Shown piece after piece: positions 1 through 64,000 of a DNA stretch of 64,000 nucleotides (positions are counted from its first letter, which is position 1; every line of letters starts with the position of its first letter). The notes beneath the pieces were generated by a model. It was not told the DNA's origin. It ran no database searches and was given only the letters and a program-made list of their open reading frames with translations. Origin of the DNA: Chloracidobacterium sp. CP2_5A (GTDB taxonomy: Bacteria > Acidobacteriota > Blastocatellia > Chloracidobacteriales > Chloracidobacteriaceae); assembly GCA_002254845.1 (NCBI GenBank), contig NKPT01000003.1, positions 1-64,000 of the forward strand, read 5' to 3'. A program made the position numbers and the translations under genes.

Positions 1-26
1 GCCCGAAGCGCGTCAGGCAAAGCGCG

Positions 27-1391
27 TCACGCCTCGTCAGTCAGCTTGATGCCGAAGCGCTCCGCCATGCGATACAGCGTCCGGCGGTCAATGCCCAGGA
101 TTTCCGCCGCCCGCGTGCGGTTGCCCTTGACCGCCTCCAGCACGTGCATCAGATACCGCCGCTCAAGCTCGTCGAGGGTGGGTAAGTCAGCGAAGTTCGA
201 CGCCAGCCAGCTTGGCGCCGGGGAGGCGGCGGCGCTGGCTTCCGAAGCTTGTAGCTTGAGCGGCAGGTCTTCCGGGCGAACGACGCCGCCGCGCGCATGG
301 ATCGCGGCGTACTCGATCGCCGACTGCAACTCGCGGATGTTGCCCGGGAAGTCATATTCCGCCAGCGCCGCCAGCGCCGCCGGCTCAAGCCGCAGGCTCC
401 GGCCCAGGGCCGTGGCGGCTTTCTCAAGGAAGGCTTCCGCCAGCAGCGGCAAATCCTCGCGCCGCTGACGCAGCGGGGGCACGTGGAGCGTAACCGCGCT
501 GAGCCGGTAGTAGAGGTCTTCCCGGAAGCGCCCGGCGGCAACATCGGCCTCTAGATTTCGGTTGGTCGCGGCAATGACGCGCGCATCCACTTGCCGGGCG
601 CGCGAGCTACCGACCGGCCGCACCTCGCCTTCCTGGAGGGCGCGAAGCAGCTTGACTTGCATAGCCAAGGGGATGTCGCCGATTTCATCCAGAAAAAGCG
701 TTCCCTGATCGGCTTCGGCCCAGAGGCCCTTGCGGTCGGCGACGGCTCCGGTAAACGCCCCCCGCGTATGACCAAACAGCTCCGATTCCAGCAGATTTTC
801 GGGCAGCGCGCCGCAGTTGACCGGCAGGAAAGGCCCTTCGGCGCGCAGGCTGTGCCGATGGATGGCCCGCGCAACGAGCTCCTTGCCTGTGCCCGACTCG
901 CCGATGATAAGCGCCGTTGAGCGCGTCGGAGCGACGCGGGCGATTTCCTTGTACAAGGCGACCATCGCGGCCGAGCGCCCAACCATGCCCGAAGCGTCCA
1001 TAACGCCCGCCGCTGCCGGGGCCGGCGGCTCGCCCCCGCGAGCGAGCGCCGATTGGGCCGCGGCGATGACTTCATCCACCTTGAAGGGCTTTGAAATGAA
1101 ATCCCACGCGCCCTCCCGCGAGGCCGCCACCGCCGCGTCGAGCGTTCCAAAGCCCGTCACCAGAATCACTGGGCAGCGCGCCTGAAAATCCTTGAGAAGG
1201 TCAAGTCCGGTGGCGTCGGCTTCAAGGTTAATGTCGCTGACCGCCAAATCAAACGACTGCTCCGCAAAGCGCAAGCGCGCCTCGGCCGGCGATGTCGCCG
1301 TCGTCACCTGCCATCCGCGAGCGGCAAAGATTTCCCGCAGCAGCTCGCAGGAAGCCGCGTCGTCATCCACAACGAGAATGCGCTTGATCAT
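27..1391 (-). CDS. NtrC-family sigma-54-dependent response regulator
   Basis: A 454-residue activator of sigma-54 promoters. It has a receiver domain with phospho-acceptor D53 and the conserved K101, an AAA+ domain with Walker A GESGTGKE (164-171), the sigma-54 contact loop GAFTGA (211-216) and Walker B LFLDEIGD (about 232-239), and a C-terminal Fis-type helix-turn-helix (about 425-450). All three domains are intact and the length is normal for the family. Its ATG overlaps the TGA of the upstream histidine kinase gene (ATGA), and an AGGAGGGA ribosome site lies just before it inside the kinase gene, so the two are translationally coupled and are almost certainly a cognate pair. The target promoters cannot be told from this window. 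Confidence 0.95.
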
Positions 1392-2947
1392 GTCAGTCCC
1401 TCCTTAGCCGGCGGCAGCGTCAGGCGAACCGTCGCCCCACAGCCCGGACGGCTTGTCACCGTGATGTCGCCGCCGTGGTCGCGGATGATTTGCCGGACGA
1501 CGACCAGCCCCAGCCCTGTGCCGCTGCCGCGCGGCTTAGTAGTAAAGAACGGCTCGAAAATCCGCGCCCGCACTTCTTCCGGCATGCCCTGCCCGGTGTC
1601 GCTGACTTCGACGACGAACTGCTCCGCGCTCCCCCCAGCTTCCCAGCGCGCGCTGGTTACGGTTAGCTGACCGCCGTCGGGCATGGCGTCCAGGGCGTTG
1701 TTGAAGAGGTTGATGAACACCTGTTGCAGGTGATCCGGCGCGCCGCGCATGAGCAACGGCACCGCCTCTAGTTGCGTTATCAGACGAACGTTTTTAGCGT
1801 CCAGCGCCGGCTGGATGACCTCAAAGGTCCGGCGTAATGCGCCGTTTAAGTCGAGCAACTGATGCTCGCTGACATCCGGCCGCGTCCGATCCAACATGGC
1901 GCGGACGATGCGCTCGATGCGCTCGATCTGCGCGCCGATGGTTTCCAGCCGGGCGCGCGCCTTGGCATTGCCGTCGAGGTCGGCGCTCAAAAGCTGGACG
2001 TGACCGCTGATCAGATTGAGCGGCGTCCCGACCTCATGCGCCAACTGGGCGGCGGTTTGCCCGGCCACTGCCAGGCGCTCCATATCCGTCAGCCGCCGTG
2101 TCATCGCCCACAACTCGCGGTTGAGGGCTTCAAGTTGCGCATTTCGCTCAGAGAGCTCCGCGGTCGCCTCAGCTACCCGCTCTTCCAAAAGTTGACGCTG
2201 CCGCTCGCGCTCTTCCGTCATGGATCGCACTTGGGTCAGCATCCGGTTGTAGCCGTCCGCCAGCCGGCCGAACTCGTTGGTTGCGCCGGAGGGGATGGTC
2301 GCCGATAGATCGCCCTGCTGCACGCGGTGCATCGCCCCCAGCAGCCGCTCCATCGGCCGATAGACCGTCTGGCGAAAAAGCCAGCTTGTCGCCAGCGTCA
2401 GGGCCGCGACACAGCCCAGCGCCAGCCAGAGCGCCAGCGCGCGGTAGCGCGCCACGACACCAGGGACGGCGTCGAGTCGCTCAACATACTCCACCGCGCC
2501 TTCGGCGCGACCGGTTCGCTTGACGGGCACGCATACCCAGTAGGCTTCGCCGCTATTCGTCAGCGCGCGCTTGGTCGGCAAATTCGCTATGGCCGAGGTG
2601 CGGAGCGCGCCAACGACCGCTTCCGGGTCAGGCGGCGGAAGATCGTCATCCCCCACGGCCGCCACAGCTTGGTAGCTTTTGCCAAGACGCTCCCAAACGC
2701 GGATGCCGACAGCGCCCGGACGCGCGTTTTTGGCCGCCGTCACCAGACGACTCAGGGCTGGCTGTTCGGCGGGCAGGCGCGGAATCTGCTCGGCAAGCGT
2801 GACGGCGTGCAGCTTGACGCGCGTCCGCTGCTCCTCGCTGAGCAAGCGCGCCAGCTCGCGGCTCGACAGCCAGACAAACGCGCCCAGCACGCCAATGGTG
2901 ATGACCGAAGCCAGCAGCGTCACGCGAGTGTGCAGTTTTAAAGCCAT
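1388..2947 (-). CDS. Membrane sensor histidine kinase, partner of the NtrC-type regulator
   Basis: A transmembrane sensor kinase that should phosphorylate the downstream NtrC-type regulator. From the chosen ATG it begins MALKLHTRV with a first membrane helix (about 8-28). An extracytoplasmic sensor region follows, then a second helix (near 165-190), a HAMP linker, a short coiled coil and a HisKA domain with the phospho-acceptor motif HEVGTPLN. The HATPase_c domain has N box NNALDAMP and G boxes DTGQGMP and GTGLGL. The reading frame extends 25 codons further upstream, but the internal ATG sits immediately before a hydrophobic signal-anchor typical of the family, so it is preferred. The 3' end overlaps the regulator start by 4 bp. 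The signal sensed is unknown. Confidence 0.93.
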   Translation of the reverse strand: MALKLHTRVTLLASVITIGVLGAFVWLSSRELARLLSEEQRTRVKLHAVTLAEQIPRLPAEQPALSRLVTAAKNARPGAVGIRVWERLGKSYQAVAAVGDDDLPPPDPEAVVGALRTSAIANLPTKRALTNSGEAYWVCVPVKRTGRAEGAVEYVERLDAVPGVVARYRALALWLALGCVAALTLATSWLFRQTVYRPMERLLGAMHRVQQGDLSATIPSGATNEFGRLADGYNRMLTQVRSMTEERERQRQLLEERVAEATAELSERNAQLEALNRELWAMTRRLTDMERLAVAGQTAAQLAHEVGTPLNLISGHVQLLSADLDGNAKARARLETIGAQIERIERIVRAMLDRTRPDVSEHQLLDLNGALRRTFEVIQPALDAKNVRLITQLEAVPLLMRGAPDHLQQVFINLFNNALDAMPDGGQLTVTSARWEAGGSAEQFVVEVSDTGQGMPEEVRARIFEPFFTTKPRGSGTGLGLVVVRQIIRDHGGDITVTSRPGCGATVRLTLPPAKEGLT

Positions 2948-3053
2948 CTCAAGTCGCGCACCAAAACCGGACTTGACGCAAGTTTCCGGCAGACAGTATG
3001 AGTTGCGCCGCCGCCCGGCCAAGCCGGGAACGCGGCGGGAACTGAGGAAGCCT

Positions 3054-4376
3054 ATGTCTCAACGCGCAGATTCTTCAACTTGCCCAACGGTCGGCATCAT
3101 CGGGCTGGGATATGTCGGCCTGCCGCTCGCCGCGCAGTTCATTCGCGGCGGCTGCCGGGTCATCGGGCTCGACATCGACGGGCGCAAGGTGGCGGCCGTC
3201 AACGCTGGCCGCAGCTATATCAAAAGCGTCCCGGCAGCGGCGATGGCGGAGGCCGTCGCCGCCGGCCGCTTAACGGCGACTAGCGATTTCACCTGCTTGG
3301 CTGAGGCGGCGGCGGTTGTCATTTGCGTTCCAACGCCGCTGACCGCGCACCGGGAGCCAGACTTGTCGTTTATCATCCGCACGGCGGATGCCATGGCGCC
3401 GCACGTGCAACGCGGACAGCTCGTCAGTCTCGAGTCCACAACCTACCCTGGCACGACGGAAGAGGAGCTTGTCCCCCGACTGGAGCGAGGATCCGGGCTG
3501 CGGGCCGGCCTGGATTTTCACGTGGTGTATTCGCCGGAACGCGAAGACCCTGGCAATCCCGCCTTCAGCGCCCGCAACATCCCGAAGGTCATCGGCGGTC
3601 TGACGCCCGACTGCCTAGCGGCTGGCATTCGCCTCTACCGGCATGCCATTCAGTCTCTTGTGCCGGTGTCTTCAACGCGCATCGCCGAGGCGACGAAGCT
3701 GGTCGAAAACATCTTTCGGTGCGTCAATATCGCCATGGTCAATGAACTCAAAGTCGTCTTCGACGCCATGGGCATTGACGTGTGGGAAGTGCTTGACGCC
3801 GCTAAAACCAAGCCTTTCGGCTTCATGAAGTTTGAGCCGGGGCCGGGCCTGGGCGGGCACTGCATTCCGATTGACCCGTTTTATCTAACGTGGAAGGCGC
3901 GCGAGTTCGGCGCGCAGACCAAGTTCATCGAGCTAGCCGGCGACATCAACGCCAGCATGCCGCGCTATGTCGTCACGCGCCTGCTGGAGGCCCTGTCAGA
4001 CCTGGGCAAGCCGCTGCGCGGGGCGAACATCCTGCTGCTGGGGCTGGCGTACAAGAAAAACGTGGACGACCCGCGCGAGTCGCCGACGTTCGCCATCTGG
4101 GATCTGCTGCGCGCGCGTCAGGCGCGGGTTCAGTTCCACGACCCGCATATTCCCGTCGCGCCGCCAATGCGCGAGTATCCCGACTACGCCGGAACGCCCT
4201 CCGTCCCGCTGACCGCCGAAACTCTGGCGCAGAGCGACGCCGCGGTGATTTGCACGGCGCACGACGCGATTGACTACGCTTTTGTCGTCGAGCATGCGCC
4301 GCTGGTTATTGACACCCGCAACGCCTGCGCAGCCACCTTGCCAGACCTTTGGCGCGGCAAGGTGGTCAAAGCCTGA
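3054..4376 (+). CDS. wbpA: UDP-N-acetyl-sugar 6-dehydrogenase (nucleotide sugar dehydrogenase)
   Basis: A 440-residue enzyme of the UDP-glucose/UDP-GlcNAc dehydrogenase family. It oxidises C6 of a UDP-sugar to the carboxylate with two NAD+, supplying uronic acid precursors for polysaccharide or lipopolysaccharide. The N-terminal Rossmann motif is GIIGLGYVG (14-22). The catalytic cysteine is C270 in GLGGHCIPIDPF, and the C-terminal domain ends in the usual UDP-binding region. The active-site context is closer to WbpA/WecC-type (N-acetylated sugars) than to UDP-glucose dehydrogenase, but the exact substrate is not certain. The start was set at ATG 3054, with GAGGAA upstream; the longer in-frame reading into the divergent kinase gene is not credible. 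No other polysaccharide genes adjoin it. Confidence 0.88.
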   Translation: MSQRADSSTCPTVGIIGLGYVGLPLAAQFIRGGCRVIGLDIDGRKVAAVNAGRSYIKSVPAAAMAEAVAAGRLTATSDFTCLAEAAAVVICVPTPLTAHREPDLSFIIRTADAMAPHVQRGQLVSLESTTYPGTTEEELVPRLERGSGLRAGLDFHVVYSPEREDPGNPAFSARNIPKVIGGLTPDCLAAGIRLYRHAIQSLVPVSSTRIAEATKLVENIFRCVNIAMVNELKVVFDAMGIDVWEVLDAAKTKPFGFMKFEPGPGLGGHCIPIDPFYLTWKAREFGAQTKFIELAGDINASMPRYVVTRLLEALSDLGKPLRGANILLLGLAYKKNVDDPRESPTFAIWDLLRARQARVQFHDPHIPVAPPMREYPDYAGTPSVPLTAETLAQSDAAVICTAHDAIDYAFVVEHAPLVIDTRNACAATLPDLWRGKVVKA

Positions 4377-4483
4377 AAGCATTCCCCCGGACTGCAACGC
4401 CATCGCGTTTCAAGGGATGAAAGCTGATGCGTCAGGACTGGAGCGTCAACCTCAAACGGACAAGCCTACTAAACTGACCTGTC

Positions 4484-4513
4484 CGCCCTGCGGGAGCGGA
4501 TTGCCGCAGGGCG
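4484..4513. other. Perfect 10-bp inverted repeat (hairpin) downstream of wbpA
   Basis: CGCCCTGCGG (4484-4493), a 10-nt loop, then the exact reverse complement CCGCAGGGCG (4504-4513). There is no T-tract on either side, so it is not a classical intrinsic terminator. It lies in the 292-bp convergent gap between the dehydrogenase gene and the DUF4388 gene, where I see no gene. It may stabilise a 3' end, act as a weak terminator or be a REP-like element. Confidence 0.6.
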
Positions 4514-4623
4514 CGTCCCGCCGGACGCCGACGCTCGCCAGGGCGAGCTGAACTGGATTCAAGCTTTCCAAGCGCCGGAGCTGCGCGATCTCTGCCCGCC
4601 GCCCCGCAGAGCGGGCGATCGCT

Positions 4624-4672
4624 CGGGAAGCGAGCTAGTCCGGGAAGCGAGCTAGTCCGGGAAGCGAGCTAG
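4624..4672. repeat. 17-bp tandem repeat, about 2.9 copies
   Basis: The unit CGGGAAGCGAGCTAGTC occurs at 4624-4640 and 4641-4657 exactly, with 15 matching bases of a third copy at 4658-4672. The third copy contains the stop codon of the minus-strand DUF4388 gene (4669-4671). Each unit carries the same in-register CTAG, so each copy offers a stop on the minus strand. Confidence 0.9.
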
Positions 4673-4977
4673 GACGCGGGCGACAGACGAGTCCGCAACT
4701 TGGAAAGCTCCGCCCAGGTCAGCCCCAAAGTCTGGCTTGGGGGACGAATATTGACAATCACTTGAAAGCTGGCGGATTGCCACCGCAGCAGCGCCAAAAG
4801 CGCTGGCTCTCCGGACAGCCCGTCCAGAGTCGCGTGCATAACTTGTCCACTCTCGAAATAAATCCAGCCCTGCCAGCGGTCGTGGCGCAGCTCAAGGGCC
4901 GCCGGGCGGCGAGCGAAACATAGAATTTGGGTCAGCGTGAGCAGATCGAGGTCAGCTAAAGTTCCCTGTGTGGGCAC
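4669..4977 (-). CDS. DUF4388 domain protein (PatA N-terminal-like)
   Basis: A 102-residue protein consisting only of a DUF4388 domain. This small alpha/beta domain occurs at the N-terminus of PatA-like response regulators and in many gliding or pilus-associated regulators. The pattern LADLDLLTLTQILCFARR, followed by GWIYFESGQVMHA and the hydrophobic GEPALLALLRW, is typical. It starts 6 bp after the stop of the upstream receiver-domain gene, so the two are co-transcribed and probably act together. The 3' end lies in a 17-bp tandem repeat. The biochemical function of the domain is not known. Confidence 0.75.
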   Translation of the reverse strand: MPTQGTLADLDLLTLTQILCFARRPAALELRHDRWQGWIYFESGQVMHATLDGLSGEPALLALLRWQSASFQVIVNIRPPSQTLGLTWAELSKLRTRLSPAS

Positions 4978-4983
4978 GTTTTT

Positions 4984-5907
4984 TTATTCCTTGAGATGAC
5001 GCCGAATGCTGAGCACAAGGTCCTCCGTCTTGAAGGGCTTGGTCATGTATTGCGTCGCCCCGGCCAGGCGGCTTTGCACTTTATCAAAGAGACTCTCCCG
5101 ACTGGAGAGCATCACAACCGGAACGCTCCGCCGCGACTTTTCCGCTCGAATCTGCCTGCAGAGCTGATAGCCGTCCATGCCGCCCGGCAGCGCGACATCC
5201 AGGATCACCAAGTCCGCCTTGACTTCCTTGAGCTTAGCTAATGCCTCATAGCCATCCGCCGCCGTCACGACGCGGTAGCCGCTGCTTTCCAGCGTCTGCG
5301 TAATGACTCGGCGCACTGTAAGGCTATCGTCGACCACCAAAATGACTTTGGCGTCGGGAGGAAGCTGCGAGGCGAGCTTTTCCGCCTCGCCGGTTTTGGT
5401 TGGCGCGTATTTTAGGGGCAGCGGCTGTGGCGCGGGCTGGACAGCCGGCGCCGGCGCGCTCACCGCGGGCATCGCCTGTACCGTTGTAGCCGTGCGCGGC
5501 ATGGGCGACGTTGAGGGATCAGGCAACAGGGACAGCGACGTGGCGACTGATGGCAAGTTGTCAATGGTCGGCAAGCCCGACGCCGGCAAGGCGACGGTTT
5601 GGGCGTCGGCATTCGCCGGCGGCGACAGGGGCGTCGTCACGGCCGGCGGCTGATCCTGTAACTGCCGAATTTTATCCAGCCATTCCTGCGCCTGCCGATT
5701 GCCCGGATTAATGCCTAGCGCCTTCGTCAAGCACCAGGCGGCATCTTTCGGCGTCATCGAAACCGACGCGCGCCACATCCAGGCCACCTCGTTGTCAGGA
5801 TCCGCTTCGGTCACTTCAATGAGCAGCCCGCGGGCGCGCCCCTTGTCGCCGGCTTTGGCCGATGCGATGGCTTGCTGAAGCAACAACTGTACTTCGGTGG
5901 AGGACAT
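4984..5907 (-). CDS. TPR-like / receiver-domain response regulator
   Basis: A 307-residue cytoplasmic protein. The N-terminal 90 residues are helical and TPR-like (repeated small-residue pattern including EVAWMWRASVSMTPKDA and INPGNRQAQEWL). A long Pro/Ala/Thr-rich linker (about 95-180) leads to a C-terminal CheY-like receiver domain with acidic pocket VVDDS, phospho-acceptor in LVILDVALPGG and the conserved lysine in MTKPFK. There is no DNA-binding output domain, so it should signal by protein contact, as PilG/PilH-type regulators do. ATG 5907 is preferred to a TTG five codons upstream. It is followed after 6 bp by the DUF4388 gene, forming a two-gene cassette. Confidence 0.85.
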   Translation of the reverse strand: MSSTEVQLLLQQAIASAKAGDKGRARGLLIEVTEADPDNEVAWMWRASVSMTPKDAAWCLTKALGINPGNRQAQEWLDKIRQLQDQPPAVTTPLSPPANADAQTVALPASGLPTIDNLPSVATSLSLLPDPSTSPMPRTATTVQAMPAVSAPAPAVQPAPQPLPLKYAPTKTGEAEKLASQLPPDAKVILVVDDSLTVRRVITQTLESSGYRVVTAADGYEALAKLKEVKADLVILDVALPGGMDGYQLCRQIRAEKSRRSVPVVMLSSRESLFDKVQSRLAGATQYMTKPFKTEDLVLSIRRHLKE

Positions 5908-6011
5908 ACCGTCTCTCAACAAAGCCTTGACGAAGTGGACAGACGCCCTGCCGCTTTCGCCCCTGGATTGTAGGGTGAAGCTGCATGTTGTGCAACGCTT
6001 GCTTCTCGCGT

Positions 6012-7724
6012 TCAGTAGCCCGCCGCCTGCCCGTCCTTGCGCGATTCCGACGCCCCGTAATAGACGCCCTGCTCGGCGTCCCAGCGAATCGCCTGGTAGC
6101 CGCCGTAATCGCCAACGGCAAACCCGACGCGATGCCCCGCGCGGATAAGCTCCCGGATGATTTCGTAAGAAAACCCGGTTTCCAGCGTCACTGTCCCGCC
6201 GCCGGTCGCCCGCTCGCCGGTCGGCTCGGACGACCCCTGATGATCAATGCGCGGCGCGTCGCCCGCCTCCTGGACGTTCATCCCGAAGTCAATGATGTTG
6301 ATGAGGATTTGCACGTGGCCAAGCGGCTGAAAGCCCCCGCCCATCACGCCAAAGCTCAGAAATGGCTGACCGTCTTTCGTGACAAAAGCCGGGATGATCG
6401 TGTGAAACGGACGCTTCCCCGGCGCATAGACGTTGGCGTGGCCTTCTTCGAGCGCAAACATTTCGCCCCGGTCGTGCAGCATAAAGCCCAGACCGTCGGG
6501 AACCATCCCCGAACCCATCCCGCGGTAGTTGCTCTGGATGAGGGACACCATCATGCCGTTGCGGTCGGCGGTCGTCAGATAAATGGTGTCGCCGGTCTGG
6601 AGCGCCGGATCGCCCGCCTCGCGCCGCGTTCCGGCGCGCTGGGGATGAATCAGCTTCCGGCGCTCGGCGGCATAGGCTTTGGAAAGCAAGCCCGCCACCG
6701 GCACGCTAGCGAACGCCGGGTCGGCGTAATACTTCGCGCGGTCTTCGTAGGCCAGCTTTTTCGCCTCCACGAAGTAATGAAGGTGCTCGCGGCTGCCGAA
6801 GCCGAACTTGGCCAAATCGTAGCCTTCGAGGATGTTCAGCATTTGAAGCGCCGCCAGCCCCTGACCGTTCGGCGGCAGCTCCCACACGTCATAGCCTCGG
6901 TAGTTGGTTGAGATTGGCTCGACCCATTCGGACGCATGCGCGGCCAGGTCTTCGCGGTCCAGAAAGCCGCCCTGCCGGGCGATGAAGTCGGCGATGACGC
7001 CCGCGATTTCGCCTTTGTAAAAGGCGTCGCGCCCGCCGGCCGCGATTTTTTCAAGCGTCGTCGCCAGTTGCGGGTTGCGGAACAGCTCGCCCTTGCGCGG
7101 CGTCCGGCCGCCCGGCGCATAGACTTCGCGGACATTGGGAAACTGCGCTAGCGCCGCCGCGTTGCGCTCCCAGTAGTAGGCGATGAGCTCCGACACCGGA
7201 AAGCCCTCGCGCGCGTAAGCGATCGCCGGCGCGAGCAGCTCCTTCATCGGCAGCGCCCCAAACCGCGCGTGGAGCGCGAACCATCCGTCCACGCAGCCCG
7301 GCGCGGTTACCGGCAACGGCCCGAACGATGGGATGCGCTTGAGGCCGCGCCGCCGGAACTCGTCCAGCGTCAGGCGCTTGGGCGATCGGCCGCTGGCGTT
7401 GAGACCGTGGAGGCGCCGGGTTTTTGGATCCCACACCAGCGCGAACAGGTCGCCGCCGACCCCGCAGCCGGTCGGCTCGACCAGTCCTAGGACGGCGTTG
7501 GCCGCAATGGCGGCGTCCACGGCCGTGCCGCCGCGCTTGAGAATGTCCACGGCGACTTGCGTCGCCAGCGGCTGGCTCGTGCATGCCAGGCCATGGCGCG
7601 CAATAACTTCCGAGCGCGTCGCGAAGGGGCGCCCCGTAATCCGGTCGGGCGCGGCCGTCCGCGCCGCGCCGGCGCCCGCCAGCGCCAAGAAGCCTAAAGC
7701 CCAGGCCCAGATTCGTCTCATCAT
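6012..7724 (-). CDS. ggt: Gamma-glutamyltransferase (first copy)
   Basis: A 570-residue Ntn-hydrolase proenzyme that cleaves or transfers the gamma-glutamyl group of glutathione and related peptides, normally in the periplasm after autocleavage into large and small subunits. The start at MMRRIWAWAL gives a signal peptide ending near AGAGAA. The large-subunit motif GGTAVDAAIAA is present. The likely autocleavage nucleophile is T380 in GDTIYLTT, and the small subunit has SNYRGMGSGMVPDGLGFMLHDRG-type glycine loops. The TTH dipeptide of E. coli GGT is replaced by TIY, as in the YwrD/ACY-like branch, so acylase-type substrates are possible. The frame extends upstream, but only this start gives a secretion signal. 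Confidence 0.88.
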   Translation of the reverse strand: MMRRIWAWALGFLALAGAGAARTAAPDRITGRPFATRSEVIARHGLACTSQPLATQVAVDILKRGGTAVDAAIAANAVLGLVEPTGCGVGGDLFALVWDPKTRRLHGLNASGRSPKRLTLDEFRRRGLKRIPSFGPLPVTAPGCVDGWFALHARFGALPMKELLAPAIAYAREGFPVSELIAYYWERNAAALAQFPNVREVYAPGGRTPRKGELFRNPQLATTLEKIAAGGRDAFYKGEIAGVIADFIARQGGFLDREDLAAHASEWVEPISTNYRGYDVWELPPNGQGLAALQMLNILEGYDLAKFGFGSREHLHYFVEAKKLAYEDRAKYYADPAFASVPVAGLLSKAYAAERRKLIHPQRAGTRREAGDPALQTGDTIYLTTADRNGMMVSLIQSNYRGMGSGMVPDGLGFMLHDRGEMFALEEGHANVYAPGKRPFHTIIPAFVTKDGQPFLSFGVMGGGFQPLGHVQILINIIDFGMNVQEAGDAPRIDHQGSSEPTGERATGGGTVTLETGFSYEIIRELIRAGHRVGFAVGDYGGYQAIRWDAEQGVYYGASESRKDGQAAGY

Positions 7725-7778
7725 AGGCGTGTTTTTCACCGCGCAGCCCGCTCGCCCGGCGGCGGGGCAACCAGGGGC

Positions 7779-7808
7779 TTGACAAGAGTCAACGCCGTTC
7801 ACTGAGTT
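7779..7808 (+). promoter_or_regulatory. Promoter with embedded TetR-type operator
   Basis: A perfect -35 hexamer TTGACA (7779-7784) is followed by a weak -10 candidate TGAGTT (7803-7808, 18-bp spacer). The spacer holds the near-palindrome TCAACG-C-CGTTCA (7789-7801, one mismatch between arms). The same half-sites recur as a perfect palindrome at 8167-8179. Overlap of promoter and operator just upstream of a tetR remnant is the usual layout for autorepression. Confidence 0.55.
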
Positions 7809-7836
7809 AGCAGCGTTACCCAAAGGGAGACTCGCC

Positions 7837-8166
7837 ATGGACGCGCAGGAGCGCAAAACCCGTCATAAAGCCAACGGGCGGCGGCTCGTCCTTGACGCCG
7901 CCATGCTCAACAGCGACCGCGCCCAGGTCAAGCTTCAGCGCGGACCGGCCTGCTGTGACAACCTCCGGCGCGTCACGCGGCGCGCCGTCGCCGACGGCTA
8001 CCTGGTCGCCGACGCCCCCGAAGCGACGGCGCAGGCGCTGTGGGCGGGCGTTTACGGCGTCGCCTCGCTGCTCATCGCGCATCCGAGCTTTCCCCTCGTT
8101 GTCCAGCGCAAGCTCATTGACCGCCTGCTCGCCATTCCGCTCTGCGGCGCGCGCCGGCGGTATTAG
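7837..8166 (+). pseudogene. TetR/AcrR-family regulator remnant lacking the DNA-binding helices
   Basis: This 109-codon open frame has a good ribosome site (AAAGGGAGA) and ATG. Only its ends look like a TetR protein. The first 22 residues (MDAQERK...RRLVLDAA) match the start of the first helix. The sequence then jumps to a C-terminal TetR ligand domain of the WHG type: NLRRVTRRAVADGYL, then AQALWAGVYGVASLLIAHPSF. The helix-turn-helix and about half of the ligand domain are missing, with the frame kept, which points to an internal deletion. The protein could not bind DNA as a normal TetR. It lies upstream of three further broken genes of an efflux type. Confidence 0.7.
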
Positions 8167-8179
8167 TGAACGTCGTTCA
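8167..8179. promoter_or_regulatory. Perfect 13-bp palindrome, putative TetR operator
   Basis: TGAACG-T-CGTTCA lies immediately after the tetR remnant stop codon and 18 bp before the ATG of the thioesterase. It shares its half-sites with the imperfect copy at 7789-7801. Two copies flanking a TetR-family gene are typical of operators. Confidence 0.5.
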
Positions 8180-8197
8180 GAAAAAGAGGACATGATT

Positions 8198-8711
8198 ATG
8201 ACCAACGCGCGACTTGAAGCTTTCCAGCGTCTCGCGGGCCGCCCCCTGGCCGAACACAGCCCCTCGCCCCTCGCCCCTCGCCCGCTGGCTGGGGGGAACG
8301 CTCAAACAGGCCAGGCTGGGCGAGACCATCTTTGAGTTTGTCGTCCGCCCGGAGATGACCAACCCGGCCGGCATCCTGCACGGCGGCGCGGCCGCCGCCA
8401 TTATCGATGAAGCCCTGGGAGCCACCGTCCACGGCACGCTCAATCTGGATGTTTTTTACACTTCCGTCAATCTGGCGATTGACTTCATCGGGAGCGCGCG
8501 CGCCGGCGAGACCATCGCGGCGGAGACGCGCGTCGTCCGGCAGGGCAAAACCATTATCAACGCCGAATGCTGGCTACGCGGCGCGGACGGGCGGCTGCTG
8601 GCGCGCGCCACAACGAACCTGTTGCGAACAAGCGTTCCAATTGCCGCCGTCGCGCCCCGGTCAGCTTCCGCCGACGCCCCCCGGCGCGAAGAGAGCGGGA
8701 GGACGCCCTGA
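8198..8711 (+). pseudogene. PaaI-type acyl-CoA thioesterase, frameshifted by a 7-bp tandem duplication
   Basis: A hotdog-fold thioesterase. The start (ATG 8198 after AAAGAGGA) reads MTNARLEAFQRLAGRPLAE and goes out of frame inside three tandem copies of CCCTCGC (8261-8281). The rest lies in another frame and is intact: RWLGGTLKQARLGE, the catalytic-loop motif NPAGILHGGAAAAIIDEALG, then FYTSVNLAIDFIGSARAGE and ARATTNLLRT. Deleting one 7-bp copy restores one continuous reading (SPSPLARWLGGTLKQ). A TTG at 8214 could start a shortened product in the second frame, so residual function or phase variation is possible. Neighbouring genes are clearly decayed, which favours a pseudogene. Confidence 0.75.
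8261..8281 (+). repeat. 7-bp tandem repeat CCCTCGC x3
   Basis: Three exact copies at 8261-8267, 8268-8274 and 8275-8281 inside the thioesterase gene. Two copies would keep the gene in frame and the third shifts it by +1. Confidence 0.95.
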
Positions 8712-8827
8712 ACTTTGTCGCGCTCAAAATGCCCCTCGGCGACCGAGCCAAGTTTCTCGGGCTGGTGTTTTCCATCGCCTTCGCGTCGTTTCTGATGGCG
8801 CGCCAGACCTCGATTTTTCCGGGCTGA
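8708..8827 (+). pseudogene. N-terminal fragment of a DevC/MacB-type ABC transporter permease
   Basis: A 39-codon remnant in the frame starting at CTG 8708, which overlaps the thioesterase stop as CTGA where ATGA would be expected. The reading NFVALKMPLGDRAKFLGLVF, then SIAFASFLMARQTSIF, resembles the start of DevC-like permeases, which begin with a short cytoplasmic segment and the first membrane helix. It stops at TGA 8825 and runs straight into outer-membrane efflux sequence, so the rest of the permease and any ATPase gene are deleted. Confidence 0.6.
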
Positions 8828-9400
8828 TGACCCCGTGCGCGCAGCCAAATCATCGCGGCGGCGCTGGCGCGCTTGGGCGCGGCTCGCGCCAATCTTTTCC
8901 CCAGGCTCGCGTTGACCGGCAGCGTCGGGCGACAGGGGACCAGCGGCGGCGGGCTGACGCTGGGCGCAGGCAACTTTTTCGCTTTCGGTCCCAGCGTCCG
9001 GCTGCCGCTGCTGACCGGCGGACGGCTTCGCGCCAACATCGCCGCCCGCGACGCGCAAGCGGAACAAGCGGCGCGGCGCTACGAGCAGGCGGGGGTGGAA
9101 GCTTTCGCGGAAGTCGAGCGGGCGCTGGTCAGCTACCTGCGCGAAGGCGAGCGAAAACAGGCGCTTGAAACAGCGCGAGCGGCGGGACGCGGCGGAAATG
9201 GCGCAGGAACGCTCCGCGCGCGGTCTGGACGACTTCACCGCCGCGCTTGACGCCCGCCGCGCTGAACTGGCGACAAAGAGGCGCGGGTTGAGAGCGAAAC
9301 GCGCCGGAGGCTCCAGGCCATCGCGCTTTACAAGGCGCTCGGCGGCGGATGGCGCGCGGGCGGGCGGCGCCGTTGCCAAGGCAACGGAAGCGTTAGCTCG
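8828..9400 (+). pseudogene. TolC/NodT-like outer membrane efflux protein, C-terminal half with two frameshifts
   Basis: From about 8840 the frame reads QIIAAALARLGAARANLFPR, then LALTGSVG and further efflux-protein sequence to GERKQALETA, matching the second repeat of RND/ABC outer-membrane factors. Near 9178 the homology moves to another frame (RRDAAEMAQERSARGLDDF, then TAALDARRAELA). Near 9285 it moves again (ARVESETRRRLQAIALYKAL, then GGGW). The N-terminal half is absent. With two shifts and no start it cannot be functional. It shows that an exporter operon once stood here. Confidence 0.7.
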
Positions 9401-9417
9401 CCATTTGGAAGCCGAGA

Positions 9418-11157
9418 TCAATAGCCAATCGCCAGGGCGTCGGGGTTGCGCGGGTCGGAAGCCCCCAGCCTAACGCCTGTCGCGTCAATCATCACTGCTT
9501 CGACGTCCCCGTTGTAGCGCGGGATGACATCTAGTCGGTGTCCCTTGGCTTCCAGCGCCCGGCGCGTATCGGCGGTCATGCCGTAGGGCTCCCACATCAC
9601 GACATCCGGCCGCCACTGATGATGCAGGCGCGGCGCGTCAATCGCCTGCTGCAAGTTCATCTGGTGATCGATGACGTTGATGACGACCTGAATGACCGTG
9701 GAAATAATCGTCGGCCCGCCCGGGCTTCCCACGGCCAGCCAAGGCTTCCCATCCTTGAGAACGATGGCCGGCGTCATCGAGGACAGCGGCCGCTTGCCCG
9801 GCGCGATGGCGTTGGACTCGCCCTGAATCAACTGAAAGGCGTTCGGCGAGCCGGGCTTAGCGGCGAAGTCGTCCATTTCGTTGTTGAGCAGCACGCCTGT
9901 GCCGGGCGCGGTGACGCCGGAGCCGTAAGGGCCGTTCAGCGTGTAGGTATTCGTGACGATGTTGCCTTCGACGTCCACCACCGTGAAGTGCGTCGTTTCC
10001 GACGCCTCCGACACGGGCGCTTCCAGTCCGGGCTGAATGGCGTCGCTCGGCGTCGCGCGGCAGGGATCAATCGTCGCGCGGCGCGCCCTGGCGTAGTCTT
10101 TTGAAATCAGCTTGTCAACCGGCACCGGAACGAAATCCGGGTCGCCCATCAGCGCGGCGCGGTCAGCAAACGACCGCCGCAGAGCCTCAATCAACAGGTG
10201 GCTTGCCTCGGATGATCCCGGGCCGAGCGCCGCCAGGTCGTCGCCTTCAAGCTGATTGAGCACGTTGAGCAGGAGGATGCCGCCGGAGCTGGGCGGAGGG
10301 AAGGTGAGAATCTCGTAGCCGCGATAGGTTCCGCGCAGCGGCTCGCGCTCCACCGGGCGGTACCGCTTTAGGTCGTCCAGCGTGATGGAGCCGCCGTTGG
10401 CGGCCATGGCGGCGGCCAGTCGCCGGGCGGTTTCGCCTTCGTAAAACTCGCGCGGGCCTCGCTTTTCAAGCCGCTCCAGCGTCGCGGCCAACTCCGGCTG
10501 GCGGAAGATCTCGCCTTCGGCGTAGTAGGCTCCGTCGCGATGGAAAATCCGCCGACTCTCAGGATCAAGCGACAAGCGCTGGGCGATTTTCAGCCCCTGC
10601 GCCAGCGTGTAGCTAACCGGAAAGCCGTCGCTTGCCAGCCGCCGCGCCGGAGCGACGACCTGCGCCCATTTGAGCCGGCCATACTTGCGCAGCGCCAGGT
10701 CGAAGCCGGCCACGGTGCCGGGAATCCCGACCGCCGCGTAGCCCAGCGTGGATTTTTCCAACAAATGCCTGCCTTCGGCGTCGAGATACATATCGCGCCG
10801 AGCGGCGCCCGGCGCGGTTTCGCGGTAGTCAATGGCCGCAGTTCGTCCGTCGGCCATCCGAATGAGCATAAAGCCGCCGCCGCCCAGATTGCCTGCGACC
10901 GGAAAGGTGACCGCCAGCGCGAGCCCAACCGCCACGGCGGCGTCCACGGCGTTACCGCCGCGCTGGAGAATCTGCAAGCCGACCCGCGACGCGAAGGCGC
11001 TGGACGAAGCGACCATGGCTTTCGGGGCGCGAACGGGCTGCCGCGCCACCTGCCCCCGCGTCGCGGGCGCGAGCGCCGCCGCCGCGCAGACCACGGCGAG
11101 CAGCGTCCGCGACGCGAGTTGGCGCTGATGGCGTAGCGTTTGGAAACAAGCGGTCAT
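9418..11157 (-). CDS. ggt: Gamma-glutamyltransferase (second copy)
   Basis: A 579-residue GGT proenzyme of the classical type. A signal peptide (about 1-35) is followed by the large-subunit motif GGNAVDAAVAVGLALAVTFP. The autocleavage threonine is T388 at the start of TTHFTVVDVEGN, and the small subunit has NGPYGSGVTAPGTGVLLNNEMDDF and SPGGPTIIST. It should hydrolyse glutathione and transfer gamma-glutamyl groups in the periplasm. It starts 13 bp after the ChaN-like gene and is probably the last gene of that four-gene operon. It differs clearly from the copy at 6012-7724, which lacks TTH, so the two are not a recent duplication. Confidence 0.93.
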   Translation of the reverse strand: MTACFQTLRHQRQLASRTLLAVVCAAAALAPATRGQVARQPVRAPKAMVASSSAFASRVGLQILQRGGNAVDAAVAVGLALAVTFPVAGNLGGGGFMLIRMADGRTAAIDYRETAPGAARRDMYLDAEGRHLLEKSTLGYAAVGIPGTVAGFDLALRKYGRLKWAQVVAPARRLASDGFPVSYTLAQGLKIAQRLSLDPESRRIFHRDGAYYAEGEIFRQPELAATLERLEKRGPREFYEGETARRLAAAMAANGGSITLDDLKRYRPVEREPLRGTYRGYEILTFPPPSSGGILLLNVLNQLEGDDLAALGPGSSEASHLLIEALRRSFADRAALMGDPDFVPVPVDKLISKDYARARRATIDPCRATPSDAIQPGLEAPVSEASETTHFTVVDVEGNIVTNTYTLNGPYGSGVTAPGTGVLLNNEMDDFAAKPGSPNAFQLIQGESNAIAPGKRPLSSMTPAIVLKDGKPWLAVGSPGGPTIISTVIQVVINVIDHQMNLQQAIDAPRLHHQWRPDVVMWEPYGMTADTRRALEAKGHRLDVIPRYNGDVEAVMIDATGVRLGASDPRNPDALAIGY

Positions 11158-11170
11158 GGCTTCGCGCTCC

Positions 11171-12127
11171 TCAGGGAATTGCCTTGACGCTCAGCGCCAC
11201 GAAATCGCCGAGCTTGCCGTAACGGGCCACATCGAGGGCTTCCGGGTCGTCCGCATCGGACACAACGGTGACAATCAGCATGCGCGTGCTCTTGCGATAC
11301 GCGGCGAGATGCTCCGGGATGCCCATCCCCTCCTCGCTATGGAAGCGTCCGTTGACATGGATGACTAGCGCCTGCGGCACCCCCGCCAGCGTGTCAGCAA
11401 TCGCGTGCGCCATGCCGGCATCCCACAGCGACTGTGAATCGAGCAGGCGCGCCAGGCTCGGCATTTGGCGCTCGCCTTCGCCGCCCGCGCCGTGCAGGTC
11501 GGACATCAGGCGCTTGAACTTGGCTTCATAGGCCGCCGACGCCGCCCCATAGGGCAGCGGCGGCAAGAAGGCGCGGGCCTGGTTGGAGAGCTTCGTCAGC
11601 GCCTCGCGCCCCTCGCGCCCGACCAGGTTGACATAGCGGCGCGGCGGATTGGCGGCCACCACCGGGATGCGCTGCGCCTTGGCGAACTCGACCAGCGGGC
11701 GGTAGTCGCTCTGGTAGTTGTTCCACGGCCGACTACAGGCGAGAAACTGATTTTCCGGGATGAGGCCCGCCAGGTACTCGTCCAGCGCAAGCTGCGTGTC
11801 CCGCTCGAACATTTCCAGCGAGAGCGCCACCTGCCGCCGCTGCGCCGCGTTCGCCCCGTAGCGCGCCTGCGTGGCGCGCAGGAGATCAAGTTCCAGCGCA
11901 TGCGCGCCGGGGTCGTCGTGGGATTCGCCGATAAAGACGACCTCGACGCGCGCCAGCGCGCTCACTAAGTCGTCCAGCGTCGCTGACTGGCCGTCCGGCT
12001 TGTAAAGCCGATAGGCGGGGTTCGCGGATTGTCCGTACATGGGATTGATCAGACCTCCCAGCCAGCCCAGGAGCGCGGTCCATAGAGCTATTCGCCAAGC
12101 TGGTCGCTTCCAAGCTGACACGGTCAT
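11171..12127 (-). CDS. ChaN-family haem-binding uptake protein (DUF399)
   Basis: A 318-residue protein of the ChaN / Cofac_haem_bdg (Tiki/TraB-like) family. A signal peptide ends around NPMYGQS. Family motifs include VVFIGESHDD, which carries the glutamate and histidine of the active site or haem site, VALSLEMFERDTQ, and a C-terminal segment ALVIHVNGRFHSEEG. ChaN of Campylobacter binds haem and is linked to iron uptake; the Tiki clan also includes proteases, so the role is open. Its ATG overlaps the stop of the esterase gene by 4 bp, showing tight coupling within the operon. Confidence 0.8.
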   Translation of the reverse strand: MTVSAWKRPAWRIALWTALLGWLGGLINPMYGQSANPAYRLYKPDGQSATLDDLVSALARVEVVFIGESHDDPGAHALELDLLRATQARYGANAAQRRQVALSLEMFERDTQLALDEYLAGLIPENQFLACSRPWNNYQSDYRPLVEFAKAQRIPVVAANPPRRYVNLVGREGREALTKLSNQARAFLPPLPYGAASAAYEAKFKRLMSDLHGAGGEGERQMPSLARLLDSQSLWDAGMAHAIADTLAGVPQALVIHVNGRFHSEEGMGIPEHLAAYRKSTRMLIVTVVSDADDPEALDVARYGKLGDFVALSVKAIP

Positions 12128-13083
12128 GACTTTTTCTCCGGGCGCTTGGCCGTCGGCCGCTGAACGGCGGCCGATAACGCCCGCCAGTAAAACGCGAACG
12201 CCGGCTCGCTGCGCGCCACGAGAAACGCCCAGCCGTGGCCGCCCGGCGCGAGCGTGAACTCATGCGGCACCCTCAGGGCTTCAAGCGTCTCGTGCAGCCG
12301 CTGGTTGCCGACATCGAAGCGATAGCGGTCTTCCGAGCCAACATCGAAGTAAATGCTGAGCCGCCGCAGGGCGTCGGCTTTCGCCTGCGCGACCGCCAGC
12401 GGGCTGTGGGCGTTGAAAAACTCGGCGTCCGGCGGATCGCCGTAAAGCTTGGTCGCCAGGCCGTAGCGCCAGGCGCCGATGCGGTCGTCGGACGACTGCG
12501 GCGGGCGCGGCAGGTCCGTGAAAATAGCGGCGCAGTGAGCCGCCACGCCGCAAAAAAGCGTCGGATGCCTGAAGGCGATGAGCAGCGCGCCGTAGCCCCC
12601 CATCGAGATGCCGGCGATCAGGCGCCCCTCGCGCGAGCCAAGCGTCCGGTAGCGCTGCTCGATGAAGGGCAAAAAATCCCGCGCGATGGCGTCCTCGTAG
12701 CGATCGCCCTGCTTGGCGTTGATGTAGAAGCTGTTTTCGCCGCGCGGAATGGCGACGATGAACTCGCCGACGCGCCCCTTCGCGCGGACGGCGGCAAGCG
12801 CCGCCTGCACGCCGCGCGCTTCCCAATCGCGCTCGTCGTTGAACATCCCATGCAGGAAAATAACCAGCGGGTAGCGGCGCTCCGGCGACGCGGCGTACGA
12901 CGGCGGCAGCGACACGGCGTAGGGCACGTCGCGCCCCAGGCTTTCCGAGCGAAACGCTCCATATTCAACCGCGCCGTCCGACATCGCTCGCTCGCTCGAC
13001 GCGGCCGCCACTTCGCCCCCTGCCCAGCCAACCCAGCCGACTGCCCACAAAAAGGCGATAGTCAGCGCTCGCTGCATCCTCAT
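12124..13083 (-). CDS. Secreted alpha/beta-hydrolase esterase (esterase D / Fes-like)
   Basis: A 319-residue putative esterase with an N-terminal signal peptide (about 1-28). It has the oxyanion segment VIFLHGMFNDERDW, the nucleophile elbow GISMGGYG with S160, and a late histidine in APGGHGWAFL. The family includes S-formylglutathione hydrolase, ferri-siderophore esterases and feruloyl esterases; the substrate cannot be chosen from sequence alone. It overlaps the AhpD-like gene upstream and the ChaN-like gene downstream by 4 bp each. The presence of a ChaN-like protein makes a siderophore or haem-related ester conceivable, but that is only inference. Confidence 0.82.
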   Translation of the reverse strand: MRMQRALTIAFLWAVGWVGWAGGEVAAASSERAMSDGAVEYGAFRSESLGRDVPYAVSLPPSYAASPERRYPLVIFLHGMFNDERDWEARGVQAALAAVRAKGRVGEFIVAIPRGENSFYINAKQGDRYEDAIARDFLPFIEQRYRTLGSREGRLIAGISMGGYGALLIAFRHPTLFCGVAAHCAAIFTDLPRPPQSSDDRIGAWRYGLATKLYGDPPDAEFFNAHSPLAVAQAKADALRRLSIYFDVGSEDRYRFDVGNQRLHETLEALRVPHEFTLAPGGHGWAFLVARSEPAFAFYWRALSAAVQRPTAKRPEKKS

Positions 13084-13469
13084 GACGCGCTTGAAGTCGC
13101 CGCGGACGGCGCGGAGGGAAAATGATTGAGGCCGAGGCGCCCCGCGCAGCGATCCGACAGGTCAATCATGGCCGCCGCGTTGATGGCCGCGGCAATGCAA
13201 ATCGTTTCGCTGATTTCTTCCTTGGTCGCGCCGAGCTCGAGGGCTTTCTTCATGTGACCGTCAAGGCAGCCTTCGCACTTGGCCACTAGCGAGGCCGCGA
13301 TGGATATGAGTTCCTGAATCTTCGGGTCGAGGGCGCGCCGCTCCGGCGCGTAGTACAACTCTTTGTAATACGCGCCATAAACTTTCTTCATGCGCGGCTC
13401 AAGCATCGAGTAGGAGTTGGTCGGCGCGTTGCCGGAGGTCGGAATTAATGGCTCATTGGCGTCGGGCAT
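13080..13469 (-). CDS. AhpD-like carboxymuconolactone decarboxylase family protein
   Basis: A 129-residue all-helical protein with the redox-active pair C65-x-x-C68 in CEGCLDGH, the signature of the AhpD-like branch of the CMD family. Such proteins act as small thiol peroxidases or reductants. ATG 13469 is preferred over a longer frame because AAGGGGAAG stands just upstream and the family begins there. It is first in a run of overlapping genes (AhpD-like, esterase, ChaN, GGT). With a glutathione-cleaving enzyme at the end, a thiol or oxidative-stress theme is plausible but not shown. Confidence 0.88.
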   Translation of the reverse strand: MPDANEPLIPTSGNAPTNSYSMLEPRMKKVYGAYYKELYYAPERRALDPKIQELISIAASLVAKCEGCLDGHMKKALELGATKEEISETICIAAAINAAAMIDLSDRCAGRLGLNHFPSAPSAATSSAS

Positions 13470-13531
13470 GAATAGCTTCCCCTTTGGACGCAGAAACGCC
13501 GACGCGTCTCTGGAACGGGTCACAAAACGCA

Positions 13532-13566
13532 ACCGGCGGAGCGGCTAAGCGACGCCCGCCGCCGGT
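13532..13566 (-). terminator. Hairpin between DUF2911 and AhpD-like genes
   Basis: ACCGGCGG (13532-13539) pairs with CCGCCGGT (13559-13566). On the minus strand it follows the DUF2911 stop and is followed by a weak T-rich stretch (GTTTTG). It could be a weak intrinsic terminator separating the two transcription units. Confidence 0.4.
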
Positions 13567-13585
13567 CTCCTCGCGACTTCACTCG

Positions 13586-14242
13586 CTACTTCACCTTCAC
13601 CATGGTCAGCGTTTCCGTGAAGGAGCGGTCGCCGTAGTTGATGGTCATTTCGACCATGTTCTTCTTTGACGTAAGCGAAATCCGCATGGCGTCGCTCTGC
13701 GGCGCGCCGGGCTTGAACTCGACGGGGCGCGAGGCCACGATCGGGCCGTTCGGCGTTTCCGTAAAGACGTTGCCGGGCACGAGGAACGTGCCGCCGTTGC
13801 CGCTCGGCTGGAAGCTGCGCACCTGCATGCCCATGCGCGGGGCGAGGCCCTTGGGCACGAGAGTCAGGACGTAATCGCCCGGCTCGAAGTCGCGGCCAAA
13901 AAACTTTGCACGCGTCTTGAGCGTCAAGTGCGCGATCGGCCAAGTGCGCAGGCTGTAAAACTGATTGCCGCCGTTCTCGATGTAGCCGAAGGTTTGCGGC
14001 CCCCACGGCAGGTTTAGGTAACGCACCATCACGGCATCGGCTACGCCCCCCAGCTTAGCGGAGGTGGTCTGAATCGTCGTAGCCTTGCGCGGGTCATTGC
14101 CGCCCATGTTCATGCCTTCTTGTTGATTCAGGCCTTCGTGTCGAGCCGTCGGCGAAGCCAGGGTCGCGGGCGGGAGCGCCGCGACCGGGCCAAGACCCAG
14201 CAGCGCGACCAACGTCAAAGTTCCAGGGCGAAGAGAGATCAT
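13586..14242 (-). CDS. DUF2911 secreted protein
   Basis: A 218-residue exported protein of the DUF2911 family. ATG 14242 has a TGAGGA ribosome site and gives a signal peptide (MISLRPGTLTLVALLGLG...). The family core includes SAKLGGVADAVMVRYLNLPW, the segment LTLKTRAKFFGRDFEPGDYV and the C-terminal KNMVEMTINYGDRSF, which closes the family beta fold. DUF2911 proteins are common in Acidobacteria and Bacteroidetes and have no assigned function. It stands alone, separated from the downstream operon by a hairpin. Confidence 0.85.
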   Translation of the reverse strand: MISLRPGTLTLVALLGLGPVAALPPATLASPTARHEGLNQQEGMNMGGNDPRKATTIQTTSAKLGGVADAVMVRYLNLPWGPQTFGYIENGGNQFYSLRTWPIAHLTLKTRAKFFGRDFEPGDYVLTLVPKGLAPRMGMQVRSFQPSGNGGTFLVPGNVFTETPNGPIVASRPVEFKPGAPQSDAMRISLTSKKNMVEMTINYGDRSFTETLTMVKVK

Positions 14243-14315
14243 GGTTTTTTCCTCATCATGAGATGGTGTGAGATTCGGATGCGCCACGCGGGCGCGCCCG
14301 ACGCTATCCGCTGGC

Positions 14316-16421
14316 CTAGCGTAGCATGAGCGCCTGCTGAATAAAGCCATCAACGGCCTCGATGTAACGTTGCGGCGCGGCGAGATAGGCTTCGCCGTGC
14401 GCCGCCCCGGCTATTATCAGCTTGCGTTTGGCTGGATGCTGAGCGGCACGGTAAAGCGGTTCCAGCGTGGTTTCAACCGGCATCCGCCGGTCGCGCTCGC
14501 CGCCAATGAACAAAATCGGCGCGGCAATCCGCCCCGCTGCGCGCTCCAGATCGAAGTCGCTGACGGCAAAGCCCATGCGCCAGGCCGTCGCGTAGGTCAG
14601 GATGGGGGCCGCCGGCCACTGGGGCAGTCCCAGATGGCGAACGTCATTCGCCACGGCGTCGCGGAACGAGCGAAAACTGCTGTCGCTGATGACGGCGGCG
14701 ACGTCCGGGGCTTCCGCGGCCGCAAGCAGGCTGGCCGCCGCCCCCATCGAAACGCCCAGCAACACGACACGGTCGTAGGGCGCGCGCCGGCGGACAAACT
14801 CGACGGCCGCCTTGACATCGCGGCGCTCGACATAGCCGACGGTTGAAAACTCGCCTTGGCTTCTGCCATGGCGGCGCAGGTCATACAGCAACACGCCATA
14901 CCCCAGCTTCCAGAGCGCCACGCCGCGCTCCAGCGTCTCGTAGCGCGAGCGAAACAGCCCGTGGGTCAGGATAATCGTGACCGGGCGCGTCCGGGCCGGC
15001 AAGTACCAGCCCGCAAGCCAAATGCCGGAGGCTTCAAACATCACGTCTTCATACTGCGCGCCCAGCGTCGCTGGCGTGTCCGTTCGGCGGCGCTCGTCGG
15101 GGCGCGTCCGGGCCTTGGTCACGGCGACGCTGACCAGGTACGGCAGGCCAAGCCCGACGATGAGCAACCAGGCGACGCCGCGCCGCAGCGCGAGTCGCCA
15201 GAGCCGCGGCTTCACGACTTCGCCCGAAGCGCGCCCAGCCTGAGGGTCGTCGAGCCCGCGCAGACAGGCCCAGGCGGCCACCGTGACGCCGGCGCACACG
15301 GCGGCGACCGCCAAAAACCCGCCGGCTTGATAGGCGGACCCGGCCCCGGCGACCGTGGCGACAATTCCGAGCTGCGATAACCCGTTACGCAGGGCGATAA
15401 AGGCCGGCCGCTCCGGCGGCGCGACCAGCTCAGTGGTAAGCGCCTGAATCGGGGCGACGCGCGTGGCGGCGAACAGGGCCGCGAAAGCCACCGCCAGATA
15501 GAGGCCCCACGTCCAAGCGAAAGTGGGGACCAGCAGCAGCCCCAGGGTCATCCAGCCGCTGGCAACAACCGCGACGCGGCGCTTGCCATAGCGGTCGGCC
15601 AGCTTGCCGCCGACAAAGCCGCCGATCACAGCGCCAATGCCTGTCACGCCGAACATCAGCCCGATGCGGAACTCGTCGGCGCGAAAGGCGTCGGAAAGCC
15701 ACGTCCCCAGAAAGGCCGAAAAGGCGACGAGTCCGCCGGAGACAAACGCTGCGCCAATGAGCGCCAGGAACGTTGAGCGAGAGCGCGTCCCCATCCGCCA
15801 CAGCTCCCGCAGCACGCCGCCCTCTGCCGGCGCGCTCGCCAGCGGCGCGATTTGCGGCTGCGGGAGCGGAAACAGCGTCACCAGACTGCCGGCCACGGCA
15901 ACCGACAGCGCCGCGAGCCAGAACGCCGCCGCCCAGCCGAACCGCCACGCCAAAAACGCGCCCAGCGGCACGCCAATGACCGGGGCGAGAAAATAGCTCA
16001 CCGCCACGCCGCTCATCTGCGCCCCGCGCGCCGCGTAGCTCGAAGCGTTGGCCAGCGCCGCAATCGCCAACGCTGAAACCAAGCCGCCGGAAAACCCGGC
16101 GACGGCGCGCGCTAGATAGAAGACCCACACGTTGGGCGCGAGGGCGGCCAGGATCGCCGCCGCCAAGGCAAGCAGCGCCGCGAGCGGCAGGCCGCGCGCC
16201 GGACGCAGCGCCCGCCCCGGACCGACTAGCCAGAACGCCGTCGCGGCGTTGGCCAGCGAATAGACGCCCGCGCTCTGGGCCACCGCCGCCTTGGAAGCCC
16301 CAAGTCCGGCCGCGATGCTGGGGGCGATGGCGCCAATCAGCTGGGAATCCACCAGGGCCGCCAGGATGAGCAGGCAAATGGCCCAGTAGGCCACGGTCTC
16401 ACGGCTTCCGGGATGACTCAT
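14316..16421 (-). CDS. MFS transporter fused to an alpha/beta hydrolase
   Basis: A 701-residue fusion. Residues 1 to about 400 form a 12-helix major facilitator domain of the drug/arabinose-efflux type. After a last membrane helix (about 410-430) comes a cytoplasmic or periplasmic alpha/beta hydrolase of the BAAT/Abhydrolase type. The hydrolase has ILTHGLFRSRYETLERG, the nucleophile elbow GVSMGAAAS with S558, an acid candidate in FIGGERDRRMP and histidine in AGAAHGEAY. ATG 16421 is preferred to a TTG two codons upstream. The frame is open throughout, so the fusion is real in this sequence. Export coupled to hydrolysis of the cargo is an inference. Confidence 0.85.
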   Translation of the reverse strand: MSHPGSRETVAYWAICLLILAALVDSQLIGAIAPSIAAGLGASKAAVAQSAGVYSLANAATAFWLVGPGRALRPARGLPLAALLALAAAILAALAPNVWVFYLARAVAGFSGGLVSALAIAALANASSYAARGAQMSGVAVSYFLAPVIGVPLGAFLAWRFGWAAAFWLAALSVAVAGSLVTLFPLPQPQIAPLASAPAEGGVLRELWRMGTRSRSTFLALIGAAFVSGGLVAFSAFLGTWLSDAFRADEFRIGLMFGVTGIGAVIGGFVGGKLADRYGKRRVAVVASGWMTLGLLLVPTFAWTWGLYLAVAFAALFAATRVAPIQALTTELVAPPERPAFIALRNGLSQLGIVATVAGAGSAYQAGGFLAVAAVCAGVTVAAWACLRGLDDPQAGRASGEVVKPRLWRLALRRGVAWLLIVGLGLPYLVSVAVTKARTRPDERRRTDTPATLGAQYEDVMFEASGIWLAGWYLPARTRPVTIILTHGLFRSRYETLERGVALWKLGYGVLLYDLRRHGRSQGEFSTVGYVERRDVKAAVEFVRRRAPYDRVVLLGVSMGAAASLLAAAEAPDVAAVISDSSFRSFRDAVANDVRHLGLPQWPAAPILTYATAWRMGFAVSDFDLERAAGRIAAPILFIGGERDRRMPVETTLEPLYRAAQHPAKRKLIIAGAAHGEAYLAAPQRYIEAVDGFIQQALMLR

Positions 16422-16706
16422 TGGCAATCAGTCTCAGGCTGCAAGTCTCAGGGGAAAAAGCGTTCGGCGCGCCGCGCAGCCCTGGCTCGCCTCTTGCCTC
16501 TCAAACCTAGCGCATCCGCATTTGGAAAGCTTTTAGCCAGCGGCGCGACCGAAAGGCGCTCCTGGCACGGTAGCGCCGGCGCCTCTCCCAAGCTTACGAT
16601 GCACGCGTCGGCCCCGCTCGCGGCCTTGTTGGGGCGGCTTCGCCATCGCTTGGCGCTCATCGTAGCCACGGCGCTCTCGCCCCTAGGCTTTCCTGGAGAG
16701 TACTTC

Positions 16707-19460
16707 ATGCAACGGGATGATTCGGTAACGAACGCCGCTTTACCATCCGCCCCCTGGCATGCGCTTTCGCCGCAAGACGTCTACGCCCGGCTGGAAACCA
16801 GCGCCAACGGCCTCGCCGCCGCCGAGGTGGCGGCGCGTCAACAGCGATACGGGCGCAACCTTCTGCCCGCCAAGCCGCCGCCCAAGCTGTGGCTGGTTAT
16901 CCTGCATCAGTTCGCCAACTCGCTCATCTACATTTTGCTCATCGCCGGGGCGGTCACGCTGGTCATTGGCGACTTCAAAGACGCGGCGTTCATCTTTGGC
17001 GTCGTCATTCTCAACGCGATATTCGGAACGTATCAGGAATGGCGGGCGGAGCAAAACGCTTACGCGCTCCAGAGCCTGCTTAAAATTCGCTCGCGCGTTC
17101 GGCGCGGCGGCGAAACCTTGTCGGTTTCGGCCGAAGACCTTGTGCCGGGCGACATTGTCCTGCTCGAATCCGGCGACAAGGTCGCGGCGGATATCCGGCT
17201 GACTCAGGTGGCGAGCCTCGGCGTGGACGAGGCTTTGCTCACGGGCGAGTCCATGCCCATCGCCAAGTCAACGTCGCCGCTGGCCGAAGCGACGCCCGTG
17301 AGCGACCGGCTCAACATGGTCTTTGCCGGCTCGCTGGTCGTCACCGGGCGCGGCATGGGCGTGGTGGTCGACACTGGAACGCGCACGGAAGTCGGGCGCA
17401 TCGCGCAATCGCTCATCGAGGTGGCAAGCGCGAAGCCGCCACTGCTGACGCGCATGGAGCGATTTTCCCACCAAGTGGGGCTCGTCATTCTTGGCTGTTC
17501 GTGCTTGCTAGGGGTCGTGTCGGCGCTTCAGGGGCTGCCTGTCCGGGAAGTCTTCCTGGCGATGGCGGGGCTGGCCGTGGCCGCCATTCCCGAAGGGCTG
17601 CCCATCGCGCTCACGGTGGCGCTGTCGATCGCCACGGCGCGGATGGCGACCCGCAAGGTCATCGCGCGGCGGCTGGTGGCGGTCGAGAGCCTCGGGAGCT
17701 GCACGGTCATTGCCAGCGACAAAACCGGGACGCTGACGCTCAATGAGCAAACCGCGCAGCTCATCGTCACCCCGGACGGGCAGCGGCTTGAAGCCAGCGG
17801 GCAGGGCTACAGCGGCGAGGGCGAAGTCGCGGCAGCCGGCGGCAAGCCGCTCAGCGAGGCTCAGCGCGCCAGCTTGTTGCGCCTGGGGCGCGCGTCCATT
17901 CTCTGCAACGAAGGCGCGCTGACGCGCCAGGACGGCGGCTGGCGGCATAGCGGCGACGCGATGGACGTGGCCCTGCTGGCGCTGGGTTACAAGCTGGGGC
18001 TGTCGCCCGAAGCGGAACGGCAAGCCCATCCGTTGCTCGCTGAAATCCCCTTTGAATCGGAACGCCGCTACGCGGCTGTGGCCTATCGCGTTGGCGACCA
18101 GACGCAGGCGGCGGTCAAGGGCGCGGCGGAGGTCGTCGCTGGCTTCTGCCAAACGATGCAAACGGCGCAGGGCGAGCAGCCGCTCGCCCGGGAGCGCGTC
18201 ATCCAGCAGGCGGACGCGCTGGCCGCCGAGGGCTACCGCGTGCTCGCCATCGCCCACGGCGTCATCGAGACTCCCTTCGAGACGCCGGCCGACCTCGAAA
18301 AGATTGACAGCCTGACGCTGGTGGGGCTGGTCGGCTTTATTGATCCGCTGCGGCCAGAAGTCAAGGATGCCGTCGCGCAAGCGCAGCGCGCCGGCGTCAA
18401 GGTCATCATGATTACCGGCGACCATCCGCTGACGGCGTTGGCCATCGCTCGCGAGCTTGGTCTCGCGCAAACCAAAGCCCAGACCGTCACGGGGGCGGAG
18501 CTGGCCGCCGTGCCGCGGGAACAGCTTCAGGCGTGGCTTGGGGAGCGCCCGCAAACGCGGGTGTTCGCCCGCGTCACGCCGGATCAGAAGCTCGCCATTG
18601 TGGACGCGCTGGTAGCCCGCGGCGAGGTCGTGGCCGTGACCGGCGACGGCGTCAACGACGCGCCGGCGCTCAACCGGGCTAACATCGGCGTGGCGATGGG
18701 TTCCGGCACGGATGTCGCCAAGGAAGCCGCGCAAATCATCGTAACCGACGACAACTTCGCCTCGATTGTGGCCGGCATCGAGGAAGGCCGTTACGCCTAC
18801 GCCAACATCCGCAAGGTGACGTGGTTTTTGATCTCGACCGGCGCGGCGGCGCTCATTCTCGTTAGCGGCACCGTCGCGCTGGCGCTCCCGATGCCGCTTT
18901 CGGCCGTGCAGTGGCTGTGGCTGAACCTCGTCACGAATGGCATTCAGGACGTGGCGCTCGCCTTTGAGGCCGGCGAGCCCGGCGCGATGCGCCAGCCGCC
19001 GCGCGATCCGAACGAGGGTATCTTTGACCGACGGATGGTGACGCTCGTGCTGTTGGGCGGCGGCACAATGGCCGTTCTCTGCCTTGGGTTGTGGGTTTAC
19101 CTGATGCAGGTCGGCGTCGAGATCACGGCGGCGCGCAACATCCTGCTGGCGTTCTTCACGCTCATTCAATTCTTCTACGTACTCGCCTGCCGGTCGGAAA
19201 CGGCCTCGGCCTTCGCGATTTCGTGGCGGCGCAACCCGGCGCTGATTGGCGGAGCGCTCACGGCGCTGGCGATCCACATCCTCTCGATGAACTGGTCAGT
19301 GACGCAAGCGACCTTGCGGGTTGAGCCGCTTTCCGCGGACAAGTGGCTGGGGCTGGGCGCGCTGGCAACCAGCGTGTTCATCGTGATCGAGACCTACAAG
19401 CGCTGGCAGCGCGTCGGACAGGAACGGGCGCTGGCCCAGGAAAATTCAACCGCCGCCTGA
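16707..19460 (+). CDS. P2-type cation-transporting ATPase
   Basis: A 917-residue P-type ATPase. It has the N-terminal cation-ATPase domain, actuator motif LLTGES, membrane motif AIPEGLP (near 295), phosphorylation motif DKTGTLT with D338, and hinge GDGVNDAP (646-653). The C-terminal helix bundle carries LNLVTNGIQDVALAFEAGEPG. The AIPEGLP motif and general plan place it with PacL/Ca2+-ATPase-like P2 pumps. The M6 motif has NGIQD where calcium pumps have a DG-type sequence, so the ion is uncertain. ATG 16707 with GGAGAG upstream is preferred over a 98-codon longer frame. The 285 bp before it hold no gene, only a short direct repeat GTCTCAGG (near 16430-16453). Confidence 0.92.
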   Translation: MQRDDSVTNAALPSAPWHALSPQDVYARLETSANGLAAAEVAARQQRYGRNLLPAKPPPKLWLVILHQFANSLIYILLIAGAVTLVIGDFKDAAFIFGVVILNAIFGTYQEWRAEQNAYALQSLLKIRSRVRRGGETLSVSAEDLVPGDIVLLESGDKVAADIRLTQVASLGVDEALLTGESMPIAKSTSPLAEATPVSDRLNMVFAGSLVVTGRGMGVVVDTGTRTEVGRIAQSLIEVASAKPPLLTRMERFSHQVGLVILGCSCLLGVVSALQGLPVREVFLAMAGLAVAAIPEGLPIALTVALSIATARMATRKVIARRLVAVESLGSCTVIASDKTGTLTLNEQTAQLIVTPDGQRLEASGQGYSGEGEVAAAGGKPLSEAQRASLLRLGRASILCNEGALTRQDGGWRHSGDAMDVALLALGYKLGLSPEAERQAHPLLAEIPFESERRYAAVAYRVGDQTQAAVKGAAEVVAGFCQTMQTAQGEQPLARERVIQQADALAAEGYRVLAIAHGVIETPFETPADLEKIDSLTLVGLVGFIDPLRPEVKDAVAQAQRAGVKVIMITGDHPLTALAIARELGLAQTKAQTVTGAELAAVPREQLQAWLGERPQTRVFARVTPDQKLAIVDALVARGEVVAVTGDGVNDAPALNRANIGVAMGSGTDVAKEAAQIIVTDDNFASIVAGIEEGRYAYANIRKVTWFLISTGAAALILVSGTVALALPMPLSAVQWLWLNLVTNGIQDVALAFEAGEPGAMRQPPRDPNEGIFDRRMVTLVLLGGGTMAVLCLGLWVYLMQVGVEITAARNILLAFFTLIQFFYVLACRSETASAFAISWRRNPALIGGALTALAIHILSMNWSVTQATLRVEPLSADKWLGLGALATSVFIVIETYKRWQRVGQERALAQENSTAA

Positions 19461-19532
19461 AGCGTCGCGGCGCGCTTTGCGCGTAGGCGCGGACTGTGCG
19501 GAAGCGGCTTCAGTCCTTGGCCCGCCGCTAGC

Positions 19533-19565
19533 AAAAAAAACGGCTGCCGTTTCTTGACGGCAGCC
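19533..19565 (-). terminator. Intrinsic terminator of bchU
   Basis: GGCTGCCGT (19542-19550), a 6-nt loop and ACGGCAGCC (19557-19565) form a perfect 9-bp stem. On the minus strand it is followed by eight T residues (A8 at 19533-19540 on the plus strand). It lies 35 bp past the bchU stop codon. Confidence 0.88.
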
Positions 19566-19600
19566 CTCGGCGCGCCTTCCGAGACCAGCTCGGGGCCTCA

Positions 19601-20671
19601 CTAAGGCTTGCGCGCTTGGTAGAGAACGTGCCCGCGCCGCTCGACCTTGCGGGCGTCCGTAAAGCCAAGCTGCTGGAAAACATCGAAATACTCATCCTGA
19701 CGCTTGAACGTCATCATCGCCGGGTCAACGCCGACGCTGGTGAGGAAGTGCGCCAGATAGTCATAATTCGCCAACCCGCGCTCGTCGCGCAGGAGCATGT
19801 CAGCGACGATCACCCGTCCGCCCGAAGACAGCGCCGCGTAGGCCTTGCCCAGGAGCATGGCGCAGACCTGCGCGCTAAACGGGTACAGAATCCGCGCAAA
19901 AAGGACGGCGTCGCAGGCGGGGTAAGGATCGCGGTACATATCAAGCGCCACTGGCGCGATGCGGTCGGCAAGGCCATGGGCGGCGATGTTGTCGCGCGCG
20001 ATGTCGAGCGCCGAAGGCAGATTGATCAGCGTGATGCGCTCCAGGCGCGGAAACCGCTTGGCCAACGCGATGGCAATATCGCCGTTGCCGCCGCCGACAT
20101 CCAGAAGCTGGGTCGCGCCGTCCAAGTCGGCTTCCTCGACCAGCAAAGCGCGAACAAAGTGGTTGTTGCTGCGGTGGATTTCCTCGTAAAAGGCGCTGTC
20201 CTCGCGGGTCTTGGGCGGCCAGGGCGTCAGCGCCGTGAAGTCCATCTCGCCCCGAATGACCTTGGCCAGATGAACATGATACCGCTCCATAATCGTGACG
20301 GCGTAACGGACAAACGGCTCCATCGTGAGGTTCTCGTTGCCCGGATGCGGCGGCAGGAAAAACTGGCGCGCAAAGGGCGTCAGCGTCAGCCGCCCCGCGG
20401 CGTCCTTGGCGAGCAACTCCATTTCAACGAGCATGTCCGTGAACTTGACCAGCCGATTGGGGCGACTGCCGGTTGCGGCGGCCAGCGCCTCGACCGACTG
20501 CGGCTGGTCGGCCAGATGGGTGAAAAGATCCAGCTCGTACGCGGCCTTGAGGACAAACATATCCACCGTGCCGCGGTAGGTCATATCGCACGCGCGCAAG
20601 TACTGCTCATAAAGCGCGTCATCAAGCACATCCGTCACAGGCTCGGCGACCGCCGGGAGCGGGTTCAACAT
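19601..20671 (-). CDS. bchU: Bacteriochlorophyllide C-20 methyltransferase
   Basis: A 356-residue SAM-dependent methyltransferase with an N-terminal dimerisation/winged-helix domain and a C-terminal Rossmann domain. The SAM motif is LLDVGGGNGDIAIALAKRFP (D191 region). The segment WPPKTREDSAFYEEIHRSN (151-169) closely matches the corresponding part of Chlorobium BchU as I remember it (PPVTREDNLYFEEIHRSN), as do LVEEADLDG and the C-terminal third. BchU methylates the C-20 meso position to give bacteriochlorophyll c or e for chlorosomes. The ATG at 20671 has AAGGAG upstream; an earlier ATG at 20710 lacks one. It has its own terminator. Plant-type O-methyltransferases are the alternative, but the similarity is specific. 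Confidence 0.85.
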   Translation of the reverse strand: MLNPLPAVAEPVTDVLDDALYEQYLRACDMTYRGTVDMFVLKAAYELDLFTHLADQPQSVEALAAATGSRPNRLVKFTDMLVEMELLAKDAAGRLTLTPFARQFFLPPHPGNENLTMEPFVRYAVTIMERYHVHLAKVIRGEMDFTALTPWPPKTREDSAFYEEIHRSNNHFVRALLVEEADLDGATQLLDVGGGNGDIAIALAKRFPRLERITLINLPSALDIARDNIAAHGLADRIAPVALDMYRDPYPACDAVLFARILYPFSAQVCAMLLGKAYAALSSGGRVIVADMLLRDERGLANYDYLAHFLTSVGVDPAMMTFKRQDEYFDVFQQLGFTDARKVERRGHVLYQARKP

Positions 20672-20754
20672 GGGAAAACTCCTTGGCTGAGCTAAAGAAA
20701 TGACCGGCATCGGATGACGCCTTTTCCAAGGTACAAAAACAGACGCGGATGCGC

Positions 20755-20760
20755 TATGCT
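20755..20760 (+). promoter_or_regulatory. Possible -10 element of the small membrane protein gene
   Basis: TATGCT is the best -10-like hexamer in the 154-bp divergent region between bchU and the 35-codon gene. The hexamer 17 bp upstream (TACAAA) is a poor -35. A weak prediction. Confidence 0.25.
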
Positions 20761-20825
20761 TGTTCTGTAGATTCGCGACAGAGCGCGTTCCCCGCTCGAA
20801 CGCATCCTAAAGGAGGAGCAACGCC

Positions 20826-20933
20826 ATGACCGCTATTCTGCTAGCTTGCTTGTTCGTTCTCGGCGGCTACGCGGCGCTGTGGGGCATTATCCAGCTCGTC
20901 GTCGCCAACACGAAGGACATCGCGGCGAACTAA
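20826..20933 (+). CDS. 35-residue single-helix membrane protein
   Basis: A short gene with an excellent ribosome site (AAAGGAGGAGC, 7 nt before ATG 20826) and a TAA stop. The product starts MTAILLACLFVLGGYAALWG and continues IIQLVVANTKDIAAN. It is one uninterrupted membrane helix of about 24 residues with a polar, slightly charged C-terminal tail and no charge at the N-terminus. It is divergent from bchU and followed by a hairpin. I do not recognise it. Small one-helix proteins are common accessory subunits of photosynthetic and respiratory complexes (PshX in the heliobacterial reaction centre, for example), so its place beside bchU is suggestive but proves nothing. Confidence 0.7.
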   Translation: MTAILLACLFVLGGYAALWGIIQLVVANTKDIAAN

Positions 20934-20958
20934 CGCCGTCGCCCGCTTTCGCCAATAT

Positions 20959-20993
20959 CGCGCCGGTCTGGGGATTTCCAGCCCGGCGCGTTT
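20959..20993 (+). terminator. GC-rich hairpin after the small membrane protein gene
   Basis: CGCGCCGG (20959-20966) pairs with CCGGCGCG (20983-20990), with an inner CTGG/CCAG pairing, followed by TTT. It lies 26 bp after the stop codon. The short T run makes it a moderate terminator candidate. Confidence 0.5.
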
Positions 20994-21022
20994 CGCTTGT
21001 CGCCGCCTCGCTTGTCGCCGCC
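20993..21022. repeat. 15-bp direct tandem repeat x2
   Basis: TCGCTTGTCGCCGCC occurs at 20993-21007 and again, exactly, at 21008-21022, in the non-coding stretch between the small membrane protein gene and btaA. Confidence 0.85.
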
Positions 21023-21463
21023 CGGCGCGTCATCGAAAGTAGCGATCGCGTCCGGCGACGCGCCAAGCGAACAAAACATCCTCCACCCGCGCGCCCGCGG
21101 GCTCGACTGTTGTAAATGATGAGCCGACAACCGCCGGGCGCGGCGCTCCCCTGCCGCTGAGAATAGGCCCCGAGATTCGGAACGCGGCGATGGTCAGTGC
21201 GTTCGGGTCAGGCCGCATCAGCCCCCATCGCTTGGGGAACGCGCCAAAGGCGCGGCGACTGTCCTCGCGGACGGCCACCTGCCAATCCGCGCCGGCGCAA
21301 GCGGAACCCCTGGGGCGCGGATGTCGCCTCGTCGCGGCAAGCTCGCTCCGCCAAGCTGAGCGAGCGCCAGCGCTCGACGAAACTGGCCCGGCGTCAACCG
21401 GCGCGTCGCAAGCGAAGGCGCGCCCTCAAGCGCCCGCCTCAGTCGCCCGAATCCGCCACCGGG

Positions 21464-22711
21464 CTAATTCACCACGTAGAGGTGAAAGCCGCCGTATATG
21501 GCGAAACGATCCTCGGCGAAAAGCGCGATGGAGCGCTCGCGCTCATACCGGACGCGCGCCCGCAAATCCGGCGGCAAGGCGGCATCCACGGGCGAAGCTT
21601 CCGGGGCCGAGCGGAAAATCACCCGCGAGCCCGGCGGCGCCACCCGCGTCACTTCCCGCCAGAGCGCGGCGATTTCGTCATCCTTCATCCAGTCTTGCGA
21701 ATCAAGAAACACGAAGCGGTCGTAAGCGCCAGCTGGCTGCTTGCGCAAGTGCGCCGTCAGCGAGGCGACTTCCGTCGTTACTCGCGGCGCGTTGGCGCGC
21801 AGCGTCTCGAAGTGTTCCGGCTTCAGGTACTCAGGGATCGCCCGGCGATGCTCGGTGTCGTAGCGACGCGTCAGCGCCTGCCACGCAAAGTAGTTTTCCT
21901 CAATGGGAAAATCGCAGACAAAGCGCCGCACGCGCCGGCGATACATAGCCAGAATGTTTTCCGGCGTCTCGCGGCGCATGGCTTCATACTGACGCGGCGG
22001 AATGCCCAAGCCAAAAACGATGAACGGCAGCTTCGAGAGCGAGCGCACTAGCCAGTGATCAAAATAGCGGCCAATGGTTTCGTCAAACGCCTGTCCGCGC
22101 TCGACCGGGTCCGTCAGCCGCGTCAGGCGGTCGGGATAAATGCCCATCAAGTGGGCGAGCTTTTCCAAAAAGCGGAGATAGAAGCCATTGCGCGCGTGGT
22201 CGTAGAGATTGTCGGCGAAGAAGTGCACGCGCCGCTTCCCGAACATCGTCAGACCTTCCCAAAAGGCGCGCGTCGCGTCGTCGAGATGGGCGCTCAAATA
22301 GGTATCGTAGGCCTTGACGTTGCGCAGGTCATTGGCCTCGCCGAACATCCGAAAAAACGACTCATAGTCCGGCAGGTGGCGCGCCGCGGCGAGCTTCAGC
22401 CGCAGCAGCGCCAGGTGATAGCGGTTTAGGTCCACGGCCGTGATATGCGCCGGGCCGCAGACAAGGTAGTTGAGGACGTTGCAGCCGCCGGAGGAGATGG
22501 TCAGGATTCGACTTTCCGGCGTCAGCTCCAGCGCGGCGAGGTCAACTCGCGGGTCTTCCCAAATCTGGTTATAGACAAACGCATCGAAGTAAACCGTAAA
22601 GAGCCGCTCTAGCAGCCCCTGCTTCGAGGTGATGGGGCTTTGGTGAACCGCCGCGCGGAGCAGTTGGGCTGTATCAGCTGTATCAGTTGCCACAGCTATG
22701 TGCCTCGCCAA
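21464..22711 (-). CDS. btaA: BtaA-like S-adenosylmethionine:diacylglycerol 3-amino-3-carboxypropyltransferase (DUF3419)
   Basis: A 415-residue DUF3419 protein. Family features include the open motif near the SAM site, RILTISSGGCNVLNYLV, then VDLNRYHLALLRLKL, the segment FFADNLYDHARNGFYLRFLE, and the late motif FVFLDSQDWM. BtaA moves the 3-amino-3-carboxypropyl group of SAM onto diacylglycerol, the first step of betaine-lipid (DGTS-type) synthesis at the membrane. It begins 5 bp after the stop of the methyltransferase gene, apparently at a TTG; no good ATG lies nearby. The pairing with a BtaB-like methyltransferase is the classical bta arrangement. Confidence 0.85.
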   Translation of the reverse strand: MARHIAVATDTADTAQLLRAAVHQSPITSKQGLLERLFTVYFDAFVYNQIWEDPRVDLAALELTPESRILTISSGGCNVLNYLVCGPAHITAVDLNRYHLALLRLKLAAARHLPDYESFFRMFGEANDLRNVKAYDTYLSAHLDDATRAFWEGLTMFGKRRVHFFADNLYDHARNGFYLRFLEKLAHLMGIYPDRLTRLTDPVERGQAFDETIGRYFDHWLVRSLSKLPFIVFGLGIPPRQYEAMRRETPENILAMYRRRVRRFVCDFPIEENYFAWQALTRRYDTEHRRAIPEYLKPEHFETLRANAPRVTTEVASLTAHLRKQPAGAYDRFVFLDSQDWMKDDEIAALWREVTRVAPPGSRVIFRSAPEASPVDAALPPDLRARVRYERERSIALFAEDRFAIYGGFHLYVVN

Positions 22712-22716
22712 AACGT

Positions 22717-23391
22717 TTAGGATGCGCGCCCCGCCGCGCCCGGCGCCAGCGTTTCAAAAAGCGCGATAAAAGCATAGCGCCCGCCCACCGCCTCAACCGT
22801 AAGCTTTCCCTCGCCCTGCTCGCGGCGGGCCGCGAGATCGTCGAGAATTTCCGGGCGCGGCGTCACGTCAAAGCGCCGAACCCACGCTCCCAACAGCTTT
22901 TCAAACCAAGCCGGCAACTCCTTCTGATCCCAGAAGTCCACCATAGCCAGGCAGCCGCCGGGGCGGAGATTCGCCAGGGCGGCGGCGACGGCCGCCCGCC
23001 AATCGGGAATCATCGAGAGCGAGTAGGAAAAAAACGCGATGTCGAAAGGCGCCTCAAGCCCGAAAATCGCCTGGCGATCGAGCGCTTCAGCGGCGGCAAC
23101 CGCGACCGCGACGTTGTCCAGTCGGCGACGGCGAATGTTGGCGCGGGACGCGATGAGCATTTCGCTAGAGATGTCCACGCCATAAAACCGCGCCTGCGGG
23201 TGGCGGTTCCCCAAGATGACCAGATTGCGCGCCGTGCCGCAGCCGATTTCAACGACGCGCGACCCCGGACGAACCGGCAGGCGCTCCAGCAGGGTGTCGC
23301 GCCCAAATAAAAAGTACTTGCGGGATAGGTCGTAGATGTACCGCTGCCGCCGATACATCGCGTCCATTTTCGCGGCGTGAGCGTTTTTCAT
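22717..23391 (-). CDS. btaB: BtaB-like SAM-dependent N-methyltransferase
   Basis: A 224-residue class I methyltransferase. It has SAM motif I VVEIGCGTARNLVILG, an acidic residue at the end of strand 2 in FYGVDISSEML, and post-motifs FDIAFFSYSLSMIPDW and GGCLAMVDFWDQ. The N-terminal MYRRQRYIYDLSRKYFLFGR is characteristic of BtaB, which adds three methyl groups to the amino-carboxypropyl headgroup to give the betaine lipid. It is immediately upstream of the btaA-like gene on the same strand. If btaA were wrongly assigned this would only be called a generic methyltransferase. Confidence 0.83.
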   Translation of the reverse strand: MKNAHAAKMDAMYRRQRYIYDLSRKYFLFGRDTLLERLPVRPGSRVVEIGCGTARNLVILGNRHPQARFYGVDISSEMLIASRANIRRRRLDNVAVAVAAAEALDRQAIFGLEAPFDIAFFSYSLSMIPDWRAAVAAALANLRPGGCLAMVDFWDQKELPAWFEKLLGAWVRRFDVTPRPEILDDLAARREQGEGKLTVEAVGGRYAFIALFETLAPGAAGRAS

Positions 23392-23665
23392 CAGGCGCTA
23401 GGGAGCGGGGCGGGCAAGAAGCCGCCCGTTTGGATCTGGCGTATCATCGGCAAGCTGAGTTGCGGTAACTTAGTCAGACTGGCGCGGCGAGTCAATTGCT
23501 CGCTTTTCGGGGCTCTTTCCAAGCTGGAAGGCGCCGCCCGCAAGCCATCACCTTCAGCCCCTGCTGTTCCGGCCCTCATGATACTGTTTTCAGCCAACTA
23601 TCGCGTCATGATTCAGGAGCTGGCTTTTTGGAAGGAGAGCTATTTTTCTGGAGGTGATTTGCGCG

Positions 23666-24511
23666 ATGTCTGTCCCGACGATTTCAGCTAAAGTCTGTCT
23701 TGCCGCGGCGGTCGTTCTGGCGAGCGCCGGATTCCCGCTGGCGCAGGCGCTCACGAGCGACGGCGACCAAACCCGCGACGCGTTTATCCGCACGCGCCCA
23801 ACGACCGTCAAGCAAGCGCGCCCGGTCAGCGCCCGCCACAAGCCGGCCCAGCCCGCGGCGGCGAATATCGCCCCCCGCGAGCCGCTTGGGCTGGGCTATA
23901 CGCTTTACGCCAAGAATCGCCAGGGGCGTCCCGAACGGGCTGACCCAGCCCAGGTCTTCGCCACTGGGGATGAAATTCGCTTCGTCGTCGAGGCCAATCA
24001 GGATGCGTACCTCTATGTCTTCAATGCCGATTCCAAGGGCGCGCTGCGGATGATCTACCCGCACGCTCGCCTGCAAAACGGCGACAACTTCATCCGCGGC
24101 CACGTGCCCTACCAAGTGCCTTCCGCCAAGGAACCAGACCCGGCAGATCAGTGGTTCGTCTTTCTGACGCCGGGCGAGATGCGCGAGCAAATTTTCTTTG
24201 TGCTGTCGCGGTCGCCGCTGCCGGATATTCCCACCAATGAGCGGCTCATCCAAGCCATGCGCCAGTCAGGGCAAGAAGTCTGGACCCCGCCGGCCGGCGT
24301 CTGGTCGCGGGTCGAGCTGGCGCTGGAACAACCCGTCAAGCGGACGCTGCTGCGGAACGAGCTTGGGCGGACGCAGGACCCGATCGAGGCTTTGGCTGTG
24401 ACCCGCGAAATCGGGCTGCGCCCGAATGCCGCCGCGCCGTCCGTGATTTACCTGAGCGAATCGGTCGAGGCGCATACGCTGGTCGCCAACTTGGAACTCG
24501 TCAAGCAGTAA
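23666..24511 (+). CDS. Secreted DUF4384 protein
   Basis: A 281-residue exported protein. ATG 23666 follows GGAGGTG and gives a signal peptide ending near PLAQA. A proline/alanine-rich segment follows, then a DUF4384 domain (about 75-185) with the family pattern FATGDEIRFVVEANQDAYLY, then VFNADSKGALRMIYPHA. DUF4384 often occurs with Ser/Thr kinases and caspase-like or CHAT proteins and may be a protein-interaction domain at the envelope; its function is unknown. It is the first of four same-strand genes and shares the domain with the kinase encoded 1.6 kb downstream. Confidence 0.82.
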   Translation: MSVPTISAKVCLAAAVVLASAGFPLAQALTSDGDQTRDAFIRTRPTTVKQARPVSARHKPAQPAAANIAPREPLGLGYTLYAKNRQGRPERADPAQVFATGDEIRFVVEANQDAYLYVFNADSKGALRMIYPHARLQNGDNFIRGHVPYQVPSAKEPDPADQWFVFLTPGEMREQIFFVLSRSPLPDIPTNERLIQAMRQSGQEVWTPPAGVWSRVELALEQPVKRTLLRNELGRTQDPIEALAVTREIGLRPNAAAPSVIYLSESVEAHTLVANLELVKQ

Positions 24512-24663
24512 AGCCGCGCCGCGCGAGCCGGCGGCGTCCTTGGAGCGGCTCCGGCGCGCCGAGGGCGCTTTAAAACAACACCGCTTCAGCGACCTCAAAA
24601 GGCGGCCGCCAGCCCGCTCCCAGCGCCAAATCCGGGGGCGGGCGAGCTCCCGCAAGCAGCCCC

Positions 24664-25236
24664 ATGGGTGACATAACGCAACTCCTAATGGACTGGCAAT
24701 CCGGCGACGAAAGCGCCCTGGCGCGACTGATGCCGGTGGTGTACGAGGAGCTGCGGCGCATTGCCGCCCGCGCCATGCGCCGCGAGTCGGTCGAGCATAC
24801 GCTCCAGCCAACCGCCCTGGTGAACGAAGCTTACCTGCGACTCATTCGGCAGGAGCGGGCCGACTGGCGCAATCGGGCGCACTTCTTCGCCATCGCGGCG
24901 CAAATGATGCGGCGCATTCTGGTGGATCACGTTCGCGGCAAGAAGCGCCAGCGACGGGGTGGCGAGCAAGCGCTGGTCACGCTGGAGGATCTCGGCGGAC
25001 TCGCCTCGCCCAGCGCGTCCGGCGAGGTCGACGTTTTAGCGCTCGACGAGGCGTTGACCAAGCTCGAAGGGTTAGCGCCGCGGCAGTGTCGGATCGTTGA
25101 GCTGCGGTTCTTCAGCGGGCTGACGGTTGAAGCCACGGCGGAGGCGCTGGGCATCTCGCCAATGACGGTCAAGCGGGAGTGGGCCATCGCCAAGGCGTTT
25201 TTGTATCGGGAGCTGCGGCCGACGCGCGAGGGGTAG
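24664..25236 (+). CDS. ECF-type RNA polymerase sigma factor (TIGR02999-like)
   Basis: A 190-residue extracytoplasmic-function sigma factor. Region 2 is EELRRIAARAMRRESVEHTL with QPTALVNEAYLRL, the hallmark of the acidobacterial/planctomycete ECF group often next to Ser/Thr kinases. Region 4 is LEGLAPRQCRIVELRFFSGL with TVEATAEALGISPMTVKREW as its helix-turn-helix. There is no anti-sigma gene beside it. The kinase gene starts 5 bp after its stop codon, so this sigma factor is probably controlled by phosphorylation by the neighbouring kinase, as proposed for this ECF group. Confidence 0.93.
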   Translation: MGDITQLLMDWQSGDESALARLMPVVYEELRRIAARAMRRESVEHTLQPTALVNEAYLRLIRQERADWRNRAHFFAIAAQMMRRILVDHVRGKKRQRRGGEQALVTLEDLGGLASPSASGEVDVLALDEALTKLEGLAPRQCRIVELRFFSGLTVEATAEALGISPMTVKREWAIAKAFLYRELRPTREG

Positions 25237-25241
25237 ACGCC

Positions 25242-27143
25242 ATGACGCCGGAACAGTATCAGCGGATTACGGATATTTTCAGCCAAGTTATCGAGGCGCC
25301 AACCGACAAGCAGGCCGAGCTCCTGGCCGCGCTCTGCGCCGGCGACCAAACGCTTCGCCGGGAAGTCGAGTCGTTGCTGCGGGTTCATCCTTCGGCGCAG
25401 AGCTTCATTGAGGAGCCGTTCCGCCCGTCCGCGCTGGACGACCTGCCGACGGAGCGGGAGGCGCTCCAAACGCAGTCCTTTTTCCATCTTGACACGGACC
25501 AGCAAGCCCGCGGGTCGAGCGTCAGCGACCGCTACGTCGTCGAGCGGGAGCTTGGGCGCGGCGGGAATGGCATTGTGTATCTGGCGCGCGACCAGCAGCT
25601 TCATGGGCGGCTGGTCGTCGTCAAGGTGTTGCTCGACAGGCAGCCGCCGGAGCCGATGGCGCAGCGCCTGTTCGAAAGCGAAAGCGAGGCGCTGGCGCGG
25701 ATTGCCCACCCCGGCGTGGTCAAGGTGCTGGATCGCGGGCGCTTGCTGTCGGGACGATCCTACTTCGTGATGGAGTATGTCCGCGGCGTGACGCTGCGGG
25801 ACCTGCTCAAGGAGCGCAGCTTGTCGAGCGCGGAAATCGCCAGCGTCGTCGCGCAGATCGGGCGCGCCCTCAGCGCGGCGCACCGCGAAGGCGTGTACCA
25901 CCGCGACCTCAAGCCGGAAAACGTCATGCTGGAAGACCTCGGCGACGGGGCGCTCCACGCGCGGCTCATTGACTTTGGGATTGCCAAAGTCGCCAATTCG
26001 GTCATGGGCCAGGAAACGCCGAATGGTCTTGTCGGGACGCTGCCTTACATGGCGCCGGAGCAGATGCTTTCCACCAGATGCTCGCCCGCGACGGACGTTT
26101 ACGCCCTAGGCGTCATCGCTTACGAGCTGTTGGCCGGCGAGCGGCCCTACAAGCCGGCGGTCTCTACGTTGCGCGACGCCATCCAGTCCCTGACGACCAT
26201 GCAGCGCGTCGGCTTTGGCTCGCGGCTCCGCGAGCGACGCCCGGATTTGGATGAGCAAGTCGAGCAAGTGTTGCGCAAGGCGCTGGCCTATGACGAGGAA
26301 GAGCGCTACGCCAGCGCGGAGGCGTTTGTCGGCGCTTTCCTTCAGGCGATGGAAATTTCGGCGCAGCATGAGGCGCTGGCTCGCGCGGCGGAGGAAGAGC
26401 CGACCATCTCGCTTTCAAACCTGCCTCCGGTCGGCGGCGCGGGCGAAACGCCCCCGGACGGCGCGGCCGCGCTGGTGACGACCGGCAATGAGCGTCTGGC
26501 GGCGCCCTCCGCCCGCGAGCAGCAGCTGGAGCATTTGGTCGCGGGGATCGTCAGCTTGGCGTTACTGGCGGCGATTGGCGGGATTACGCTGTGGCAGTGG
26601 AGCGCGCCTGCGCCGAGCGTCGCCAAGGTGGCGGCTGGGATTCAGCCGCGCGCCGCCGCCATGTCGCCGGTCCTGACGTACGACATCGCGTTGGTCGCGC
26701 CGGGCAATCCGCGCCATCCGGGAGCGGCGCTTAATCCGGAAGACGCCGTGCCGGCCGGCAACGATATCGTTTTTCATCTAACGCCCCATCGAACCGGCTA
26801 TCTCTACATTTTCGCGCCCTCCGACGGACAGATCGCCGCGTTTCGCATCCCTGACGAGCCATCCCCGTCCGGCTATCCGCTGACGTTTCCCAAGGACGCC
26901 TCGATTGGCCTGACGCGCACGGCCGTGACCCGCTTCACGGTCATCCTGGCGGCGGCAAAGCTGGCGACGTTTGACGGCCTGCGTCCGGGGCAGGCGCTCT
27001 CAGCGGTCCAGCAGCGGGAGTTGGCGGCGCTGACGGAGCGCTTGGCGCCGCGGGCGGAAGTTTCAGTCGATGGCGTCAAGCGGCAGGTTCGGGCGCCGGA
27101 CTCCCTGGACCCAGTCGCTTTTGAGATTATCGTCCGACATTGA
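25242..27143 (+). CDS. Membrane Ser/Thr protein kinase with DUF4384-like extracytoplasmic domain
   Basis: A 633-residue Hanks-type kinase. Residues 1-80 are a helical N-terminus typical of acidobacterial kinases (MTPEQYQRITDIFSQVIEA). The kinase domain (about 88-370) has glycine loop LGRGGNGIVYLA, lysine K128, catalytic HRDLKPEN with D222, DFG at D244, and APEQM. A single membrane helix lies at about 431-452, followed by an extracytoplasmic C-terminus with a DUF4384-like core (GNDIVFHLTPHRTGYLYIF). All catalytic residues are present. The start at ATG 25242 is 5 bp after the sigma-factor stop codon. The topology suggests the DUF4384 part senses something outside the cytoplasm. Confidence 0.93.
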   Translation: MTPEQYQRITDIFSQVIEAPTDKQAELLAALCAGDQTLRREVESLLRVHPSAQSFIEEPFRPSALDDLPTEREALQTQSFFHLDTDQQARGSSVSDRYVVERELGRGGNGIVYLARDQQLHGRLVVVKVLLDRQPPEPMAQRLFESESEALARIAHPGVVKVLDRGRLLSGRSYFVMEYVRGVTLRDLLKERSLSSAEIASVVAQIGRALSAAHREGVYHRDLKPENVMLEDLGDGALHARLIDFGIAKVANSVMGQETPNGLVGTLPYMAPEQMLSTRCSPATDVYALGVIAYELLAGERPYKPAVSTLRDAIQSLTTMQRVGFGSRLRERRPDLDEQVEQVLRKALAYDEEERYASAEAFVGAFLQAMEISAQHEALARAAEEEPTISLSNLPPVGGAGETPPDGAAALVTTGNERLAAPSAREQQLEHLVAGIVSLALLAAIGGITLWQWSAPAPSVAKVAAGIQPRAAAMSPVLTYDIALVAPGNPRHPGAALNPEDAVPAGNDIVFHLTPHRTGYLYIFAPSDGQIAAFRIPDEPSPSGYPLTFPKDASIGLTRTAVTRFTVILAAAKLATFDGLRPGQALSAVQQRELAALTERLAPRAEVSVDGVKRQVRAPDSLDPVAFEIIVRH

Positions 27144-27153
27144 GGAGTCGCCG

Positions 27154-30100
27154 ATGCGCCTGTTTTGCACGCTTATATTTCGCAGTCTCGCCAAATGCGC
27201 CCTTTGCATCGCCCCTCTCCTCTGGATGGAGACGGCCGCGGGCCAAGCTGGCCAAGCGCCAACCGCCCCCGCGCTCGAAGCGCTCGTTCAAAAAGCCGAA
27301 GCGCTCGTTCAGGCGGGCAAGTACGACGCCGCGCTCCAGGCCGGACAGGAAGCCGTCGCCGCGAGCGAAGCGAATCCCGGCGTCGACCCGCCGCTCGCGG
27401 CGCGGGCTTACAGCGCGCTTGGCCAGGCTCAGGCTTACAAGCAAATGCCGGAAGCCGAGGCGACCCTGAAGCGGGCGTTGGCTCTGCGCGAAGCGCATTT
27501 CGGGGACGAGCGCCTGGAAGTCGCCCAAAGCCTGGCCAGCTTGGCTTTCTTTTATCGATTGCGCGGCAACTATCAGGCGGCCGAGCCGCTTTACCAACGG
27601 GCGCTGACGATAACGGAGCGCGTTTGCGGCCCCGAGCACCCCGATCTAGCCGCCACGCTCAATAACACCGCGCTGTTTTACAAGACCCGGGGCGATTACG
27701 CGGCGGCCGAGCCGCTCTACCGCCGCGCGCTGGCGATCAGAGAGAAGGCGCTTGGCGCGGAGCACCCGGATACGGCGGCGACGTTGAACAACTTGGCGGA
27801 ACTGCTCCGGACGCGCGGCGAGTACGCCGCTGCGGAGCCGCTCTACGGCCGCGCGCTCGCCATCTTTGAAAAGACGCTGGGCGAGGAGCATCCCAACGTC
27901 GCCACGGCGCTGACCAACCTCGCGCTGCTGCACAAAGACCGGGGCGACTATCGGCGCGCCGAGCCTTACTTCCAGAAAGCGCTCGCCCTGCGCGAGAAAA
28001 TCTTTGGACCGGAGCACCCCGAAGTCGCCACGGCGGCAAGCAACCTCGCGGAGCTTTACCGTGTCCGGGGCGATTACGCCCCCGCCGAGCCGCTTTATCG
28101 GCGCGCAATCGCCATTCGCGAGCGGAAGCTGGGGCCGGACCATGTCGAGTTGGGCATCGGCTTTAATAATTTGGCCGCGATGTACCGCGACCGGGGCGAC
28201 TACGCGATGGCCGAGCCGCTCTACAAGCGAGCTTTGGGCATTTGGGAAAAGGCGCTTGGACTCCATCACCCGCTGGTCGCCTCCGCCCTGAACAATTTGG
28301 GCGAGCTATACCGCTTGCAGGACAAGCCGGCCGCAGCCAAGCCGCTCATCGAGCGAGCGCGGCAGATTCGCGAAAAAGCCCTTGGCGAAAGGCACCCGCT
28401 CGTGGCCGTGACGCTCATCAACTTAGGCGCCGTCGAATTGGCGCTCGGCGACGATGCGGCGGCGGAGGCGGCATTCCAGCGCGCGCTGTCCAGCGCGGAA
28501 CAGTCCGTCGGGCGGAGCCATCCGCTGGTCGCGTCGGCGCTCAACCACTTGGGGCGGCTCCATCAACAACGCGGGAACTATGCCGAGGCGGAGCAGCTTT
28601 TCCAGCGTAGCTTTCAAATCCGCGAGCAGGCGCTCGAGCAGGGGCATCCCGACTTGGCCCTGTCGGCGAGTCATCTGGCATGGCTTTATTTGGCGAGCGG
28701 GCGGGCGCAACTGGCCGGCGATTGGCTCGCCCGCGCCACCAACCTGTCGGAAGCCGACTTCCGGCGCAACCTAGTCATTGGATCGGAGCGTCAGAAAACG
28801 CTTTACGCGCAGCGCGGCGGGCGTCTCGCCGAGGCCGCGACGGCTTGGCAAGCGCGGTATTTTCCAAACGAGGCGGCGGCGGCGCGGCTGGCCCTGCTCG
28901 CTATTTGGCGTCACAAGGGGCGGGCGCTGGACGCGCTGGCCAATCAGACCGCCCTGCTCCGCGCGCGGGCGACGGCGGATGAGCGACGGCTCCTGGATGA
29001 CCTCGAGGCGCTTCGCAATCGGCTGACGCAGCTGGCCGGCAAGCCCGACGCCCAGGCCGAGCGCGCCCGCTTGGAAAGCGACGTCGAGCGACTGGAAAGC
29101 CAGGTCGGCGAGCGATTCGCCCAGCTTGGGGCGCAGCTTCAGCTGGTCGCTTTCGAGCCGGCGCGGGCGGCGCTCCCAAAGGACGCGGCGCTGGTTGAGT
29201 ATTTCATCTATCGGCCGCTGGATGACGACCGCCCGGGCCAGCTTGCGCCGACGCCCCATCTGGCGGCTTACGCGCTGCCGGCGGGCGCGGACGCCCCGCG
29301 CCTCGTCAAGCTGGGCGATCTGGCGACGATTGAAGCGCGCATCGCGGCCTTTCGCCAGGCCCTGCGCGAGCGCCAACCCGACGCGCCCGCGGCGGCGCGG
29401 GCCTTGGACGAAAAGCTGCTTGCCCCGGTGCGGCCGCTGCTCGGCAAAGCCAAGCGCCTTTTCATCGCGCCGGACGGAAGCGCCAACCTCATTCCTTTCG
29501 AGGCGCTGGTTGACGAGCGCGGGCGCTACCTTGTCGAGCGCTACGACATCACCCTGCTGACGAGCGGGCGCGACCTGGCGCGCCTGGGGAGCGTGAAGGC
29601 CGCGCCGCGCCGCCGCGGGCTGGTTCTGGCCGATCCGCGCTATGACCTCGGCGACGGCGCGGCGGCGCGTCCGGCCGACGGGCCGCGGTCGGCGGATTTC
29701 CAAGCCGCGGATTACCCGCCGCTGCCGGCGACGCAACGCGAGGCGCAATTCATACGGCGCAGCCTGCGGGATGTGGAAGCCGTCTCTGGAGATCTGGCAA
29801 CGGAAGCGCGTCTGAAAGCGACGCGCGCGCCGTGGTGTTTGCACATCGCCACGCATGGCTTCTTTCTTTCCGAGCAGAGCGTCGAGCCGGCGACTTCCGA
29901 GACGCGCCAGCTTGGCTTGGCGGCGGAACAGAACGCCGCCAAGGAAAACCCGCTATTGCGGTCGGGGCTCATCCTGGCCGGCGCGCGACAGGGGCGCAGC
30001 GGCGAAGGCGAGGATGGCGTCTTGACCGCGCTCGAAGCGGCCGGGCTGGAACTGTGGGGAACGCAGCTCGTCACGCTTTCGGCCTGCGAAACCGGCCTCG

Positions 30101-30456
30101 GCGAGACGCGACCGGGAGAGGGCGTGTACGGGCTGCGGCGGGCGCTGGTCATAGCCGGCGCGGAGACCCAGGTCATGAGCCTTTGGAAGGTGTCGGACGC
30201 GGCAACCGCGGCCCTGATGACCGAATACTACCGACGCCTGGCGCGGGGCGAGGGGCGGGCGGCCGCCCTTCAGGCGGCGCGGTTGAAGTTCCTTCGGGGC
30301 GAAATCCGTCCGCGGGCGGACGACCTCAAGCGCGAGCTAGGGCTGTCGCCGCGCACCGCCCAGAGCCGCTTTCCGGGCGATTGGCGACATCCGTACTACT
30401 GGGCTGCCTTTGTTGTTTCCGGCGACTGGCGACCGCTCGACCACGTCGGGCGGTAG
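27154..30456 (+). CDS. TPR-rich CHAT-domain protease-like protein
   Basis: A 1100-residue protein. A signal-like N-terminus ends near METAAGQAG. It is followed by about ten kinesin-light-chain-type TPR repeats of 42 residues, each with a YxxAEPLYxRAL and LGxxHP core (residues 80-490). A helical linker follows, then a C-terminal CHAT domain (about 760-1100). The CHAT catalytic pair is H901 in LHIATHGFF and C978 in LSACETGLGE, and the end motif is YYWAAFVVSGDW. CHAT domains are caspase-like cysteine proteases, and some act in regulated cell death. The gene follows the kinase by 10 bp with GAGGAG before its ATG. The substrate is unknown. Confidence 0.93.
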   Translation: MRLFCTLIFRSLAKCALCIAPLLWMETAAGQAGQAPTAPALEALVQKAEALVQAGKYDAALQAGQEAVAASEANPGVDPPLAARAYSALGQAQAYKQMPEAEATLKRALALREAHFGDERLEVAQSLASLAFFYRLRGNYQAAEPLYQRALTITERVCGPEHPDLAATLNNTALFYKTRGDYAAAEPLYRRALAIREKALGAEHPDTAATLNNLAELLRTRGEYAAAEPLYGRALAIFEKTLGEEHPNVATALTNLALLHKDRGDYRRAEPYFQKALALREKIFGPEHPEVATAASNLAELYRVRGDYAPAEPLYRRAIAIRERKLGPDHVELGIGFNNLAAMYRDRGDYAMAEPLYKRALGIWEKALGLHHPLVASALNNLGELYRLQDKPAAAKPLIERARQIREKALGERHPLVAVTLINLGAVELALGDDAAAEAAFQRALSSAEQSVGRSHPLVASALNHLGRLHQQRGNYAEAEQLFQRSFQIREQALEQGHPDLALSASHLAWLYLASGRAQLAGDWLARATNLSEADFRRNLVIGSERQKTLYAQRGGRLAEAATAWQARYFPNEAAAARLALLAIWRHKGRALDALANQTALLRARATADERRLLDDLEALRNRLTQLAGKPDAQAERARLESDVERLESQVGERFAQLGAQLQLVAFEPARAALPKDAALVEYFIYRPLDDDRPGQLAPTPHLAAYALPAGADAPRLVKLGDLATIEARIAAFRQALRERQPDAPAAARALDEKLLAPVRPLLGKAKRLFIAPDGSANLIPFEALVDERGRYLVERYDITLLTSGRDLARLGSVKAAPRRRGLVLADPRYDLGDGAAARPADGPRSADFQAADYPPLPATQREAQFIRRSLRDVEAVSGDLATEARLKATRAPWCLHIATHGFFLSEQSVEPATSETRQLGLAAEQNAAKENPLLRSGLILAGARQGRSGEGEDGVLTALEAAGLELWGTQLVTLSACETGLGETRPGEGVYGLRRALVIAGAETQVMSLWKVSDAATAALMTEYYRRLARGEGRAAALQAARLKFLRGEIRPRADDLKRELGLSPRTAQSRFPGDWRHPYYWAAFVVSGDWRPLDHVGR

Positions 30457-30633
30457 CGCGCCGCCGCGGGGATGCAACGGCTTCGGGACGGCGAGGACGC
30501 CGCCCCTCTCGGCCGGGCGATCCGCCGGAAGCTCGCTCCGCGACGGCCGTTCAAAGTCGCCGTATTTCTGGAAGGCGATGCCGTTCAGCGAGGCGATCCG
30601 GTCCGGGCGGTCGGTCAGCGCCGCCATATCGCG

Positions 30634-33600
30634 TCAGGGTTTCGGGAGACGCGCGCCCGCGAAGCGAACGCCAACCAGGGTTATGTCGTCCCGCTGCGGC
30701 TCGTCGCCGATGTGCGCGTCCAGCGCAGCGGCGAGCCGCTCGCTCTGGATCGTCAACGGCAACGCGGCAACTTCCTGTAGCCACGCCCGGAAGCGCGCCA
30801 TCCCAACTTTTCGGCGTTGCGCGTCCGGCTGGTCAACCAGTCCATCCGTGGCAAAGTAGCAATTCGCCGCGCTTTCAACGGCGAGCGACGTCTCTTCAAA
30901 AGGCGGGAGTTGCCTCCCCTGCCGCTCCCCGATGGATCGCCGCGCGCCGCGGTACTCGCTCAAAACGCTATCCGCCACGACAACGTAGAGCGGTCGCCGC
31001 GCGCCGGCGAAGGTCACGCTGCCGCGCAAGAGATCAAAGCGGCACAGAGCGACGTCCATCCCATCCTGCGTATCCGCGTCGCCCGCGTCCTGATGCAGAA
31101 GCTGGCGCACCGCCACGTCCAACTCCGTCAAAATAGCGGCTGGGGAAGTCAATCCGCGCTCAATCACCATCTGATCAAGCAGCGTCACGCCGACCATCGT
31201 CATCAGCGCGCCCGGCACGCCGTGCCCGGTGCAGTCGCCCACCGCCAGGAACCATTGCTCGTCGGACTGGCGAAACCAGTAGAAGTCGCCAGACACAATG
31301 TCTTTCGGGCGATAGATGACAAACGCCTCTCCGAAAGCCGCGGTCAGCGCGCTCGGATCGGGCAGAATGGCGGACTGAATCCGCTGCGCGTAGAGCAGGC
31401 TTTCAGTGATAAGCTGGTTGGCTTCGGCCAGCTCGACATTGCGCAGTCGGAAAATCTCCGCGTCGCGCTCGCGCACGATTGCCAGCGCCGCCGCCGCCTG
31501 CGCCTGACTTTCGGCCGCCTGCGCCCGAGACTGCGCTTCGCGCAAGCGCTCGCGGGCCAGCGCGCGCGCCGCTCGAAAGCGCAGCCCCGCCCAGGCGACG
31601 CCGGTCAACAGCAGAGCGTACCCGGCGTAGGCCCACCACGTCCGCCACGGGGGCGGGCGGATGCGAATCCTCACCCGCGCGCCTTCCTCGTTCCACACGC
31701 CGTTGTTATTCGAGCCACGCACGCGGAAGACATACTCGCCGGGATTCAGATTGGTATAGCTCGCATAGCGGCGCGTCCCGCAGTAAACCCAGTCGCGGTC
31801 AAAGCCTTCCAGCCGGTAGGCGTATTGGTTGCGCTCAGGAACCGTGTAGTTGAGGGCCGCAAACTCAAAGGCGAAAAAGTTTTCATCGTAGTCAAGCGGC
31901 GGCAGCGTCTCCCCGGTAAAGGGCGTCAGCTGATCAAACTTGCGAAAGCCCGTGATCACCACCGGCGGCGGCACGGGATTGGGTCGAACCTCTTCGGGCC
32001 GAAAGACGGTGAAGCCTTTCGCTGAAATAAACAGCACATCGCCATTGCGCCGCTGTAGAAAATCCTGCCGGGCCTGGTTGCTCGCCAATCCGTCGCGGAC
32101 ATCAAACAACTGCGCGCGCCGCGTCGCCGGGTCGAATTGGCAGAGCCCGACACTCAGACCAAGCCAGAGCTTGCCGGCGGCGTCGGCATAAAGCCGCGCC
32201 ACCCGGCTGGACGGAAGGCCATCGCGCGCGGTGAAGGCGGTGACGTGGCCGGTGGCGCGCTCGATGCGATTGAGGCCTTCTTCCGTGCCGACCCACACCA
32301 CCCCGGCAGGCGACTCGGCGATGGCGTTGACAATCAGCCCGGCAAAGCCTTTGCCCGGACCGGGCTGAAACGCCTGAAACGCTTCGGCGCGGGCATCGAA
32401 GCGGTAAGCGCCCCGGCGCGTCCCGACCCAAATGTCGCCGGCGCTGTCCCGGAACAACAGGGTGACGGCGGAGGCTTCCGCGCCGCCCGGTCGCTTAGGA
32501 TCAAGGGGAAAGGTCTGGGCCTGTCCAGTGCGCCGGTCAAGGCGCGCGACGCCGCTGGACGTCCCGACCCAAAGCCAGCCTTGCCCGTCCTCGATCAGAC
32601 GGGAGACGGTATTGCTGGGAATCGTCCAAGGCTGCGCCGGATCATGGCGGAAATGCGTGAAGTCATCCGTCGCGGCGTCGTAGCGCGCTAGCCCGCTCCG
32701 CTCCGTGCCGATCCACAGCACGCCGTCGCGGTCCACGAGCAAGGCATAGACGACGTCACTGCTGAAGCTGCGCGGCTGACGCGGATTCGGGCGGTAGAAT
32801 CGCATCTTTCCGGTTTGAGGGTCGCGCCGCCCCAGCCCGCCGCCGCCGCCGGCGAACCAGAGCGCGCCTTGGCGATCCTCGACGATCCACCAGACGCGAT
32901 TCCCGGCCAGCCGATAGGGCGGCGGCGATTGGGTGGTGAAGTGGGTAAAAGTCCCGCGACGATCAAGGCAGTCGAGACCGCCGCCGTCCGTGCCAATCCA
33001 CAGGCGGCCTTGGCGGTCCTCAAAACAGACCGAAACCACGTCGTAGCCAAGGCTGTTGGGATTGCCCGCCTCAGGGAGGTACGGCGTAAACGCCGGCGCC
33101 TGCGGATCATATCGGTCGAGGCCAGAGGCCGTCCCCAGCCACAGCCCCCCGGCCCGGTCGCGGCACAGCGCGCGGACGGCGTTGTCACTCACGCTCGACG
33201 GATCGGCCGGCTGGTGCGCAAACCGCCAGGCGCGGAGGGTTGGCAGCTCAAGGCACGCCACGCCGTTTTCTTCGGTGCCAATCCAGACGCGGCCCTGCGC
33301 ATCGGCGACGCAACTCCGCGCCACGCGCAGCCACTCCGCGGCGGGACGCCCGGTCCGGGCGTCCGTGACGGCGAGCGGCGCGGCGCGGCCGGTTGCCGGA
33401 TCGAAGCGGGTGACGCCGGCATCGTGGCCGAGCCAGAGCGCGCCGTCCGGCATCGGCTCGATAAACCACAGGCGCCTGGCAGGCAGTCCCGGCATCGTCA
33501 GGCGCGTCAGCCGCTGCGCGGCGAAGTCGAAGCGCCACATCCCCTGCTCGGCGCCAACCCACAGCCCCTGCGCGCCATCCGGGGCGAGGGCGTAAACCGG

Positions 33601-34107
33601 ACCCGTGCCGGCGGCGCGCGCCGGCGTCGCGACGAGCGTCGCCGGGTCAACCATCGCCAACCCCTCGATCGTTCCGACCCATAGCCGCCCCTGCCGGTCA
33701 AAACGCAGCGCGAGAACGCGGACGCCATCCATCGGCAGCCGGCGGACGCGCCCCGCGCGCGGGTCGAACAGGTTGAGACCGCGCAGCGTGCCTACCCACA
33801 GCATCCCATCGGGGCCTTCGGCCAGCGCCGTGATATGACTATGCGTCAGCGTTTCGGGATTGGCGGCATCGGCGCGATAGGTCGTGAAGGCATAGCCGTC
33901 GAAGCGATTCAAGCCGTCATGCGTCCCAATCCACATGAACCCGACGCGATCCTGAAGGATGGCGTTGACGCTCACTTGCGACAGGCCCTGCTCGACCGAC
34001 CATCGCTGCGCCCGCAGGCGCGGCTCTGCGCCGGCCAGATGGCTCCACAAGCCCAGCGCAAGCGCGAGGAGTCCGCTTGCAATCCGCTTGCCGGATGACA
34101 TCGCCAT
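30634..34107 (-). CDS. Two-component-type propeller sensor with SpoIIE (PP2C) phosphatase output (first copy)
   Basis: A 1157-residue membrane sensor. A signal peptide (to about 26) precedes some 14 reg_prop repeats with the pattern GxLWIGTxxGLxRFD, forming two seven-bladed beta-propellers (about 30-700). A Y_Y_Y domain (NQYAYRLEGFDRDWVY ... YVFRVRGSNNNGVWNEEG), one membrane helix (about 825-845) and a coiled coil follow. The C-terminal SpoIIE-type PP2C phosphatase has DIVSGDFYW, VGDCTGHGVPGALMTMVG and DDITLVGVRF. This is the HTCS sensor plan with the kinase replaced by a phosphatase. Such phosphatases usually act on anti-anti-sigma factors; none is encoded nearby. The 177 bp before it, after the CHAT gene, hold no recognisable gene. 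Confidence 0.92.
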   Translation of the reverse strand: MAMSSGKRIASGLLALALGLWSHLAGAEPRLRAQRWSVEQGLSQVSVNAILQDRVGFMWIGTHDGLNRFDGYAFTTYRADAANPETLTHSHITALAEGPDGMLWVGTLRGLNLFDPRAGRVRRLPMDGVRVLALRFDRQGRLWVGTIEGLAMVDPATLVATPARAAGTGPVYALAPDGAQGLWVGAEQGMWRFDFAAQRLTRLTMPGLPARRLWFIEPMPDGALWLGHDAGVTRFDPATGRAAPLAVTDARTGRPAAEWLRVARSCVADAQGRVWIGTEENGVACLELPTLRAWRFAHQPADPSSVSDNAVRALCRDRAGGLWLGTASGLDRYDPQAPAFTPYLPEAGNPNSLGYDVVSVCFEDRQGRLWIGTDGGGLDCLDRRGTFTHFTTQSPPPYRLAGNRVWWIVEDRQGALWFAGGGGGLGRRDPQTGKMRFYRPNPRQPRSFSSDVVYALLVDRDGVLWIGTERSGLARYDAATDDFTHFRHDPAQPWTIPSNTVSRLIEDGQGWLWVGTSSGVARLDRRTGQAQTFPLDPKRPGGAEASAVTLLFRDSAGDIWVGTRRGAYRFDARAEAFQAFQPGPGKGFAGLIVNAIAESPAGVVWVGTEEGLNRIERATGHVTAFTARDGLPSSRVARLYADAAGKLWLGLSVGLCQFDPATRRAQLFDVRDGLASNQARQDFLQRRNGDVLFISAKGFTVFRPEEVRPNPVPPPVVITGFRKFDQLTPFTGETLPPLDYDENFFAFEFAALNYTVPERNQYAYRLEGFDRDWVYCGTRRYASYTNLNPGEYVFRVRGSNNNGVWNEEGARVRIRIRPPPWRTWWAYAGYALLLTGVAWAGLRFRAARALARERLREAQSRAQAAESQAQAAAALAIVRERDAEIFRLRNVELAEANQLITESLLYAQRIQSAILPDPSALTAAFGEAFVIYRPKDIVSGDFYWFRQSDEQWFLAVGDCTGHGVPGALMTMVGVTLLDQMVIERGLTSPAAILTELDVAVRQLLHQDAGDADTQDGMDVALCRFDLLRGSVTFAGARRPLYVVVADSVLSEYRGARRSIGERQGRQLPPFEETSLAVESAANCYFATDGLVDQPDAQRRKVGMARFRAWLQEVAALPLTIQSERLAAALDAHIGDEPQRDDITLVGVRFAGARLPKP

Positions 34108-34219
34108 ACCCGTCGAGCTTGTTTCAAGGCGTCCGCCCAGCGGCGACCGCGTTCAGACGCTTCAGCCTGAACGGAAGAAAAGGTTGAACGAAAGACATTG
34201 GCATCTTGCTGAGCCAAGC

Positions 34220-36067
34220 TTATCCGCCCGCTTCGCGGCGCTTTGTCACCAGCCGGTTGGCGGCCTGGCGCAGCGCGTCGGGGATGGATTTGCTCTTTGT
34301 GAGGTTGACGAGATCGCGGCTCTGCAACCGATTTAGAAACTGCATGCTGAAGTTGAGCGGGCAGCGCGCGTTGCGCGCGAGGTTGTGCATGATGGCGTAG
34401 TTGCTCACCCAGGCGCGGTTCATGGCGATGAGGCGTAGCACGTCTTCATTGATGCCCTTGATGTTGGCGATGGCTTCAATCTCCGCTTCGGAGATGCGCG
34501 GGTTCTTGACGACGGCCGTGCTGACCATGCGGTTTGAGTCGCGGATGAGAATGGCGCGCACGTCGCGCCCGCCCTTGAGCGCGGCGAAAATTCGCTCCTT
34601 GACCGACATCCGCGCCAGCGCCTGGTAGATGGAAAGGCGCTCCTGCAGCTCAGGGTCGGCGGATTCGCGCAGGTCAAGGCCTTCCTCGCCTTTGACCGCC
34701 GCCAGCATGGCTTCAAAATCGGCGTCAGCGTCGGCTTCGCTTGGCGCGGCATCTGAGAACGTTTGTCCCGTTTCGGCCTCGAAGCCGGACAACACGGACT
34801 GGAACTCCGCCTCGAAAGCCTCGTCCGACATCGGCGGCAAGTCCAGAACGGCCGCGAACTTCGCCGCGCGGGCCTTCTTTTCGCGGGCGATGCGCTCCGC
34901 GCCAAGCTCCTTTTCGAAAAACTCGGTTTTGACCTCGCGCGCCTTGCGGGTGGCTTCAAACGTGCTGGCCGGGTTGGCTAAAATCGCGTCGATGAGCGCC
35001 GGCAGCCGAATCAGGCGCTGTTGGTTAATCGTCACGGCTTCCAGCAGATAGCCGCTTGTGGATTGCTTGGCGAAGGCCAGCGCCGACTCGTCCGGCAGCG
35101 CCGGATGCGCCAGGAGCTGCTCGCCGAAGCGTTCCGGCAGGTCCGGTCGCAACAGCAGGTAGTGCAAAAGCTCTTCCGGCGCTTCCGGGTTCTGCGCCAC
35201 GGGCTGGAGCGCGTCGAAGTCCAGCGCCGCCAGCGAAGCCTGGGCCGCCTGGGCGATTTCGGCGTCGGCGTCGGCCGCTAGCAGCACCTGGGCGAAAAGC
35301 AGGTCTTCCGGGGCCAGCGGCAGCTTGCCCTGCGCAACCATCAGCTTCGCTGGGCGCGGGGCCTTGCCCTGCTGAATCATCGCCACTGGGGGCGACTTCG
35401 AGAGCTTGAGCGGCTTATCCGGCGGCGCTGGCGCCGGCGGCGCGGGAGGCGGCGAAGCCGGAGCCGGCGGCGCGTCCGCGAAGGCTTCTGGAACCAAGTC
35501 GGCGGCTGACTTGAGCGGCGCAGCCTCCGGCGGGGCGACCAGGGGGCGCTCGCCGGCGACTTGACGACGGCCGAACTCCTTTTCCAGAAACTCCGCCTTG
35601 ACCTCGCGCGCGCGACGCTCGGCCTCCGGCGTCCGGTGCGGATTGTGCAGAATCGCCTCAATCAGGCTGGGGCGCCGAATCAGGCGTTGTTGGTTGATGG
35701 TCAGGACCTCGATCACGCTGGCGTTTGTCGTCTTGAGCGCCAACTCCTCAACGGCGGCGTCGGGCGTGGCGCGGTTGAGCAGCACGGCTTCGGTTACGGC
35801 GGGATCGAGGTCGCTGGCGCACAGCAAGGCCAACACGGTCGCGTCGGCGCGGTCATCCCGCGCAATCGGCAGCACCACCGCCGGGTCCAACTTGCGAACC
35901 GAAGCGCGCGCCGCCGCGCGGATTTCCTCATCGCCATCCGTCGCGAGACAGGCAAACACCGCTAGGGCGTCATCCGGCGCGAGCGGCAGCAGTCCGTTGG
36001 CCGCGGCCAGCTTGGCCGGGCGCGGGGCGACTCCATTCCGAATGGCGTCAACGACAGGATGCGGCAT
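34220..36067 (-). CDS. Unknown protein with a duplicated HEAT-like domain
   Basis: A 615-residue cytoplasmic protein of unknown function. It contains two copies of an all-helical domain, residues 1-170 and about 210-385. Both copies have PRPAKLxxAxGxLPLAPxD near the start, a HEAT-like middle, and the shared block TINQQRLIRxPxLIxAIL followed by REVKxEFxEKExG. A proline/alanine linker separates the copies. The third part (about 440-615) is also helical (RDVRAILIRDSNRMVSTAVV, then KNPRISEAEIEAIANI) and ends in a basic tail. There is no signal peptide or membrane helix. It is divergent from the MscS gene. It may be an adaptor or scaffold. Confidence 0.8.
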   Translation of the reverse strand: MPHPVVDAIRNGVAPRPAKLAAANGLLPLAPDDALAVFACLATDGDEEIRAAARASVRKLDPAVVLPIARDDRADATVLALLCASDLDPAVTEAVLLNRATPDAAVEELALKTTNASVIEVLTINQQRLIRRPSLIEAILHNPHRTPEAERRAREVKAEFLEKEFGRRQVAGERPLVAPPEAAPLKSAADLVPEAFADAPPAPASPPPAPPAPAPPDKPLKLSKSPPVAMIQQGKAPRPAKLMVAQGKLPLAPEDLLFAQVLLAADADAEIAQAAQASLAALDFDALQPVAQNPEAPEELLHYLLLRPDLPERFGEQLLAHPALPDESALAFAKQSTSGYLLEAVTINQQRLIRLPALIDAILANPASTFEATRKAREVKTEFFEKELGAERIAREKKARAAKFAAVLDLPPMSDEAFEAEFQSVLSGFEAETGQTFSDAAPSEADADADFEAMLAAVKGEEGLDLRESADPELQERLSIYQALARMSVKERIFAALKGGRDVRAILIRDSNRMVSTAVVKNPRISEAEIEAIANIKGINEDVLRLIAMNRAWVSNYAIMHNLARNARCPLNFSMQFLNRLQSRDLVNLTKSKSIPDALRQAANRLVTKRREAGG

Positions 36068-36180
36068 AGTTTGCTATCAAGTGTCGGCAAGTTGCCAGCA
36101 AGCTATTTTTTGCCTTTGTCTAGCCAAAAGCAATAAAAAACCCCCACCGGCTCTGGGCAACGGAGCCTTAGCCTAAGCTT

Positions 36181-37878
36181 ATGACGAGTCGCGCCTTTTT
36201 CTCTTCGGTTGTTTGGGCGAGCGCCGTGGCGCTGGTCTGGCTCTTGGCGGCGCCCGCCAGGCAAGAGGCGGCCAGGCAAGAAGCGGAAAGCGGCGCGCCG
36301 GTGACGCTGGGCGGCGAGGTTGTCCTGCGCGTCCGCGCCCGTCTCAACGGCCTTTCGCCTCAGGAGCGCGCCGCGATTGTCGAGCGACGACTCATCGAGC
36401 TGGCGGCGACGCCGTTTCTCAACCTCGACGACCTGCGAGCGGTCGCCTACGACGAGACGACCGAGATCGTCGTCGGCAGCCGCGTCGTCACCGTCGTGAC
36501 GGAGGCCGACGCCGCCGCGGCCGGCGTCGAGCGGGCGGAGCTGGCGCGGCGCCACGCCGAGCGCATCAAGGCGGCGCTCCAGCGGGTCAGGCAAGCCGCT
36601 TCGTGGCGGGCGATCTTCACCGGGCTGCTGCTCTCGGCGCTAGCCACAATCGTTATTGTGGCCGCTTGGCGCGGTCTGGATGAACTCGTCGCGCGCCTCC
36701 GCCGCGCTTGGCAAGCGGCGGAGGTCTCGACGCCGCACTCCTCGCGCCTGCTCAGTCGGCTTGACGCGCTGGTGGGCGGTCGCCTGCGCGAAGCGCGGCT
36801 GACGGCGCTCAAGGCGATGCGGTTTCTGCTCCGGGCGACCATTGTCGTCGCCTACTTCCCGCTGATTTTCAGCTTTTTCCCAGCGACGCGCAGCTTGTCG
36901 CGCTCCTTTTGGGAAGCGGTTTTCGCGCCAGTCATCACGCTGTGGGGCGCCTTCATTCTCTACATTCCCAACCTGCTATTCATTCTCACCGTCGGCGCGC
37001 TGACCTGGCTGGCGATTCAAGTCGCTCGCTTGCTGGCGCTGGCCGTTGAGCGCAAGGTCATTGTCATTTCCGGGTTTGACCCGGAATGGGCGCGCCCGAC
37101 CTACAAGCTGGCGGCCATCTTCCTGATCGCGGGCGGCCTTATTGTCGCGTTTCCCTATGTGCCGGGGGTGGAATCGCCGGCGTTTCGGGGCGTCTCGATT
37201 TTTATTGGCGCGCTGTTTTCGCTAGCGTCTAGCTCGGCAATCGCCAATGTCGTGAGCGGCATCGTGCTGACCTACACGCGCGCCTTTCGCATCGGCGACC
37301 GCGTGCAGATTGGCGGCGTGACCGGAGACGTGGCGGAAAAAACGCTTTTCGTCACCCGCGTGGAAACCATCAAGCAGGAAGTCGTCTCAATCCCCAACGC
37401 CCAGGTGCTCAATGGCACAATTATCAACTATTCGACGCTGGCGCGCACGCGTGGCATCATCTTGCACACCACGGTCACGCTCGGCTATGAAACGCCTTGG
37501 CGGCGCGTTCACGAGCTGTTAGTGGCCGCGGCGAGCGCCACGCCCGGCATTCGCGCCGAGCCGCCCCCGTTCGTATGGCAGACGCGCCTGAATGATTTTC
37601 ATGTCTCGTACGAGCTCAACGCCTATGCCAATGACGCTTGGCTGATGCCTTATACTTACGCCGCCCTTCACGCAAATATTCGGGATAAGTTCGATGAGGC
37701 GGGCGTCGAGATCATGTCGCCGCATTTTACCTCGGTGCGGGATGGCAATCGGACGACCATCGCCCGCGACCGCATCCCGTCGGATTACCAGCCGCCGGCA
37801 TTTCAGGTGACGGTCAAGCCGAGCGAAGCGCCCGCGCCACCCGTCGAAGACGGCGGGATCACCCAGCCGCCACGCTAA
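36181..37878 (+). CDS. MscS-family mechanosensitive ion channel
   Basis: A 565-residue membrane protein. A signal peptide is followed by an extracytoplasmic region of about 110 residues, then five or so membrane helices (about 140-165, 215-235, 255-285, 315-335, 345-365). The MscS pore and beta domain begin at about 340: the pore-lining helix SLASSSAIANVVSGIVLTYT is followed by AFRIGDRVQIGGVTGDV, VETIKQEVVSIPNAQVLNGT and the C-terminal alpha/beta part. Such channels open under membrane tension to release solutes. The signal region carries a tandem duplication of five residues (ARQEA twice). It is 49 bp upstream of a cation/proton antiporter, a sensible osmotic or ionic pairing. Confidence 0.9.
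   Translation: MTSRAFFSSVVWASAVALVWLLAAPARQEAARQEAESGAPVTLGGEVVLRVRARLNGLSPQERAAIVERRLIELAATPFLNLDDLRAVAYDETTEIVVGSRVVTVVTEADAAAAGVERAELARRHAERIKAALQRVRQAASWRAIFTGLLLSALATIVIVAAWRGLDELVARLRRAWQAAEVSTPHSSRLLSRLDALVGGRLREARLTALKAMRFLLRATIVVAYFPLIFSFFPATRSLSRSFWEAVFAPVITLWGAFILYIPNLLFILTVGALTWLAIQVARLLALAVERKVIVISGFDPEWARPTYKLAAIFLIAGGLIVAFPYVPGVESPAFRGVSIFIGALFSLASSSAIANVVSGIVLTYTRAFRIGDRVQIGGVTGDVAEKTLFVTRVETIKQEVVSIPNAQVLNGTIINYSTLARTRGIILHTTVTLGYETPWRRVHELLVAAASATPGIRAEPPPFVWQTRLNDFHVSYELNAYANDAWLMPYTYAALHANIRDKFDEAGVEIMSPHFTSVRDGNRTTIARDRIPSDYQPPAFQVTVKPSEAPAPPVEDGGITQPPR
36256..36285 (+). repeat. 15-bp in-frame tandem duplication in the mscS-like gene
   Basis: GCCAGGCAAGAGGCG (36256-36270) and GCCAGGCAAGAAGCG (36271-36285) differ at one base. 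They encode a repeated ARQEA just after the signal peptide, where length variation is harmless. Confidence 0.85.
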
Positions 37879-37927
37879 GCCTTCAAGATAGAAACGCGCG
37901 GCCAAACCTGAAGCGAGTCAAGCCGCC

Positions 37928-39148
37928 ATGGACTTTCTGCCTGCCTGGTCACCAGCCTTCAACGCTATGACAGCCTTCGGGCTGCTCCTGATTCTGGGGG
38001 CGCTCGGCGGATACTTGGCGCATCGGCTTCCGTGGCTGCCGAGCATCACTGGCTTTATGCTCACCGGGCTGCTGTTCGGTCCGAGCGGACTCGCGCTGCT
38101 CGATGAGGAGACATTGGAGGAGTCGGGGATTCTGGTGGACATCGCCCTCGGCCTCATCCTGTATCGGCTTGGCCTATCGCTCAACATCGCGCTGCTCAAG
38201 GAGCGGCCGACGCTAGCCGTCGCCAGCCTGGCGGAAAGCGCTCTGACCTTTATCGCTATCATCGGCGCGCTGTGGATCGTCGGGTTTTCGATTGTCGTCG
38301 CGGCGCTGGTCGGGGCCATTGTCGTGTCGTCCTCGGCGGCAGTGCTCCTGCACGTCGCGCACGAAGTCAAAGCCGCCGGCGACGTCACCAACACAACCAA
38401 AGTGCTCGTAGCCGTCAACAACCTGATTTCGTTCGTCGCTTTTTCAGCCCTGCTGCCGCTGGCGCAGTATTCTTCCGCCAAGAGTTGGAGCGATATTTTG
38501 CTGCTTCCGACCTACCGCTTTTTCGGCTCAATCCTGCTGGGGTGCGCTATCGGCTTAGCGATCTATTTCCTCACGCACCAAACCCGCGACGCCGTGCAGT
38601 ATCGGCTGGCCTTCGTCATCGGCGCGGTGACGCTCACCATCGGGCTGGCGAAAGCCTTGAATCTCTCGGCGCTTTTCGCCCCGCTGGCGCTGGGCGTCGT
38701 CGTCAAGAATCTCGAGAAAGAAGACATGCTGTCGCAGATTGAGTTTGGCGAATCCTTCGAGCTGTTTTTCATCGTGCTGTTCGTATCCGCCGGCGCCAAC
38801 CTGCACTTTCATGAGCTGATCGCCCTGGCGCCGGCGGTGGGGCTGCTCGTCCTGGCGCGCAGTCTGGCGAAAATCGGCGGCGTGATGGCAGTGGCGGCCG
38901 CAACGCGGGAGCCGCTGGCGGCGGCGGCGGCGCGGGGGTTGCTCCTGATTCCGATGGCTGGGCTGGCGATTGGACTGACGCGGACGACCGCCGAACTCTT
39001 CCCGGACAAGTCCGTCAGCATCGCGGGGATTGTGCTCGGGGCTGTCGCGGTTTTTGAGACCATCGGCCCGCCGCTTGCCGGCTACGCTTTCAAGCTGTCT
39101 GGAGAAGCCGGGGCAGCGACCGCGGCGCGCGACAGCGCAGCCCGCTAA
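37928..39148 (+). CDS. CPA2-family cation:proton antiporter
   Basis: A 406-residue membrane protein of the Na+/H+ exchanger (KefB/CPA2) type with about 12 helices. Recognisable stretches are LLILGALGGYLAHRLPWLPS, TGLLFGPSGLALL near the start, and LFAPLALGVVVKNLEKED near the middle. It lacks the C-terminal TrkA-N domain of Kef potassium exporters, so it is probably a simple exchanger of Na+ or K+ for protons. The start is an ATG 49 bp after the MscS-like stop codon. The ion is not defined by sequence. Confidence 0.87.
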   Translation: MDFLPAWSPAFNAMTAFGLLLILGALGGYLAHRLPWLPSITGFMLTGLLFGPSGLALLDEETLEESGILVDIALGLILYRLGLSLNIALLKERPTLAVASLAESALTFIAIIGALWIVGFSIVVAALVGAIVVSSSAAVLLHVAHEVKAAGDVTNTTKVLVAVNNLISFVAFSALLPLAQYSSAKSWSDILLLPTYRFFGSILLGCAIGLAIYFLTHQTRDAVQYRLAFVIGAVTLTIGLAKALNLSALFAPLALGVVVKNLEKEDMLSQIEFGESFELFFIVLFVSAGANLHFHELIALAPAVGLLVLARSLAKIGGVMAVAAATREPLAAAAARGLLLIPMAGLAIGLTRTTAELFPDKSVSIAGIVLGAVAVFETIGPPLAGYAFKLSGEAGAATAARDSAAR

Positions 39149-39246
39149 GCGCGCTTTTCACGCCGGCGGCGCGATGTTAGGGACGCCGCGAAGCCGCGCC
39201 GCCCAGCCTTAGCCCGCTTCGGGAGCGACGGCTTCGGGTTGAGCCC

Positions 39247-40062
39247 CTAGCCATTGACCAGCTCGCGCGCCCGCTCGGCGGCGCGCACCACAGCTTTGAT
39301 CAGCGTGACCCGCAGCTTGCCCTCTTCGAGTTCGAGCAGCCCATCCACCGTACACCCGGCTGGGGTCGTCACGCTGTCCTTGAGCAGCGCCGGGTGCTGT
39401 CCGGTCTCCAGCGCCAGCTTAGCCGCGCCCAGCATGGTTTGGGCCGCGAGCAGCGTCGAAATGTCGCGCGGGATGCCAAGCTTGACGCCCGCTTCGGAAA
39501 GGGCTTCAAGGACAACGTAGATGTAAGCCGGGCCGCTCCCCGACAAGCCCGTGACGGCATCCATGAGTTTTTCTTCAAGGAAGGCCGTCCGCCCGACGGC
39601 GCTGAAAATTTCCTCGGCCAGGCGCTGGTGTTCCGGCGTCGCTCGCCGCCCCGCGCACAGCACCGACATGCCTTCGTTGAGGAGCGCCGGCGTGTTGGGC
39701 ATGACGCGGATGACCGCCGCCGGAAACGGCAGGCGGTCCTCGATATAGGACGTGCTGACCGACGCGGCGACGCTGATAAAAAGCTGCGCGGCGGAAACCG
39801 CCGGGGCGATGCTTTCCAGCACCGCGGTCATGTTCTGCGGCTTGACGGCCAAAATGACGATGTCGCGTCCGGCGACCGCGGCCGCGTTGTCGGTCGTGAC
39901 CGGGATGCCAAGCCGCAAATCCACCCGCGTCAGCGAGGACTGGCGGGCGACGGAGCCGATGAGATTCGCTCGTTCCACGTCGGCCCGGCGCGCGAGGCCG
40001 GAAACCAAGGCCTCGCCCAGCTTGCCGACGCCCAGAATGGCGATTTTTTTGTCGTAGAGCAT
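39247..40062 (-). CDS. proC: Pyrroline-5-carboxylate reductase
   Basis: A 271-residue enzyme catalysing the last step of proline synthesis, the NAD(P)H-dependent reduction of pyrroline-5-carboxylate. The N-terminal Rossmann motif is IAILGVGKLGEALVSGL. The family motifs VILAVKPQNM, VIRVMPNTPALLNEGMSVLC and the C-terminal dimerisation signature GLSGSGPAYIYVVLEAL with TTPAGCTVDGLLELE are all present. ATG 40062 is used; a TTG four codons upstream is possible. The length is normal. It converges on the antiporter gene. Confidence 0.95.
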   Translation of the reverse strand: MLYDKKIAILGVGKLGEALVSGLARRADVERANLIGSVARQSSLTRVDLRLGIPVTTDNAAAVAGRDIVILAVKPQNMTAVLESIAPAVSAAQLFISVAASVSTSYIEDRLPFPAAVIRVMPNTPALLNEGMSVLCAGRRATPEHQRLAEEIFSAVGRTAFLEEKLMDAVTGLSGSGPAYIYVVLEALSEAGVKLGIPRDISTLLAAQTMLGAAKLALETGQHPALLKDSVTTPAGCTVDGLLELEEGKLRVTLIKAVVRAAERARELVNG

Positions 40063-40306
40063 GTCCAAGCGCAATCCAGTCTGAAAAGTTAGCGTCCAGA
40101 AAGTTAGCGTCCAGCGGCCCGCCGGCAGGCAAGCCAGGGAGGATTCGCTAACGAAAGCCGGCCGCCCGTTCAGTGACAGGCGGCGGCGAGTTCACATACC
40201 ATGTCGTGTCGGAGATGTGAAATCTTCCGCTGGCCGGACGCGCGACCGGCAGTCGCGGTTGCCGGCGGGCGCGCCTTTGGCCGCTGCCAGACAAGGAGTT
40301 ATTGGT

Positions 40307-41074
40307 ATGGATGCGGATGTCGCCCGAACGCTAGTTACCGCGCATCGGTGGCACCACGACTTTGAAGTAGTGACTGGAATTCGAACGCATGGAGCGTACA
40401 ACCCGGAGGGCCTCTGGCAAGCCTTGGCACTGCCGGAAGACCTGACCGGGCTGCGTGTGGCGGACGTGGGAGCTTCAAATGGCTATTTCGCTTTCATGGC
40501 GCGCGAGCGGGGCGCGAGCGTCACGGCGTTTGATTACCGCCACCAGGACAACTCCGGCTTCGCTTTGCTGTCGTTGATCCGGGGCGTGGAGATTCCCCAT
40601 CATCAATTCAATGTTCTTGACTTGTCGCCTGAAGCATACGGGCAGTTTGACATCGTGCTGGCGCTGGGGCTGCTCTACCACGCGGCGGATCCCTATCGGG
40701 CGCTCTCCAATTGCGCGGGCTTGTCGGCTCATCGGCTTCTGGTCGAGTCCTACTGCATTGATCACTTGCTGCCGGAGGCGCTGCGCGCCGAGCCGGTCAT
40801 GCGCTTTTTGCCCGACCCGGAGCGGTTTCGAGACCAGGGTCAGCCGAACCGCGACCCCAGCAACTTCTGGGGCTTTTCTTCCGCCTGCTTGAAGGCAATG
40901 GTCGAGGATGTCGGCTTCGCCGTTGACCGGCTGCAGGTCAGCGGGGATCGGGTCTTGCTTGACGCTCGCCGAGTCGGCGGCCAGGAGCGCCGCCAGATGC
41001 TCGCTTATCAGCTCATTGAGCGGCTTCCGCTCGCGGGCGATCCGCTGGAGCCAGCGTCCTGGACCATTTTTTAG
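40307..41074 (+). CDS. CmoB-like class I SAM methyltransferase (DUF1698-related)
   Basis: A 255-residue methyltransferase. The start at ATG 40307 has AAGGAG eight bases upstream. SAM motif I is VADVGASNGYFAFMARERGA, strand 2 ends in FDYR, and the central motif is FDIVLALGLLYHAADPYRAL, which resembles CmoB and related DUF1698 proteins. True CmoB makes 5-carboxymethoxyuridine in tRNA from carboxy-SAM and is longer, with extra N-terminal sequence. This protein may act on a lipid, glycan or tRNA; the substrate is unknown. It is divergent from proC and 47 bp upstream of an ABC permease gene. Confidence 0.75.
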   Translation: MDADVARTLVTAHRWHHDFEVVTGIRTHGAYNPEGLWQALALPEDLTGLRVADVGASNGYFAFMARERGASVTAFDYRHQDNSGFALLSLIRGVEIPHHQFNVLDLSPEAYGQFDIVLALGLLYHAADPYRALSNCAGLSAHRLLVESYCIDHLLPEALRAEPVMRFLPDPERFRDQGQPNRDPSNFWGFSSACLKAMVEDVGFAVDRLQVSGDRVLLDARRVGGQERRQMLAYQLIERLPLAGDPLEPASWTIF

Positions 41075-41121
41075 GATCATTTTTAGCCCTGGCCAGCTCC
41101 TGATCTGGTGATGTTCATCTT

Positions 41122-43659
41122 ATGATGTTCGCCTTCCGCATGCTTTGGCGCGAGCTGCGCGCAATGTGGCGTCAGATGGCGTTTTTCTTTCTCTGCCTCG
41201 CCGTCGGCGCGGGGCTGATCATCGCGCTGCGCTCGGCGACGCAAAACCTGCGCGTGACGCTTGCCAAGCAGTCGCGCAACTTTCTGGCGGCCGACGTTCA
41301 GATTAGCGGCGCCTACCCGGCGCTCCAGGCGGCGCGCGCCAAAATAGACGAATGCCTGAATGAATTTCCGGGTATCGAGCGAACGGACATTGTCGAGGTT
41401 ACGACCGGCGTCATCGCGGTCGGACGCGACAACGCGACGCGGGCCGTTGTCCGCGCCATAGACCCTGCCTATACGCGCTTCCGCCCGCTCCAGCTTGTTG
41501 AGCGCGACTACGCCGACAGCCTGCTTTCCGGTCAGGGCGCGATTGTCACCCAGAGCGTCGCCGACCAGCTCCAGTTGAGTGACGGCAGTCAGGTCAAAAT
41601 TGGCAGCGAAATCTTCACGATGCGGGGCACGGTGAGGCGGGAAGGCGGACAGGAGTCCCCGTTTGCCGCCACGGGGGTTCTTCTCGTCACGCTGCCCGAC
41701 CTCAAAAAGACAGGACTGCTGGCAACCGGCTCGACCGGTCGCCTCTCCATCAAGCTGCTGGTGGGCGACGACCCGCGGCGGGCGGAAGCCGTGGCTCAGG
41801 CCCTGCGCTCAACGCTGGCAACGGCTGGCTACGCCCCGCTGATTGAAACGGCGCGCGACCGGCAAGCCCAGTCCACGATTGGACTTGGGCAGGCCGAAGG
41901 CTTTTTCGGACTGGTCGGGCTGGCTGTCACCATGCTGGGGGGCATCGGCATTGCCAGCGTCACGCAGACATTTATTCGGCAGCGCATCCGCGCCATTGCC
42001 ATTCTGAAGTGCCTGGGGGCGAGCAATGGCGCGATCCTCGGCGTGTATATCGCTCAGATGGGGCTGCTGGGCTTGGCGGGCGGCGCGTTTGGATGGGCGT
42101 TGGCCAAGCTTGCGCAATGGCGCGTTGGCCCGCTGATTGCCGCCCGCTTTCCATTTCCCATCGAGTTCGCGCTGACTTGGTCGGCGATTGGCCAAGGGCT
42201 GGCGGCGGGCGTCGCCGTGGCGCTGGCCTTTTCAGCGACGCCGCTGCTGGGCGTCCGCCAAGTCAAGCCAAGCGCGCTGATCCGGAGCCGGATTGACGGC
42301 GCGCCCCTGCCTTGGCGGCTGGCGCTGGCTGTCGGGGCCGGCAGCGCCGCCGCGCTCTTCGGGCTGTTTGTATGGCAGGCTGGGTCAGCCAAGCTGGGAC
42401 AGGTGATGTTCATTGGGCTGGCCGCGGTGATGATCGCGCTCTACGGCGCGAGCGTCGCGCTGCTACGCTCCGCGACGCTGGGGCGGCGCATCCCTGTCTT
42501 CGCCCTGCGCTATGGGCTGGCCGCCCTGCGGCGGCCGGGCAACCAAACCCTGGCCGTGACGCTCACGGTTGGGCTTGGGCTGTTTTTCACGCTTACCGTT
42601 CGCTTGCTCGACCGCAACCTTCTGGCCGGACTCGATCTCGCGGCGGCGGAAAACCTACCTAACTTATTGTTATTCAATGTCTTACCATCCCAGGTCGAAG
42701 CCGCGCGCCAGCTTGTTCAGCGCCGCCTCTCGGTCGAGCCAACCTTCATTCCGATTGTTTCAGCGCGGCTGACCGCCCTCAACGGACAGCGGATTGACTT
42801 CGCCGCCATCCGCGACGAAGGGCGGCGGGCGGCGCTCGACCGCGAGTTCCGCGTCACGTATCGCCCGAACCTCGATCCGGGCGAGAAAGTGATCGCCGGG
42901 GAATGGTGGGACGGAACGCCGGCGCCGCGGCTTGAGGTCTCGCTTGACAGCTTCGTGCAGCGCAACTTGGGCGCGCAGGTCGGCGACACGGTAACGCTCG
43001 ACATTCAGGGACGCGAAATTGTTGGCGTCATTCGGAGCGTCCGCCAGCTTGAGTTCCGGCGCTTGCGACAAGCCTTTGCCATCGTCGCTCGCCCGGGCGT
43101 TCTGGAGCAGGCTCCCCAAACGCTGATTGGCGCGGTCAAGGTTGACGGGGGCGATCTCGCCCCGGAAGCCGTCGCCCCACTGCGGCTTGATCTCATTCGC
43201 GCCTGCCCAAACGTCTCGCTCAGCCTGGCGGGCGATTTTCTCAAGACCGTTCGGGAAATCATCGGCGGGCTACAGACGGCATTCGCCGTGGTTGGGTCCG
43301 CGGTGTTGTTGAGCGGGATCGGCATGCTGGTCGGGGCGATGGCGATGACGCGCTACCAGCGGCAGTATGAGACCGCCCTGCTCAAGACGCTTGGCGCGCG
43401 CTCCTGGACGCTGATCGGCCTGATTCTGGTCGAGTATGGCGCGCTGGGAACGCTCGCCGCCCTCATCGGCGGCGGCGGCGCGCTTGGCGCGAGCTGGTAC
43501 GTGACCGTTTACGTTCTGCGCCTTGAATGGCTTCCTTTCTGGGGCGACTGGCTGATCGGCACTGGCGCGACCATTGGTCTCGTGGCCCTGGTCGGCAGTC
43601 TGGCCAGTTGGGATATCCTCCATAAGAAGCCGCTGGGCGCGCTGCGCGGCGGGGATTGA
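41122..43659 (+). CDS. FtsX-like ABC transporter permease (YbbP-type)
   Basis: An 845-residue permease with the YbbP plan: one N-terminal helix (about 15-38) and a large extracytoplasmic domain. Three helices with the first FtsX core follow (about 255-400), then a central helix pair, a second extracytoplasmic domain and a final FtsX core of three helices (about 710-830). YbbP-like proteins work with a YbbA-type ATPase in extracting or trafficking lipids or lipoproteins. No ATPase gene adjoins it, and the upstream neighbour is a methyltransferase, so the ATPase must be elsewhere. The membrane plan is clear; the substrate is not. Confidence 0.87.
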   Translation: MMFAFRMLWRELRAMWRQMAFFFLCLAVGAGLIIALRSATQNLRVTLAKQSRNFLAADVQISGAYPALQAARAKIDECLNEFPGIERTDIVEVTTGVIAVGRDNATRAVVRAIDPAYTRFRPLQLVERDYADSLLSGQGAIVTQSVADQLQLSDGSQVKIGSEIFTMRGTVRREGGQESPFAATGVLLVTLPDLKKTGLLATGSTGRLSIKLLVGDDPRRAEAVAQALRSTLATAGYAPLIETARDRQAQSTIGLGQAEGFFGLVGLAVTMLGGIGIASVTQTFIRQRIRAIAILKCLGASNGAILGVYIAQMGLLGLAGGAFGWALAKLAQWRVGPLIAARFPFPIEFALTWSAIGQGLAAGVAVALAFSATPLLGVRQVKPSALIRSRIDGAPLPWRLALAVGAGSAAALFGLFVWQAGSAKLGQVMFIGLAAVMIALYGASVALLRSATLGRRIPVFALRYGLAALRRPGNQTLAVTLTVGLGLFFTLTVRLLDRNLLAGLDLAAAENLPNLLLFNVLPSQVEAARQLVQRRLSVEPTFIPIVSARLTALNGQRIDFAAIRDEGRRAALDREFRVTYRPNLDPGEKVIAGEWWDGTPAPRLEVSLDSFVQRNLGAQVGDTVTLDIQGREIVGVIRSVRQLEFRRLRQAFAIVARPGVLEQAPQTLIGAVKVDGGDLAPEAVAPLRLDLIRACPNVSLSLAGDFLKTVREIIGGLQTAFAVVGSAVLLSGIGMLVGAMAMTRYQRQYETALLKTLGARSWTLIGLILVEYGALGTLAALIGGGGALGASWYVTVYVLRLEWLPFWGDWLIGTGATIGLVALVGSLASWDILHKKPLGALRGGD

Positions 43660-43701
43660 CGCCTTGTCGCGCGGCTGGCGCAGCGCATCATCTCGCTTGG
43701 A

Positions 43702-43730
43702 TTGGGATAAAGCCGAAAACGCGCTAGAAT
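43702..43730 (+). promoter_or_regulatory. Sigma-70-type promoter for the APC transporter operon
   Basis: TTGGGA (43702-43707) and TAGAAT (43725-43730) with a 17-bp spacer. The -10 overlaps the ATG at 43729, so if this promoter is real the longer reading starting there cannot be translated, and ATG 43792 is the start. Confidence 0.5.
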
Positions 43731-43791
43731 GCCGTTCCGGAGCGGAGCGGATATTGGCGACGCGATCGCCTGCCCGGGCCGAAAAAGCTTC

Positions 43792-45723
43792 ATGTTGCGT
43801 ACCATTGTTCGATTCCGGGCTTGGTTTCTCGAAGGCGCGCGCGACCGGACGCTAGCTTCAGCCAAGCCCGTGGCGCACGGTCACCCGACCAAGGCCTGGT
43901 GGCAGGTGATGTGCCTGACGGGCGTGGATTACTTCTCCACGCTGGCCTATCAGCCCTACATCGCGTTTCTGGCGGTTGGCGCGCTCGCGCCGGTGGCGAC
44001 GCTGTTCCTCGTCGCCCTGACGCTCTTTGGCGCGGTTCCGATGTATTGGCGCGTCGCCCGCGAAAGCCCCAACGGACAGGGCAGCATCGCCATGCTGGAG
44101 CAACTCCTGCCCGGCTGGCGCGGCAAGACGTTCGTGCTGTGCTTGCTGGGGTTTGCCGCGACCGATTTCATCATCACCATCACGCTGTCGGCGGCCGACG
44201 CGGCCGAGCATCTCATTGAAAATCCCTTCGCGCCCCGCTGGCTTGACCATCGGCTTTTGCTGACCTTCCTTTTACTGGCGCTGCTGGGCGGCATTTTTCT
44301 CAAAGGCTTTGCCGAGGCGATCTACATTGCCGTCGGGCTGGTCATCGCCTTCATAGGGCTGAACGTCATCGTCATTGGCCGCGGGCTGTATGAAATCATC
44401 ACTCACCCGGAAGTCTTTCCCCACTGGCAGGAGGCGCTGGCCGCCGGCAGCTCGCGCGGCAACGCGTGGCTGATCCTCTGGCTGTCGCTGCTGGCCTTTC
44501 CCAAGCTGGCGCTGGGGCTTTCCGGGTTTGAAACCGGCGTGACGGTGATGCCGCTCATTAAGGGCGATCCGACCGACACCCCGGAAAACCCGGCGGGCCG
44601 GATTCGCAACGCCAAAAAGCTGCTGCTAACGGCGGCGGTTATTATGTCGCTGGCGCTTATCGGCAGCTCCCTCGTGACGACGCTGCTGATTCCGCCGCAG
44701 GAGATTCAGCCGCAGGGCAAGGCCGCCGGGCGCGCGCTGGCTTACTTGGCGCATGAGTTCTACGGCGTCGGCTTTGGGACGCTCTACGACCTGACGACAG
44801 CGGCGATTTTGTGGTACGCCGGGGCCTCGGCCATGGCTGGGTTGCTCAACCTTATCCCGCGCTACCTGCCGCGCTACGGCATGGCTCCGGAATGGGCGAG
44901 GGCGAATCGGCCGCTGGTGGTGGTCATCACCGGCGTCACGCTCTTCGTGACGTGGTTTTTCGACGCGAGCATCGAGGCGCAGGGCGATGCCTACGCCACT
45001 GGCGTGCTCATGCTGATGCTCTCGGCTTCCATTGCCGTGGTCATTTCGGCGCGCCGCGACGGCGGCTGGACCTACGCCGGCTTTATCGCCATCGCGCTGG
45101 TCTTCACCTACACTACGATAGAAAATATCCGCGAGCGCCCGACCGGCCTGAAAGTCTGCCTGGCGTTTATTTTGTCGTTGATCTTTGTTTCGCTGGTGTC
45201 GCGCGCCCTGCGGGCGACCGAGTTGCGCACCAAGCGCGTTATCCTGGATGAAAAGGCGCAGCGCTTCCTGCGGGAGGCGGTCAAGAACGGGCTGCTGCGC
45301 ATCGCCGCCAATCGCCCGCAGTTGGGGACGGAGCGGGAATACGCCCGCAAGCGAGCGGAACTCAAGCGCGTGCACCGGATCAACCACGACGAGCCGGTGC
45401 TGTTTTTCGAGGTCAGCATTGCCAATCCCTCGGAGTTCAACGACGAGGTTTTAGAAGTGCACGCCGCCGCCGTTGGCAAGCACCGCATTCTGCGTTGCGA
45501 CAGCCCGGCCGTGCCCAACGCCATCGCCGCCTTCCTGCTGCATGCGCAGAAGGAAACCGGCGTTATCCCTGATGTGTATTTTGGATGGACGGAAGGCAGC
45601 CCGATTGGCTACGCTTTCAAGTACCTGTTCCTCGGCGAAGGCGACACGGCCCCGGTCGTCCATGAGGTGCTGCGCAAGGCGGTTGAAAACCCGGAAAAGC
45701 GTCCGTGCGTTCACGTCGGCTGA
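43792..45723 (+). CDS. APC-superfamily amino acid permease
   Basis: A 643-residue transporter with a membrane part of about 12 helices (about 35-490) and a cytoplasmic C-terminal domain of about 140 residues. N-terminal motifs include [20 protein letters not shown] and [13 protein letters not shown]. This branch of APC transporters with a long soluble tail resembles KUP-like and amino-acid permeases of unclear substrate. The tail ([19 protein letters not shown], then [20 protein letters not shown]) may be regulatory. The start follows from the predicted promoter. The propeller-phosphatase gene begins one base after its TGA, so they share one transcript. Confidence 0.82.
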
Positions 45724-45724
45724 A

Positions 45725-48700
45725 ATGAGCTTCGTCGTCTCTGGACGCGTCCCCTGCCTTGGCCGGACGCGCTTGCGCCGACTTTGGCTGGGATGCTGGC
45801 TGGGCGCGTGGCTCATTGCGATGACGCTGTCCGGCGCGGCGCTTAATCCGCGCAAGCTTGTCACGCAGTACGGGGCGGATGTCTTTCGGGAAGGCCTGCC
45901 GCAGCAGAGCATTCATGCCGTTGTGCAAACTCGCGATGGCTACCTGTGGTGCGCGACCTACGAGGGCGTGGCCCGCTTCAACGGCGTCAGCTTTACCGTT
46001 TTTGACCGCAACAACGTGCCAGCGCTCAAAAGCAACAGCGTCTGGGCGCTGTGCGAGGATCGCGCCGGCGCGCTCTGGCTCGGAACGGTCGGCGGCGGCT
46101 TGACTCGTTATGCCAACGGCGAGTTTTCAACCGTGACCAAAGCCGACGGACTGGCGAGCGATTTCGTTTACGCCCTCTGCGAAGGTCCCGACGGCGCGCT
46201 GTGGGTCGGCACGGACGGCGGCGTGAGCTGTTTGCGCGACGGTCGCTGGACGAGCTATGGCATCCAGCAGGGGCTCGCTCGACCGACGACGCGCGCGCTG
46301 TGCTTTGACCGCAGCGGGACGCTCTGGGTCGGCACGGAGGGCGGCGGACTGTATCGCTTTGTCAATGAACGCTTTGTTCGGCTGACGGCGGAGGACGGGG
46401 CGGCGGGCGAAACCATTTACGCCATTCGAGAAACCCGCGACGGCGCGCTCTGGATCGGCTTTTACGGCGTGGGGCTAGCGGCGCGGCGCAACGGACAAAC
46501 CACGCTCTACCGCGAAGCCGACGGACTGCCCAGCCCGCTGGTCTGGACGCTGTGCGAAGACCGCGACGGCGCGCTCTGGATTGGCACCGATGGCGGGGGC
46601 GCGGCGCGGTTTCACGCGGGTCGGCTGGAGACCTTCGCGGCGCGGGACGGGCTGACGCAAAACTTCGTCCGGTCGATTTACGAGGACCGCGAGGGGAGTC
46701 TGTGGCTTGGCACAAACGCCGGGCTGACGCGCTTGCGCGACACCACCATCACTGTTTTCGGCGTTCCCCAGGGGCTTCCGGCTGACAGCATTCGGAGCCT
46801 CTGCGAGGATCGCGATGGCGCGCTCTGGATCGGGACGGATGGCGGCGGCGTCTGTCGCCTGAGCGGTCGCCAAGTGACGGCGTACGGCAGGGCGCAAGGG
46901 ATCCTGAATGAGTCCGTCCGGTCAGTCTTTCCCGACCGGGACGGCGGCGTGTGGGTCGGGACGAACGGCGGCGGCGTGGCGCTGCTGCGGGATGGCAAGG
47001 CGGTCGCGCAATATGACCGGCGACGCGGGCTGTCAAACGATTCGGTGTACGCCATCTGTCAGGATCGCGCCGGCGACGTGTGGATCGGCACGTACGGCGG
47101 CGGACTCAACTGCCTCAAGCAGGGCGTCGTGACCCAGTTCACGACGGAAAATGGCCTGCCCAACAACACCATCCGCTGTTTGCTCCCCGACCGCGACGGC
47201 GGCGTGTGGATCGGCACGAACGGCGGCGGGCTGTGCCGGTGGCGGGATGAGAGCCTAACCGCCGCGTACCGCGCCGCCGACGGCCTCGCCGGCAATACGG
47301 TCTTCGCCCTGCATCAAGATGATGACGGCACGCTCTGGATTGGAACGGAGACCGGCCTGAGCCGTCTGCGCGCCGGGCGGCTGACCTCTGTCACCAGCCG
47401 CGCCGGGCTTTACGACAATAAAATCTTTCACATTCTGGCGGATGCCGACGGCTTCTTCTGGATGAGCTGCAATAAGGGGATTTTTCGCGTTCGACGCGCC
47501 GATCTGGAAGCGGTCTTGGACGGAACGCGCCAGACCTTTGAATCAAGGGCCTACGGCATCCCCGAAGGCATGAAAACGCCCCAGTGTAACGGGGCGTCGT
47601 CGCCAGCTGGCTGGGCGACGCGCGCCGGCGCGCTGTGGTTTCCCACCAGTCGCGGCGCGGCGCGCATTCTCCCGCGCGAGGAGACGTTCAATCCGCTGCC
47701 GCCGCCGGTCGTTGTCGAGCTGGCGGCGGTCAACGGCGAACGACAAGTCAATCCCCCAGCGGCGCAAGCGGTCGCCGAGTTTCCACAGGGCGATGGGCGG
47801 GTTGAAATTCACTATGCCGGCCTGAGCTTTTTGATTCCGGCGCGGGTTCAGTTTCGCTTTCGCCTCGAAGGCTACGACCGCGACTGGATCGAGGCCGGCA
47901 ACCGCCGAACGGCGTTTTATACCAATCTCGCGGCCGGGCGGTATGTCTTTCGCGTCCAAGCCTGCAACAACGACGGCGTCTGGAATGAGGCGGGCGCGAC
48001 CTATGCGTTTTATTTGCGTCCGCCGCTGTGGCGACGGTGGTGGGCCATCCTGTTTTACGCTGTGGCTGTCGGGGGGAGCGTCTACGGCGGCGTTCGGTGG
48101 CGGCTGGGCATTTTGGAGCGTCGCGCGGCGCGGCTCGAAGCGGTTGTCGCCGAGCGAACGGCCGAGGTTGTCCGACAGCGCGACGAGATCGCGGCGCAGC
48201 GGGCGGAGATGCTTGACAGCATTCGGTACGCCGAGCGCATTCAGCGATCCATGCTCGACTACCGGGGGCGCGTCGCCGCCGCGATGAAAGAGCACTTTAT
48301 CTTGTTTCTCCCCAAAGATATGGTTTCAGGCGACTTCTACTGGATTGATCAGACCGCCGACGGCGTCATTGTCGCGGTCGCCGACTGCACGGGGCACGGC
48401 GTGCCAGGGGCGCTGCTTTCGATGGTTGGCAGCGCCGCCCTGAATCAGATTGTTCGCGGGGAGGGCGTCATCGAGCCAGCCCTGATTTTGGAGCGCTTGG
48501 ATGTCAGCCTGCGGCAAACCTTGCAGTCGCAGGACGGTCTAGCTGACGCGCCGCCGCCCGCGACCGCGGAGGGAATGGAAATCGCCATCTGTCACATTGA
48601 CTTTCGACAGGGCGTCGTGACGTTCGCCGGCGCGGGGCGCCCGCTGTACTACTGGACGCCCGACGAGGGGCTGGACGCCGACGGGCGCCTTCGCGAGCTG

Positions 48701-49018
48701 CGCGGCAACCGGCGCGCGATTGGCGGCGACCAGCGGCGTCAGGACGAGTCCTTTATGAGTCATCAGCGGTCAGTCGGCCGGGGAGCGGTTTTGTATTTGA
48801 CTTCCGATGGCTTTGCCGATCAACCGGGCGGCGAAAAGGGGCGCGGCTATGGGACCAGGGCGTTGCGGAAGCGGCTTGCCGAGCTGCGCGAACTGCCGAT
48901 GACAGAGCAAAAGGCGAAGCTGACCGAGACGCTCCGGCAACACCAGGGCGACCTGCCCCAACGCGACGACATCGCCCTGATCGGCATTCGCGTTTTGGCT
49001 GCGCCGGGCGAGTCTTGA
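45725..49018 (+). CDS. Propeller sensor with SpoIIE (PP2C) phosphatase output (second copy)
   Basis: A 1097-residue membrane sensor with the same plan as the gene at 30634-34107. A signal peptide (about 15-38) precedes about 14 reg_prop repeats (pattern DGALWIGTDGGGxxR, about 42-650), a Y_Y_Y domain (RFRLEGYDRDWIEAGN ... YVFRVQACNNDGVWNEAG, about 710-755), a membrane helix (about 772-792) and a coiled coil with IRYAERIQRSML. The SpoIIE-type PP2C phosphatase follows (DMVSGDFYW near 865, VADCTGHGVPGALLSMVG and RDDIALIGIRV). It begins one base after the transporter stop codon, so transport and sensing may be linked. Metal-binding aspartates of PP2C are present. Confidence 0.92.
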   Translation: MSFVVSGRVPCLGRTRLRRLWLGCWLGAWLIAMTLSGAALNPRKLVTQYGADVFREGLPQQSIHAVVQTRDGYLWCATYEGVARFNGVSFTVFDRNNVPALKSNSVWALCEDRAGALWLGTVGGGLTRYANGEFSTVTKADGLASDFVYALCEGPDGALWVGTDGGVSCLRDGRWTSYGIQQGLARPTTRALCFDRSGTLWVGTEGGGLYRFVNERFVRLTAEDGAAGETIYAIRETRDGALWIGFYGVGLAARRNGQTTLYREADGLPSPLVWTLCEDRDGALWIGTDGGGAARFHAGRLETFAARDGLTQNFVRSIYEDREGSLWLGTNAGLTRLRDTTITVFGVPQGLPADSIRSLCEDRDGALWIGTDGGGVCRLSGRQVTAYGRAQGILNESVRSVFPDRDGGVWVGTNGGGVALLRDGKAVAQYDRRRGLSNDSVYAICQDRAGDVWIGTYGGGLNCLKQGVVTQFTTENGLPNNTIRCLLPDRDGGVWIGTNGGGLCRWRDESLTAAYRAADGLAGNTVFALHQDDDGTLWIGTETGLSRLRAGRLTSVTSRAGLYDNKIFHILADADGFFWMSCNKGIFRVRRADLEAVLDGTRQTFESRAYGIPEGMKTPQCNGASSPAGWATRAGALWFPTSRGAARILPREETFNPLPPPVVVELAAVNGERQVNPPAAQAVAEFPQGDGRVEIHYAGLSFLIPARVQFRFRLEGYDRDWIEAGNRRTAFYTNLAAGRYVFRVQACNNDGVWNEAGATYAFYLRPPLWRRWWAILFYAVAVGGSVYGGVRWRLGILERRAARLEAVVAERTAEVVRQRDEIAAQRAEMLDSIRYAERIQRSMLDYRGRVAAAMKEHFILFLPKDMVSGDFYWIDQTADGVIVAVADCTGHGVPGALLSMVGSAALNQIVRGEGVIEPALILERLDVSLRQTLQSQDGLADAPPPATAEGMEIAICHIDFRQGVVTFAGAGRPLYYWTPDEGLDADGRLRELRGNRRAIGGDQRRQDESFMSHQRSVGRGAVLYLTSDGFADQPGGEKGRGYGTRALRKRLAELRELPMTEQKAKLTETLRQHQGDLPQRDDIALIGIRVLAAPGES

Positions 49019-49053
49019 ATGAGCCTTGAAAAAAGCGCTTGAAGAAGCGAGAG

Positions 49054-49126
49054 CGCTCGCGGCCGGAATCGAACCGGCGACCTACCGCTTAGGAGGCGGT
49101 TGCTCTATCCGCTGAGCTACGCAAGC
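49054..49126 (-). tRNA. tRNA-Arg (anticodon CCU)
   Basis: A 73-nt cloverleaf on the minus strand. The acceptor stem is GCTTGCG / CGCGAGC with one G-U pair and discriminator G. The D arm is GCTC...GAGC. The anticodon arm is ACCGC-CTCCTAA-GCGGT with anticodon CCT, reading AGG. The T arm is GCCGG-TTCGATT-CCGGC. The CCA end is not encoded. Confidence 0.95.
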
Positions 49127-49242
49127 GCATGCGACAGCTATGGGCCAATCTAGCGCTAATCTCGCTTGCTGAACAGCTTTTGCCGCGCCCGCCGCTTGCC
49201 CTGCCGGGCGCAAGCGGGCGAACCGCCGGCTGATCGTAACGC

Positions 49243-49764
49243 TTACTGATCGTAGGCGAGCAGCGACGTAACAGAATACTTGTCCAGCTTTTTCCGCCCG
49301 CCCAGGAAGGTCAGCTCGATCAGAAACGCGAGGGCGACCACTTCGCCGCCCAGCTTCTCGACGAGCGCCGCCGCCGCCGCCGCGGTGCCGCCCGTCGCCA
49401 ACAGGTCATCGGCGATAATGACGCGCTGTCCGGGCTGGATGGCGTCCCGGTGGATTTCGAGCGTATCGCTGCCGTATTCGAGATCGTAGCTCACGCGCTC
49501 GACTTCGCCCGGCAGCTTTTTAGGCTTCCGCACAGGCACAAAGCCCGCGCCGAGCTGGTAGGCCAAAGGCGGCGCGAAGATAAAACCCCGCGCTTCGACG
49601 CCGATGACCACATCCGCCGGCCGGGCCGCCAGAGCTTCGCTCATCCGATTGACGGCCAGCTTAAGACCGCGCGAGTCCTTGAGCAGGGTGGTAATGTCAT
49701 AGAAAAGAATGCCCGGCTTAGGGAAGTCGGGTATCTCCCGAATCAGCCTTCGGAGTTCGTCCAT
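49243..49764 (-). CDS. apt: Adenine phosphoribosyltransferase
   Basis: A 173-residue purine-salvage enzyme that makes AMP from adenine and PRPP. The start at ATG 49764 has AGGAG seven bases upstream and gives [20 protein letters not shown], the standard N-terminus. The PRPP-binding loop is [13 protein letters not shown] (115-127), and [10 protein letters not shown] plus the flexible-loop region RKPKKLPGE are present. The length matches the family. The neighbouring genes are a tRNA and an acylphosphatase, with no obvious functional link. Confidence 0.96.
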
Positions 49765-49824
49765 CGGGCGCTCCTGCGAAAAAGCGAGTTGGGGCGCTCG
49801 CGGCCCCGTCAAGTCGGCGCCAGC

Positions 49825-50103
49825 CTAACGCAAGATGCGAAACTCGTCACACTGAATCGAAGTATCCGCCGCCGTGACTTCGATCTTGGCCACTTGAGCG
49901 TTGTAGGGTCCAAAGCTGAGCTCGTGGCGGAACGTCTCTAAAACGCTGGGCAGCCCTTTCGCCCAGGCCTCGACGCTCCCGTCCGGCAGATTGCGAACCC
50001 ACCCAACGACGCCAAGCTCGCGGGCTACGCAGAGCACGAAGTACCGATAGCCAACCCCTTGCACCCGGCCGGTGATGCGAAAGTGTCGCGCAATCACGCC
50101 CAT
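49825..50103 (-). CDS. acyP: Acylphosphatase
   Basis: A 92-residue enzyme that hydrolyses acyl phosphates. The signature GRVQGVGYRYF contains the catalytic arginine R20, and the second catalytic residue is N38 in VRNLPDGSVEAW. The start at ATG 50103 fits the family length; the open frame upstream runs through the neighbouring tRNA gene and is not coding. It lies 60 bp upstream of apt on the same strand. Confidence 0.95.
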   Translation of the reverse strand: MGVIARHFRITGRVQGVGYRYFVLCVARELGVVGWVRNLPDGSVEAWAKGLPSVLETFRHELSFGPYNAQVAKIEVTAADTSIQCDEFRILR

Positions 50104-50186
50104 TTCTTTTCCGCGAGGCTGGAAGGGTCGCGCGGCGAGCCGGGGGCAAGCCCTTTGCCTGCCGCCTTTGTCATTCGTGAGGGATG

Positions 50187-50263
<77 letters not shown>

Positions 50264-50344
50264 CTCGAAGCGTTCCAGTCGTCCGCGCCAGTGACCGGCC
50301 CCGCCTGGAACAACCGCCAGACTACCCAGAGCCCGGTCGGTTTG

Positions 50345-50821
50345 TCAAACGAAAACAAGTCGCTTGCGGATGTCGGCGGCGCGCAGCCGCGCTTCGACTT
50401 CAAGCGGAATGTTTTCATAAGCCGCGGCCAAGCTGTCGCCGCGCAGCGCGTTGCGGAGAAACGCCAGCCCGTAGCGCCGCGCAAAGCCCAAGCAACCATA
50501 GCGACGATACTGCGTCACGTGGACCAGCTCGTGCGCGATGAGTTCAACGCCGTCCGGCGTCTCCGGCGCAAGCCAATCTGGCGCGACCCAGACGAGCGAG
50601 CCAAGCGTGATGGCGGCGGGTGGAATCACCGCGAAGCGGCGCGCCCACCACGGCAGCCCATCCACGCGCCAGAGGACATCGCGGCGCAGGTTCAGCTCAG
50701 GAAAAAATGGCTCTAGCTGCCGACAGCTCGCCGGCGGCAAGCGTTCCCAGCCGGGCGGCAGGGGCGCGTCCCAGGGACGGCTTCGCAGCCCGGCGAGGAG
50801 AAAACAGAAGGCAACCCGCAT
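50345..50821 (-). CDS. DUF4157-like putative metallopeptidase
   Basis: A 158-residue protein with the zinc-peptidase motif HELVH (H97, E98, H101) inside ELIAHELVHVTQYRRYG, as found in DUF4157 (eCIS core-like) domains. A third ligand is likely a glutamate in the NIPLEVEARLRA region. The surrounding PPAAITLGSLVWVA strand also fits the domain. In other bacteria DUF4157 domains are found in toxins and in phage-like injection systems; no such genes are near, and here the domain stands alone. The substrate is unknown. Confidence 0.72.
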   Translation of the reverse strand: MRVAFCFLLAGLRSRPWDAPLPPGWERLPPASCRQLEPFFPELNLRRDVLWRVDGLPWWARRFAVIPPAAITLGSLVWVAPDWLAPETPDGVELIAHELVHVTQYRRYGCLGFARRYGLAFLRNALRGDSLAAAYENIPLEVEARLRAADIRKRLVFV

Positions 50822-50845
50822 GTGGCGATAACGTTCCCGACCGAC

Positions 50846-51346
50846 TCAAGCCGCTGGCGCGAAGTGCTCAGCGTGCCAGCTTTGCGCGAAAGGTCGCTCC
50901 CGCTTCCCCGCTCGCAGATCGCCCAAGTCACGGATGGCGTTGTCGAATACCGGCGTCTCAGGACCAATGCGGCCTTCGCGGACCAGTCGCCGAAAGGTTG
51001 GGCGATCCGCCAGCTCAACGCCCGCCGCGCCGCGGTAAGCAATATCCGCCGTGTCGGCCAGGGTTGCGCCAGCGCGCCGAACGGCGTCGCTGACCGCATG
51101 GAACATGCCGTCAATCGAACATCCGGACACGCCGCCGCTAGCCTCGTCGGCAGCCACGATGATAAAGCGCCGGTCAAGCAGCGCGAAGCCGCCGCGCACC
51201 GGCGCGCCGTGCGACTTCCAGTCGGCGATAAAGGCGGTCAGCGCGGCCTCGACGGACGCCAGCTTCTCCGCCGTCAGCGTTTCCGACACGGTGAAAACCC
51301 AAACGCGGGCGTGATCAGGCAGGGTGTCAAGCGTTGTCATCGTCAT
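50846..51346 (-). CDS. Conserved protein of unknown function (often mislabelled ABC transporter ATPase)
   Basis: A 166-residue soluble protein. It begins MTMTTLDTLPDHARVWVFTV and has SETLTAEKLASVEAALTAFI, DWKSHGAPVRGGFALLDRRF and ASGGVSGCSIDGMFHAV. These blocks (VWVF..., W.SHG.P, SGCSID) match a family widespread in Bacteroidetes and Acidobacteria that is often called an ABC transporter ATPase although it has no Walker motifs. A cysteine in SGCSID is conserved in the family as I recall it. No function can be assigned. It is divergent from the RRM-protein gene. Confidence 0.7.
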   Translation of the reverse strand: MTMTTLDTLPDHARVWVFTVSETLTAEKLASVEAALTAFIADWKSHGAPVRGGFALLDRRFIIVAADEASGGVSGCSIDGMFHAVSDAVRRAGATLADTADIAYRGAAGVELADRPTFRRLVREGRIGPETPVFDNAIRDLGDLRAGKRERPFAQSWHAEHFAPAA

Positions 51347-51470
51347 CGTTGCGAAACGTCTCCATCAGCGGGAATCAGGGCGACCCTAGTCGGCAATCTA
51401 CCATGCGCGTTGTCGAGCGAGCGCCCGCTTGCCGCGCCATTTCGGCTGGAAGATTACCGCCAAAGACTTG

Positions 51471-51499
51471 TTGCATTTCAGGCTTATTTGCCGTACAGT
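51471..51499 (+). promoter_or_regulatory. Predicted promoter of the RRM-protein gene
   Basis: TTGCAT (51471-51476) and TACAGT (51494-51499) with a 17-bp spacer. Transcription would start near 51506 and give a leader of about 208 nt before ATG 51714. The rest of the 367-bp gap (51347-51713) holds no gene that I can recognise. Confidence 0.45.
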
Positions 51500-51713
51500 G
51501 CCACCGTGTACACCTTCTCTTGCTCATCAACGGTGACGTGCCTCGTTTCGGATAGTGGTTGGGCGTGGCGGTTTCGGATTAGTCGGAGATAGGAAGGTTT
51601 TGGCTACTTACGAAACCTGCCGCTTGTCGGTTTGCTGTGTGTCATTCTTTCGCACCGTTCCAGAGTGAATGCCCAGCGCAAGGTTTCTTCATCCGAAAGA
51701 GGAAAGCGTACCC

Positions 51714-52055
51714 ATGAAGCTTTATGTTGGCAATTTGAGTTTTCAGACCACGAGCGAAGACCTGCGGAGCTACTTTTCGCAGGCGGGCGCGGTTGAGTCG
51801 GCGGCGGTCGTCGAGGATCGCGATACCAATCGCTCGCGCGGCTTTGGCTTTGTCGAATTCGCCTCCAGCGAGGAAGGCAATAAGGCGATTGAAATGTTTC
51901 ACGGCACGGAGTTCAACGGGCGGACGCTGACCGTCAACGAAGCTCGCCCGCGCGAGGATCGCGGCGGTTACGGCGGCGGCGGTCGTCGCGGCGGCGGCGG
52001 TTACGGCGGCGGCAGTCGTCGCGGCGGCGGCGGTTATGGTCGCGGCGGTTGGTAA
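51714..52055 (+). CDS. Glycine-rich RNA-binding protein (single RRM)
   Basis: A 113-residue RNA chaperone-type protein. One RRM domain (1-82) has RNP2 LYVGNL (3-8) and RNP1 RGFGFVEF (42-49). A C-terminal tail (86-113) of GGYGGGG and arginine repeats resembles cold-inducible Rbp proteins of cyanobacteria and plants. The start follows AGAGGAAA at a normal distance. A clear terminator lies 27 bp downstream, so the gene is monocistronic. The long leader suggests post-transcriptional control, perhaps by cold. RNA targets are unknown. Confidence 0.93.
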   Translation: MKLYVGNLSFQTTSEDLRSYFSQAGAVESAAVVEDRDTNRSRGFGFVEFASSEEGNKAIEMFHGTEFNGRTLTVNEARPREDRGGYGGGGRRGGGGYGGGSRRGGGGYGRGGW

Positions 52056-52082
52056 ACGAGTCCCAGCCACAAACAACTTCGA

Positions 52083-52110
52083 AGGACGCGCTTGCGGGCG
52101 CGTCCTTTTT
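52083..52110 (+). terminator. Intrinsic terminator of the RRM-protein gene
   Basis: GGACGCGC (52084-52091), a 6-nt loop and GCGCGTCC (52098-52105) form an 8-bp GC-rich stem. It is extended by an A-T pair (52083/52106) and followed by five T residues. Confidence 0.92.
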
Positions 52111-52168
52111 CGCTTTGTCGCTTTTCATTGGCCGCGCTTACTGAGCCGTCCCGACGCGCGGGCGCTTT

Positions 52169-53230
52169 TCAGCCGGCGCGGGTGACCGTCAGCCGCCCAG
52201 CGGCGCCGGCGACGAGCTTTCCAATGACGGCGGCGCAGGGCGCTTGGCGCGCGCGCAACTCGCCGAGCAGTCCCTCAACCGCATCGGGCGCGACAGCCAG
52301 CAACAGCCCGCCGGAAGTTTGGGCGTCGCACAGCAGGAGCTGGTCAGCTTTGGTTAGGCTTGGGGCGTAGCCAGCCCAATCGTTCAGAAAGCGCCAGTTG
52401 GCATGCGTGCCGCCCGGGCAGACGCCGGCAGCGACATAGCGCGCCGCCGCGGGCAAGACGGGCACGGCGTCAAAGCTTACTTCAGCCGCGCAGCCGCTGG
52501 CATAAGCCAGATTGCGCAGGTGGCCCAGCAAGCCGAAGCCGGTGACATCCGTGGCGGCATGGACGCCCGCCCCGACGGCGCAGGCCGCTTCGGCGGCCGC
52601 GCGGTTGAGCGTCCGCATCAGGCGGACGGCCTCCGCAATCGCGCCCAAGTCATCCGCGTCATTTTTGGCTGCGGTCGTAATAATCCCAACGCCAATGGGC
52701 TTGGTCAGCGCCAAAACATCGCCTGGCCGCCCGCCGGCATTCGTGATCATGCGCCCGGGCGATACGAAGCCGACAACGGCCAGCCCATATATCGGCTCTT
52801 CGCTCTTGATGGTGTGTCCGCCGACAATGCTGACGCCGGCGGCGGCGGCGACCTCGGCCGCTCCGCGCAGGATGTCGCCGAGGATGGACGCCTCCAGTTG
52901 GTCGTCCGGAAAGCCGACCAGATTGAGCGCCGCGCGCGGCGCGCCGCCCATCGCGTAAACATCGCTGAGCGCGTTGGCCGCCGCAATGGCCCCGAAGTCA
53001 GCCGGGTCGTCCACAATTGGCGTGAAGAAATCGGTTGTCAGGACGAGCGCCAAATCGTCGCTCAGGCAATAGACGGCGGCGTCATCCGCCGTGGCGCTGC
53101 CTACCAGAACGTTGGCGTCCGCCGGCGGCGGAAGCTGTCCCAGGAGCGAGAGCAAGTAGCCCGGCGGCTGCTTGGCAGCGCAGCCGGCCCGCTTGGCAAA
53201 TTGGGTCAGTCGGATGGCGTCGGATGACAT
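52169..53230 (-). CDS. selD: Selenide, water dikinase
   Basis: A 353-residue enzyme that makes selenophosphate from selenide and ATP. The N-terminal loop contains C17 and K20 in AGCAAKQPP, matching the essential Cys and Lys of E. coli SelD; the second cysteine of the usual GCGCK motif is replaced by alanine. Other family motifs are TTDFFTPIVDDPADFG with AAANALSDVYAMGG, GVGIITTA and DVTGFGLLGHL. The start was set at MSSDAIRL, ATG 53230; the frame continues upstream without a better start. There is no in-frame TGA at the catalytic position, so it is a Cys form. No other selenium genes are in view. Confidence 0.93.
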   Translation of the reverse strand: MSSDAIRLTQFAKRAGCAAKQPPGYLLSLLGQLPPPADANVLVGSATADDAAVYCLSDDLALVLTTDFFTPIVDDPADFGAIAAANALSDVYAMGGAPRAALNLVGFPDDQLEASILGDILRGAAEVAAAAGVSIVGGHTIKSEEPIYGLAVVGFVSPGRMITNAGGRPGDVLALTKPIGVGIITTAAKNDADDLGAIAEAVRLMRTLNRAAAEAACAVGAGVHAATDVTGFGLLGHLRNLAYASGCAAEVSFDAVPVLPAAARYVAAGVCPGGTHANWRFLNDWAGYAPSLTKADQLLLCDAQTSGGLLLAVAPDAVEGLLGELRARQAPCAAVIGKLVAGAAGRLTVTRAG

Positions 53231-53367
53231 GGTCGCGGCAAGCGCGGAAAAAAACGCCCGGCCCGTGAAACTTTTTCGGCGCGCGCCGCACATGCTTGTT
53301 GACGAAGCAACTTTCGCTTGGGGCAGCGCGTATGCCGTCACGGTCAGATAGTACTGCATTTGAAGAG

Positions 53368-53952
53368 ATGGCTCACCTCATGGACGACGATGTATCGCCA
53401 CGACCCGAATCGCAGGCGCTCCCTGACGCGGAACTGTTTCGTCACTTGTTCGACTGCCACGCCCGCTCGGTCTTCAACTTTTTATGCGCGCTCGTTGGAC
53501 GGCGGGACCTGGCGGAAGAGCTGACGCAGGAAACCTTTGTCCGGGCGTATGGGCGTCGCGCGACGCTCCGCGAGCGCAGCAGGGCGGCGGCCTGGCTATT
53601 GGGGATTGCGCGCAATGTCTCGCGCGAGCACGCCCGAGAATACCCCCGCTGGGATTCGCTGGATGATATTTTCGACGGCGAAAGGCAGCCGAGCGTCGCG
53701 GACGGAGGGCTGCCCGACGCCGCCATCCTTGACGCCGAGCTTCACTTCGTCATTCGGGCCGCGCTCGCCAAGCTCAACGCCGACAAGCGCATGGTGTTTG
53801 TTCTGCGGATGTTTGAGCAATGCAGCTACGAAGACATCGCTGCCATCACAGGCTTTTCTGTCGGCAAGATCAAGACGGATCTGCACCGCGCGCGGCTGGA
53901 AATGCGCCGCCATGTCCGACCGTATCTGTCGGCGGGACAGGGAGGTGACTAG
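53368..53952 (+). CDS. ECF-type sigma-70 factor (second)
   Basis: A 194-residue extracytoplasmic-function sigma factor. Region 2 is LFRHLFDCHARSVFNFLCAL with DLAEELTQETFVRAYGRRA. Region 4 is ALAKLNADKRMVFVLRMFEQ with CSYEDIAAITGFSVGKIKTD as the helix-turn-helix. Its stop overlaps the GTG start of a zinc-binding anti-sigma gene (TAGTG), with GGAGGTGA inside its own 3' end, so the pair is translationally coupled. ATG 53368 is the likeliest start, although 53380 is possible. The operon resembles acidobacterial stress modules. Confidence 0.9.
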   Translation: MAHLMDDDVSPRPESQALPDAELFRHLFDCHARSVFNFLCALVGRRDLAEELTQETFVRAYGRRATLRERSRAAAWLLGIARNVSREHAREYPRWDSLDDIFDGERQPSVADGGLPDAAILDAELHFVIRAALAKLNADKRMVFVLRMFEQCSYEDIAAITGFSVGKIKTDLHRARLEMRRHVRPYLSAGQGGD

Positions 53953-54770
53953 TGCAGTGTGAACGTTGCCTTGAACAACTCGACGCTTACCTTGACGGCG
54001 AGCTGGATGCGGGGAGCGCCGAGTCGCTTGAAGCGCATTTGAGCCGGTGCCCAACCTGTCTCGCCGAGCGCCGCGCCCGCGAGCGGGAGCAGCATCTCTA
54101 CCGCGACCTGGCCGCGACGACGAGCGTCCCGGATGGGCTGTGGTCGCGCGTGGCTGCCGGCATTGCCGCCGTCGAAGCCCGCGAGCGGCGCAGGGCCGTC
54201 ACTCGCCCGTGGTCGCTGCCTTGGCTAGGCGGTTGGACGCTTGGGCTGGCGATGGCAGGCTTGGCGCTTGCGGTTATCGGGCTTTGGGCAGTCTGGCGGC
54301 CGGTCGCGCCTGCGGAGCCGCTTGTCGCCCAGCAAGCGCCTTCGCCCGCCGATGTCCTGACCGATGCGCCGCCTGCCAGCCGGGCGCCGTCGGTTTCGGA
54401 AAATACAGCGCCGTCTGACGCCGTCATCATCGCGCCGCCGCGCTCCCGCGCCGTTTCCGCGCCAACGCGGACCGCGCCGGTTATCCAGCCAATGTCGGAA
54501 GCCGAGCGCCTCCTGCGACAAACGGAGCAGACGTATTTGACCGTCATCGAGCGCCTGCAAGCGCAGGTCAGGCGGCGGCGGTCGCAGCTTGATCTGGGAA
54601 CGCGCGCGGCGGTTGACCAAATGCTTGTCACGCTTGACGCCAAGATCGAGGAAGCCCGCGAGGCAGCGCGACAGTCGCCGACCGACCCGGCAGCGCTGCA
54701 CTTTTTGGTCGCGGTCTATCGCAAGAAGGCCGAGATGCTCAGCGAAATCGTCGTGATGACCGAGGAATAA
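53952..54770 (+). CDS. Zinc-binding anti-sigma factor (ZAS), membrane-anchored
   Basis: A 272-residue membrane protein that should hold the preceding sigma factor inactive. The N-terminal zinc-finger has the ZAS signature H29-x3-C33-x2-C36 with C3 and C6 nearby. One membrane helix (about 96-116) is followed by an extracytoplasmic Pro/Ala/Thr-rich segment and a helical C-terminus (about 175-270). Translation starts at GTG 53952, coupled to the sigma gene. The extracytoplasmic part may sense envelope stress. Confidence 0.88.
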   Translation: MQCERCLEQLDAYLDGELDAGSAESLEAHLSRCPTCLAERRAREREQHLYRDLAATTSVPDGLWSRVAAGIAAVEARERRRAVTRPWSLPWLGGWTLGLAMAGLALAVIGLWAVWRPVAPAEPLVAQQAPSPADVLTDAPPASRAPSVSENTAPSDAVIIAPPRSRAVSAPTRTAPVIQPMSEAERLLRQTEQTYLTVIERLQAQVRRRRSQLDLGTRAAVDQMLVTLDAKIEEAREAARQSPTDPAALHFLVAVYRKKAEMLSEIVVMTEE

Positions 54771-54804
54771 AGTAGCCAACGCTTGGCAGAGAGAGGGCTT
54801 CGCC

Positions 54805-55866
54805 ATGAAAATCATTTTGTTTGCAGGACGCGTTTTGGCGCTCGCCGTTTGGATAGGCTGCCTTCCGGCGCTGGCGCAGGGCCTGCGGCAACCCATTGAG
54901 CCCGGCGCTCGCGTCACCATCGAGTGCCTGACCGGCAATGTCGACGTCGCGGGGGAGAGTGACAACGCCCTGACGGTTGCCACTGACGGCAACCCGTCCG
55001 CGATCAAGTTCAAGCGACTAGACGATGGAACGTATCGCGTGTTCGCCGAGCCGCCCATGATGCCGCACAGGCTTCGGGTGAGCGTGCCGCGGCAAGCGAT
55101 CACGGTCGGCGTCAAGACGCGCAGCGCTGGGGTAAGCGTCCGCGACGTGGAAACCGCGAACGTGGCGACGGTCAGCGGCGATGTCGTCGTTGAGCGCGTC
55201 AGCGGCGGCGTCTCTGTGTCAACCACGAGCGGGCGGATCAAGCTGAGCGAAGTCGGCGCGGCCCAGGTCCGAACCGTTAGCAGCGATGTGGCGGCCAAGC
55301 TGGCGCGTGGCGGGCTGACGGTCAACGCGATCAGCGGAAACCTCGTGGCCGCTGACATTGACGGAGACGTGATGGTCCAAATGATCAGCGGCAACGCTGA
55401 CATCCGTTGCGCGCGCGGACGGGTTAACGTTTCCACCGTGAGCGGCGACATCAAGCTCGCCAAGCTTGAAAATGAAATTGCCGTCGAGACAACGAGCGGC
55501 AACGTGACGTTTACTGGGGCGCTGACGCCGGTCAAGCGGTGCGCCATCAACGCCTTTTCGGGCGACATCAAGATGGCCGTGCCTGAAACTTGCGGCTTCG
55601 AGGCGAAGTTCAAGAGCTTCAGCGGAACGCTCAAGTCGGATTTTCCGCTTGAGCGGACAAACCCGCCGCTTCCCCCAAAACCAGTCCCGCCTCCGCCCCC
55701 GCCCGTCAGCGTCGGCGTTCCGCCGAGGCCGCTTCAGGGGTCCACCATCGTCTGGCGTCACGGGGACGGCGCGGCCAAGGTGTTCCTCACGACGTTTAGC
55801 GGCAAGGTGATGGTGGTTCGCAACCCCGCGACCGATGACGCGCCCTGCGCCCCGCTGCCACAGTAG
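54805..55866 (+). CDS. DUF4097 family beta-strand-repeat protein
   Basis: A 353-residue exported protein with a signal peptide (to about 30) and a right-handed beta-helix of repeated short strands. The repeats have the pattern V.T.SGDV/VSGN, for example VATVSGDVVVERVSGGVSVS and VSTVSGDIKLAKL. A proline-rich segment (PPLPPKPVPPPPPPV, near 290-305) precedes the last strands, so the C-terminus is unusual. DUF4097 proteins commonly follow sigma/anti-sigma pairs and are thought to be envelope proteins of unknown role. It starts 34 bp after the anti-sigma stop codon. Confidence 0.85.
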   Translation: MKIILFAGRVLALAVWIGCLPALAQGLRQPIEPGARVTIECLTGNVDVAGESDNALTVATDGNPSAIKFKRLDDGTYRVFAEPPMMPHRLRVSVPRQAITVGVKTRSAGVSVRDVETANVATVSGDVVVERVSGGVSVSTTSGRIKLSEVGAAQVRTVSSDVAAKLARGGLTVNAISGNLVAADIDGDVMVQMISGNADIRCARGRVNVSTVSGDIKLAKLENEIAVETTSGNVTFTGALTPVKRCAINAFSGDIKMAVPETCGFEAKFKSFSGTLKSDFPLERTNPPLPPKPVPPPPPPVSVGVPPRPLQGSTIVWRHGDGAAKVFLTTFSGKVMVVRNPATDDAPCAPLPQ

Positions 55867-55902
55867 GCGGCGCGCAGGGCATTGTCCGAACGCGCGAACC
55901 CT

Positions 55903-55977
55903 AAAAAAACCAGCGCAAACCCAACGCGCTTGCGCCCGCTAGCGCGGCTTGGGCAGCTAACGCGCGGCTGGCTTTTT
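55903..55977. terminator. Large bidirectional terminator-like hairpin
   Basis: CCAGC (55910-55914) and GCTGG (55967-55971) enclose inner pairings such as CCCAA (55920-55924) with TTGGG (55949-55953) and CGCGC with GCGCG. An A7 run (55903-55909) precedes it and a T5 run (55973-55977) follows, so it could stop transcription in both directions. It follows the DUF4097 gene. Confidence 0.45.
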
Positions 55978-56121
55978 GCCGGAATGATGCCATCCATTCC
56001 AAGGCAGGACCCAGGACTTTCGCTGTAGCTCAAGCCGCCCAGGCTGTCATAGACTTGCCCCCGCGCCTTTTTATCTTGGGACTTGCGCTTTTCAGCTCGC
56101 GCCAACGACTCGCGCAACGAT

Positions 56122-57772
56122 ATGCGCAAAAGACGCCTGGCAGGATGGATAGTTTTTAGCCTAGCGATCATGCTGGTGGCCCTGGCAGGCGCGCGCGGAT
56201 CAACCGAATCCGCCGCGCTTCCGGCTTCTCCAAAGGGGCAACCCGGCGCCCGTCCCATAGGTCAATCAGCGAATCGCCCGCTATGGCGCGTCGCCGCCCT
56301 GTCGCCGGCGCGGCGCGAGGCGCGTTCCCGCGCGCGGGGCGAGGCTTTTCTCGAGCTCGACGACGCGGCGCTGCGACAGCGTTTGTCGAGCATTCCCCTG
56401 GAGAGCGCCTGCGCCGCGCGAGATTCCGCTTGTATCCTTGAGGTTCCGACGACCGACGGGAAGCTCGCCCGCTTCCCCGTTGTCGAATCGCCCGTGCTGG
56501 CGCCGGCGCTGGCGGCGCGCTTCCCCTCCATCAAAACTTACCTCGGACAAGGACTTGACGACCCGGCTCAGACGATGCGCTTTGACGTGACGCCGCAAGG
56601 CTTTCATGCAGTCATCCTGGGCGGTGCCGACATCGCCTTCACCGTTTTGCTGGTGACGCCAGGCGAGACGCTTTACGCCGTCGCTTCCCTGCGAGCAGCC
56701 GACTTCTCCAAGGGATTCCCGCGCGAGGCGCTCCCAGCGTCACCCACGACGCAACCCGGCGTCCCGCCCGGCGGGACGGAAAGCGTTTCCGTTGGGGGTC
56801 AGCTTCAGCGCTATCGCATCGCTATTGCCGCCACGGCGGAGTTCGCCAACTCGCCCAACCTAGGCGGCGGCACCGTGGCTGGCGGGCTGGCGGCCGTAAC
56901 GACTTGGCTCAACGCGGCGAACGCCATTGGCGAATGTCATTGACGAGCGCGAACTCGCCACGCGGTTCATCCTGGTCGCCAACAACGCCAGCGTCATTTA
57001 CACCGACCCGGCGACCGATCCCTACCCAAGCCCAAATGAAAGCATCGGGCTGATGATCGGCGTACGGAATGACCTGCCGGCCAAAATCGGCGTGGACAAC
57101 TACGATCTTGGGCACGCGCTGGGCGTCGGTATTGGCGGACGGGCCTTCATCAGCATCGCTTGCAGCAACTCGCCCGATTTGGGCGGCGGACCTGGCGCGA
57201 TCAAGGGCGGCGGCGTCACGATGGTCAGCGCGACGGCCCCGGCGGGCAACGCCTTTGATCTGGGCGTCTTTTGTCACGAGCTGGGCCATTGGTGCGGCGC
57301 GGATCACGCCTTCAACGGGAAAACGCGGGACGGCTGCCAACGCAACCGGAATCCGTCAACGGCCTGGGAAGTCGGCAGCGGCTCGACGATTATGGCGTAC
57401 CCCGGCATCTGCGACACTGACAACAGCGTGACCAACTTCGACCTGCGCTTCAACGTCGGCAGCCTCGGTCAGATTGTGGCGCGCTTGGGCACAGGCAGCG
57501 GCGCAAGCTGCGCGAGTCCTGCCGCGACCGGGAATGCGCCGCCTGCCGTGAGCGCCGGGCCGACGTTGACGATTCCGCGTAACACGCCCTTTCAGTTGAC
57601 GGCGACTGGAAGCGACGCGGACGGCGACGGGCGCGACACGATTGGGGCGTTTCGCGTGATAGGCCAGAGCGCGCAGCTCTTCCTCAGCAACGCCAACGTA
57701 TCGGGCCCGCTGCCCGCGCCAATCAACTACGGATTGGGGAGCGACCGTCCGGTGGTCGGGAAATGGCAGTGA
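56122..57772 (+). pseudogene. Secreted zinc metalloprotease, frameshifted by a 13-bp tandem duplication
   Basis: This gene encodes a signal peptide (MRKRRLAGWIVFSLAIMLVA), a propeptide-like region and a reprolysin-like metallopeptidase domain with HELGHWCGADH (H codons from 57274), the HExxHxxGxxH zinc motif. The first frame ends at a TGA near 56941 and the catalytic half lies in the next frame. The two halves join perfectly as WLNAANVIDERELATRF if one copy of a 13-bp duplication (56916-56941) is removed. The end also looks collapsed: a PKD-like start (TATGSDADGD) runs directly into a VCBS-like repeat (GRDTIGAFRV). Without slippage the protease is not made whole. Confidence 0.8.
56916..56941 (+). 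repeat. 13-bp imperfect tandem duplication
   Basis: GGCGAACGCCATT (56916-56928) is followed at once by GGCGAATGTCATT (56929-56941), with two mismatches. The extra 13 bp shifts the metalloprotease frame by +1. Confidence 0.85.
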
Positions 57773-57832
57773 GCGAAGGCGGCTTTCGGGAAGGAGCAGA
57801 CTGCCTTTCCGCGCGTTTCGGCGCGCCTTCGC
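57773..57832. other. Inverted repeat directly after the metalloprotease stop codon
   Basis: GCGAAGGCG (57773-57781) and CGCCTTCGC (57824-57832) form a perfect 9-bp stem with a 42-nt loop that can pair internally (GGAAGG with CCTTTCC). There is no T-tract. It may serve as a weak terminator between convergent genes; the remaining 149 bp to pyrD show nothing recognisable. Confidence 0.5.
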
Positions 57833-57981
57833 TGCGTGGCCGAAGATTTTTACGTGACGGGCGCGCTTTCTGGGAAGATGGCGGCTAGCTCGGAGGGGCT
57901 TCGGCCTTGGGCGCCGGCGACCGACTTTCCATCGCCGGACGGCGGACGACGCGGCTTACGGCGCGCCGGCCTTCGCTCTCC

Positions 57982-58908
57982 CTATCCGTCGGAGCCTGGC
58001 GTAAAAGCGCCTACCAGCGCCGGAATGGCGGTGTCGCGCGCGCGGCAATAGGCCTCCAAGCCTTCGATAATCTGGAGCGCCGCGCGCGGCTCCGCGTAGT
58101 TAATCGTCCCAAGCTGCACGGCCGTCGCGCCCGCCAGGATGAACTCCAGCGCGTCCATCCAGTTCGTAATCCCGCCCATCCCGATGCGCGGAATGCTCAC
58201 GACCTGCGAAACCTCATAAACCATTCGCACGGCAAGCGGGCGAATCGCCGGGCCCGACAGCCCGCCGGTCGTAAACGCCAGCCGCGGCCGATGCGTGTAC
58301 ACGTCAATCGCCAGCCCGACAAACGTGTTGATCAACGACACTGCATCGGCGCCGGCGCGCTCCACCGCCCGCGCAACCTCCACAATGCTCGGCGCGTTCG
58401 GCGAGAGCTTCACAATGACCGGCCGCGTCGCCACGCGCTTGACCGCCTCCGTCACCCGCGCCGCCAGACTCGGATCGTTGCCAAACTGCGTTCCGCCCTC
58501 TTTGACATTGGGGCAGGAAATGTTTAGCTCGTAGGCCGCCACGCCCTCGGCGTCATTGAGCGTCGTCACGACCTCCAGAAAATCCTCAATTGAAAAGCCA
58601 AAGACGTTGGCAATAACGCGCGTGTCGTAGGCGCGCAGCAGCGGCAGCTTTTCCGCGACAAAAGCCCGAACGCCGATATTTTGCAGACCAATCGCGTTGA
58701 GCATGCCGGCCGGCGTCTCGACGATGCGCGGCGGCGGATTGCCCTTGAGCGGCTGCGGTGAAAGGCCCTTGGTGCAGAAGCCGCCGAGCCGCGAAAGATC
58801 AAGAAACGGGAGAAACTCCAGCCCATAGCCAAATGTGCCGCTCGCCGGAATGACCGGATTCTTGAAATGCAGACCGGCGATGGCGACGGCAAGCGGATTA
58901 TCGCTCAT
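57982..58908 (-). CDS. pyrD: Dihydroorotate dehydrogenase, class 1 (probably 1B)
   Basis: A 308-residue FMN enzyme of pyrimidine synthesis. The start at ATG 58908 gives [20 protein letters not shown], the normal class 1B N-terminus. Family features are [12 protein letters not shown], the catalytic cysteine in [28 protein letters not shown] and [18 protein letters not shown] with IGMGGITNW. Class 1B enzymes need a PyrK electron-transfer subunit; no pyrK is in view. It overlaps the phosphofructokinase stop codon by 4 bp and is the last gene of the run. Confidence 0.94.
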
Positions 58909-60251
58909 GACGCGGGCGGCTCCAGCGGCGGCGCGTTCACCATCAGAGCCGGCTGCCCCGTCGTCGCCAAAACGGAAAGCCACAGGCTGCTCTTTGGCGA
59001 GAGATGCTTCTTCCGGCTTGTGACTAGGCGCATCGGGACGTGTACGAACAAGCCGTGCCAATAACCGATAAGCAAATCCGTCTTGCCGGCCATGGCGGCA
59101 TGCACCGCGTAGCGGGCGAAGCGGTCGCTCAGCTGCGCGTCGTCGCAGTTGGCCGCGACGCTCCGAATGATATAGCTCGGATCAATATACTTGACGTTGG
59201 CTTCGATCCGGCGGTCGCGGAAGTGGGCAATGATGCGGTCGCGCAGATACGTGCCGATGTCGTGGTGCTTGACATTGCCCGAAGCGTCGCGCTCCGCTGG
59301 CAAATCGCCGAAAAGATGTTGACCGGCCCCTTCCGCGACCACGACAACGGCATGGCCGCGGTCGAGAACCCGCCGCTCCAAATGCGCGAGAAAGCCATTT
59401 GGCGGCTCAAGGTCGAAGGAGAGTTCAGGAATAAATGCAAAGTTGACTTCCTGGCTGGCCGTCGTCGCGCCGGCGGCGATGAAGCCCGCATTACGCCCCA
59501 TAAGCTTGACAATCACAATGCCGTTCGGCGCGCCCTTGGCCTCGGCGTGCGCTCCGGCAATGACCTCCCGCGCTTTCTCAACGGCCGTCCCATAGCCGAA
59601 CGAGCGAAAGACATAGGGAATGTCATTGTCAATCGTCTTAGGAATGCCAACCACGGCAAGCGAGCGACCCTGCTCGCGGGCGGCGCGGGCAATGGCGTCC
59701 GCGCCGCGTTGCGTGCCGTCGCCGCCGACGCAGAACAACATGTCGATCCCCCGGGCGGCGAGCGTGTCGAGCATCACCCCCACTGGCTGCGGTCCGCGCG
59801 ACGAGCCAAGAAAGGTTCCGCCCTGCAAGTGAATGGTTTCCACCATCTCATGCGTTAGGAGAAGAAACCCATCGCCATAGGCGGGATTCAGCCCCCGGTA
59901 GCCATACCGAATCCCATACACTTCTGGGACGCCATAGTTGTACTTCAGCGCGAGAAACGCTGACCGGATGACATTATTGATGCCAGGACAAAGGCCTCCG
60001 CAGGTGACAATCGCCGCCCGGACCTTGGTCGGATCGAAAAACAGCCGCTCGCGCGGTCCGGCGCGCTCGAAAAACAAGTCGTCCGGGCGAGCATCCAGAC
60101 TTTCCAGCTCGACGTAAAAGCGGACTTTAGCGGCATCCGGCATGAATTCGCCGTGGTATTCGCCGGACGCGGCCCCAAGCTGGAGCGGAGATGAAAAACG
60201 ACACTCGCCCAGCGAGCGAATCGCCAGGTCTTCAGGCTTTGGCAGCGTCAT
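58905..60251 (-). CDS. pfkA: 6-phosphofructokinase
   Basis: A 448-residue phosphofructokinase of the longer group II/III type, with an N-terminal extension of about 75 residues. Key motifs are [21 protein letters not shown] (176-184), PKTIDNDI (204-211) and MGRNAGFIA. Glycine follows the aspartate in GGDG, as in ATP-using enzymes; the lysine in PKTIDND is shared by the ATP-using plant-like clade and by PPi-using enzymes. ATP is the more likely donor, but PPi is not excluded. It catalyses the committed step of glycolysis. Its start overlaps the end of the pseudouridine-synthase gene by 4 bp. Confidence 0.9.
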
Positions 60252-61348
60252 GGCTTCCTCCGTGGCGAGCGCGGAGCGGCGCGCCCCGGACGCCCGCCGC
60301 CCCGCCGCGCTTGGGAGGGGTGGGCGCCAGACGCGCTGCGGGTTGAAGCGCGGAGCGGCGCCGCGGAACTAGCTCCAGCCGACCTCGCCCCGGCGGGCTT
60401 CGCCGCCTTGGCGACCGGGGGGCGCTGGCTTCCAGTCCGCGCCGCCCGGACGGGGCGAGCCGGCGACTCGGACGACGGGCTTGCGCCGCGCCGCGCCGGA
60501 CGCTTGGCGGGCGCCGCCGCCTTGCCAACGGTAGCCGCCAGCCGCTCGCGCTGGCGCGCTTTGGCTTCTCCGGTCGGGCGCGGCTTGCCAAACTTTCGCG
60601 CGGTGACGCGGGGCGCAATCTTTCGCTTCGAGAAAAAGCGGCGCACTTCAGCTTCCGTCAGCTCGCGGATGGCTCCCACCGGCAGGCCGGCGTCCGTCAA
60701 GTGACCGATGGCGACGCGCCGAAGCTTGACGACTGAATGCCCGATGGCGTCGAACATCTTTCGAATCTGGTTGTTTTTGCCTTCGTGCAGGATGAGCTCA
60801 TACCAGGCGTTGTCGTAATCCGTGAGATCAAGCGGCGCGAGACGCGCAATCTGGTGAAACTCGCCGTCAATCGTCATCCCGCGCTGCAATCGCTCCAGCT
60901 GAGCCGGGCCTGGCGATCCCTTGACCTTGACGTGATAGACCTTTGGGCAGTGATCGCCCGCCTTGGTGACGATGTTGGTGAGCGCGCCGTCGTTAGTCAG
61001 TATCAGCAAGCCTTCCGTATTGAAGTCGAGTCGCCCGACTGGGTGCACGCGCGGGGCGTCCTTCGGCAGCAGCGCCGTCACCAGCGGGCGGGCCTGCGGA
61101 TCGGACAGACTCGACAGATAGCCCTTGGGCTTGTTGAGCAGGTAATAGACCAGTCTCCGGTTGGCGAGCTGGGGGTTGATAAGCTTCCCCTTGACCTTGA
61201 TGGCGTCACGCTCTGGGTCAGCCTTAGCGCCCAGCGTATCCACGACGCGCCCATTGACCGTCACGAGACCATCCTGGATCCAAGTCTCCGACGCGCGGCG
61301 CGAGCCAAGCCCGGCGGCGGCGATGATTTTTTGCAGGCGCTCCAGCAT
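60248..61348 (-). CDS. rluB: RsuA/RluB-family 23S or 16S rRNA pseudouridine synthase
   Basis: A 366-residue enzyme. It has an N-terminal S4 RNA-binding domain (LERLQKIIAAAGLGSRRASE) and a catalytic domain with D108 in GRLDFNTEGLLILTNDG. The family motif LHEGKNNQIRKMFDAIGHSV is also present. A long basic C-terminal tail (about 255-366) rich in Ala, Arg, Pro and Ser extends it well beyond the usual 240-300 residues, as RluB of other phyla also shows. The symbol rluB reflects closest resemblance; RluE, RluF and RsuA are alternatives. It starts 2 bp after the thioesterase stop codon. Confidence 0.9.
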   Translation of the reverse strand: MLERLQKIIAAAGLGSRRASETWIQDGLVTVNGRVVDTLGAKADPERDAIKVKGKLINPQLANRRLVYYLLNKPKGYLSSLSDPQARPLVTALLPKDAPRVHPVGRLDFNTEGLLILTNDGALTNIVTKAGDHCPKVYHVKVKGSPGPAQLERLQRGMTIDGEFHQIARLAPLDLTDYDNAWYELILHEGKNNQIRKMFDAIGHSVVKLRRVAIGHLTDAGLPVGAIRELTEAEVRRFFSKRKIAPRVTARKFGKPRPTGEAKARQRERLAATVGKAAAPAKRPARRGASPSSESPARPVRAARTGSQRPPVAKAAKPAGARSAGASSAAPLRASTRSASGAHPSQARRGGGRPGRAAPRSPRRKP

Positions 61349-61350
61349 GA

Positions 61351-61944
61351 CTAGCCTTCGATGGAAGGGGCGGCGTCGGAAGCTGAAGCTTCGACCTGCG
61401 ACAGGCCGAGCCGTTCCGCGACATGGCGCTCCACGGCCTGCGATTCCAGCAGTTCCCGAATGAGTTCCTGGGGGTGCTGACGGATTTCGAGGCTGTGCCG
61501 CTCGACTTCCTTGCGATACCGGCGGCGAAGCTGGGCCGCCGTCCAGCGCCGCCGGTCATCTTCGCTTTCGACCGAAACCGGCGGAATCTTGCGCGGCCGC
61601 CCTTGCTCATCCACGGCGACCATCGTGAAATAACACGTCATCACGTGCCGCGAGGTGCGCTCGCGGATGTTTTCAGCCTCGACTCGGATGCCAATCTCCA
61701 TCGAGGTCGTTCCCGTGTAGTTGACCGAGGCGCGAAACGTCACCAGCTCGCCCACGTGAACCGGCTCGCGGAAGATAACCTGGTCCACCGACACCGTGAC
61801 GACGTAGCTGCCCGAATAGCGCGAGGCGCAGGCGTAAGCCACTTGGTCAAGCAACCGCAACATGGCGCCGCCATGGACGTGACCGGAAAAGTTCGCCATG
61901 TCCGGCGACATCAATACCGTCATCAGCAATCGTTTTTCAGACAT
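61351..61944 (-). CDS. Acyl-CoA thioesterase (YciA/BACH-like hotdog)
   Basis: A 197-residue hotdog-fold thioesterase. The start at ATG 61944 has AAGGAG upstream. The core motifs are NFSGHVHGGAMLRLLDQVAY, VVTVSVDQVIFREPVHVGEL, and the TGTTSMEIGIRVEAENI strand. The histidine/glycine-rich loop and the aspartate in LLDQVAY are in the usual places. It hydrolyses acyl-CoA of unknown chain length. A helical C-terminal extension of about 70 residues with RRRYRKEVERHSLEIRQH is not part of the core fold. It is in the scp-rlu-pfk run. Confidence 0.9.
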   Translation of the reverse strand: MSEKRLLMTVLMSPDMANFSGHVHGGAMLRLLDQVAYACASRYSGSYVVTVSVDQVIFREPVHVGELVTFRASVNYTGTTSMEIGIRVEAENIRERTSRHVMTCYFTMVAVDEQGRPRKIPPVSVESEDDRRRWTAAQLRRRYRKEVERHSLEIRQHPQELIRELLESQAVERHVAERLGLSQVEASASDAAPSIEG

Positions 61945-62016
61945 GCCTTGCTCCTTGTCTCGCGATTCGCGGGGCAGCGCGGGCGGCTTCAGAACCGGGA
62001 AGCCGAATGATGACAC

Positions 62017-62550
62017 TTAGGCGGTCGGCGCGTCGAGTTCCGCCAGGTCCTCCAGACTCGGCAGCGCGCTGAGGTCCTTGAGGCCGAACTGCACGAGAAA
62101 CTCCTTCGAGGTGCCGTACAGAATCGGCCGCCCGACGCATTCTTTCCTTCCCTTGGGCGCGATGAGCTTCCGATCCAAGAGCGTCTTGATGGCCGAAGAG
62201 GAGCTGACGCCTCGGATTTCAAGAATCTCGGGAATCGTGACTGGCTGCTTGTAGGCAATCACAGCCAGCGTTTCCAAGGCCGCCAGCGAGAGGCGAGCCG
62301 CCGGGCGCGAGCGATGGTAACGCCGGACGTATTCGCTCAACTCCGGGCGCGTCGCCATCTGCCATCCGCCGGCGATTTCGCGCAGTTCCAAGCCGCGCTG
62401 CGCGTAGTCGGCGACCAGCGCCGCCAGCGCCGCGGCAATCGCTTCCGGAGCGGCTTCGGGCAGCAGCTCCGCCATCTGCTTGCAGGTCAGCGGCTCCTCG
62501 GCCACGTAAATGAGGGTTTCCAGAATCGGCTTTAGGGCTTCAGGCGTCAT
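62017..62550 (-). CDS. scpB: Segregation and condensation protein B
   Basis: A 177-residue winged-helix kleisin partner that joins ScpA and SMC in chromosome condensation. It begins MTPEALKPILETLIYVAEEP and carries the paired winged-helix domains with the signature LSLAALETLAVIAYKQPVTI, EILEIRGVSSSSAIKTLLDR and GRPILYGTSKEFLVQFGL. ATG 62550 overlaps the scpA stop codon (ATGA). The frame extends upstream into scpA but the family starts here. Confidence 0.96.
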   Translation of the reverse strand: MTPEALKPILETLIYVAEEPLTCKQMAELLPEAAPEAIAAALAALVADYAQRGLELREIAGGWQMATRPELSEYVRRYHRSRPAARLSLAALETLAVIAYKQPVTIPEILEIRGVSSSSAIKTLLDRKLIAPKGRKECVGRPILYGTSKEFLVQFGLKDLSALPSLEDLAELDAPTA

Positions 62551-63332
62551 ACGACAGGGACGGCCTCCATCGGGGAAAGCGCGCGCTCGAGATGAATCGC
62601 GCCAAAGGGCTCCGTCTGAATGAAACGCGCCACGCCTTCGCGGAGAAGCTCTAAAATAGCGAGGAACAGACAAACCATCTCGCGCTTGCTGCGAGCGGCT
62701 TCAAAAAGCGGGGTGACATTGAGGCGGGGCTGCTCGTCAAGCAGCGCGCGAAGCTCGGTCATCTTTTGGGCCTGAGTCATCGCTTCGCGGGCAATCGCCA
62801 TTTCAAGCTCCTGCCGGCGGCGATCAAGGATGCGCTTGAAGGTTTCCAGCAAATCAAAAACCGTGATGGCGACTTCCTCAGCCGCCGACTCCGCGGACGG
62901 GCGGACGTAAACCCCCTGCTCTATCTCGTAGCGCGCCCATAGCTCCTGGGCCGCCGCCCGGTAACGCTGATGGTCGAGCAACTGCCGGACCAACTCCGCC
63001 CGCGGGTCATCCGTCAGGGCGGCGGCCGACGCTTCAGCCGTCGCCGGCAGCAGCATCCGCGACTTGATGTGAATCAGCGTCGCCGCCATGACCACAAACT
63101 CGCCGGCAACGTCAAAGTCCAGGTCGCGGAGCGCCTGAAGGTAAGCCAAATACTCCGCCGTGATGCGCGCCATGGGAATGTCGGCGATGTCGAGCTCGTG
63201 ACGCTTGATCAGATGCAGCAGCAGGTCAAGCGGCCCTTCAAACGCTTCGATCCGGACGCGGTAATCGCCCGCCGCAAGCGCGGGCGACGCGTCGGCGGAC
63301 GAAGCTTCAGCGGTTGGCGGGGTGACAGACAC
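62547..63332 (-). CDS. scpA: Segregation and condensation protein A
   Basis: A 261-residue kleisin that bridges SMC and ScpB. The N-terminal motif YRVRIEAFEGPLDLLLHLIK and HELDIADIPMARITAEYLAY are standard, and the C-terminal winged helix ends with CLFLAILELLREGVARFIQT. The start is GTG at 63332, preceded by an unusual run of nine C on the coding strand (63344-63352) and no clear ribosome site. It follows the M50 protease gene by 34 bp. Confidence 0.95.
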   Translation of the reverse strand: MSVTPPTAEASSADASPALAAGDYRVRIEAFEGPLDLLLHLIKRHELDIADIPMARITAEYLAYLQALRDLDFDVAGEFVVMAATLIHIKSRMLLPATAEASAAALTDDPRAELVRQLLDHQRYRAAAQELWARYEIEQGVYVRPSAESAAEEVAITVFDLLETFKRILDRRRQELEMAIAREAMTQAQKMTELRALLDEQPRLNVTPLFEAARSKREMVCLFLAILELLREGVARFIQTEPFGAIHLERALSPMEAVPVV

Positions 63333-63366
63333 AACGCGACTCAGGGGGGGGGCTCGGCGGACAGAT

Positions 63367-64000
63367 TCACAGAAAGCTAAACAGCAAGAGGATAAAGAAC
63401 CGCATCAGGGGCAGGTAAATCTGCGACAACAGTCCCGTGAGCGACGCGATGATGATGATGAAAAAACCGTACGGGCGCAGGCTCTCGTAAGCTTCCATGA
63501 GGGGGATGCTCGCCACGCTCAGCAGACTCGACAAAATATGGCTCCCGTCAAGCGGCGGAATGGGAATCATATTGAAGATGGCAAGGAGCAAGTTGACGAT
63601 GATCATCATCCGCAGGAAAATCAGCAGCGGCTCGGCGAAACCGAACAGCGCCTGCGGATTGGCCGGGCCGTCGCCGGTAAACATGCCAAACACATCGCCC
63701 CGCCCGACAGCGCCGCTCACGATGAGCAGCTTGAGCGTCAGCGCCGCGCCAACCGCGAGCAGGAGGTTGCTGAAGGGGCCAGCGGCGGAAACGGTGATAT
63801 TCGCCACGACCTTGTTTTTCCAGCGATTCGGATTGACTTCCACCGGCTTTGCCCAGCCGAAGATGAAGCCGCCGCCAATCAAGCCAATGAGCGGAAACAG
63901 AATCGAGCCAATCGGGTCAATATGGGCGCGCGGATCGAGCGTAATGCGCCCTTGGTAGCGCCCCGTGTCGTCGCCGAAGCGCTCGGTGGTCCAGGCATGA
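63367..64000 (-). CDS. Site-2 protease family (M50) membrane metalloprotease, 5' end outside the window
   Basis: The C-terminal part (about 211 residues) of an intramembrane zinc metalloprotease of the M50B (SpoIVFB/FtsX-like S2P) type. Visible are the stretch AHIDPIGSILFPLIGLIGGG, GWAKPVEVNPNRWKN, then ANITVSAAGPFSNLLLAVGA, and the conserved NMIPIPPLDGSHIL motif with the third zinc ligand (D). The HExxH motif lies beyond 64000. The frame continues to the window edge without a start codon. It precedes scpA. Confidence 0.93.
   Translation of the reverse strand, partial: HAWTTERFGDDTGRYQGRITLDPRAHIDPIGSILFPLIGLIGGGFIFGWAKPVEVNPNRWKNKVVANITVSAAGPFSNLLLAVGAALTLKLLIVSGAVGRGDVFGMFTGDGPANPQALFGFAEPLLIFLRMMIIVNLLLAIFNMIPIPPLDGSHILSSLLSVASIPLMEAYESLRPYGFFIIIIASLTGLLSQIYLPLMRFFILLLFSFL

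Follow-up and report, generated by a model that had tools for sequence, protein, structure and literature searches.

Does the short open reading frame lying beside bchU encode a protein and, if so, what would that protein do in the photosynthetic apparatus of its host? The window, i.e., the whole stretch of 64,000 nucleotides analysed here, carries at positions 20826 to 20933 of the forward strand a frame that reads MTAILLACLFVLGGYAALWGIIQLVVANTKDIAAN and ends with a TAA stop (35 codons). The first-pass annotation had presented it as a gene with a strong ribosome site whose product, made of one membrane helix and a polar tail, could be a small subunit of the reaction centre, of the antenna or of a bc1-like complex. 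We report that the frame is very likely pscU, which encodes a 35-residue peripheral one-helix subunit, presumably of structural role, of the homodimeric type I reaction centre.

A 35-codon gene divergent from bchU

The frame is preceded by the Shine-Dalgarno sequence AAAGGAGGAGC, read directly at 20809-20819 of the forward strand, and its GGAGG is separated from the ATG by 9 nt. All seven copies of the genus retain this GGAGG, and the sister-genus ATG also has a GGAGG nearby. The product exhibits a single hydrophobic stretch, with a best 18-residue Kyte-Doolittle mean of 2.19, and a polar tail, TKDIAAN. Both the ribosome site and the helix-plus-tail architecture described in the first-pass annotation are thus confirmed. 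ATG frames of 25 to 60 codons bearing a Shine-Dalgarno sequence and a hydrophobic segment of at least 1.4 were sought throughout the 64 kb, and pscU was the only one. When the window was randomised 20 times with a first-order Markov model, no comparable ORF arose at the hydrophobicity threshold of 2.0 applied there. Because the frame is the sole one of its kind in the 64 kb, because the randomisations yielded none and because intact orthologs with mostly synonymous changes are found in seven other genomes, it stands above chance expectation. We conclude that the frame at 20826-20933 is a genuine gene.

Its divergent neighbour is bchU (19601-20671, reverse strand; TIGR02716), which encodes bacteriochlorophyllide d C-20 methyltransferase, the enzyme that methylates bacteriochlorophyll c for the chlorosome. 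The BchU protein scores 354.6 bits against TIGR02716, above the curated NCBIfam cut-off of 276.1. Translation of bchU likely starts not at the mechanically called ATG at 20710 but at 20671, where the ATG comes with an AAGGAG of its own. The two genes adjoin divergently in every genome checked, including that of the sister genus, which bears out the arrangement initially described.

Further along the window, the reverse strand encodes a DUF3419 protein (21464-22711; PF11899, E = 2.8e-96), a family to which the betaine-lipid enzyme BtaA belongs. It also encodes, after the DUF3419 gene, a SAM methyltransferase (22717-23391) that could be BtaB. Since the reaction-centre structure of C. thermophilum includes four betaine-lipid (DGTA) molecules (PMC9751088), this pair of genes may supply a lipid bound to the reaction centre. 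The betaine-lipid-type pair (21464-23391) was not found beside bchU-pscU in the relatives checked.

Match to a chain of the reaction-centre structure

A phmmer search of PDB chains aligned residues 1-35 of the pscU product with residues 1-35 of 7vzg_E (also 7vzr) at E = 1.7e-17. Identity amounts to 33 of the 35 residues, the differences being confined to positions 23-24 (Q-L in this protein, K-F in chain E), and this single-sequence search returned no other credible PDB match. A profile built from eight orthologs retrieved 7vzg_E at E = 6.4e-26 and nothing besides it below E = 0.2. Chain E, whose molecule name is 'PscE', has 35 residues and occurs as four chains across two entries, 7VZG and 7VZR, which are two Chloracidobacterium thermophilum reaction-centre structures determined by Dong et al. 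in 2022 (PMC9751088). The copy found in a complete Chloracidobacterium genome (G005), MTAILLACLFVLGGYAALWGIIKFVVANTKDIAAN, is the PDB chain letter for letter.

Dong et al. reported PscU, PscV and PscW as three new single-helix subunits, present in two copies each and recognised by the fit of side chains to the density (PMC9751088). The table of a 2024 review lists them at 35, 36 and 45 residues, respectively, with functions given as unknown, and attributes one transmembrane helix to PscU (PMC10968294). PDB chain E is very probably the published PscU because a length of 35 residues designates PscU alone in that table, and because the helix count and the copy number (four chains over two entries) agree as well. 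'PscE' seems to be an earlier name of PscU. As it stands, the PDB name of chain E in 7VZG and 7VZR differs from the published one and is also that of another protein, PscE of green sulfur bacteria.

Judged from their alignment, the pscU product is an ortholog of the chain modelled in the reaction-centre structure. Comparison with the chains of that structure, among which chain E matches the product end to end, hence supports the reaction centre among the complexes that had been put forward. The protein itself is already known, PscU having been published in 2022 and being a chain in the PDB. The host genome carries pscA, whose product matches 7vzr_A over its 865 residues, as well as fmoA. Among the small hydrophobic ORFs of the window, the pscA region and the bchU region, no further convincing candidate was found for PscV or PscW.

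Distribution and conservation of pscU

An intact pscU frame was detected in 7/7 Chloracidobacterium genomes examined (94-100% identity), and an ortholog was detected in one sister-genus genome of the same family (66% identity). The initial interpretation is therefore not refuted by the content of other genomes of the genus. Within the family, an intact ORF is present in all eight FMO-bearing genomes and in neither of the two FMO-less genomes, where the search gave only fragments that lie in long frames, contain a stop or cover half of the query. A profile search across the phylum (297 genomes) produced matches at E < 1e-20 in Chloracidobacterium only. The remaining matches, with E values of 0.002-0.01, were fragments inside long frames or interrupted by stops and were taken as chance. 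A degenerate DNA pattern of pscU had three matches in the genome collection, all within the group formed by Chloracidobacterium and the sister genus. Wherever the family is phototrophic, sister genus included, PscU accompanies the photosystem.

Changes among the intact orthologs of the genus are mostly synonymous. When the copy studied here is compared with the six other genus copies, dN ranges from 0.01 to 0.03 versus 0.45 to 2.2 for dS, and second codon positions show no difference at all. That the frame arose by chance, or is a leader or attenuator piece for something else, as its shortness and its position in an intergenic gap might suggest, is virtually untenable: the match to 7vzg_E refutes it since an orthologous product is seen in a cryo-EM structure, the protein is conserved with synonymous changes, and no same-strand downstream gene is near enough for the ORF to lead.

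The JAAFHI010000046.1 record (L012/L008/G007) goes under the title 'Actinomycetota bacterium'; its pscU and bchU genes are acidobacterial, its contig name includes 'WN_Acidobacteria', and fmoA is present in the genome. The record would seem to be mislabelled and to come from a phototrophic acidobacterium in a sister genus to Chloracidobacterium.

The intergenic region and the pscU transcript

Alignment of the bchU-pscU gap across the genus uncovered a conserved block of 44 bp (20726-20769), in which 75% of the columns are invariant in the genus versus 35% for the whole aligned gap. Its core, GTACAAAAA, and the GCGCTA persist in the sister genus. The core forms an imperfect inverted repeat, CGTACAAAAAC...GCGCTA...GGTTTTGTA, which is perfect in the sister genus (GTACAAAA/TTTTGTAC). 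The block is probably the divergent promoter/operator region of bchU and pscU. An operator shared more widely by photosynthesis genes is not supported because no second copy of the block exists in the genome at up to 3 mismatches, because no repeated site was found for the exact inverted-repeat form and because the pscA-operon stretches, in G005 as in the genome studied here, lack the TACAAAA/TTTTGTA motif. Co-regulation of bchU and pscU through the 44-bp block seems rather doubtful to us; if true, it would link chlorosome pigment tuning to the assembly of the lineage-specific PscU.

A small 5'-leader hairpin of pscU, GAGCG-CGTTCCC-CGCTC, is tentatively predicted by RNAalifold (six pairs) at 20781-20797 of the forward strand, just upstream of the Shine-Dalgarno sequence. 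One of its pairs is changed on both sides, from C-G to U-A, in 2/7 sequences, and the loop contains a GTTCCCC that does not vary within the genus.

Folding of the region downstream of pscU placed another hairpin, a probable transcription end, at 20959-20990 of the forward strand. The first-pass annotation had mentioned a hairpin after the gene; it is indeed present, but weak when this genome is taken alone, with a z-score of -0.66 (no more stable than shuffled sequence) and a poor U-tract, and it was not among the terminators called by the scan. Far stronger hairpins of different sequence occupy the same place in five of the seven relatives (L002, L003, L005, L006 and L008; z = -2.1 to -6.2), and no clear one was seen in L004 and L007. 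The downstream hairpin thereby recurs in 6/8 genomes, this one counted, and the pscU transcript probably ends there. We envision pscU as its own short transcription unit, which would start in the region shared with bchU and probably end at this hairpin.

Proposed role in the reaction centre

In the published structure, PscU occupies regions II/III as two symmetric copies, one per side, each placed peripherally next to PscA helices 4, 5, 6, 7 and 8 (PMC9751088). We infer that PscU most likely plays a structural part, each complex having two such peripheral helices set against PscA helices 4-8. The ortholog alignment reveals a conserved GGYA-x-LWG segment, with small residues at positions 13, 16, 17 and 20. 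Based on conservation rather than coordinates, we predict that the small-residue face made of G13, A16, A/G17 and G20, which comprises the small-xxx-small pairs 13/17 and 16/20, packs on PscA. The invariant residues Y15, L18 and W19 would join this packing. Located on the antenna side of PscA, the helix would enlarge and stabilise the core and may give other membrane proteins a contact surface. Since histidine is absent from all eight orthologs, PscU itself would not be expected to ligate chlorophyll.

Such a contact surface could even be the main purpose of the subunit, PscU then docking a membrane partner lost in purification, e.g., the carotenoid-binding protein or another membrane complex. 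Dong et al. consider it likely that the peripheral subunits serve as an interface towards other membrane proteins, and they propose the recruitment of additional antenna proteins (PMC9751088), yet the conserved neighbourhood of pscU points to no partner. We regard docking as a possible but minor contender beside the structural helix.

For a subunit published from cryo-EM density, the gene, its start codon, its regulatory surroundings and its species range are now fixed. What is added, namely the gene model, its conservation, its co-occurrence with the photosystem, the presence of an ortholog in another genus, the conservation of the pairing with bchU and the 44-bp block, is modest. The analysis reveals no new kind of protein, and its small novelty is limited to the genomic setting. 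With a fixed gene model, a gene-removal test of pscU becomes straightforward to design.

Comparison with known systems

PshX of heliobacteria (5V8K), to which the first-pass annotation had likened the product, is likewise a very small peripheral subunit with one helix, and its homodimeric type I reaction centre carries it twice. It has been reported as a low-energy antenna (PMC10968294), and the shared size, helix number, copy number and peripheral position would suit a PscU acting as an antenna or pigment organiser by binding, or tuning, a (bacterio)chlorophyll or carotenoid at the periphery. However, PscU has neither a histidine in any of its eight orthologs nor a reported pigment, and the antenna (B)Chls are placed in 'each PscA' (PMC9751088). 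Neither the single PscU sequence nor the profile matched any 5V8K chain at E ≤ 10, sensitivity being limited at 35 residues. The parallel with PshX consequently stands for size and copy number but probably not for antenna function or ancestry. We judge a PshX-like antenna role less likely, and indeed improbable, and retain PscU as a peripheral structural helix.

In green sulfur bacteria, a related reaction centre likewise includes accessory membrane subunits, PscE and PscF (Q8KDI3 and Q8KG87 in Chlorobaculum tepidum). These differ from the two-copy PscU in occurring once each and in being linked to the attachment of FMO; there are four helices in PscF, and charged residues abound in PscE (PMC9529944). 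In the PDB copy that was searched, PscU matched none of the chains from green sulfur bacteria at E ≤ 10; the Q8KDI3 chain is presumed to be part of that copy. The name 'PscE' common to both lineages is a naming collision and not shown homology.

The low-molecular-weight one-helix subunits of photosystem II offer, in their peripheral placement around the core, the case most like that of PscU (PMC9751088), a likeness by position only. PscU of C. thermophilum (7VZG/7VZR chain E) shares with the protein studied here its 35 residues, an end-to-end alignment and the lineage, and differs from it by the two substitutions at positions 23-24. In G005, whose copy equals the PDB chain, the gene occupies the same location divergent from bchU as it does here.
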